Made by a program: the position numbers and the translations under genes. From contig JAIRNH010000016.1 of NCBI GenBank assembly GCA_031258155.1, positions 1 to 33,807 of the forward strand: a stretch of 33,807 nucleotides of DNA. Reading direction: 5' to 3'. Shown one piece after another: positions 1 through 33,807 of this stretch; within the stretch, counting starts at the first letter, position 1; every line of letters begins with the position of its first letter. The notes under the pieces are model-generated. The model saw nothing but the letters and a program-made list of their open reading frames with translations, was not told where the DNA came from and made no database searches. Origin of the DNA: Helicobacteraceae bacterium. GTDB lineage: Bacteria; Campylobacterota; Campylobacteria; Campylobacterales; SZUA-545.

Positions 1-447
1 TCGCGCAATTTTACGGGCTTTTCCGACGCTATTTCAGAACCTATTTTGTTATACGACATTTAACGCCTTTAAGCGCTAAAGAACGCCGAGCGTTCCTAGC
101 TGTGTTGATAACTCGCGACGACAGGTTTGACGGCTATTTAATTGAGAAAATCATGTTTTGCCCGAAAAGGCGTTTAGCCAAAAACGATAAACTCATAAAC
201 GCTTGAACGGCTAGTCGCCTTTTTATACGGCGCGAAAATCGCTTTCTTTGCGTCGCCCTACATTCGCGGCTAATTTTTCTAGCGTATTTCTCAAAGAACC
301 GTCCAGCGATCGAACCGGCGCCGCACAATATCGCGTTTCGTCGCCTAGCGCGGCAATAAATACGCTATGGATTTTTTATAACGATCGATTGCCGCCATTA
401 TGGCGTTTTGACGGACGCGGCGGCAGCAAGCGCCTAAGAGTAAAGAG
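1..447. other. Intergenic stretch at window edge
   Basis: I see no convincing gene here. Two short overlapping open frames (64 codons at 134-328 on minus, 67 codons at 248-451 on plus) have no ribosome-binding site and no recognisable family. The stretch contains one copy of a dispersed repeat at 156-257. A long-looped inverted repeat (TGCCGCC near 390 against GGCGGCA near 425) lies just beyond the stop of the pflB-like gene but has no T run, so it is a poor terminator candidate. Confidence 0.5.
156..257 (-). repeat. Dispersed repeat, copy A (pairs with 24002-24092)
   Basis: Read on the minus strand, this segment aligns over its whole length with the plus strand at 24002-24092. The core CGACTAGCCGTTCAAGCGT (19 bases) is identical, and the blocks CAAAGAAAGCGA, TTTCGCGC, GTATAAA, CGTTTTT, GCTAAACGCC and CGGGCAAA occur in the same order. 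Copy B lacks 7 bases in the middle and 2 near GTATAAA. A small stem (CGCC with GGCG) encloses GTATAAAAA here, and copy B has a different stem around the same loop. Neither copy has a credible reading frame. The element's nature is unknown. Confidence 0.75.
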
Positions 448-2853
448 CTAGTAGCGCTCCGGATCGTCCGCGCGGCGAATTTCAAAATCAAAGAATTGGC
501 TTTCGTAGCGATTAGCGCCGATCTGAAAATACTCCAAAGAGGCGCCCTTCGCGTTGCCCACTTCCTGATACAAAAGCCCTAGAGCATAGCGAACCTCTTG
601 ATTTTTGGGATCGGCGTTTTTGGCGATTTGCAAAAGCGCGATCGCGTTCTCTTTATGCCCCGCGCCGATCGAAGCGACGGCGCCGTAGAGCAGCGTATCA
701 ACGTCTTTAACGCCCAGTTCGTCTATCAACGCGTTGCTAAGCGCGTAAGCCTCCTCGAAATTCTGAAGATAGATATTGGTCGCTATTAGAGCCTGCATAA
801 GCGTTCTAGGCTCGTTTTTCTCGATCGCCAGCCTCCGCTGCAACAGTTCGCGCACCTCTTCAAGATTGCCCGTTATTAGACCGAGCTTAACGTATAGATC
901 GCGCGCGATCGGCGCGCCATAGTAGAGCGAATCGAAATTAAAATCGCGCCTAGACATAAACCTTTGCGCCTCGAAGGCGAATTGGCGTATAGGCTTGCCC
1001 TTATTATCGGCGTATAGCTCAAGTATGCCCGATAACAGATCGTTTGGATATAGCTTCGCGAGCTTGCTAGTCGCTTCCTTGAGCGCGTCGAGGCGGTTTG
1101 TCTGATCGGCGGAGAATATATCCAAAAGAATATACTGCGCCAAAACCTCTTTCTTTTGCGTTTCCAACCATCGCGCCGTCGCCTGAAAGTTTCCGTCGTG
1201 AAAACTTAACAGCGCGCGCCAAAAAGCGCTCTGCTCGTCGTCGCGATCGGTAAGCGCCGCCGTAAGCTCGCCGATCAAACGACTTTCGTCGGCTTCGGTA
1301 AAAGAGGACAAAACGACGGAATAAACGCCGGCTTCTATATTTTTCGGATTGAGATAATAAGCCCTGCGAAAATGCAAATAGGCTTCGGGGAGGCGACCGA
1401 GTTGCGCGTAAGAGAGCGCTAGGTTATACTCTAGCGCGTCGCTGTTTTTAAATTCGCTTTCGGCTCGCGCCAAAGCCTGATTAGCCAAAATAAGACGGTT
1501 GTTGATCGCCAATTTGATCGCCGCGCTCATTCTTACGCCCGCGCCCGCAAATACGCGGCTCTGCTCCAACAAAGCCGTCGCCTCTTCGATCTCGCCGCCG
1601 CTTAGGGCGATCTGCCCCTTGCGCACCTGCGCGACGCTCTTGTCCGGATCGACCATCATATAGGGCGCGTAGGTAAATAGCGCCTGCAAAAAAACTCTAT
1701 TATCGACCAATAGCCGTCCGGAAAAGTAATTTTGCGCTTCGACTATATCAAACAGACGATCCTTTAACTTTACTTTAATCGGGTAATAAAACGGGTTTTG
1801 TTCGAGCTTTAGCGTCTCGTCGATCAAAGACGAAGCCTCTTTGAAAAAGCCGTTTTTGAGATGAACCAAAACGAGCGCGGAGCGGGATTTGTTTTGCTCT
1901 ACGTTGGCGTTTATCGCTTTTTGCAACCTGTCTTCGGCGAGCGACCACTCGCCGATACGCGCGTATAACAATCCTAGCGTAGGCAGATTTTCCGTTTTGT
2001 TTGCGCGCTCTAGCGCCTCGATCGAGCCTGAAGCGTCGCTGAACATCAGTCTCATCTTAGCTAAAATCAAATTTTGCTCTTCGCCCAAGTAATCGACCGA
2101 AGGCGAAGCCGCGCCGATCAGCGCGTCAAACGGGCGATTGTCGTAGTAGTTTATCAACGCGTAATAATAGCCGTAAAGCGGCGCGGCGGATTCGTTTTTC
2201 AGGCTCTCTTTGGCGATCGCCGTATAGCGCCGAAACAACGGCTCGTCGCCAAGTTTGAGCGCGCAAACGGCGGCGTTGATAGCCGCCGGCGTTTTATGCG
2301 AGGAAGCCGCGATATACGGATCAAACACTTCGATCGCGCCGCGCCAATCGTCCTTTTTCATGCGCGCCACGCCTAGATTATATAGCGAAAGCGACTCGCT
2401 GAAAATTGAAATCCGCTCGTATATATCAAGAGCCTCCGAAAGCGAACCCTCCTCGTAAAGCATAGCCGCTTTGGTCAGCATTCCCTCGATCGTAGCGGTT
2501 CTATTGTTGATAGCGATCAGCTCGCGATCGTCTCTGGACGCTAGGATAGCCTCGCTCGCCGTAAACGCTCTTGGCTGATAAACGGTTTCGTCAGAAACGC
2601 CAAACGCCAGCGCCAAAACGCCAAAAAGGATCAGCATCGCCAAAATCAGCGCGCTTCCCCATACAATCGGCTTTTTCGCCTCCGTTTCGATTTTGGTTAG
2701 CGCGCGGTTAAACTTTTCGCTTAAAGGAGATTTTAGCGGCGCGGGCGACGACGGTTTTTCGGCGTTTTCGTCCGATCTATCGGCGTCGTCCGCCGGTTTA
2801 AGAACATAAACTTCGGCGTTTTCGTCCGCTTCCGGTCGCGTATTTTCCGCCAT
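448..2853 (-). CDS. pflB: PflB-like flagellar stator-scaffold TPR protein
   Basis: This 801-residue protein has a charged, acidic cytoplasmic N-terminus (about 1-60), one transmembrane helix at about 64-84, and a long helical remainder made of tetratricopeptide-type repeats (for example around residues 120-180, 290-330 and 480-560). That layout and length match PflB of Campylobacter and Helicobacter (Cj0390/HP1479), an inner-membrane-anchored periplasmic protein that forms part of the disk holding the enlarged stator ring of the flagellar motor. It lies 3 bases after serS, and serS-pflB adjacency is also the order in C. jejuni. It is the last gene of the minus-strand unit starting near 9959. 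The family assignment rests on architecture plus neighbours, so another membrane TPR protein cannot be excluded. Confidence 0.75.
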   Translation of the reverse strand: MAENTRPEADENAEVYVLKPADDADRSDENAEKPSSPAPLKSPLSEKFNRALTKIETEAKKPIVWGSALILAMLILFGVLALAFGVSDETVYQPRAFTASEAILASRDDRELIAINNRTATIEGMLTKAAMLYEEGSLSEALDIYERISIFSESLSLYNLGVARMKKDDWRGAIEVFDPYIAASSHKTPAAINAAVCALKLGDEPLFRRYTAIAKESLKNESAAPLYGYYYALINYYDNRPFDALIGAASPSVDYLGEEQNLILAKMRLMFSDASGSIEALERANKTENLPTLGLLYARIGEWSLAEDRLQKAINANVEQNKSRSALVLVHLKNGFFKEASSLIDETLKLEQNPFYYPIKVKLKDRLFDIVEAQNYFSGRLLVDNRVFLQALFTYAPYMMVDPDKSVAQVRKGQIALSGGEIEEATALLEQSRVFAGAGVRMSAAIKLAINNRLILANQALARAESEFKNSDALEYNLALSYAQLGRLPEAYLHFRRAYYLNPKNIEAGVYSVVLSSFTEADESRLIGELTAALTDRDDEQSAFWRALLSFHDGNFQATARWLETQKKEVLAQYILLDIFSADQTNRLDALKEATSKLAKLYPNDLLSGILELYADNKGKPIRQFAFEAQRFMSRRDFNFDSLYYGAPIARDLYVKLGLITGNLEEVRELLQRRLAIEKNEPRTLMQALIATNIYLQNFEEAYALSNALIDELGVKDVDTLLYGAVASIGAGHKENAIALLQIAKNADPKNQEVRYALGLLYQEVGNAKGASLEYFQIGANRYESQFFDFEIRRADDPERY

Positions 2854-2856
2854 GTT

Positions 2857-4125
2857 TTAGCTTTGTTTTAGATACGGCGCCAACGCTTTTGGGAGATCGA
2901 TTTCGCCGTTTGCCCGCTGACAGTTTTCCAAAATCGCAATCAGCGTCCGCCCTACGGCTAAACTAGAACCGTTTAGGGCATGGACAAGCCTATTGGATTT
3001 GCCGCTTTTGTAGCGAATCTTTGTGCGGCGCGGTTGAAAGTCGCGCGTGTTGCTGATGGAGCTTATTTCGCGGTATCTGCCCTCGCTTGGAATCCATACC
3101 TCCAAATCGATCGTTTTCGCGGCGCTAAAGCCCGTATCGCCCGCGCATAGCGCCACGCTGCGGTGCGGCAACTCCAAACTTACCAGTAGATCGCTCGCGC
3201 AGGCGATCATCTCCTCAAAAATCCTGTCGCTATCTTCGGGGCGGGTAAGCGCCACAAGCTCCACCTTGTCAAACTGGTGTTGGCGCATCATTCCGCGCGT
3301 GTCTTTGCCCGCGCTGCCCGCCTCTTTGCGAAAACAGAGCGTATGCGCCGTCAATTTGATCGGCAACTCCTCTTCGGGAATAATCTCGTCGTAGAATAGA
3401 TTGACAAGCGGCGCCTCCGCCGTCGGCGTTAGAAAGAGATCGTTTTCGCTTAATTCGCCCGTTTCGGCAAGATATAGATCGGCTTCAAATTTCGGCAGTT
3501 GCGCCGTGCCGGTAAGCGTCCTGCGATTAACCAAAACCGGCAGCCACGCCTCTTTGAAACCGCGCGATTCGTTAAAGTCGATCATATAGGCGATCAGCGC
3601 GCGCTCTAGCTTCGCGGCGAATCCCCGCATAACGGTAAAGCGCCCGCTAGCGATCTTGGCGGCGCGCTCAAAATCCAGCCAGCCGCGCTCTACGCCAAGC
3701 TCGTAGTGCGCCTTTGGCTCGAAGTCAAAAACGCGCGGCGTAAGCGTTCGTTTAATCTCTACGTTATCGTCCTCGTTTGTTCCGTCGGGAACGTCCGCGT
3801 CGGGCGGATTTGGAAAGTTAAGCGCCTCTATTTCAAGCTCGTTTTCAGCCGAACGCAACAGATTGGTCAGCGCCGCGATCACGCCTTTGTTTTCGACGAC
3901 TTGCGCGTTAAGCTCGGAAGCGTCCTCGCCGTTTTTTATAAGAGCGCCGAACATTTTGCTTAGGCGGTTATGCAACGCCTGTTTCTCCTCAAGTTCCCTT
4001 CTTAAACGTTTGGCTTCGCTCGCCTTAATTTTAAGCGATTCCAACAGCGTTTCATCTACCTTTTTGCGCCTGATCCGCTCGCAAAAAGCCTTGTAATCGC
4101 GTTCTAATTCTTTAAGATCGATCAT
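2857..4125 (-). CDS. serS: Seryl-tRNA synthetase
   Basis: This cytoplasmic class II aminoacyl-tRNA synthetase charges tRNA-Ser (and tRNA-Sec where present) with serine using ATP. The 422 residues match the family length. An N-terminal antiparallel coiled-coil arm (about 28-105) is followed by the catalytic core with motif 2 (CFRKEAGSAGKDTRG) and motif 3 (SLAVGRTLIAILEN) near the C-terminus. The ATG at 4125 has a purine-rich GGGGAG upstream. The first codons overlap by 14 bases the end of the preceding diguanylate cyclase gene, so translation is probably coupled. The pflB-like gene follows 3 bases downstream. No unusual residues were noticed. Confidence 0.97.
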   Translation of the reverse strand: MIDLKELERDYKAFCERIRRKKVDETLLESLKIKASEAKRLRRELEEKQALHNRLSKMFGALIKNGEDASELNAQVVENKGVIAALTNLLRSAENELEIEALNFPNPPDADVPDGTNEDDNVEIKRTLTPRVFDFEPKAHYELGVERGWLDFERAAKIASGRFTVMRGFAAKLERALIAYMIDFNESRGFKEAWLPVLVNRRTLTGTAQLPKFEADLYLAETGELSENDLFLTPTAEAPLVNLFYDEIIPEEELPIKLTAHTLCFRKEAGSAGKDTRGMMRQHQFDKVELVALTRPEDSDRIFEEMIACASDLLVSLELPHRSVALCAGDTGFSAAKTIDLEVWIPSEGRYREISSISNTRDFQPRRTKIRYKSGKSNRLVHALNGSSLAVGRTLIAILENCQRANGEIDLPKALAPYLKQS

Positions 4126-5947
4126 TTGATTTCGACTCCCCAGCCAAATCTGCTTTGATTGTTTTGCTTTTGTCGTTTGAAGCGACCTCCACGCGATTTC
4201 TGCCGCCGGCTTTGGCGAGATACAAAGCCACGTCCGCGCGCCCGATCAAGGTCTCCATAGTATCGCCGCGCTTATAAGAGGAAACGCCGACGCTTACGGT
4301 TATTTTAGGCGCGTCGCCGTATTCGTGCGTTTCGACGGCGAGTCGCAACTGCTCCATCTTCCTCGCCGCCCACTCTTCGGAAGTATTTATCAGCACTACT
4401 AGAAACTCTTCGCCGCCCCAGCGCGCCGCTAAGTCGGTTTTACGGGTTTTGGCGACGAGAATGTTCGAGAGGGTTTTAAGCGTCTGATCGCCCACGAGAT
4501 GCCCATATGTGTCGTTTACGGCTTTGAAATGATCGATGTCTAACAGCGCGACGCTTAAACTCTCGTCGTATCTTTCCAAACGATCGATCTCCATTTGAAG
4601 CAACTCGTTAATGCGCAAGCGGTTCATTATGCCCGTCAGCGCGTCCGTGTGCGATTGTTTCGTCGCTTCGTTCAATTTTTGTAGCGTTTCCGCCAGCTCT
4701 TTTTGCAGGGTTATGTCGTGTCTGATCGCCATATACCCCTTGACGACGCTCGTTTCGGAAAAAATCGGCAGAACCGTAGTCTGAACCCAGAAGAAGCCGC
4801 CGTCTTTTTTGCGGTTTTTCAGCTCCCCGCTCCAAGTCAAGTCCTGTTTGATCGTTCCCCACAGATCGGCAAACAACTCTCTTGGCGTGTCGGGGTGGCG
4901 CACGATATTATGCGGTTGTCCCAACAGCTCCTCTTTGGTAAATCCCGACACGCGGCAAAACGCCGCGGAAACGTAAGTGATAACGCCCTGCGTATCGGTT
5001 CGCGAAGTAATTACGTTTTCATCTACTATGTCTAAATAGTGGTTTAGCTCTCGGTTAAGCTCGTGAACTTGCGCCGTGCGCCGCTTAATCTCCTCTTCGC
5101 GTTCTTCTAAAAACCGTTTCATCTTAGCTTCTTCGCGTTCTAATTTGCGGTTTATTTCGTAAACCGCCTCGATAAAACGGTTGAAGTGATCGGCGATAAC
5201 GCCAAACTCGTTTTTACCCCACTCGCCAAGCCGCACGTCCGGATCGCCGGCGTTTTTCGCAAGACGCTCGGTAGCGTTTTCAAGCTCGGCGATCGGAGCG
5301 AAGATTAACTTGGTGGAAAAAGCAAAGAAAAACAGACTCGCCGAAAACGTTAAGGCAAAGATAACCAACGCGATATACTCGATCGAAGCCGAAGAGGTTT
5401 TGTCGTATTCCGCGAGCGAAAAGGTGAGGTCCATTACGCCAAGCACCGAGCCGGCTTTTGCGTTGATATGGCAGGTTATACAAGTTTCGTCGGCTTTGAA
5501 CGGTTTAAGATGGCGAATCTTTCTGTCGTAATCTTTAAAGATAATATCCCTATCGACTCCCGTAGCGATAGCCTCCCTAATCTCTTCGGGGAAACTCGCA
5601 AGGCTTGATCGCGGCGAATCGATCGCCGCCGAAGGCGAAACAAACAGCTCAAGTTTATCCACATAGCGTTCGTTTTTGGCTAACTCTAGGGTTTTAAGCA
5701 CCTGTTGCGAAGAGCCGCCTGCGCTCATAACGGCAAATAGGGTTTGAAAGATAGATCGGCTTAAACGCTCGATGGAGGTTTTCGCCGACTGATCGATAAT
5801 GTCGCGATAATCCTCTCTTAATACGGCGAGGACGACGATCGTTACCATAGCGACGACGACGAGACCCAAAATAACAAACCGCGTTCGGAGTTTGTAAAGA
5901 AAACGCAGGTCTTCTTTTCTAACGCCGCGCTTACCTGTCCGAACCAT
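4112..5947 (-). CDS. Membrane heme-c / PAS diguanylate cyclase
   Basis: This 611-residue inner-membrane sensor enzyme is predicted to make c-di-GMP from two GTP. In order it has TM1 at about 24-44, a periplasmic domain with a CxxCH heme-c motif (C156, C159, H160) resembling DUF3365-type sensors, TM2 at about 191-213, a HAMP-like linker with coiled coil to about 300, a PAS domain (about 305-420) of the Aer/CetB type with HNIVRHPDTP, and a GGDEF domain whose active-site motif is GGEEF at 511-515. The inhibitory I-site RxxD is present as RKTD (502-505), five residues upstream. The ATG at 5947 has AGAGGA before it. The next upstream gene is a paralogue lacking GGDEF. A plausible role is sensing redox or a small ligand and feeding c-di-GMP to motility. 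The ligand is not evident from sequence. Confidence 0.9.
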   Translation of the reverse strand: MVRTGKRGVRKEDLRFLYKLRTRFVILGLVVVAMVTIVVLAVLREDYRDIIDQSAKTSIERLSRSIFQTLFAVMSAGGSSQQVLKTLELAKNERYVDKLELFVSPSAAIDSPRSSLASFPEEIREAIATGVDRDIIFKDYDRKIRHLKPFKADETCITCHINAKAGSVLGVMDLTFSLAEYDKTSSASIEYIALVIFALTFSASLFFFAFSTKLIFAPIAELENATERLAKNAGDPDVRLGEWGKNEFGVIADHFNRFIEAVYEINRKLEREEAKMKRFLEEREEEIKRRTAQVHELNRELNHYLDIVDENVITSRTDTQGVITYVSAAFCRVSGFTKEELLGQPHNIVRHPDTPRELFADLWGTIKQDLTWSGELKNRKKDGGFFWVQTTVLPIFSETSVVKGYMAIRHDITLQKELAETLQKLNEATKQSHTDALTGIMNRLRINELLQMEIDRLERYDESLSVALLDIDHFKAVNDTYGHLVGDQTLKTLSNILVAKTRKTDLAARWGGEEFLVVLINTSEEWAARKMEQLRLAVETHEYGDAPKITVSVGVSSYKRGDTMETLIGRADVALYLAKAGGRNRVEVASNDKSKTIKADLAGESKSNDRS

Positions 5948-5973
5948 CTAAATCCTCTGCGCAAAAGACACTT

Positions 5974-6001
5974 GGCAAGCCCCTTTTCAGAGAGGCTTGC
6001 C
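5974..6001 (-). terminator. Intercistronic hairpin between the two sensor genes
   Basis: GGCAAGCC (5974-5981) and GGCTTGCC (5994-6001) form a perfect 8-bp stem with a 12-base loop in the 70-base gap between the two paralogous sensor genes. On the minus strand the stem is followed by AAGTGTCTTTTG rather than a clean T run, so it may be a weak terminator, an attenuator or an RNA-stabilising hairpin that sets different levels of the two messages. Confidence 0.45.
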
Positions 6002-6017
6002 GTAGGCGACGGGCAAA

Positions 6018-7334
6018 TTACTCAAAACGAAATGTTTTTTTAGCCGTCGTCGTAGCGGTAGTAGCTTCCGTGTCTTGGTCCGTAGGCTTAACCATCAAAG
6101 CTTCAAGCTCTTTTTGAGCGGTAATATCCAAGCAAACCGCCACATAGCCCTTCATTTCGTTATCGTCGTCAAAGAGCGGCGAAATAACTATGCGCACCCA
6201 ATAAGCCGCGCCGTCTTTTCTGCGGTTTTTGATCTCGCCTTGCCAAACCGCGCCGGCTTTGATCGTATGCCATAGCTCGGCAAACGTCTGATCCGGAGTG
6301 GTCGGGTGGCGCACGATATTGTGCGGCATATTGATCAGCTCGTCTTTGGCGTAGCCGGAGATGCGGCAGAACGCTTCGCTGACGGAGTTAATCACGCCGT
6401 TAAGATCGGTGCGGGAGATGATCACGTTGCTATCCACAATTTCCACGTAGCGGCGTTGCTCGCGATCGGACTTGCGAACCTCTTCCACGCGGCGTTGGAA
6501 CTCGATTTCGCGTTCTTCCAGCAGTTTTTGCGTTTTCTTCTGCTCGGTAGCCAGACGGCGATTAATCACATACACTTTGTCTATAAAGCGGTTGAAGTGG
6601 TGAGAGACTTCGCCAAACTCGTTATAACCGCGCTCTTGCAATCTAACGTCGGGGTCGCCCGCGGTGGAAGCGAGTCTCTTAACCGCGTCGCGCAACTCGT
6701 AAAGCGGCGAGAATATCAGATTGGTGGAAACGAAGTTCATAATAATACCGCAAACCACGATCAAACCTAGTATCACCAACACTACTTTTTGAATCGACTC
6801 TCTAGATATTTGATCGTATTGATCTTGCGAGAGCGTCAGGTCCATAACGCCCAGCACGTCGCCAATCTTGATGTTCACATGACACTGCACGCACTCGTTT
6901 TCAGCCACAAAAGGCTTGATGTAGCGCGCGCCGCGTTTAACCGTTCCCGCGTTTTCGACTTGCTGGAAAACGTCCGCGCCCGATTCAAACACGCTGGCTA
7001 TTTCTGGCGGCGGGTTAAAGCGATCGGTTGGACGGAAGATTTCAATGATCTCTTTTGAGACGTGCAGATCGAGCTGATCGACGATGTTTTTATTTTTCGC
7101 GTCTTCAAGCGCTTTATGCACCTGCTCGCTTCCCCCGAAGTTCATCGAGACAAACAGCGTCTGGAATATCGAATCGCTAAGACGGGTCATCGACTCTTGC
7201 GCGGCTTTGTTTGTCATGCTTCTGTAGTCAAGCCACAAAAGCCCGATAATGACGGTCGTTAAAATAACGACTATGACCGAGAACGATAGGATAAAGCGAT
7301 TACGGATCTTTCCGAAAAAGCCTATTTGTTTCAT
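6018..7334 (-). CDS. Membrane heme-c / PAS sensor without output domain
   Basis: This 438-residue paralogue of the downstream diguanylate cyclase has TM1 at about 13-34, a periplasmic domain with CxxCH (C148, C151, H152), TM2 at about 178-200, a HAMP-like coiled linker, and one Aer/CetB-type PAS domain containing HNIVRHPTTP. It then stops after a Thr-rich tail with no GGDEF, kinase or methyl-accepting domain. The two proteins keep long similar stretches (for example SIFQTLF in both), so they look like a tandem duplication. It may pair with its neighbour as a heterodimer, or signal to another protein as CetB does with CetA in energy taxis; this is inference. The ATG at 7334 follows GGGGGAAGG. 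A TATACT about 30 bases upstream could be a promoter for the two sensor genes. Confidence 0.88.
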   Translation of the reverse strand: MKQIGFFGKIRNRFILSFSVIVVILTTVIIGLLWLDYRSMTNKAAQESMTRLSDSIFQTLFVSMNFGGSEQVHKALEDAKNKNIVDQLDLHVSKEIIEIFRPTDRFNPPPEIASVFESGADVFQQVENAGTVKRGARYIKPFVAENECVQCHVNIKIGDVLGVMDLTLSQDQYDQISRESIQKVVLVILGLIVVCGIIMNFVSTNLIFSPLYELRDAVKRLASTAGDPDVRLQERGYNEFGEVSHHFNRFIDKVYVINRRLATEQKKTQKLLEEREIEFQRRVEEVRKSDREQRRYVEIVDSNVIISRTDLNGVINSVSEAFCRISGYAKDELINMPHNIVRHPTTPDQTFAELWHTIKAGAVWQGEIKNRRKDGAAYWVRIVISPLFDDDNEMKGYVAVCLDITAQKELEALMVKPTDQDTEATTATTTAKKTFRFE

Positions 7335-7383
7335 CTTGGCAACCTTCCCCCAGAAAGTATAGTGTTGCTGTAATACTACTATT

Positions 7384-8724
7384 TTACTGCTTTAAACGCG
7401 CCTCTTTTCGCTTAGATTTTGTCTCAATTATGATAGGAGAGCCTTCAAAATTAGCGTTTTGCCTTAATTTATTTGTTAAATACCGCAAGTAGCTAAAATG
7501 GATTGACCGCGGGCGGTTGGAGATCAGAGCGATTTTAGGCGGTTTAACTTCATGCTGCGCGGCGTAGTAGATTTTTACCGTTTTGCCGCGATCGCTTGGA
7601 AGCGGGTGCCTGCTAAGCGCCTCGTTGATAATCTCGTTGAGCCGCGCCGTTGGAACGCGGCGCGAGTAGTTTTCATGGACGTTTATAATCAGATCGCCTA
7701 GTTTATTCACGCGCTTTTTAGAGAGCGCGCTTAACGTAATAATCGGCGCGTAGCTTAGAAAAACAAAGCGATCGCGAACCTCTTTTTCTAGGATTTTATA
7801 CTCCGCGCGCGCAATATCGTATTTGTTCAGCACAAGGATCGCCGCCGTCTTGTGCTTGTCCGCCAGCCCCGCTATCCGCTCGTCAAGCTCGGAAAACTCT
7901 TCGCTCGCATCGAGCGTTATAAGCGCCACGTCGGCGACGGCGAGCGCCTTTTCGGTGCGATCGAAGGCAAATCTCTCTATACCCTCTATCCTGCTTCGCT
8001 TGCGAACGCCGGCGGTATCGACAAAAACAATCTCTCGATCGCCAATCGTTATTCTCTCGTCCACTGGATCGACCGTCGTCCCCGCGACGCGGCTTACTAC
8101 CGAGCGATCAAAGCCGACAAGCGCGTTTAACAGCGCGCTTTTGCCTACGTTGGGGCGACCGATAATCGCCGCTCTGATCGCTTCGCCTCCTAGCGCGAGC
8201 GCGCCGTCGCCTACCGAAGCGGCGATCGCCTTGCCGCAAGCGCGGATAATCTCTCCCGCGCGCCTTCCAAGCTCGTCAAATCCCCGCTTGTGCGAACAGG
8301 AGATTGTATATAGCTCTTTAGCCCCAAAACTCATATACTCGTATCTACGGCTTTCAAGCGCGTCGTTATCTATCTTATTTAATACAAGGACGATTGAAGG
8401 GTTTAGCTTCTGCGATTCGTAAAAAAGTCGCCTATCCTCGTCGCTTGGCGGTAGTTGCCCGTCAACCAAAAAGAGGATTAGATCGGCGTTTTTTGCCGCC
8501 TCGAGCGCCTTTTTGCGAACGAGCGCAAAGATTTCGCCGCGATCTTCCAGCCCGCCCGTATCCATAATCTCAACTTCAAACCCGCCGATAACGGCGCGGG
8601 CGATCTTTATATCCCTCGTCGTTCCAGCCGCGTCGCTTTCGATCGCCTCTCGGCTTTTGATTAGACGGTTAAACAACGCGCTTTTTCCCGCGTTCGGACG
8701 ACCAATAATGGCTACTCTAAACAT
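7384..8724 (-). CDS. der: Ribosome assembly GTPase Der (EngA)
   Basis: Der is a cytoplasmic GTPase with two consecutive G domains that helps mature the 50S subunit. The 446 residues show P-loops GRPNAGKS (about residue 8) and GRPNVGKS (about residue 188), DTGG and DTAG G3 motifs, NKID and NKYD G4 motifs, and a C-terminal KH-like domain ending in a lysine/arginine-rich tail. Length and order are normal for the family. The start ATG (8724) has AGGG upstream and lies 8 bases after the stop of the membrane diguanylate cyclase gene, so the two are probably co-transcribed. The heme-PAS sensor gene starts 49 bases downstream. Confidence 0.97.
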   Translation of the reverse strand: MFRVAIIGRPNAGKSALFNRLIKSREAIESDAAGTTRDIKIARAVIGGFEVEIMDTGGLEDRGEIFALVRKKALEAAKNADLILFLVDGQLPPSDEDRRLFYESQKLNPSIVLVLNKIDNDALESRRYEYMSFGAKELYTISCSHKRGFDELGRRAGEIIRACGKAIAASVGDGALALGGEAIRAAIIGRPNVGKSALLNALVGFDRSVVSRVAGTTVDPVDERITIGDREIVFVDTAGVRKRSRIEGIERFAFDRTEKALAVADVALITLDASEEFSELDERIAGLADKHKTAAILVLNKYDIARAEYKILEKEVRDRFVFLSYAPIITLSALSKKRVNKLGDLIINVHENYSRRVPTARLNEIINEALSRHPLPSDRGKTVKIYYAAQHEVKPPKIALISNRPRSIHFSYLRYLTNKLRQNANFEGSPIIIETKSKRKEARLKQ

Positions 8725-8732
8725 CTTTTTCC

Positions 8733-9959
8733 CTACATGACGACGCGGTTGCGCCCCTGCTCTTTAGCCCTGTAAAGCGCCTTGTCCGCCGACTTAATAA
8801 CGTCGAGGGGCGTTAGCGCGTTTTCGCTGTCGGACGCGCCGACGCTCACGGTTACGACGATATGCTCGCCGTCGCCGTTTTTGCCGCGAACCTTGCGATA
8901 GTCTTTCAGTTTCGCTTTGGGTCGCTTAGGCGATCGTTTGATAAAACGCGCCTCTTCCACCATCGCGCGCGTTTCTTCCAAATATGGGGCGGCTTCTTTT
9001 TTGTTTTTGCCGTTAAATACGATCGCGAACTCTTCGCCGCCGTAGCGGTAGGTTTTCGCTCCGCCGCGCGTCAACGCAAGTTTCGCCGCGACCATCTTTA
9101 GCGCCTGATCGCCCGTGTCGTGTCCATACTCGTCGTTAAATAGCTTGAAATGATCTATGTCGATCATCGCTACGGCGTAACGCCCCGAAAGTTTGCGTAG
9201 CGTCTCAAAAAGCGCGCGCCGCCCCAAAAGTCCGGTCAACTCGTCGTAATACGCCAATCTATAGGCAAACCGCGCGAAACCTGTGGCGATAATTAGGGCG
9301 AGAGCTAGAAAAAAGACGGTTTGCGCGGCGCGATTAGGACATAAAAAAAGCGAAACGATAACGCCTATAAAAGCAAAAAACATCGCTACGTCGAGCGTAT
9401 TCTGCCGCTCTACGCATATCTTCGCGATCAGCGACAAAACGGCGGCGGCGCAAAAAATTAGCGCGATTTGCGGAACGTTTTCCAACGCTTGCGGCGGGCT
9501 AAATAGGGGCGTAGAGAGAGCGCAAAGAGCCTCCGGCGCGTATTTGCCAAACGCGATCAGAGCGATAATGCCCAGCTCTAAAGCAACCGCCAGCGCTCTC
9601 GTAAACGAACGAAAAGAAAAAAAAGAGCGCTCCTCCAGCCACGCGAAAACGGCGAAATTAAGCGGCGCGATATACCACGCGGCAAGCCGCAACAGGTCGA
9701 TCGACTTCGGCTCAAGGCGATCCGCTAAGCCAAAACTATTCGTTAGCGCCGCGACGATAACCCAGATCGGAATTAGCGCGTAAAACAGGCTTAATCGCCC
9801 AAACCATATAGACAACGCGATCGACGCGAAGAAAAAGAAGTGCGCGAACGCCAAAAACGTATCGATCGGCAAATGGTCGGAAAACCATACGCTAAGAGCC
9901 GCCGCCGCAAGAACGGCTAACGAAAATAAAACAAAACCGATATGATCGAACGCGCCCAA
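8733..9959 (-). CDS. Membrane diguanylate cyclase with multi-TM sensor
   Basis: This 408-residue protein has about seven hydrophobic segments in residues 7-230 and a C-terminal GGDEF domain (about 235-405) with the motif GGEEF at 307-311, so it should make c-di-GMP at the inner membrane. The position of the inhibitory I-site reads RGGA (298-301) instead of RxxD, so product inhibition through that site is probably lost. The N-terminal membrane part resembles MASE-type sensors in layout, but I cannot assign a family. The predicted start is TTG at 9959: AAAGGG lies 7 bases upstream and no ATG is near. It is the first gene of the unit leading to der and pflB, and a consensus -10 box sits at 9982-9987. 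Confidence 0.88.
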   Translation of the reverse strand: MGAFDHIGFVLFSLAVLAAAALSVWFSDHLPIDTFLAFAHFFFFASIALSIWFGRLSLFYALIPIWVIVAALTNSFGLADRLEPKSIDLLRLAAWYIAPLNFAVFAWLEERSFFSFRSFTRALAVALELGIIALIAFGKYAPEALCALSTPLFSPPQALENVPQIALIFCAAAVLSLIAKICVERQNTLDVAMFFAFIGVIVSLFLCPNRAAQTVFFLALALIIATGFARFAYRLAYYDELTGLLGRRALFETLRKLSGRYAVAMIDIDHFKLFNDEYGHDTGDQALKMVAAKLALTRGGAKTYRYGGEEFAIVFNGKNKKEAAPYLEETRAMVEEARFIKRSPKRPKAKLKDYRKVRGKNGDGEHIVVTVSVGASDSENALTPLDVIKSADKALYRAKEQGRNRVVM

Positions 9960-9981
9960 GCCAACCCTTTTTGTGGTTGCG

Positions 9982-9987
9982 ATTATA
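9982..9987 (-). promoter_or_regulatory. -10 box for the diguanylate cyclase-der-pflB unit
   Basis: On the minus strand TATAAT occurs 23 bases before the TTG start of the membrane diguanylate cyclase gene, followed by an AAAGGG ribosome-binding site. No clear -35 is visible, which is usual for housekeeping promoters in this phylum. Confidence 0.5.
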
Positions 9988-10027
9988 ACAGCCGAAATAC
10001 AAAATCCGTCGCGGAAGGGGCGATCGG

Positions 10028-11134
10028 CTAACTAAACGCCCGTCTGATCGTCGCCGCTATAAGCGCTAGATCATCCTCGCTCATTGCCGTCCCGCTTGGC
10101 AAGCACAAGCCTTTATCAAAGAGCTTTTGACTTACGCCGTTCAGGAGTTTTCGCGCCTCTTTGAAAACCGGTTGAAGATGCATAGGCTTCCACAGCGGAC
10201 GCGATTCTATATTCTCTTTTTCAAGCGCCAGCCTTAATCGTTCGGGCGTAACGTCTTTATCCTCGATCGTAATCGTAGAAAGCCAGCGATTGCCTCGCGC
10301 GGGAGCCAACTCCGGCATAAACTCAATCGGCAGATCGCTTAGCGCGCGGCGATAAAACTCAAAGATTTCGCGTTTTCTTTTAACTCGATCGGCTAACACT
10401 CGCATCTGTCCCCGCCCTATTCCGGCGACGATATTGCTCATTCGATAGTTATAACCGATCTCGCGATGTTCGTAATGCGGCGCGTTTTCCCTCGCCTGCG
10501 TAGCGAAAAATAGCGCCTTTTTGATCGGCGCCTCCTCGCTCGCGACCAACGCGCCGCCGCCGCTTGTGGTAATAATCTTGTTGCCGTTAAACGAATAGAC
10601 GCCAAAGCGCGCGATCGCGCCGCAATACGCGCCGCGCCAACTTGCGCCTAACGCCTCGGCGGCGTCCTCGATCAACGTCACGCCGTAGCGTTCGCATATC
10701 TCGCAAATCGCGTCCATATCCGCCGACTGCCCGTATAGATGAACGAGGACAAGCGCCTTAGGCGCGCGCTTTTTGCAAAGCTCCTCTAGCAAATTTGGAT
10801 CGAGATTCCAGCTCTTTTCTTCGCCGTCGATAAAGATAGGCTCGGCGTTTTGAAAGATAATTGGCGAAACCGAACCGATAAAGGTAAAATCGCTGACGGC
10901 TACTAAATCGCCCGCGCCGACGCCCAAAACGCGCAAAGCTAGATGCAGCGCCGCCGTGCCGCTTGAAACGCCTAGCGCGTATTTCGCCCCCGTAAAAGTC
11001 TTGAGGTCCTTCTCGAAACCCGTTACGTTTTCGCCTAGCGGCGCGACGTAATTTTTGTCAAACGCCTCGCGTATAAAATTAAGCTCGTCCCCGCCCATAT
11101 GAGGCGGCGACAAGAAAATCCGTTTATTTGCCAT
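10028..11134 (-). CDS. pglE: UDP-4-keto sugar aminotransferase, PglE-like
   Basis: This 368-residue fold-type I PLP aminotransferase of the DegT/DnrJ/EryC1/StrS family closely resembles Campylobacter PglE, which transfers an amino group from glutamate to UDP-4-keto-6-deoxy-GlcNAc in bacillosamine (N-glycan) synthesis. Visible marks are the N-terminal IFLSPPHMGG, the PLP-contacting IEDAAEALGA, the catalytic K186 in SFNGNKIITTSGGG, TQARENAPHYEH and the C-terminal LCLPSGTAMS. The frame is open up to a TTG at 11170, but the ATG at 11134 is preferred because the protein then begins just before the family N-terminus and GGGG precedes it. The next minus-strand gene upstream is the PglC-PglD fusion, so three steps of the pathway are nearby. 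The dehydratase pglF is not in the window. Confidence 0.92.
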   Translation of the reverse strand: MANKRIFLSPPHMGGDELNFIREAFDKNYVAPLGENVTGFEKDLKTFTGAKYALGVSSGTAALHLALRVLGVGAGDLVAVSDFTFIGSVSPIIFQNAEPIFIDGEEKSWNLDPNLLEELCKKRAPKALVLVHLYGQSADMDAICEICERYGVTLIEDAAEALGASWRGAYCGAIARFGVYSFNGNKIITTSGGGALVASEEAPIKKALFFATQARENAPHYEHREIGYNYRMSNIVAGIGRGQMRVLADRVKRKREIFEFYRRALSDLPIEFMPELAPARGNRWLSTITIEDKDVTPERLRLALEKENIESRPLWKPMHLQPVFKEARKLLNGVSQKLFDKGLCLPSGTAMSEDDLALIAATIRRAFS

Positions 11135-11541
11135 AACCCCGCGCCAAAATAAATTATCGATAGCATACAATAAACGCCCAAATCGCTAACGGCTCGCGCA
11201 AATGCAAGGACGAAACCGACGCGAAGCGTCGTTTGCCCTTGGCTAGAGGCGATCTCGCCCTAGCCTAGCGCGAATTTGCCTATAGCGGAATAAACGCGCG
11301 GTCGTTAGATAACGCGCCTATCGCCAAGCGCGATTTTTTATCGCGAGCGTTTTGTCAAAGCGCGTCGGATACAATAAAAACCGTTTCATTTGTCGCTATG
11401 CGCGACATTGCTTACGGAATGCGCAATATAACGGAAAACTCCGATCAAAACGGACGAGAGCTGTTTATAGCTAATTATCCAGTCGAAGTTTAAAGAAAAA
11501 TGTCCGAAAAAAAAGCGATCGGACGCTATTTTCATAATACG
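11135..11541. other. Intergenic stretch between pglE and pglCD
   Basis: About 400 bases without a supported gene. It holds a hairpin (GACGC-GAA-GCGTC near 11216) and a short plus-strand frame starting at ATG 11398 and running 31 codons to a TAA near 11493. That frame could extend upstream without a stop, but it has no ribosome-binding site, so I do not call it a gene. The promoter for pglE should lie here on the minus strand. TATGCT near 11163 is the best -10 I can find and it is weak. Confidence 0.4.
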
Positions 11542-12753
11542 TTAAAACGGGGTTTTGGCGATCTCGCGAGCGGGAACGCCAACCGCCGTAGCGAACGGCG
11601 CGATCTCGCCCGACACGACCGCGCCCGCGCCGATAACCGCCGATTCGCCGACGATCGCGTTTTGCGTCAGCGAAGCGCCTATCCCTATATGCGCTAACGC
11701 TCCGACCTTAGCGCCGCCCGCGAGCGCCGCGTTAGGCGCGATATGCGCGTATGCGCCGACGACGCAATCGTGTTCTACGATCGCGCCTGAATTAACAATC
11801 GCGCCCTCCTCTATCCGCGCGCGATCGTTGATTACGGCGTTTGGAAAAACAACCGCGCCTTCGCCGATATGCGCCGACGGGCTTATTATTGCGGAGGGAT
11901 CGATTAGAGCGATAATTTTCGCGCCCTCTTTTTGCAAAAATCCCGCGATCGCTTGGCGCGCTCTGTTATCGCCGACGCCAAGCGCCGCGCTGAAACGCTC
12001 GATTCGCGCCTTTTGCAAAAACGTCTCGCGGCTTACGCCTTTCGACGGGTCGTCGTCGATAAAGCCCTCGATCCTAAGCCCAATTCGTCTCGCCGTATCC
12101 GCCGCCACGCGCCCGTGCCCGCCGCCGCCGTAGATAAAAACGCGATCGCCCTCGCCCAAAAACGGCTCTTTCGTCGCGACGTTTTTATCGCTTACGCCCT
12201 CTCGTTTTAAGACCCTGAAAGCCGTCAGAGCCGCGATCTTAAGATCAAGCCAAAAACTTAGATTTCGCGCGTAAAAAACGTCGTATTCAAAGCGTTTTTG
12301 CCAACTTTGCGCGTTGCGCCCGTTTATCTGCGCCAGCCCCGTTATGCCGGGTCTGACCCCGTGGCGCTCGGCTTGAAAAGCGTTGTAGCGCGGCAGATAC
12401 TCTATCAAGAGCGGGCGCGGTCCTATAAAACTCATATCCCCGCGCAACACGTTAAATAGTTGCGGCAATTCGTCTAAGCTAAGCGATCGCAAAACGCGCC
12501 CGAACCTCGTCAGCCGCTCCTCGTCGCTTAACAATTCGCCCGCCTGATCGCGCCGATCGTTCATCGTTCTAAACTTATAGATCGTAAATGGTTTTGCGCC
12601 TAAACCAGGTCTAACCTGCTTAAACAACGCGGGGCTTCCGAGCTTAAAGCGGACGATTAACGCCGTAAGCGCGATAACGGGAGAAAAAACAATCAGCAAA
12701 ATTAGCGCGGCGAGACGATCAAATAGCGGTTTAATGAGGCGGCGGTAAAGCAT
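11542..12753 (-). CDS. PglC-PglD fusion: phosphoglycosyl transferase plus acetyltransferase
   Basis: This single 403-residue chain combines two enzymes of bacillosamine-based N-glycan synthesis. Residues 1 to about 197 are a small monotopic phosphoglycosyl transferase like PglC: a re-entrant membrane helix at about 12-35, the catalytic Asp-Glu dyad D94-E95 in [10 protein letters not shown], and GPRPLL. It moves a phospho-sugar from UDP to undecaprenyl phosphate. Residues about 204-403 match PglD, the acetyl-CoA-dependent N-acetyltransferase: a Rossmann-like start ([11 protein letters not shown]) and a left-handed beta-helix of hexapeptide repeats with the general-base histidine H328 in VEHDC. 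Campylobacter jejuni has these as separate genes, while Neisseria PglB is a comparable fusion. It is divergent from rqcH, with only 40 bases between the starts. Confidence 0.92.
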
Positions 12754-12793
12754 TTGGTAAAATCACTCCCGATAAACGCTGAATGAAAAGATT

Positions 12794-14092
12794 ATGAAGT
12801 ATAGCGAACTCAACGCAATAGCGAAAATTTTCGGCGAAAAAAGAAACTTGGCAAAGTGCGCCAGAATCGCCGAGAATAGGCTTTCGCTCCGTTTTGACGA
12901 CGAGCTGTGGGTCGCCGATTTCGCGGCGCGAGAGCCAATCTTATCGCCGCTTAAGAACGGCGGTTTAAGCAAGGAGTTCTCCGCGCCCTTTGATCGCATG
13001 CTCTTAAACCGCGTAAATCAAAGCGCGATCAAAAGCGTTCGCCTTGATCCAAGCGATAAAATCTTGCGTTTGGAGCTTACCAAAAGCGACGGCTGGAAAG
13101 CGGTCGAAACGACGCTTGTTTTGGAGTTTGTCCCGCGTCGCTCAAACGCGCTTTTGCTAGACGTTGGCGGCGTTATTTTGGAGAGCCTTCGTAGAACGAC
13201 GCGGCTTCAGATTGGCTACGAGCCGCCGCGAAAACCGCCGTTTCAGCCTAAAACCGAAACGATCGACGACGTTCGCTTGGTTATGAGAACGCGGCTTGAA
13301 GCGCAGGATTTTGACGAGCTTAAACGCAAAAAAACCGCCGCGATCGCCGCTTTGGGCGAAAAATCGGATAAAATTAAACGGCTCTTAGGCGATCTATGCT
13401 CGCCGCGAGTTTTGGAAGCGGAAGCAAATTTGCTTAACGAGGAAGGAAAGCTGATCTTGGCTAATCTTGGCAAGATTGCGCCCTATAGCGATCGCGCGGC
13501 GCTAGACGATTTTGGCGGCGTGTCGCGGATAGTCGCGTTAGAGCGGCTTGAAACGCCGCAAAGGGAGGCGGAGCGCAAATTTTCACGCGCAAAAAGGCTT
13601 CGCGCTAAAGCCAAAGGCGTTTTTCAGGAGCGCCAAAACTTAGAGGAGCGCGCCGCTTTTTACGATCGTCTGGCGCAAGCGATCGGCGAAGCGAAAACGG
13701 CGAGCGAATTAGAAAGCGTTCTGCCGCGCAGACAAAAGCGCGGCGCGATCGAAAAGGCGAGCGAGCCGATCGAGGAGTTTATGATAGGCGGTTTTAGAGC
13801 TTTGATGGGGCGCAACGAAAAGGGCAACGCCCTTCTACTAAAGCGCGCTAAAGCCCGCGACGTTTGGCTGCATTTGCAGGGACGCCCAAGCGCGCATCTG
13901 ATCGTCCAAAGCGCCAAAGAGGAGCTTCCCGTCGAGGTAATAAAACGCGCGGCGCAGCTGTGCGCGCGGTTTTCGCTGAGTGAAAAAGGCGACTATTTGG
14001 TCGATTATACAAAGCGGCAATTTGTGAGAGTCGAATACGGCGCGCATGTAACATACTCGCGCCAAAAAAGCGTGGCTGTTCGACTGGAATAG
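12794..14092 (+). CDS. rqcH: NFACT-family protein, RqcH-like (fibronectin-binding homologue)
   Basis: This 432-residue protein belongs to the NFACT family, whose bacterial member RqcH binds the obstructed 50S subunit and adds C-terminal alanine tails to stalled peptides. An NFACT-N domain (1 to about 170, with PRRSNALLLDVGG), a helical middle with coiled coil (about 245-300) and a C-terminal NFACT-R domain (about 325-430, with MGRNEKGNALLLKRA and DVWLHLQGRPSAHLI) are visible. It is shorter than Bacillus RqcH (about 570), mainly in the middle. The tRNA-binding Asp-Arg pair known from RqcH seems to be Asp-Lys here (D88-K89), so tailing activity is uncertain. It starts the plus-strand operon. 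Its stop codon TAG runs into the AGGAGG of the next gene. Confidence 0.88.
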   Translation: MKYSELNAIAKIFGEKRNLAKCARIAENRLSLRFDDELWVADFAAREPILSPLKNGGLSKEFSAPFDRMLLNRVNQSAIKSVRLDPSDKILRLELTKSDGWKAVETTLVLEFVPRRSNALLLDVGGVILESLRRTTRLQIGYEPPRKPPFQPKTETIDDVRLVMRTRLEAQDFDELKRKKTAAIAALGEKSDKIKRLLGDLCSPRVLEAEANLLNEEGKLILANLGKIAPYSDRAALDDFGGVSRIVALERLETPQREAERKFSRAKRLRAKAKGVFQERQNLEERAAFYDRLAQAIGEAKTASELESVLPRRQKRGAIEKASEPIEEFMIGGFRALMGRNEKGNALLLKRAKARDVWLHLQGRPSAHLIVQSAKEELPVEVIKRAAQLCARFSLSEKGDYLVDYTKRQFVRVEYGAHVTYSRQKSVAVRLE

Positions 14093-14101
14093 GAGGCTAA
14101 A

Positions 14102-14404
14102 ACGTCGATAACTCCCATTGCGGGCGTGATATACGCCAACCAAAGCGCGCCCGCCGCGTCGCAAGCGCAGCAACAGGCGCAAAGCAGAGTCGATTTTCAA
14201 ACCGCGATCGCCGGAACGCTCGCGCAGGACGAACGCAAAACGATCGAAGAGACAAGACCGGCCGAAGCCAACGCGGAGGTTAATCCCGATCGCGAGCATC
14301 AAAAGAAAGAGGAAGAGGAAAAAGAGCGCGCCCGCAAAAAACGCGCGGCGCTACCCGAAAAAGAGGCGACGATTGAAACGCGCCTGCTTGATATAAGAGC
14401 GTAA
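14102..14404 (+). CDS. Small coiled-coil protein, apparent ACG start
   Basis: This is a 100-residue charged protein of unknown function with an Ala/Gln-rich first half, a Glu/Lys/Arg-rich helical stretch at about 63-85 that could form a coiled coil, and the ending LLDIRA. The only strong ribosome-binding site, AGGAGG at 14091-14096, lies 5 bases before an in-frame ACG at 14102, giving a start reading (M)SITPIAGVIYANQSA. The first standard start in frame is GTG at 14126, with nothing like a Shine-Dalgarno before it and already inside what looks like the conserved N-terminus. C. jejuni has a similar small coiled-coil gene between its NFACT gene and cdsA, which supports a real gene. Either ACG is used or a T-to-C change or error altered the ATG. 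Confidence 0.7.
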   Translation, partial: TSITPIAGVIYANQSAPAASQAQQQAQSRVDFQTAIAGTLAQDERKTIEETRPAEANAEVNPDREHQKKEEEEKERARKKRAALPEKEATIETRLLDIRA

Positions 14405-14418
14405 GCGTCAAAAGAGCG

Positions 14419-14424
14419 TATAAT
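14419..14424 (+). promoter_or_regulatory. -10 box upstream of cdsA
   Basis: TATAAT, preceded by GCG, lies 51 bases upstream of the cdsA ATG and just after the stop of the small coiled-coil gene. No -35 is obvious. A perfect palindrome follows it, at the expected transcription start. Confidence 0.5.
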
Positions 14425-14429
14425 TTCGC

Positions 14430-14449
14430 CGCGAAAACGCGTTTTCGCG
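14430..14449. promoter_or_regulatory. Perfect 20-bp palindrome at the cdsA promoter
   Basis: CGCGAAAACGCGTTTTCGCG reads identically on both strands. It begins 5 bases after the -10 box, so it covers about +2 to +22 of the predicted transcript. A 20-bp perfect palindrome in that position fits an operator for a dimeric repressor. It could also form a cruciform or RNA hairpin, but a loopless palindrome makes a poor terminator. Confidence 0.5.
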
Positions 14450-14474
14450 CCAAACATAGATATTAGGAGAAACG

Positions 14475-15278
14475 ATGAGTTTGCTTGCGCGGTTAAAGGA
14501 CGACGCGAAAAGATGGCGCACCGCCTTGATATTGCTTGCCGTAGTCGCGCTTGTAGGCGTTTTTCATTCGGTATGGACAATCGGCGCGTTTTTAACGCTT
14601 GTGTTTGTCGCCGCGTCTAAAGAGGCGATCGCGCTTTTCGGGCACGGGAATAATTGGAAGCTGTGGCTTGCGTGCGTAGCCGTATGGATCGCGGCGATCT
14701 TCTATCCGCGCCCGATCGAGGCGATTGTCTTAACGATTCTGATCGCGGCTTCGATCGTCGCTTTCGATCAAAAACGCGATCTTAAAATCGCTCTGCCGCT
14801 TTTGTATCCCGCCGCGCCGCTGCTATTTTTATTTTCGCTCTATACGGAGTTTGGAATCGGAGCCTACGTCTGGCTATTTGTAACCGTCGCCGCGTGCGAT
14901 ATAGGCGCCTATTACGCCGGCAAAGCGCTGGGCAAAACCCCGTTTAGCCCCTCAAGCCCTAATAAAACGATCGAGGGCGTAGCCGGAGGCGTTACGGCGG
15001 CGGCGATATTTGGAACGATCGCGGGCGTTTTGGCGTCAATTAAAACGGTTGGCGGCGTCTTAATCTCAATCGATTTTTTGCCTATACTCGCAATTACGAC
15101 GCTTTGCGCGATCGCGTCGATATTCGGCGATCTGTTTGAAAGCTATCTGAAACGAAAAGCCGGCGTAAAAGACAGCGGCAAAATCCTGCCCGGACACGGC
15201 GGCGCGCTGGATCGTATAGACGGCTATTTGTTCGCGGGGGTCGTTTTGCTGTTTGGGCTTAGGTTAGCCGCGATTTAG
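14475..15278 (+). CDS. cdsA: Phosphatidate cytidylyltransferase
   Basis: CdsA is an integral inner-membrane enzyme that makes CDP-diacylglycerol from phosphatidic acid and CTP, the branch point for all phospholipids. The 267 residues contain about eight hydrophobic segments, and the family signature is near the C-terminus: SYLKRKAGVKDSGKILPGHG followed by GALDRID, with the metal-binding aspartates and the conserved HGG. The ATG at 14475 has TTAGGAGAA upstream. In Campylobacter cdsA is followed by dxr. Here the next gene is an antiporter whose GTG start overlaps the cdsA stop by one base (TAGTG). Confidence 0.95.
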   Translation: MSLLARLKDDAKRWRTALILLAVVALVGVFHSVWTIGAFLTLVFVAASKEAIALFGHGNNWKLWLACVAVWIAAIFYPRPIEAIVLTILIAASIVAFDQKRDLKIALPLLYPAAPLLFLFSLYTEFGIGAYVWLFVTVAACDIGAYYAGKALGKTPFSPSSPNKTIEGVAGGVTAAAIFGTIAGVLASIKTVGGVLISIDFLPILAITTLCAIASIFGDLFESYLKRKAGVKDSGKILPGHGGALDRIDGYLFAGVVLLFGLRLAAI

Positions 15279-16435
15279 TGGAAAATATCGTTCTTTTAAC
15301 GGCGCTCTCCGCGCTTATTATGATTTCGCCGTTTTTGTCGCGCGTAAGCGGTCTTCCCGTGGCGGTAACCGAAATTATGCTCGGCGCGATCGCGTCGTTT
15401 TTCGGCTTTTTCGCCGAAGGCGGCGAGCTCTTTGATTCAATAGCGAAAGTCGGTTTCTTGTATCTGATGTTTTTAGCGGGAATGGAGGTCGAGCTAAGAG
15501 AGTTCGGCGCAATAAAAAAGTCGTTATGGCGGCGGATCTCCGTGTTTTTTATAATCCTCTACGCGCTGGCGATTGCGATCGCCTTTTCATTCGGGCTTTC
15601 GCCCATCTATATCGCCGCCCTGCCTACGATCTCGGTGGGTATGATCGCGGTTTTGATTCACGCGCGCGGCAGAAGCGAATGGCTGATCTTTGGCTTGAAG
15701 CTGGGCGTTGTAGGCGAGCTTATCAGTATCTGCGTTTTAACCGTTTTGAGCGCTTTCGTCCAACTTGAGGGCTTTAATTTTTCATTTTTGCAGACTATGG
15801 CGACGCTGCTCTTCGTGTTGATATGCGTATGGCTGTTTTTTTATATCTCAGCCGCGCTGTTTTGGTGGTTTCCAAAACTGAAAAAATTGATTATGCCCGA
15901 TCAAGACAGTTTAGACGAAGACGTTCGCGTGGCGTTCGCGCTCTTTTTCGCGCTCGTAGCCGCCGCGATCTATTTGGATTTGGAGCTTGTTTTGGGCGCG
16001 TTCGTGGCTGGAATGTTTATAGCAAACTATTTTGATCACAAAGCCGATCTGCCGAAAAAACTAGGTTCGCTCGGCTTTGGATTTTTAACGCCGATATTCT
16101 TTTTGTATGTCGGCGGAACGCTTGATTTGCGGCTTATAACGCAGCTAGATATAGTCGGCAAAGCCGCCTTGATATTGCTGGCGATGACCTCCATTCGCGT
16201 TATCGCCTCGTTTGTCGCCTTTAGACCGACTTTTAGCGCGATCGAGCGGCTACAGGTGGGGTTATCGCAGTCGATGCCGCTTACCTTTTTGGTGGCGATC
16301 GCCACGATCGGGCATAACGCGCGGCTATTAAGCGAGAGCGAATACGCGGCGTTTATCGTAGCGAGTATGGCGGAGGCGGCGCTAATTATGCTCGTTATAA
16401 AATGGCTGGACGGCAAAAGGGCGGTTGAAAAATGA
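15278..16435 (+). CDS. Kef/CPA2-type cation:proton antiporter
   Basis: This 385-residue inner-membrane protein has about 11-12 hydrophobic helices covering its whole length and looks like the Na+/H+ (or K+/H+) exchanger domain of the CPA2 family. LMFLAGMEVELREF is the helix-3 region typical of Kef-like transporters. No C-terminal TrkA-N/RCK regulatory domain is present, so it is the membrane domain alone. The cation cannot be told from sequence. The GTG start at 15278 overlaps the cdsA stop. The gene ends overlapping the next gene by 4 bases (ATGA), so cdsA, the antiporter and the porin form one unit. Confidence 0.88.
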   Translation: MENIVLLTALSALIMISPFLSRVSGLPVAVTEIMLGAIASFFGFFAEGGELFDSIAKVGFLYLMFLAGMEVELREFGAIKKSLWRRISVFFIILYALAIAIAFSFGLSPIYIAALPTISVGMIAVLIHARGRSEWLIFGLKLGVVGELISICVLTVLSAFVQLEGFNFSFLQTMATLLFVLICVWLFFYISAALFWWFPKLKKLIMPDQDSLDEDVRVAFALFFALVAAAIYLDLELVLGAFVAGMFIANYFDHKADLPKKLGSLGFGFLTPIFFLYVGGTLDLRLITQLDIVGKAALILLAMTSIRVIASFVAFRPTFSAIERLQVGLSQSMPLTFLVAIATIGHNARLLSESEYAAFIVASMAEAALIMLVIKWLDGKRAVEK

Positions 16436-17091
16436 TAGGTAGATTTTTGATTGTCTTATTACTCGCCGCAAACTCGCTTGCGGCGGCGGGTTTTAGCGGC
16501 ATGATCGGATACAAAAACGATTATATATTTCGCGGCGTTACGCAAACCAACCGCAAAAGCGCGTTGCAAGGCGCTCTTCGCTACGGCTTTGAGAGCGGCT
16601 TTTATCTAGGCGCGTTCGGTTCTAACGTTTATGACGAGAAAAAGAGGGCGGCTAACGCGATCCAATACGATTTTTCCGGCGGTTATCTAGGCGAAGCGGG
16701 CGATATTTGGTTCGAGGCGGGCGCGATTAGCCGCAACTACACGATTGACGACGCGAACCATATCGAGGCGCTTTTCGCGGTTGGATACGACGGTTTTCGT
16801 TTGGCTTACTACGATATTGTCGCGGCGGATAACCGAGATCGCGAGGGCGATCGCTATATCGAGGCGAGCGTCGATTTCTACGAGGCTTGGGGGGTAATCG
16901 ATATTGGTTTCGGCGCGGGTTACGGACTGCCAAACGATCGCGAAGCCGACGCTTCCTTAGACCTATTTGTTTCGCTTGGCAAAACCTTTTGGCGAAAGCT
17001 GAAAGTAGGCGCGAGCTCCGAAATATACGCCCCGAACGCGAAGGAGTTTGAAAAAGCCCGCTTCGTCGTTTTTGCCCGCCAATCGTTTTAA
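16432..17091 (+). CDS. TorF-family (Gcw_chp) putative outer-membrane protein
   Basis: This 219-residue protein carries a signal peptide (hydrophobic core about 4-16, likely cleaved after an Ala near 19). The mature part begins with FSGMIGYKNDYIFRGVTQT, characteristic of the TorF/Gcw_chp family of putative porins. Alternating aromatic and glycine-rich short strands run through it, and it ends in a C-terminal aromatic (ARQSF), as expected for an outer-membrane beta-barrel. Function in this family is poorly known. The start overlaps the antiporter stop by 4 bases. About 110 bases then separate it from the ACP/FkbH cassette. Confidence 0.82.
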   Translation: MIGRFLIVLLLAANSLAAAGFSGMIGYKNDYIFRGVTQTNRKSALQGALRYGFESGFYLGAFGSNVYDEKKRAANAIQYDFSGGYLGEAGDIWFEAGAISRNYTIDDANHIEALFAVGYDGFRLAYYDIVAADNRDREGDRYIEASVDFYEAWGVIDIGFGAGYGLPNDREADASLDLFVSLGKTFWRKLKVGASSEIYAPNAKEFEKARFVVFARQSF

Positions 17092-17200
17092 GCGTTTCGC
17101 CTTCGCGAGATAAAAACTTTGAAGGGTGTAAAGACAACGCGACAATGCACGGCAACCCCGCAAGAAATATGGGAACGTTTGAATAGACAAAAGGAATAAA

Positions 17201-17425
17201 GTGAAAGAAAAACTAGTCAAAATTCTATCGGCGGTATTAGGCAAAGAGGTTAGCGCGGATAAAGATATTTCAATGCAGAGCGAACCGCTATGGGATTCCA
17301 TAAGACATATAGAGATTATAATGACCGTGGAAGAAGAGTTTAATATCGCCTTCGCAACCGAGGATATTCCATATCTGACCTCAAAAAGCGAGATCGAGCA
17401 AAAACTTTTGGAGCTTGGACTTTGA
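17201..17425 (+). CDS. Acyl carrier protein (cassette copy 1)
   Basis: This 74-residue acidic helical carrier protein has the phosphopantetheine attachment serine S33 in the motif WDSIRHIEII. It is not the housekeeping AcpP, whose motif is usually DSLDTVE, and its position directly before an FkbH-like gene suggests it carries the glyceryl unit. The start is GTG at 17201 with AAGGA 7 bases upstream. Its final codons overlap the TTG start of the next gene, so the two are translationally coupled. Confidence 0.92.
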   Translation: MKEKLVKILSAVLGKEVSADKDISMQSEPLWDSIRHIEIIMTVEEEFNIAFATEDIPYLTSKSEIEQKLLELGL

Positions 17426-18999
17426 TCGCGTCCGTTTTCGCCAAAGAGCTAAGGCGGCTCGATCTCTTATCCGCCGCAAAAAATGAATCTGCTAAAAACA
17501 TAACGATTAGCGTTCATAGAAATCACGCTTTTGAAGCGGTAGCGTCGGTATTAAACGCGTTTCTTAACTTCGCCGGACTAGAGGCAAAGTTTCTCTATAG
17601 CGCTTACGACGATTCGCTGACCTTTTCCGAACTAACAAACGGCGATCTGCATTTGATATATCTTGATTTAGCCAGATATAAAACAAACGATATAGGCGCT
17701 TTCTTAAACGAGCGCGCCGCCATGTTAAGATCAAAAACCGCGTCACCGATCCTAATCGTCGTTCTCGACGATCAAAACCCTATCGATTCGCAATTTGACG
17801 TAAGCGACTGCTTTGTTTTCTCAATAGCGCCTATCATAAACGAACTGGGCGAATCGGCATATGATCTGGCTAAGGAGAGCTATAGCGGCTCGCGCTTATC
17901 GAATAAAGCCGCTCTTGAAATAGCCAGATATTTAGGCTTAAAGCTGATTCCCGCGCTCATATTAACGCCGTTAAAGGCGATTGTTTGCGATCTCGATAAC
18001 ACGCTATATCAGGGCGTATTGGGCGAAGACGGCGCGGATAATCTCGCGCCAAACCTAGCTCTCCAAAAAGAGATAAAAAGGTTAAAAGAGAGCGGATTTC
18101 TTATAGCGCTCGCGTCTAAAAACGAAGAGAGCGACGCGCGGCAAATGTTTGAAAAGCGTTCCGACTTTTTATTAACGTTTGACGATTTCGCCGCCACCGA
18201 GATCAATTGGAATAGCAAACGCGAAAATATAATCAACATCGCCAAAACGCTTAATATAGGCATAGACGCTATGCTTTTTATCGACGATAATCCCGCTGAA
18301 ATTCAGAACGTCGAAAGCGTTGGAATTAAAACAATTCTAGCGGCGGACGAAGAGAGCGCGTTAAGGCAGCTTAAACTTTACCCCGGACTTATGAAACTGC
18401 AAATTTCAGCCGAAGACGCGTTGCGAACAAAAGATACGCAAGCAAACCAAGAGCGCGTTAGATTAGCGCGAGAATACTCGCAAAAAGAATACTTTGAAAA
18501 ACTAGGCGTTACATTGCGTTTTTGCGTAAATAACCGCGAACAGATTGCAAGAGTATCCGAGCTATTTGGTAAGACAAACCAGTTTATTCTTACCTATAAA
18601 AGATATAACAAAAGCGAAGTCAAAGCGTTTATGGAATCGCCAAAGAGCTGCATCATTACAATCGCTATGAGCGATAATCTTTCAGATAGCGGAATTATAG
18701 CTATTTTAGCCGCCAGCAAAAAAGACGAAGCGCTGGAGCTAGACGAAATGACGGTAAGCTGCAGGGCTTTGGGCAGGAACATTGAAAACATAGCGTTGCC
18801 CTTTATGTTTGATCTCGCGGCAAAACGGTTAAAAACCAAAAACGAAATTATCGTTAATTACAAAAAGGGCGAGCGCAACGCTCCGGCGCTCGCCTATCTA
18901 GCCACGCTAACCGACCAAACCTTGCTAGAGGTCGGCTCTTTTGTCTATAGCATACCCAAAGCGATCAATGTTGAAGGCATAGAGATAACTATCGAATGA
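17422..18999 (+). CDS. FkbH-like HAD-family glyceryl-ACP synthase
   Basis: This 525-residue protein has an N-terminal region of about 180 residues, a HAD-superfamily phosphatase-like domain (about 183-330) with the nucleophile motif DLDNT (D190, D192) followed by GVLGEDG and FIDDNPAE, and a C-terminal GNAT-like region (about 370-525). FkbH-type enzymes take a glyceryl group from 1,3-bisphosphoglycerate, drop the phosphate and load the glyceryl onto an ACP. C. jejuni encodes such a protein (Cj1302) between ACP and FabH genes in its flagellin-modification locus. The start is TTG at 17422, supported by GGAG 8 bases upstream and by overlap with the ACP stop. Substrate use here is inferred. Confidence 0.85.
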   Translation: MIASVFAKELRRLDLLSAAKNESAKNITISVHRNHAFEAVASVLNAFLNFAGLEAKFLYSAYDDSLTFSELTNGDLHLIYLDLARYKTNDIGAFLNERAAMLRSKTASPILIVVLDDQNPIDSQFDVSDCFVFSIAPIINELGESAYDLAKESYSGSRLSNKAALEIARYLGLKLIPALILTPLKAIVCDLDNTLYQGVLGEDGADNLAPNLALQKEIKRLKESGFLIALASKNEESDARQMFEKRSDFLLTFDDFAATEINWNSKRENIINIAKTLNIGIDAMLFIDDNPAEIQNVESVGIKTILAADEESALRQLKLYPGLMKLQISAEDALRTKDTQANQERVRLAREYSQKEYFEKLGVTLRFCVNNREQIARVSELFGKTNQFILTYKRYNKSEVKAFMESPKSCIITIAMSDNLSDSGIIAILAASKKDEALELDEMTVSCRALGRNIENIALPFMFDLAAKRLKTKNEIIVNYKKGERNAPALAYLATLTDQTLLEVGSFVYSIPKAINVEGIEITIE

Positions 19000-19403
19000 T
19001 CGATCTGAAATTTCATCATATTGGCGTCGCCACAAAAAGTATCGAGCGAGAGTTTAGCGTTTTTGAGGCGCTTGGCTACAGGAAAGTTTCAGAAACATTT
19101 ATAGACGAAGAGCAAAGAATACGCGGGCTTTTTATAGAGGGACGACGCGGCGCCCCAGCTCTTGAGTTACTAGAGGACTTAGACGAGCGAGGTCCGCTCG
19201 CCGCTATATTAAAAAATCATATTAAGTTTTATCATTTCGCATACGAAACCGACAATATTGAATCAGACTCGCGCAAAATTATCTCCTCGCTAAAAGCGAT
19301 TATGATTGTTCCAATAGTTAATGCGACATATTTTGAAAAGATATGTTTTCTCGCGCTAAGAAATCAAGCGCTTATTGAACTAGTCCAACTAAAAGGGAGC
19401 TAA
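18996..19403 (+). CDS. VOC-family protein, methylmalonyl-CoA epimerase-like
   Basis: This 135-residue protein has the two beta-alpha-beta-beta-beta modules of the vicinal-oxygen-chelate fold. The metal ligands expected for the epimerase branch can be placed: H8 (HHIGVA), E57 (LELLE), H80 (FYHFAYETD) and E128 (LIELVQ). Relatives act on acyl-CoA or acyl-ACP thioesters by removing a proton next to the carbonyl. In this cassette it could epimerise or otherwise rearrange the ACP-bound acyl unit, which is inference. It overlaps the FkbH stop by 4 bases and is followed directly by the ketoacyl synthase gene. Confidence 0.8.
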   Translation: MIDLKFHHIGVATKSIEREFSVFEALGYRKVSETFIDEEQRIRGLFIEGRRGAPALELLEDLDERGPLAAILKNHIKFYHFAYETDNIESDSRKIISSLKAIMIVPIVNATYFEKICFLALRNQALIELVQLKGS

Positions 19404-20466
19404 ATGGCGTCGGCTAATTTTAACTGCGCCGCCGTAAGAGGGGCGGCTATTACGCTGGGAGAAAACCTCTGTAATTTTGACGACGAACCGTATTATTGGA
19501 ACAATGATCAAAACTTGTTAAAAAGGCTCAAAAAAACTATTGGCTTTGGGTCTCGTTACACCGCAAACGTGGATACTACGACATGCGATTTATGTTTTGA
19601 CGCGGCTAAGCGTTTAATAAACGAAGCAAGTTTATCAAGCGGCGCGTTTGACGCTATCGTATCGGTAACGCAAACGCCCGATTACTATATACCTCAGAAC
19701 GCTCATCTTTTGCACTACAAGCTAGATATGCCAAAAACTGCGATCGCTATCGATATTTGCAACGGTTGCGCGGGCTACATTCAAGGGTTGTATCTGTCGT
19801 TTTCGCTAATAGCGTCGGGGCTTAACCGCATTTTGCTATGCGCGGGGAGATACGCTTAGCAAAACGGTAAACGACAAGGATCACTCGGAATATCCGCTAT
19901 TTTGCGACTGCGGCTCGGCGAGTATAATCGAAAGATGCGATAACGCGCCCGCGACAAGTTTTATAATGCGATCGGATGGATCGGGGTACTCTCGCCTTAT
20001 TAAAAAAGCCGGAGCCTATCGCAATCCGTCTAACGAGCGGACAAAATTGGAGACGATCGACGCCGACGGCTACGTCAGAAGCGAAGAGGACCTGTATATC
20101 AACGGCTTTGAGATATTTAAATTCACAATGAGCGAACAACCGCCCTTGCTAAACGAAGCGATCGCTCTCGCAAACGGCGTGGATTCGGTCGATCTGTTTT
20201 TATTGCATCAAGCCAACCAGCACATAGTATCGACAATCGCAAAATCGGCGAAGATTCCAATGGAAAAAGTCCCGATCATATTTCCAAGATACGGCAATCA
20301 AAACGGCTCGTCGATCGTTGGCGTTATTTGCGATAGCGCAGATCTGCTAACAAGCGGCAAATATAGAGTGATCGCGCAGGGTTTTGGCGTTGGACTTTCA
20401 TGGGGCGCTTGCGTAACGACCTTAGATCGAATATGCGCTCTTAAACCGCATATATACCAAAGTTAA
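19404..20466 (+). pseudogene. Ketoacyl-ACP synthase III (FabH-like), frameshifted
   Basis: The first frame (19404-19859, 151 residues) is the N-terminal half of a KAS III enzyme with the catalytic cysteine C122 in ICNGCAGYIQG. It then stops in LLCAGRYA. Shifting frame at the GGGG run near 19846-19849 restores the expected CAGDTLSKTV, and reading continues without a stop to 20466, including the catalytic His (LLHQANQHI) and Asn (YGNQNGSSI). One G too many explains everything; corrected, the protein would be 353 residues, a normal length. KAS III condenses an acyl donor with malonyl-ACP. The change is either a real, recent inactivation or a sequence error. A GGGG run is too short for typical phase variation. 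Confidence 0.88.
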
Positions 20467-20477
20467 AGGAGCAAAAT

Positions 20478-20696
20478 ATGAGCGCGTCGGATTTTATTGT
20501 AAAACTTGCGGACGCATTACAAACCGAAACGCGGTTGGAACCAGAAACAAAACTCGATGATTTAGACGAATACGACTCTTTGGCGAGAATGTCAATCTTG
20601 GCTTTAATGGACCAAGATTACGGCGTGGAGTTATCGCTTGAAGACTTCAAGGCGATCAAAACGGTCGCCGATCTGCTCGCAAAAGTCGGCTTATGA
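20478..20696 (+). CDS. Acyl carrier protein (cassette copy 2)
   Basis: This 72-residue acidic carrier protein has the phosphopantetheine serine S34 in EYDSLARMSI. It differs clearly from the first ACP of the cassette. The start ATG at 20478 is preceded by AAAGGAG. Its stop overlaps the start of the SDR gene by 4 bases (ATGA), so it probably presents the substrate for that reductase or for the ketoacyl synthase just upstream. Confidence 0.92.
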   Translation: MSASDFIVKLADALQTETRLEPETKLDDLDEYDSLARMSILALMDQDYGVELSLEDFKAIKTVADLLAKVGL

Positions 20697-21436
20697 CGAC
20701 GTTTAACGCCGAACGGCGATTTATAGTAACGGGAGCTAGTAGCGGCATTGGCGAAGAGGTCGCTTTGGCTCTTAACGTTTTGGGCGCAAGCGTGATAGCG
20801 ATCGCGCGTAATAGAAAACGTCTGGAAAATATGCGCGAAAAAGCTAAAAATCCCGAACTGATCCTTATACGCGAAAGGGATTTAAGCGCGAATATCGACG
20901 ATCTATCGGATTTTGTTAAATCGCTTAAAGACGAATGCGGCAAATTGGCGGGAATGGCGTATTGCGCCGGCGTATCGTCGCTTGCGCCGCTACGAATATA
21001 TGATCGGAAAGAGGCGCAAAAAGTTTTCGATGTTAACTATTTTGCGCCAATCCAAATGGCAAAAGCCGTTTTAGATAAGAGAAATAATATAGGCGAGCAG
21101 ACCTCGATCGTTTTCATCGCGTCGATCGCGGCGCGTATATGCGACAAATCGCAGCTAATTTACGCGGGTTCCAAAGCGGCGCTGATCGCCTCCGCGCGAT
21201 CTATCGCAAAAGAGGCGGCGGCGCTTAAAATGCGCGTTAATACAATCTCGCCCGCCGATATAGACACGCCTATGACGGCAAAACTCGACGGCATGCGCGA
21301 AGATCGTAAAAAAGCGTATCCGTTCGGCTTTGGCAAAGCGAGCGACGTGGCAAATCTCGCCGTTTTCTTGCTTTCCGATAAAGCGTCGTGGATAACGGGG
21401 CAGGATTACGTTTTGGACGGAGGACTTATCGGGTAG
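20693..21436 (+). CDS. SDR-family 3-oxoacyl-ACP reductase-like
   Basis: This 247-residue classical short-chain dehydrogenase has the NAD(P) motif TGASSGIG (13-20), N115, and the catalytic S144, Y157 and K161 (YAGSK). The C-terminal DVANLAVFLLSDKASWITGQ and DGG are typical of FabG-like reductases. In the cassette it probably reduces a beta-keto group on the ACP made by the ketoacyl synthase. That substrate is inferred from the neighbours, and other alcohol or ketone substrates are possible. It is the last gene of the cassette and abuts the tRNA cluster on the other strand. Confidence 0.88.
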   Translation: MTTFNAERRFIVTGASSGIGEEVALALNVLGASVIAIARNRKRLENMREKAKNPELILIRERDLSANIDDLSDFVKSLKDECGKLAGMAYCAGVSSLAPLRIYDRKEAQKVFDVNYFAPIQMAKAVLDKRNNIGEQTSIVFIASIAARICDKSQLIYAGSKAALIASARSIAKEAAALKMRVNTISPADIDTPMTAKLDGMREDRKKAYPFGFGKASDVANLAVFLLSDKASWITGQDYVLDGGLIG

Positions 21437-21457
21437 TCGCATAGGCGCGAGGCGATA

Positions 21458-21545
21458 TGGCGGGCAGGGTGAGATTCGAACTCACGGAGGTTTTACCCTC
21501 GTCGGTTTTCAAGACCGGTGCATTAAACCGCTCTGCCACCTGCCC
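21458..21545 (-). tRNA. tRNA-Ser (anticodon UGA)
   Basis: An 88-base gene including an encoded CCA. The acceptor GGGCAGG pairs with CCTGCCC, the anticodon loop reads CTTGAAA, there is a long variable arm, and the T-loop is TTCGAAT. All serine-type features are in place. Confidence 0.97.
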
Positions 21546-21605
21546 TAGTCGATTAGCCGTAGCCAAAATCGTCGCCGACTTCCAACTCCAATTTTAGAGG
21601 CGATA

Positions 21606-21695
21606 TGGCGGACAGAGAGGGATTCGAACCCTCGATAGGAGTTACCCTATACACGCGTTCCAGGCGTGCGCCTTCAACCGCTCGGCCACCTGTCC
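21606..21695 (-). tRNA. tRNA-Ser (anticodon GGA)
   Basis: A 90-base gene with encoded CCA. The acceptor GGACAGG pairs with TCTGTCC (one G-U pair), the anticodon loop is CTGGAAC, and it has the long variable arm of class II tRNAs. It lies 60 bases from the previous serine tRNA. Confidence 0.97.
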
Positions 21696-21725
21696 TTTTT
21701 TTCGCGCCAAACTAAACTGGGATTT

Positions 21726-21799
21726 TGGAGGCGGCGCCCGGATTCGAACCGGGGGTCAGAGCTTTGCAGGCTCATGCCTTACCGCTTGGCTACGCCGCC
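21726..21799 (-). tRNA. tRNA-Cys (anticodon GCA)
   Basis: A 74-base gene with encoded CCA. The acceptor GGCGGCG pairs with CGCCGCC, the anticodon loop is CTGCAAA, and the T-loop is TTCGAAT. Confidence 0.97.
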
Positions 21800-21841
21800 G
21801 CAGACGCCTCGCGCCATAAATAAACCCAAAATCCGCGAGTA

Positions 21842-21929
21842 TGGTGCCCGAGGCCGGACTTGAACCGGCACGGACGAAACCGTCCTCAGGATTTTAAGTC
21901 CTGTGTGTCTACCATTTCACCACTCGGGC
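21842..21929 (-). tRNA. tRNA-Leu (anticodon UAA)
   Basis: An 88-base gene with encoded CCA. The acceptor GCCCGAG pairs with CTCGGGC, the anticodon loop is CTTAAAA, and it has a long variable arm as expected for leucine. Confidence 0.97.
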
Positions 21930-22061
21930 GCTCGCGCGTTATGTAGGATTTTTATAGTCTGCGGCGCGCTAAAGTTACGCGCTTTCGACTCGTCAAAATC
22001 TCAAAATAGCGCCGCAATTGCAACTAAAGCTACCCGCTTTTTTGCGGTCTGAAAAAAAAAT

Positions 22062-22136
22062 TGGAGCGGGAAACGAGATTCGAACTCGCGACCCCAACCT
22101 TGGCAAGGTTGTGCTCTACCCCTGAGCTATTCCCGC
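22062..22136 (-). tRNA. tRNA-Gly (anticodon GCC)
   Basis: A 75-base gene with encoded CCA. The acceptor GCGGGAA pairs with TTCCCGC, and the anticodon loop is TTGCCAA. It is the first gene of the five-tRNA cluster in transcription order. About 130 bases separate it from the following tRNA-Leu. Confidence 0.97.
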
Positions 22137-22236
22137 GTCGTAGCGCCAAGCGGCGAAAACGAGGCGCCATTGTAGCAAAGCAACATTAAAAACATAACTT
22201 TTCGGCTTTATGCTCGCTTCGTTACGAACGCGAAGC

Positions 22237-22242
22237 TATAAT
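22237..22242 (+). promoter_or_regulatory. -10 box for ilvD with adjacent inverted repeat
   Basis: TATAAT lies 30 bases before the ilvD ATG. Immediately upstream, GCTTCG (22216-22221) and CGAAGC (22231-22236) form a 6-bp inverted repeat where a -35 contact would be, so it could be an operator. No branched-chain leader peptide was found. Confidence 0.5.
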
Positions 22243-22272
22243 TTGAACCGACAAATTAAATCAAGGCTACTT

Positions 22273-23949
22273 ATGCGAAGCGACATTATCAAAAAAGGCT
22301 ACGAAAGAACGCCGCATCGCGCGCTTTTGCGGGCTACGGGCTTGCAAGATCAGGATTTCGACAAACCGTTTATCGGCATAGCAAACAGCGTGGTCGATAT
22401 TATTCCGGGTCATTTTTTTCTGCGCGATTACGCCGCGATCGTCAAAGACGAGATCAAAAAAGCGGGCGGCGTCGCGTTTGAGTTTAATACGATCGGCGTT
22501 GACGACGGCGTGGCGATGGCGCACAGCGGAATGCGCTATTCGCTGCCAAGCCGCGAGCTGATCGCCGATTCCGTGGAAACGGTGATGAACGCGCACCAGC
22601 TCGACGCGCTTTTTTGCATTCCAAACTGCGACAAGATCGTCCCTGGAATGCTGATGGGCGCTTTGCGCGTCAATGTTCCGACAATTTTCGTTTCAGGCGG
22701 TCCTATGAAAGCGGGCAGACTGCGAGACGGGACGGCGCTCGATCTAACTTCGGCGTTCGAGGCTGTGGGCAAAAAAGCGTTAGGGCTGATCGACGACGAA
22801 TCGCTAGAGGAGATTGAGCGTTGCGCCTGTCCGGGCGGCGGCAGTTGTAGCGGCATGTTCACCGCCAACAGCATGAACACGCTGTGCGAGGCGCTAGGCG
22901 CGGCTTTGGAGGGCAACGGCACGATTTTGGCGCTGACAAAAGAGCGCGAGGAGCTTTTGCGAAGGGCGGCGCGGCGAATCGTGGAGATGGCGAAGGCAAA
23001 CGCGCCGAAAATACGCGATATTATCAACGAGAAGGCGATCCGTAACGCCTTTGTGGTCGATATGGCTATGGGAGGCAGCACCAACACCGTTTTGCATATG
23101 CTGGCGATCGCGCGCGAAGCGGGGATCGATTTCGATTTGAGGCAGATCAGCGAAATCAGCAAAAAAACGGCGCATATCGCCAAGATCGCGCCCGCGCTAA
23201 GCAGCGTGCATATGGAGGATATTCATAACGCGGGCGGGCTTAGCGCGATTATGAACGAAATATCCAAGCTAGGCTCGCTTAATCTGGACGCGATTGCGGT
23301 AGAGGGCGGGACGATAGGCGATCGAATACGCGGCAAAACAATCAAAGATCAAAATATAATCCATACGCTAAACGACCCGTATTCGCCTACCGGCGGCTTG
23401 GCGGTCTTGTTCGGCAACCTCGCCGAACAGGGCGCGGTGGTAAAAACGGCGGCGATCGACCCGAAAATGCGCGAGTTTGTAGGCAAAGCGATCTGCTTTA
23501 ACTCCGAAGCGGAGGCGAGCGTAGCGATCGCGGGCGGCAAAGTCCAGGCGGGAAACGTGGCGGTAATCCGCTACGAGGGGCCAAAGGGCGGACCGGGTAT
23601 GCAGGAGATGCTTTCGCCGACTAGCCTAATTATGGGAATGGGGTTAGGCGAGAAAGTGGCTTTGATTACCGACGGCAGATTTTCAGGAGCCACGCGCGGC
23701 GGCGCGATCGGGCATATCTCGCCCGAAGCCGCCGAAGGAGGGCTGATAGGACTGCTAAAAGACGGCGACGAAATTTATATAAACATCAATAAAAACCTTA
23801 TTGAAGCGCGTTTAAGCGCCGAAGAGATCGCCGCGCGCAGATCGCGGTTTTCGCCCGTTAAAAAGCAGATCGACTCAAGCTGGCTTAAACGCTATAGCCT
23901 ATTTGTAACCAACGCGAGTTGCGGCGCGGTTTTGAAAACCGAGCTTTAA
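22273..23949 (+). CDS. ilvD: Dihydroxy-acid dehydratase
   Basis: IlvD dehydrates 2,3-dihydroxy-isovalerate and its methylvalerate homologue to the 2-keto acids in valine, leucine and isoleucine synthesis, using an iron-sulfur cluster and Mg2+. With the ATG at 22273 the protein has 558 residues, the usual size. The frame is open 63 bases further upstream, but the ATG just before [20 protein letters not shown] matches the family start and has AAGG upstream. Cluster ligands C115 and C119 ([12 protein letters not shown]) and the [10 protein letters not shown] segment are visible. The first position used by [2Fe-2S] members is Gly ([10 protein letters not shown]), as in the E. coli-type [4Fe-4S] enzyme. 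It appears to be a single-gene unit. A broken copy of part of its 3' end follows. Confidence 0.97.
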
Positions 23950-23954
23950 CACGC

Positions 23955-24014
23955 GCGCGATCGGGCATATCTTGCCCGAAGCCGCCTATAGGACTTGTAA
24001 GACGGCGCAAAGAA
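23955..24014 (+). pseudogene. Decayed fragment duplicated from the ilvD 3' region
   Basis: The 32 bases from 23955 match ilvD 23702-23733 with one mismatch (GCGCGATCGGGCATATCT, then GCCCGAAGCCGCC). After a 13-base loss relative to ilvD, a second block matches around ATAGGACT and GACGGCG (ilvD about 23746-23770). The order is the same as in the gene and the fragment starts 6 bases after the ilvD stop, so it is the remnant of a tandem partial duplication. It is not translatable. Confidence 0.8.
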
Positions 24015-24092
24015 AGCGACTTTCGCGCAGTATAAACGCGACTAGCCGTTCAAGCGTCTATGCGTTTTTAGCTAAACGCCTCTGCGGGCAAA
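24002..24092 (+). repeat. Dispersed repeat, copy B (pairs with 156-257)
   Basis: This is the second copy of the roughly 100-bp element found in opposite orientation at 156-257; the shared 19-base core lies at about 24039-24057. In this copy TCGCG and CGCGA form a 5-bp stem around CAGTATAAA, whereas copy A pairs CGCC with GGCG around GTATAAAAA, so the sequence changed but pairing was kept. Its left end merges with the ilvD fragment at GACGGCG. Confidence 0.75.
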
Positions 24093-24509
24093 GTAGGTAG
24101 TTTTTGGCGCGCTCTATGGTTTAGAACCCCCGCTTTAGAGCTTTTTCATCGCGGCAAATCCGCTTGCGGCGCGCTCTAGCGGGTATTTTTAGGGCGCGCT
24201 TTTTCCGATTTGACGCGCAAAATCTTCAAAGACTGAGGCAGTAACCGCCGCTACAAACTTTGGCGCGGTTGAACGATTGAGCCGCGATCTTTAGCGTCAA
24301 ACCTAGAAGCCCGAATATCGCTCGCGACAAAGGATAGAGGTCGTTTAGCGTTGAGTTAAGACATACGATCCGCATTGTAGCGCGACGTTTCTAGCCCAAC
24401 CAGATCGCCGACTAAATATTTGATAGCGGTTAATTTAACGCCGTTTCGCGCGATAACAAAAAGAAAGTTATTGTAACATTGCAAGATATTTAGATTTTGG
24501 GAGTTTAGC

Positions 24510-25631
24510 GTGCCGCGAGTTCCTTTTTTTCGTCCGATCTCAAAAACCGTATCGCCGGAATTTTTGGCGAGCGCGATCGGCGGCGAACGGCTCAGGCTTT
24601 TGAACTCCTTTGAAAATCTCGCCGCGGAATATTTAGGCGTTCCCTACGTCGTAGCCGCGTCAAATCCGGTAACGGCGATCCATTTGGCGCTATGCGCGAT
24701 CGATATGAAGCGCGGCGATAAGATGATAACTTCGGTAAACGCGTATCCGGCGATCTCGCAAACGATCCGCCATTTCGACGCGGAGCCGTGTTTCGCCGAT
24801 ATAGACGCGGACGTATTCAATATGCAATACGACGCGATCGAAAAAAAACTCGCGCAAAACCGCTCCAAAAAAATGCGCGGCATTTTCTATACGCTCGCGG
24901 CGGGGCAATCGGTAGAGATAGAAAAACTTTACGAGACGGCGGAGCGCTACAACGTTCTAAGCGTCGTAGATTCGTGCGGAGCGTTTGGCGCGCGCGTGGC
25001 GTTTGATAATAAAGCGCCCGACATTTTAGTCGCCTCGCTTTTTCCGATCGACACTTTTGCGGCGGCGGCAAACGTAGGCGTTATCGCCACGCACAACCGC
25101 GTATTCGCCGATCGCGCGAGGCTGTTTCGCAATTACGCGTTCGATTCCAAAGAGAGCGACGAGGCGGCGCGCGCTTACGACGCTAGCGAAGCGGGTTACG
25201 ATTATCTGCCAAGCGCGTTAGACTTGGCTTACGCGCTCAGCGTTTTGCCGTCTTGTTCGCAAGCGCGAGCAAACCGCGCGAAAACCGCGGCGATCTACGA
25301 CGAAGCCTTCAAAGACCTCGCGCACGTAACGACTCCCGTGAAAAGAGGCGATCACGAATACTCCTCTTACATTATCAAAGTGGATAAGAACCGCGACGAT
25401 TTTGCCCGCGCGCTAAGCGCTAAAGGCATTGAAACGCGCATTCATTTTGTTCCGTTACATTTAATGAGCTACTATCGCGCGAAATACTCCATCAAGATCA
25501 CCGAGTTTCCGCGCGCGCTGTCCAATTATCAGCATATTCTTTCCATACCCGCGTTTTCCGATATAACCGACGAAGAGATCGAAACGGTGATCGCGGCGGT
25601 TAAAGAGGTCGATCAAAGCAGAGCGTGGTAA
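24510..25631 (+). CDS. DegT/DnrJ-family PLP-fold protein lacking the catalytic lysine
   Basis: This 373-residue protein has the fold-type I aminotransferase pattern of the DegT/DnrJ/EryC1/StrS family: N-terminal VPFFRP, substrate loop, the aspartate that contacts the PLP ring nitrogen (D154 in VVDSCGAFGA), and a C-terminal small domain with IETRIHFVPLHLM. Where relatives have Lys forming the Schiff base with PLP (SFNGNK in the PglE-like protein of this window), it reads SLFPID, so Asp (D181) replaces Lys, and the Gly-rich stretch after it is AAAANVG. Normal transamination is therefore unlikely; it may be a dehydratase-like variant or a non-catalytic partner. The start is GTG at 24510 with GGGAG upstream. 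It overlaps lpxK by 7 bases, suggesting a surface-sugar or lipid A role. Confidence 0.85.
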   Translation: MPRVPFFRPISKTVSPEFLASAIGGERLRLLNSFENLAAEYLGVPYVVAASNPVTAIHLALCAIDMKRGDKMITSVNAYPAISQTIRHFDAEPCFADIDADVFNMQYDAIEKKLAQNRSKKMRGIFYTLAAGQSVEIEKLYETAERYNVLSVVDSCGAFGARVAFDNKAPDILVASLFPIDTFAAAANVGVIATHNRVFADRARLFRNYAFDSKESDEAARAYDASEAGYDYLPSALDLAYALSVLPSCSQARANRAKTAAIYDEAFKDLAHVTTPVKRGDHEYSSYIIKVDKNRDDFARALSAKGIETRIHFVPLHLMSYYRAKYSIKITEFPRALSNYQHILSIPAFSDITDEEIETVIAAVKEVDQSRAW

Positions 25632-26524
25632 CCGCCTTTATAGAGGAACTGCTGTTTGCGCCGCGATCGATCGCGCAAAAAGCGCTTGTCGCGGCGCTCT
25701 CGCCGTTTGGCAAACTAGTCGCGTTGTGGAGCTGGCGAAAACTGATCGCGAAAAAACCGATCGATCTTGAGATTAAAGTCGTCTCCGTCGGCAACCTCGC
25801 GATAGGCGGCGTCGGCAAAACTCCGCTGATCGTCGAGCTGGCGAAAAATTACGAGGGCGCGGCGATAGTCCTTAGAGGCTACGGGCGAAAAGCGCGCGGG
25901 TTAATCGTTTTGGACGGCGCGAAAACCGCGAGCGAGGTCGGCGACGAAGCGCTTTTGTATCGATCACTCTTGCCTAAAGCTATAGTAATCGTTTCTGCAG
26001 ATCGCGAGGCGGGCGCTTTGCAAGCCAAGGCGCTTGGCGCAAGTATTGTATTTTTGGACGACGGCTTTCGGCATAGACAGATTAAAAAGTTCGATATTTT
26101 GATCCGTCCAAACCCCGAACCGCTCAACGATCGCGTTCTGCCCGCCGGCTGCTATCGTTTGCCGCGAAAAGCCTATAAGTTGGCGGATTACGTCGCTTCC
26201 GAAGGCGTTGATTTTGTCCGCGAAACCGTCGTGACCAACCCTACGGATCGTATGGTATTGGTTACGGCGATCGCCCGCGCTAAGCGTCTTGATCCGTTTT
26301 TGCCAAACGGCGTAGTCGCCAAATACCGCTTTAGGGATCACGCCTTTTTTGATTTTGAAAAACTGCGCGAAATAGCCGAAAAGCATGGCGCGACCTCTCT
26401 TTTGGTTACCCGTAAGGACCTGGTCAAGCTAGAGGACTGCCCGATCGCTTTAAGCGTCTTAGAGCTTTCGCTCGCCGTAAGCGACGCGCTTTTAGACGCG
26501 CTTAAACGCTATGTCCGCGAATAA
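25625..26524 (+). CDS. lpxK: Tetraacyldisaccharide 4'-kinase
   Basis: LpxK phosphorylates the 4' position of the lipid A disaccharide on the inner face of the cytoplasmic membrane. The 299 residues are slightly short for the family. The P-loop is GNLAIGGVGKTP (about 56-67), preceded by a hydrophobic N-terminal segment that anchors it to the membrane, and FLDDGFRHRQIKK carries the conserved DDGFxH. The GTG start at 25625 lies inside the end of the DegT-like gene, so the two are coupled. The next gene begins 44 bases downstream after a possible TAAAAT box. Confidence 0.93.
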   Translation: MVTAFIEELLFAPRSIAQKALVAALSPFGKLVALWSWRKLIAKKPIDLEIKVVSVGNLAIGGVGKTPLIVELAKNYEGAAIVLRGYGRKARGLIVLDGAKTASEVGDEALLYRSLLPKAIVIVSADREAGALQAKALGASIVFLDDGFRHRQIKKFDILIRPNPEPLNDRVLPAGCYRLPRKAYKLADYVASEGVDFVRETVVTNPTDRMVLVTAIARAKRLDPFLPNGVVAKYRFRDHAFFDFEKLREIAEKHGATSLLVTRKDLVKLEDCPIALSVLELSLAVSDALLDALKRYVRE

Positions 26525-26568
26525 AGCGCTAAGCGGCTAAAATCGCGTAATTTTTTCGAGGTTCATAT

Positions 26569-27138
26569 ATGGCTAACAAAGAAAAAGACGACGCTCTGCT
26601 AGAGTTTGGCATACGATGCGAAAGGTGGATAAAACGCAATCGCGTGGCGCTTGGGCTGATCGCGGCGGCGCTTATTATTTGGGCTGTCGCGGCGATTAGC
26701 TGGAACGTAACGGAGAATATGCGCTTGCAGGCGGCAAACGACGCGTTTGGCGCGTTGATCAAAGATAGCGCCGACATAGAGGCGCGATCGATTTTAGAGG
26801 TGAAATCGCCGGAACTATACGATCTGTTTTTGCTTGGCGAAGCGGCTAGAGCAAACGATAGCGCCGCTTTGGAGTCGCTCTCGAAAAAGCGTTCTATCGC
26901 GGGGGATTTAGCCGCCTATCAGCTTGCCGCGATCAGCGGCGATAGCGCCGCGCTCGGCAGATACATTATGCGCGAAAACAGACCGCTAAAAGAGTTCGCG
27001 GAGCTTCAAGAGGCGTATCTGCTGCTTAAACAAGGCGAATGGCAAAGCGCGCGCGCGCGACTTGAACAGATCGACCTATCTTCGGAATTGAAAAACGCCG
27101 CTAACGCGCTCGAACACTACGGGGCGGATAAAAAGTGA
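26569..27138 (+). CDS. YfgM-like inner-membrane TPR protein
   Basis: This 189-residue protein has a cytoplasmic basic N-terminus, one membrane helix at about 26-46 and a helical periplasmic domain with weak tetratricopeptide character (for example LKQGEWQSARARLEQID near the end). Size, topology and its place directly before a lipoprotein with a propeller-like pattern recall E. coli YfgM, which sits next to bamB and assists periplasmic folding near the Sec translocon. C. jejuni has a comparable pair next to coaX. The ATG at 26569 follows CGAGG. Its stop overlaps the next start by 4 bases. Confidence 0.65.
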   Translation: MANKEKDDALLEFGIRCERWIKRNRVALGLIAAALIIWAVAAISWNVTENMRLQAANDAFGALIKDSADIEARSILEVKSPELYDLFLLGEAARANDSAALESLSKKRSIAGDLAAYQLAAISGDSAALGRYIMRENRPLKEFAELQEAYLLLKQGEWQSARARLEQIDLSSELKNAANALEHYGADKK

Positions 27139-28127
27139 GACGGCGAGCGGCTCTCGCGTTCGCTTCGTTTATTCTCCTATGCGGTTGTTCTAACCTCGCC
27201 GTTTTTGAACCCGAAACTATCGATGGGCGTTTAAGTTACGACGACAGGCTCGAAGCGCCGATCGTAAAAAGCGCGACGGACGGCGCGTCGTTAGAAAACG
27301 CTCGCGCGCTAAGCCGAAACAAAACGGCGATAGATCGTCTCGAGGACGGATTTTATCTGCTTTCGATCGACGGCAAATACGCGATCGCCGCAGACCGCAA
27401 AGGCGGATTGATCCTCTACGGCGCGGGAGAGCCTAGACGTTTCGCGCTATCCGAAGCGGTTGTTTCGGCGGCAAGCGACGGCGAGATTATAGTCGCCGTA
27501 TCCAAGACAAACGCCTGCCGCATTATAGACGCGTCCGACTCCAAAACGCTTTTCTTCTCGCGCGAAAAGCTCGCGTTAGCCGTCAACGACAAACTAGCCA
27601 AACCCCTGATCGGCAAAGAGCAGACGATTATCCCGACGCTAGACGGAAAACTGCTAATAGTCGATCGCGGCGCAATGAAGATCGTAAAGGAGATCGTAGT
27701 CGGCGACGAGGAGTTTTTCGGCAATATTGTTTTTCTCGCGGAATACGACAAGCGTATAATCGCCGCGATCGACGGCAGAGCGTTATCCATAGCGGCAAAC
27801 GGCGCGTCGCGATCGCGGGACATCGACGCTAGAACGCTCTTAGCGTTGCCAAGCGGACTTTACATATTCTCGCGCGACGGCTCAGTAGAGCGCGTGAGCG
27901 CGACGTTAGAAACGCTCGCCGCGCGCCGCCTACCATACGCGCGTTTTATTGCCGCCGCCGAAAAAAACGGCGCGATCTGGGCTGTGGAGCAGAGCGGTTA
28001 CGCCGTTAAATTTACGGACAATCTTCAAAAAGCAACGATCTACGAACTGCCCGATACGATCCGCGCTCCGATATACGTTGACGATCAAGGCGTATGGCAT
28101 TACGACAAGCTGGTTCGCTGGCAATGA
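27135..28127 (+). CDS. Lipoprotein with BamB-like beta-propeller pattern
   Basis: This 330-residue protein has a lipoprotein signal peptide whose lipobox is LCGC, with C18 as the acylated cysteine. The rest is rich in short beta strands with recurring pieces such as DGKLLIVDRG and GRALSIAANG, consistent with a WD40/PQQ-like propeller as in BamB, a subunit of the outer-membrane protein assembly complex. The pairing with a YfgM-like gene supports this, but sequence similarity to BamB itself is not obvious to me. The GTG start at 27135 overlaps the preceding stop, and the end overlaps the recombinase start by 4 bases. Confidence 0.65.
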   Translation: MRRRAALAFASFILLCGCSNLAVFEPETIDGRLSYDDRLEAPIVKSATDGASLENARALSRNKTAIDRLEDGFYLLSIDGKYAIAADRKGGLILYGAGEPRRFALSEAVVSAASDGEIIVAVSKTNACRIIDASDSKTLFFSREKLALAVNDKLAKPLIGKEQTIIPTLDGKLLIVDRGAMKIVKEIVVGDEEFFGNIVFLAEYDKRIIAAIDGRALSIAANGASRSRDIDARTLLALPSGLYIFSRDGSVERVSATLETLAARRLPYARFIAAAEKNGAIWAVEQSGYAVKFTDNLQKATIYELPDTIRAPIYVDDQGVWHYDKLVRWQ

Positions 28128-28957
28128 GATCGGAGATCGACGCCTATCTGCGCCATTGCAAAACGGTTTTAGCGCTAAGCCGCGCCACGATCAAAGCGTA
28201 TGAGAACGATCTAGCTCAATTCTGCAAGGCGGTAAACAAGCCGCTAAACAGGCTTGATAGCGACGATATTTACGGTTTTCTGGCTTGCTTTGACAACCCG
28301 CGCACGCTTAATCGCAAACTTAGCGCGATTAACGGCTTTTTAGATTGGTGTTACGACAGGCTGCTTAGCGACGAAACGTACAATATCAAAGGCGCGAAAA
28401 TCCCGCGCGGATTACCGAAATACCTATCGTCCGAAATGATCGAGCGCGCGCTTTCAAACGTCGATCAAAGCGGCTGGATCGGCAAGCGCGATTACGCGCT
28501 GATTATGTTTCTATACGCGAGCGGAACGCGAATTAGCGAGGCGCTCAAGGCTCAAACCAACGATATAGAGGGCGGCTGGCTTCGCGTTCGCCATGGAAAA
28601 GGAGCGAAAGAGAGGCTTGTTCCTATCGCGAAACGCGCTCTAATCGCGCTAGATAGCTATATCGCCGATCGCCCGTTTTTTAGCGAGCGGCTGTTTATCA
28701 ACTATACGGGCAGACCGCTTAGCCGCGTTTTCGCCTTTAAGACCACGCAAAGAATCTTGGGCGTTTCGCCGCACGCGTTGCGTCATAGCTTCGCCACTTC
28801 GCTAATCACGGGCGGCGCGGATCTGCGCGTGGTGCAGGAGTTGCTAGGACACGCCAGCTTAAACTCCACGCAAATTTACACTCACTTAGAGCGGAGCTAT
28901 CTGTTAGAGAGCGTAAATCGTTACCACCCGCTAGGAGCGGTTTTAAGGCTTGCCTAG
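28124..28957 (+). CDS. Tyrosine recombinase, Xer-like
   Basis: This is a 277-residue site-specific recombinase with an N-terminal SAM-like core-binding domain (1 to about 90) and a catalytic domain containing the full set R136 (ASGTRISEAL), K159, H217, R220 (HALRHSFAT), H243 (LLGHASL) and the nucleophile Y252 (STQIYTHL). The frame is open from 28094, but the ATG at 28124 overlaps the lipoprotein stop (ATGA) and fits the Xer start. In Campylobacterota a single recombinase, XerH, resolves chromosome dimers, but XerH proteins are about 350 residues. This one has the length of XerC/XerD, so the exact type is open. Its operon setting favours a housekeeping role over a mobile element. Confidence 0.88.
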   Translation: MRSEIDAYLRHCKTVLALSRATIKAYENDLAQFCKAVNKPLNRLDSDDIYGFLACFDNPRTLNRKLSAINGFLDWCYDRLLSDETYNIKGAKIPRGLPKYLSSEMIERALSNVDQSGWIGKRDYALIMFLYASGTRISEALKAQTNDIEGGWLRVRHGKGAKERLVPIAKRALIALDSYIADRPFFSERLFINYTGRPLSRVFAFKTTQRILGVSPHALRHSFATSLITGGADLRVVQELLGHASLNSTQIYTHLERSYLLESVNRYHPLGAVLRLA

Positions 28958-28959
28958 CG

Positions 28960-29577
28960 ATGCTGTGCGAGATTGGAAATACCCACTACCACTTTAAACA
29001 AGGGGGGCGAATATGGAAGACCTCCGCGAGTTCCGCGCCCAAATTAAACTTAAGCGAAGACGAAACGATCTACGCGATCAGCGTAAACGAAACGGCTATG
29101 CGCCGTCTTGCCCGCCATTACCGCGTTTTCGATCTTGAGCCGTTTATCAATCTAGACACGCTATATTACGGACTCGGCGTTGATCGCGCCGCGGCGTGCC
29201 TCGCCGTCGATACGGGCGTTTTGGTGGACGCGGGCAGCGCGATAACGGTGGATATAATGCGCGATAACGTTCATTTAGGCGGCTTTATCTACCCGGGTCT
29301 GGCAAAATTTCAACACATGTACGCGCAGATTTCGCCGCGCCTGCAAAAGGCGATGAACTTCGCCGTCGATCTAGACGCGCTGCCGCAAAACACGGCGGAG
29401 GCGATTAGTTACGGCGTGGTTATGCCGCTGGTAAGCTCCGTTAGAACGATCGCTCGCAATAAGCCGATTATTCTAACGGGCGGGGACGGCGGTTATTTCG
29501 CGCGTTTTTTTGAAGGCTCGATTGTCGATCAGTCGCTTGTTTTTAAGGGTATGGAAAAAATTATCAAGGAGTTTTGA
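28960..29577 (+). CDS. coaX: Type III pantothenate kinase
   Basis: CoaX phosphorylates pantothenate, the first step of coenzyme A synthesis, and has an ASKHA (actin-like) fold. The 205 residues match the short form known from Campylobacter and Helicobacter. Visible marks are the N-terminal CEIGNTHYHF (phosphate-binding, equivalent to the usual DIGNT), VDAGSAITVD (about residues 87-96), GGFIYPG and a C-terminal LTGGDGG. The ATG at 28960 is 2 bases after the recombinase stop. Its TGA overlaps the hisG ATG by one base. Confidence 0.92.
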   Translation: MLCEIGNTHYHFKQGGRIWKTSASSAPKLNLSEDETIYAISVNETAMRRLARHYRVFDLEPFINLDTLYYGLGVDRAAACLAVDTGVLVDAGSAITVDIMRDNVHLGGFIYPGLAKFQHMYAQISPRLQKAMNFAVDLDALPQNTAEAISYGVVMPLVSSVRTIARNKPIILTGGDGGYFARFFEGSIVDQSLVFKGMEKIIKEF

Positions 29578-30185
29578 TGCTCTCGATCGCGTTGCCAAAA
29601 GGACGGATAGCGGACGAAACGCTGGAACTGTTTAAAAAAATATACGGCGGCGATTTCAAGTTTGAAAGCCGTAAACTGATACTGACTAAAGAGGCTTTTC
29701 GTTTTTTGCTGGTGCGCTCTCAAGACGTGCCGACATACGTTACGCACGGCGCGGCGGAGCTTGGAATCTGCGGCAAGGACGCGCTTTTGGAACAAAACGC
29801 GCTTGTAACGGAGTTGTTGGATCTAAAATTCGGTCGCTGCAAGGCGGTTTTAGGCATGAAAAAGGGCGAGCGGCTCGACCCGTCTAAATCGCGCGTCAAA
29901 GTGGCGACAAAGATGGTCAATATCGCGAAGCGTTTTTTCGCCGAAAAAGCGATGGCGGTCGAAATCGTAAAACTTTACGGCTCGATAGAGCTAGCGCCGC
30001 TCGCCGGACTAGCGGAGGCGATCGTGGATATTGTTGAAACGGGAACGACGATGGAAGAGAACGGTTTGGAACAGATTGAAACCATTTTTGTTTCGTCGGC
30101 GAGGTTATTTGCCAACCGCGACAGTTTTATAGAACGTAAAGCGGAGATATTGGCGTTACGCGAAACAATCGCGAAATTTATATAA
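29577..30185 (+). CDS. hisG: ATP phosphoribosyltransferase, short form
   Basis: HisG joins ATP and PRPP in the first step of histidine synthesis. The 202 residues are the short form, lacking the C-terminal regulatory domain; short HisG normally needs the HisZ subunit, which is not in this window. The N-terminal IALPKGRI, the middle ELGICGKDALLE and the PRPP-binding EAIVDIVETGTTMEENGL are clear. A TTG one codon earlier is in frame, but the ATG at 29577 has AAGGAG with 5-base spacing. The gene sits between coaX and a small unknown gene in one run. Confidence 0.95.
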   Translation: MLSIALPKGRIADETLELFKKIYGGDFKFESRKLILTKEAFRFLLVRSQDVPTYVTHGAAELGICGKDALLEQNALVTELLDLKFGRCKAVLGMKKGERLDPSKSRVKVATKMVNIAKRFFAEKAMAVEIVKLYGSIELAPLAGLAEAIVDIVETGTTMEENGLEQIETIFVSSARLFANRDSFIERKAEILALRETIAKFI

Positions 30186-30200
30186 CGGCGAGGAGCGAAT

Positions 30201-30455
30201 ATGCTAGACAAAACTAAAACTTACCGAAGCAAAGACAGAGGCGGATCGTATCTTGTTTTTGCCGTTGAAGAGGGCGGCAAGCTATCTTCGGCGCTAGACG
30301 GCGATCACATTGTGATCTATTACGAGGTCGGCGTAAGCGAGCCGCGCGCGCAAACGTTGTCGCGGTTCAAAAAAGAGTTTGAGGCGATCGACGACGATTT
30401 CGCCCTACCGCTCAAGACGCAAAATAATTTTACGGAGTGCTACTCATGCCAGTAA
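30201..30455 (+). CDS. Small protein of unknown function (84 aa)
   Basis: I do not recognise this family. The protein starts LDKTKTYRSKDRGGSYLVF, has a beta-rich first half with YEVGVSEPRAQTLSRFKKEF, and ends with a CYSCQ tail containing two cysteines. The opening faintly recalls DUF1653-type small beta proteins, but I would not assign it. A good ribosome-binding site (GAGGAG) precedes the ATG at 30201, only 15 bases after hisG, which supports real translation as the last gene of the coaX-hisG run. Confidence 0.65.
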   Translation: MLDKTKTYRSKDRGGSYLVFAVEEGGKLSSALDGDHIVIYYEVGVSEPRAQTLSRFKKEFEAIDDDFALPLKTQNNFTECYSCQ

Positions 30456-30561
30456 CGACGCGCCGTAACTATACGGATTAGGGGGTAAATATAAATATAT
30501 TATTAAAGAATGAAACTAAACTTAAATTATTGACGGTCAGCAATGAAAATCTATTCGCCGT

Positions 30562-30708
30562 TTAGCTATACTTCTTTTTAGCTTGGTCGTAAGACTTAAG
30601 CGCTAGGCGAGCAATTTCCCTAGTCGCGCTTATGAAACGCGAGTTGTCAAGGTTAGAGAGAGGCTCTGACGCCGCGCCAAATAAGTCGATAAACTGAACC
30701 GAACGCAA
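30562..30708 (-). pseudogene. Possible gene remnant or small ORF (48 codons)
   Basis: A minus-strand frame from TTG 30708 to TAA 30562 encodes a protein-like sequence with balanced composition and an amphipathic helical end (ARLALKSYDQAKKKYS). Two in-frame stops lie just upstream, and the purine-rich AAAGAAAGAG is too close to the TTG to be a good ribosome-binding site. It may be the 3' end of a gene whose front was lost, or a small independent protein. No family is recognised. Confidence 0.3.
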
Positions 30709-30842
30709 ACTCTTTCTTTATTATATATCGGCGACGGGGAAATTGCAATCCTAGTCTTTAATTTTTTTGTTTAATTTTTGCCTTTTTATCCCAAATAAGC
30801 CGTTTTTCGCCCGCCGACCAACTCTCGCGCAAAAAATAAAAC

Positions 30843-30873
30843 CGCCGATTGCGATCGCTCTAATCGGCGTTTT
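30843..30873. terminator. Bidirectional terminator-like hairpin
   Basis: CGCCGATT (30843-30850) and AATCGGCG (30862-30869) form a perfect 8-bp stem with an 11-base loop, flanked by AATAAAAC on the left and TTTTATTT on the right. It could end transcription from either side, insulating the copper chaperone gene from the hisG run. Confidence 0.65.
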
Positions 30874-30886
30874 ATTTGTCTTGAAT

Positions 30887-30892
30887 TATGAT
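30887..30892 (+). promoter_or_regulatory. -10 box for the copper chaperone gene
   Basis: TATGAT lies 27 bases before the ATG at 30920 and directly after the terminator-like hairpin, followed by the ribosome-binding site AGAAGGAGA. No copper-responsive operator is recognised. Confidence 0.4.
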
Positions 30893-30919
30893 AGATCGTT
30901 GTAAAAGAAGGAGAACTGA

Positions 30920-31123
30920 ATGGAAAAAACCGCGATCAAAATAAACGGAATGCACTGTCGCCGTTGCGTCGAATCGGTAACTAAGGCGCTTGAGCCTTTC
31001 GCTACGCAGATCGTAGTCGATCTCGATAACGGCGAAGCGGCTTTTGTCTATGACCCGCAAAAAACCGATCTTGAAGAAATCAAATCCGCGATCGACGATA
31101 TAGGCTTCGAGGTAGCGGACTAA
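30920..31123 (+). CDS. copZ: Copper chaperone / heavy-metal-associated domain protein
   Basis: This 67-residue protein consists of one HMA domain (beta-alpha-beta-beta-alpha-beta) with the metal site GMHCRRC (C13, C16). It should bind Cu(I) and pass it to a CopA-type ATPase, and no such pump is in the window. It is transcribed alone, with an AGGAG 7 bases before the ATG. The two Arg residues between the cysteines are unusual but do not remove either ligand. Confidence 0.88.
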   Translation: MEKTAIKINGMHCRRCVESVTKALEPFATQIVVDLDNGEAAFVYDPQKTDLEEIKSAIDDIGFEVAD

Positions 31124-31472
31124 ACCAAATTCGGAGGTTCGACTCCTTCCGCCGTTTCGCGGTTTTTGGCGCTAAATACGTTGGCGCGAGCGTTGCGAAA
31201 CTTCAGAGCGCGCGATAACAAGCCTAGCTAACCGCTGAATAAACGCCCGATAAAGACCTTTTGGAATTTTTTAGCGCTTTGCCGCGAGGGCTATTTTCTC
31301 GCGCCTCTGTGATTGGTTTTTTAAACGAACGCGCGGACGGGCGCAAGCGGAATTGTTTAGGTCAAGCGTAAATCGCCTCTTAGCGCCAATTTCGGACGCG
31401 TCCTAAGCCGCGGATCGGCGAGAAAATCCCCGCCGATCGCCGCGAAGTTACGCGGGAAAACCCCGCGCTATA
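31124..31472. other. Intergenic stretch between copZ and glnK
   Basis: 349 bases without a supported gene. Two hairpins lie near the glnK end: GATCGGCG (31413-31420) with CGCCGATC (31431-31438), and CGCGGG (31451-31456) with CCCGCG (31462-31467). They follow glnK on the minus strand and may protect or end its transcript, but neither has a T run. A terminator-like element for copZ is listed separately. Nothing else is recognised. Confidence 0.45.
31149..31167 (+). terminator. Possible terminator of copZ
   Basis: CCGC (31149-31152) pairs with GCGG (31159-31162), followed by TTTTT, 26 bases after the copZ stop. The segment just before it, CGGAGGTTCGACTCCTTCCG, can also fold, with one bulged base, and may extend the structure. 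The 4-bp stem is short. Confidence 0.35.
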
Positions 31473-31814
<342 letters not shown>

Positions 31815-31821
31815 TCAGCCT

Positions 31822-33063
31822 TTATTTTGCGTTTTTCACAAATTCCGGATACGCTTCAAGTCCGGTTTCGCTAAGGTCTGTGCCTTCGTGTTCCTCTTTT
31901 TGAGATACGCGAATGCCCAAAGCGAGCTTGAGAATATACCATACAATGCCCGAAGTTACGAACACGAACGCGCCCACGACCACTACGCCGAAGAGTTGAG
32001 CCAAAAACGTTACTTCAGGGTTGAATATGCCGACCGCAAGCGTTCCCCATATACCCGCGACAAGGTGAACCGAAAGCGCGCCGACGGGATCGTCGATTTT
32101 CAGTTTGTCGAAGAACGGCACGGCGAGCACCACTAAAATACCGCCTACCGCGCCTTCCAACGCGCCTACCCACAACGCGATATTCGGACCCGCCGTTACC
32201 GCTACCAGACCCGCTAGAGCGCCGTTAAGCACAAATGTAAGATCGACTTTTCTGTAGATAATCTTGCTTAATATCGCCGCCGCGACCGCGCCCGCGCTTG
32301 CGCCAAGGTGCGTGCTTGCGCAGACTAGAGCGAAATTATCGGCGTTGCCTTTGGAAGCTAGAGCCAATTCGCTCGCGCCGTTAAAACCGAACCAGCCAAG
32401 CCAGAGGCAAAACGTTCCCAGCGTAGCCAGCGGCAGATTGCTGCCCGGAATCGGACGCACTTTGCCGTCGGGTCCGTATTTGCCAATCCTCGCGCCAAGC
32501 AGCAACGCGCCCGCTAGAGCCGCCCAGCCGCCCGTGCTATGCACGATCGTGGAACCCGCGAAATCGCTAAACGCGGAGCCAAGATGTTGCGCTACCCAGC
32601 CGTCGTCGCCTCCTAGGAAGCCTCCGCCCCAAGTCCAATTGCCGACAAGGGAGTAGATAACCGCGACCAAAACGATCGTAAAGATAAAAAACGGGATTAG
32701 CTTGATCCTCTCCGCGACCGTTCCGCTGACGACCGAAGCCGCCGTAGCCGCGAACATCACTTGAAAGAAAAAGTCCGTATGCAACCCGTAATCGTCGCCT
32801 TCTCCTCCCGCGACCGCGCCGGTGGCAAAGAGTTTGAAAAACTCCCCGTCTCCATACATTATATCGTAGCCGATCAGGAAGTAAACCACCGATCCCAGCG
32901 CCATAATGCCTACGTTTTTGGTCAAGATGACCGTTACGTTCTTAGAGCGCACCAGTCCGGATTCCAGCATGGCAAAGCCCGTCGCCATCCAGAATACTAA
33001 TGCGCCGCCGAAAACCAACAGGAAAACGCTGAGGATATACCCCGCGTCGCCGAATGTCTCCAT
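31822..33063 (-). CDS. amtB: Ammonium transporter
   Basis: This 413-residue inner-membrane channel of the Amt/Rh family has about 11 membrane helices and no signal peptide. The pore twin histidines are H175 (STIVHSTGGW) and H333 (ALSVHLVAG), and the conserved DFAGS segment precedes the first. The protein ends with a short charged cytoplasmic tail (SQKEEHEGTD) that would contact GlnK. The ATG at 33063 follows AAAGGGG, with a promoter 30-60 bases upstream. It is co-transcribed with glnK. Confidence 0.96.
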   Translation of the reverse strand: METFGDAGYILSVFLLVFGGALVFWMATGFAMLESGLVRSKNVTVILTKNVGIMALGSVVYFLIGYDIMYGDGEFFKLFATGAVAGGEGDDYGLHTDFFFQVMFAATAASVVSGTVAERIKLIPFFIFTIVLVAVIYSLVGNWTWGGGFLGGDDGWVAQHLGSAFSDFAGSTIVHSTGGWAALAGALLLGARIGKYGPDGKVRPIPGSNLPLATLGTFCLWLGWFGFNGASELALASKGNADNFALVCASTHLGASAGAVAAAILSKIIYRKVDLTFVLNGALAGLVAVTAGPNIALWVGALEGAVGGILVVLAVPFFDKLKIDDPVGALSVHLVAGIWGTLAVGIFNPEVTFLAQLFGVVVVGAFVFVTSGIVWYILKLALGIRVSQKEEHEGTDLSETGLEAYPEFVKNAK

Positions 33064-33094
33064 TGAAACCCCTTTAAGTCAAGATGACCCGCAT

Positions 33095-33124
33095 TTTATA
33101 CGATAAAAACGGCGGTAGCCGCAA
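33095..33124 (-). promoter_or_regulatory. Promoter of amtB-glnK
   Basis: On the minus strand TATAAA (33095-33100) is the -10 and TTGCGG (33119-33124) a weak -35 with an 18-base spacer, ending 32 bases before the amtB ATG. No sigma-54 -24/-12 pattern was seen, although nitrogen genes often use one. Confidence 0.45.
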
Positions 33125-33193
33125 AAAAATGACTATTTTTTAATCAACTCTGATAGATTTAGCCCGCTTTTTATGTTTGTTCTAGGCGGTTAA

Positions 33194-33217
33194 AAAACGC
33201 TCTAAAACGAGCGTTTT
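33194..33217. terminator. Terminator-like hairpin upstream of amtB
   Basis: AAAACGCTC (33194-33202) and GAGCGTTTT (33209-33217) form a perfect 9-bp stem with a 6-base loop, with A and T runs at its ends, so it could act in both directions. A second stem, GGCGCAA (33280-33286) with TTGCGCC (33293-33299), lies 60 bases further on. They probably end transcription from genes beyond the window edge. Confidence 0.5.
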
Positions 33218-33345
33218 CGGATTTTGCGTCGCCTCGTTAGCACGCGCTATCGCAAAGAAATAAGCCGATATAAAATTAAGGCGCAAGCAACATTGCGCCG
33301 TCGGCGCGCCCACGAATTGTCATTCGCGCGCTTTATTCCCCTATC

Positions 33346-33676
33346 ATACCCGCGCGGAGCAAACGCGAGCGCTTCGTAATCAAAGGCGGGTATCCATCTC
33401 TCTTTGTCATACCCGTGAAAGCGGGTATCTATCTCTCTCTGTCATACCCGTGAAAACGGGTATCCATATACGCCGAAGGCGTGAAAGAGATGGATCCCCG
33501 CCTTCGTGGGAATGACGAGAGGTTTGCGTTTGTTTTTATTGGATTCCCGCTTGCCTCCGCGATTACGGGCGGTAAACCGCCCTATCGCTCCGCGCGGGAA
33601 TGACGAGAATGTGGATTTTCGAAATCCTTCGCGCCTCGCGCTCCTAAGTCGGAGCGGGCGCTTGCGCGGGAATGAC
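33346..33676. repeat. Array of REP/dRS3-like inverted repeats
   Basis: At least six units share arms of the form GTCAT(A/T)CCCG and CGGG(T/A)ATCCA. Two short units at 33406-33431 and 33441-33466 are nearly identical (GTCATACCCGTGAAA, then A or G, CGGGTATC). One at 33491-33516 is in the opposite direction (TGGATCCCCGCC to GGGAATGAC). Three longer units with inserted sequence between the arms lie at about 33346-33396, 33540-33604 and 33611-33676. Pyrimidine stretches (TCTCTCTCT) separate some units. The pattern resembles the small inverted repeats found in Neisseria and many other bacteria, which form hairpins and can be recombination targets. Confidence 0.85.
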
Positions 33677-33807
33677 GGAGAATGCGATATTAAGTCTCCG
33701 CCTTTTTTAAGTTTTAAATCAATTTCGCATATAAGAGTAGAGAAATTGATTTTTTAAGCTCTTACAAATCCTGCCAATAGAGATAAGGATAGCCGTTGTT
33801 TTTATTT

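Follow-up and report, generated by a model that had tools for sequence, protein, structure and literature searches.

A composite sugar-acyl cassette, probably in recent decay, in a Helicobacteraceae bacterium and the repeated poly-G tracts in the VOC gene of its relatives

Proteins of the FkbH family dephosphorylate a glycolytic three-carbon phosphate and load the resulting glyceryl group on an ACP, and tetronate clusters typically combine FkbH, ACP and KAS III. The viosamine island of Pseudomonas syringae harbors vioS, vioR, vioB and acp, and its vioB and vioR mutants were devoid of the N-3-hydroxybutyryl sugar of flagellin (PMC3927599). The flagellin of Campylobacter jejuni is decorated with dimethylglyceryl-pseudaminic acid (PMC3068675). 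In PMC7099621, the dimethylglyceryl sugar is absent from strain 12664, in which cj1302 (FkbH) is a pseudogene, and from strain 12661, which lacks cj1301 ('epimerase'); both strains also differ from strain 11168 in other genes, and the passages concerned do not connect the loss of cj1301 or cj1302 with the missing sugar. On such strain data, the dimethylglyceryl group of pseudaminic acid is the likely product of Cj1299-1304. Our literature searches on FkbH with flagellin or O-antigen, and on Cj1302-1304, returned nothing.

The locus described here is located in a window of 33,807 nucleotides, the whole stretch of DNA analysed, which is contig 16 of the 1.94 Mb genome of a Helicobacteraceae bacterium. 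The relatives of this genome include the Helicobacteraceae MAG Im510_bin14 and the Campylobacterota bacterium MS502-29, from a MAG series that is presumably of termite-gut origin. The original prediction had placed six genes (ACP, FkbH, VOC, KAS III, ACP and SDR) at 17201-21436, and their order and identities were confirmed by the open reading frames and family profiles. All of them lie on the forward strand, namely ACP1 (17201-17425) with a DSI-type phosphopantetheine site, FkbH (17422-18999) with a HAD domain and a GNAT-fold C-terminal domain, an intact VOC gene (18996-19403) assigned to Glyoxalase_4 with the glyoxalase/methylmalonyl-CoA-epimerase fold, KAS III in two parts that are discussed below, ACP2 (20478-20696) of the PP-binding family, and SDR (20693-21436), a FabG/VioR-like ketoreductase. 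Adjacent genes share 4 bases, abut or are separated by 11 bases, much as had been anticipated. The expected AT-richness was likewise borne out, since the cassette has 45.4% G+C versus 52.1% in the rest of the window, while 106 same-size windows elsewhere in it ranged from 49.9 to 54.0%, none of them approaching the value of the cassette; the figure of 22 G/C within the 60 bases from 19261 was exact.

This locus is an optional AT-rich cassette flanked by a porin gene and a tRNA cluster. The left flank is a TorF-family porin gene (16432-17091, forward strand), which is conserved in members of the genus whether or not they carry the cassette, and the right flank is a cluster of five tRNA genes (21458-22136, reverse strand). 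Two of the six other genus members searched carry the cassette (G003 and G002): in G003 it occupies the identical site from the TorF porin gene to the tRNA cluster, and that of G002 is cut off within KAS III by the end of the contig. An empty site was found in G001 (L023, 8792-8935), where both flanks are present, the cassette is absent and about 145 bases separate the end of the tRNA gene from the end of the porin match. No clear direct repeat was found flanking the cassette ends.

A KAS III scan of 84,980 species genomes yielded 80 loci. Intact relatives show the order NeuD-ACP1-FkbH-VOC-KAS III-ACP2-SDR, and the first cassette gene in G003, G002 and G013, the last belonging to another genus than the window genome, encodes a hexapeptide acyltransferase of 214-218 aa of the NeuD/PglB/VioB kind; a linked GNAT was found in G334, G358 and G376. 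The NeuD-like proteins fall below the TIGR03570 cut-off (116.9 and 105.2 versus 160.8 bits), which is nevertheless their best family by far, and the closest solved structures are VioB, the best match, and PglD. The combination of KAS III, ACP, SDR and a NeuD/VioB-type transferase that makes up the VioS/VioB/VioR/ACP acyl module is complete in G003 and G013 and incomplete in the window. A KAS III-ACP-SDR-NeuD set without FkbH occurs across phyla, including Arcobacter, SAR11, Opitutia and others. The starter half, FkbH-ACP1-VOC, accompanies that set in the window's family, a yak-colon bacterium and Gastranaerophilales; C. jejuni, C. coli and relatives of theirs combine it with a methyltransferase, the order in C. 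jejuni and C. coli being ACP-methyltransferase-VOC-FkbH-KAS III-ACP. The proposed resemblance to the flagellin locus of C. jejuni is upheld by these shared genes and by the dimethylglyceryl-pseudaminic acid on its flagellin (PMC3068675, PMC7099621), and the proposed joining of a glyceryl-type FkbH/ACP pair to KAS III/ACP/SDR stands as a candidate assignment backed by the comparable loci of C. jejuni and C. coli. The window cassette is not a dimethylglyceryl locus of the C. jejuni type, as it contains no methyltransferase. Amino-sugar genes linked to the cassette in relatives (FdtA with a DegT aminotransferase in L029, NeuB in L041) point to amino sugars as the putative acceptor.

The FkbH protein scores 304.8 bits against TIGR01686 (cut-off 146.65), its HAD aspartate pairs D190/D192 and D288/D289 and its Cys447 are invariant among 10 homologues, and its C-terminal half adopts the GNAT fold; we take Cys447 to be the residue holding glyceryl. 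The first ACP, which lies under the Pfam threshold, matches NCBIfam ACP models weakly, has orthologues in relatives and is the presumed glyceryl carrier. The predicted fold of the VOC protein (pLDDT 91) resembles bacterial glyoxalase I (TM 0.85-0.86) and methylmalonyl-CoA epimerase (TM 0.80), and H8, E57, H80 and E128, presumed metal ligands, are invariant, so that both fold and metal-ligand positions place it in the VOC superfamily. Its score against TIGR03081 is 40.7 bits (cut-off 114.95), and the catalytic Glu of the S. coelicolor methylmalonyl-CoA epimerase (E43) aligns with an invariant Gly44; on this score and residue, an intact methylmalonyl-CoA epimerase was rejected, and the replacement of Glu by an invariant Gly indicates that the VOC protein is not simply such an enzyme.

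The distribution of the VOC gene bears on its substrate. G334, G358 and G376, which represent one other family and are termed Helicobacteraceae-type by their kinship to H. anseris on the FkbH tree, carry GNAT-ACP1-VOC-FkbH-methyltransferase with no adjacent KAS III, ACP2 or SDR, and in G070, next to ACP and FkbH, VOC and the same GNAT form one fusion protein. Since VOC is kept with ACP1 and FkbH where KAS III, ACP2 and SDR are missing, its substrate should precede chain extension and is most likely glyceryl-ACP, which resembles the glyoxalase I product in being a 2-hydroxyacyl thioester. Our best guess is a C2 epimerase, which would be the simplest reaction. The substitution of Gly for Glu and the existence of some Campylobacter cassettes without VOC (L138, L140, L144 and L075) count against the overall scheme set out below.

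The gene set most likely served to decorate surface sugars with a hydroxylated acyl group. In the intact cassette, FkbH would dephosphorylate a glycolytic three-carbon phosphate and load glyceryl on ACP1, VOC would act on this 2-hydroxyacyl thioester at its alpha carbon, in the simplest case by inversion of C2, KAS III would condense the glyceryl with the malonyl unit carried by ACP2, SDR would reduce the ketone to give trihydroxypentanoyl-ACP2, and the NeuD/VioB-like protein would transfer the acyl chain to the amino group of a nucleotide sugar destined for a surface glycan. The gene content, folds, conserved motifs, linkage, lesions and tracts are observed; we infer the substrates, stereochemistry and product of this route, and with them glyceryl loading, epimerisation, extension, amino-sugar transfer and phase variation. 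This scheme, with the window copy lost and VOC phase-variable in seven relatives, is moderately favored here. It would unite two known sugar-acyl routes in one composite pathway, and the comparison supplies candidate genes for the biosynthesis of the dimethylglyceryl sugar of C. jejuni.

Because the C. jejuni product has three carbons, the KAS III of that species either leaves glyceryl unextended or has some other role, which renders chain extension uncertain in the window-type cassette too. It is possible, if rather doubtful, that KAS III merely hands glyceryl over from ACP1 to ACP2 in the manner of KAS III-like acyltransferases, so that a three-carbon glyceryl group ends up on the sugar and SDR acts elsewhere or on the sugar. 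The C3 dimethylglyceryl group on C. jejuni flagellin, together with the presence of this KAS III and a second ACP in its locus, speaks for such a transfer, as do the three Helicobacteraceae-type loci that lack KAS III and keep ACP1-VOC-FkbH; however, the window-type cassette adds SDR beside ACP2, like the 3-hydroxybutyryl module, and the Cys, His and Asn motifs of KAS III are retained. A plain 3-hydroxybutyryl product from an acetyl starter, with the FkbH/VOC part merely co-located and serving a different modification, would accord with the occurrence of KAS III-ACP-SDR-NeuD without FkbH in many phyla. It is unlikely, since the family copies interleave with overlaps, FkbH-VOC standing between ACP1 and KAS III, and on the tree the window-type KAS IIIs that are linked to FkbH mostly cluster together.

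The window copy shows two lesions. The original prediction regarded the cassette as self-contained and without an acyltransferase. The latter is wrong for this type of cassette, because intact relatives begin with the NeuD/VioB-like gene, and a stub of it had been overlooked here: its last 21 codons and stop (17121-17186, forward strand) line up with the 3' termini of the 214-aa genes in G003 (L014) and G002 (L015), and BLAST homology restarts at 17122 against both. Self-containment fails as well, given the deleted acyltransferase and a frameshifted KAS III. The identity and position of KAS III were correctly predicted, but a frameshift splits it, so that the gene is not one reading frame: the open reading frame 19404-19859 holds the half with the catalytic Cys and ends at the frameshift, and the His/Asn half, which contains the HQAN and YGNQNG motifs, occupies a shifted frame from approximately 19849 to 20466. 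The window thus contains the Cys, His and Asn motifs in two frames rather than in one chain, whereas the KAS III of relative G003 is intact in one frame (352 aa). Since the break lies in a run of four G, a contingency tract at this point was rejected; programmed frameshifting was likewise set aside, as the homologue reads in one frame and visual inspection revealed no known signal.

The deletion of the transferase together with the frameshift indicates that the window copy is decaying, and the window genome probably no longer makes the product. The remaining window genes show dN/dS values of about 0.08-0.21 against relatives, in a comparison that left out the rows for the C-terminal KAS III part involving the window, and these are no higher than between intact copies, which points to a recent loss. 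A copy that still works would fit this lack of relaxation and is improbable: the KAS III frameshift could stem from misassembly, and NeuD could be replaced by a different transferase, such as the PglD half of a PglC-PglD fusion (11542-12753), a PglD-like domain 4.5 kb upstream, but two separate lesions would have to be explained in one cassette, and the source genome holds no close NeuD copy elsewhere, its sole NeuD-like matches being at best 25% identical. The cassette is a member of a composite, mobile sugar-acyl system, real but decaying here, and probably a recently decaying copy of the composite acyl module. The window also exemplifies such a cassette in the course of loss.

A tetronate-type natural-product route with a ring-forming KAS III, suggested by the FkbH, ACP and KAS III set, was rejected as very improbable, because no polyketide synthase is present in the window and the neighbouring genes in relatives encode sugar-nucleotide enzymes and sugar acyltransferases of the NeuD type.

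The VOC gene as a probable, repeated target of switching, seen in relatives and not in the window, is the most interesting lead. In a comparison of one genome per species, 7 of the 15 Campylobacterota cassettes with a stand-alone VOC carry an out-of-frame poly-G tract of 9-16 G in this gene (G003, 11; G013, 14; C. volucris, 9; H. anseris, 11; G358, 10; G376, 13; G334, 16), and in all seven the two halves of the gene lie in different frames, that is, off. A long mononucleotide tract in the coding sequence with a frame break is the mark of a contingency gene. The tracts occupy two positions, that of G003 lying elsewhere in the gene than the other six, and at least four changes on the FkbH tree are required to account for where they occur. 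VOC accounts for 7 of the 14 tract-bearing genes among the cassette and nearby families but for 8.8% of the bases (binomial P ~8e-5, a value that takes no account of the common ancestry of three of the seven VOC genes or of how frequent poly-G is in some genomes), and for four of five independent tract gains (P ~3e-4). Several tract-bearing genomes are rich in poly-G throughout, so part of the enrichment is background. No tract was found in the VOC genes of G002, C. jejuni, C. coli or the window, and poly-G phase variation in the window itself was rejected, as it has no G or C run of at least 7. Our literature search revealed no description of a poly-G contingency tract in the VOC gene of an FkbH cassette.

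That VOC is off in all seven suggests that it may be dispensable for what the rest of the cassette does, and the tracts most likely make the VOC step, not the whole pathway, phase-variable in these seven Campylobacterota; one small enzyme thereby emerges as a repeated target of on/off switching, and these bacteria may flip a sugar decoration at random. A bolder conjecture, which we hold only tentatively and consider rather unlikely, is that VOC inverts C2 of glyceryl-ACP and that poly-G slippage would flip the stereochemistry, not merely the presence, of the surface-sugar acyl group, a random stereochemical switch with several origins in Campylobacterota. If VOC does set the configuration, the handedness of a surface group would be varied, which hosts and phages may sense.

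Compared with the known systems, the cassette shares with vioS-vioB-vioR-acp of P. syringae a KAS III, an ACP, an SDR and a VioB-type transferase acylating an amino sugar, whereas the viosamine island has no FkbH, VOC or second ACP, and its vioA, vioM and vioT have no counterpart beside the window cassette. The VOC protein shares the fold and the four H/E/H/E ligand positions with methylmalonyl-CoA epimerase and bacterial glyoxalase I, but differs from the former in lacking its catalytic Glu and in scoring below the TIGR03081 cut-off. Cj1299-Cj1304 of C. jejuni likewise holds an ACP, a VOC protein (Cj1301), an FkbH protein (Cj1302), a KAS III and a second ACP in one run; in contrast to the window type, it contains a methyltransferase, has no adjacent SDR or NeuD and follows another gene order. 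Finally, the VOC tracts resemble the poly-G contingency genes of Campylobacter and Helicobacter in being long, out-of-frame runs of G within a coding sequence, although in C. jejuni the poly-G switch known to affect the dimethylglyceryl sugar is Cj1295 and not the VOC gene.

The tRNA cluster beside the cassette is an insertion hot spot, since in G001, a member of the genus that lacks the cassette, two tRNA-Ser genes are separated by 3.2 kb of unrelated genes (L023, 5497-8704). A Xer-like tyrosine recombinase is encoded in the window at 28094-28957, with a type III pantothenate kinase gene on one side and genes of unknown function on the other. The window also harbors, on the minus strand, a fusion gene that combines a PglC-type sugar transferase with a PglD-type acetyltransferase (11542-12753), and this gene is accompanied by one for a LegC/PglE-like aminotransferase (10028-11170). 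No G/C run of 7 was found in the 33.8-kb window, in contrast with the 390 matches to nine-G runs in the whole source genome (overlapping, both strands counted), and the source species possesses many probable contingency loci outside the window.

Among the related loci, a VOC-GNAT acyltransferase fusion gene adjoins ACP and FkbH genes in L145 (7720-8709), and its GNAT is also present as a separate gene adjoining VOC/FkbH in L029 and L141-L143. The duplicated fragment of the FkbH gene at the contig end of L016 (17946-18206), which is fused to other sequence, is probably an assembly artefact. In gut bacteria outside Campylobacterota, the cassettes of L028 and L029 each contain two distinct KAS III genes, which suggests two condensation steps. 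The AcpS-type phosphopantetheinyl transferase immediately behind the L028 cassette (8052-8402) is perhaps dedicated to the ACPs of that cassette.
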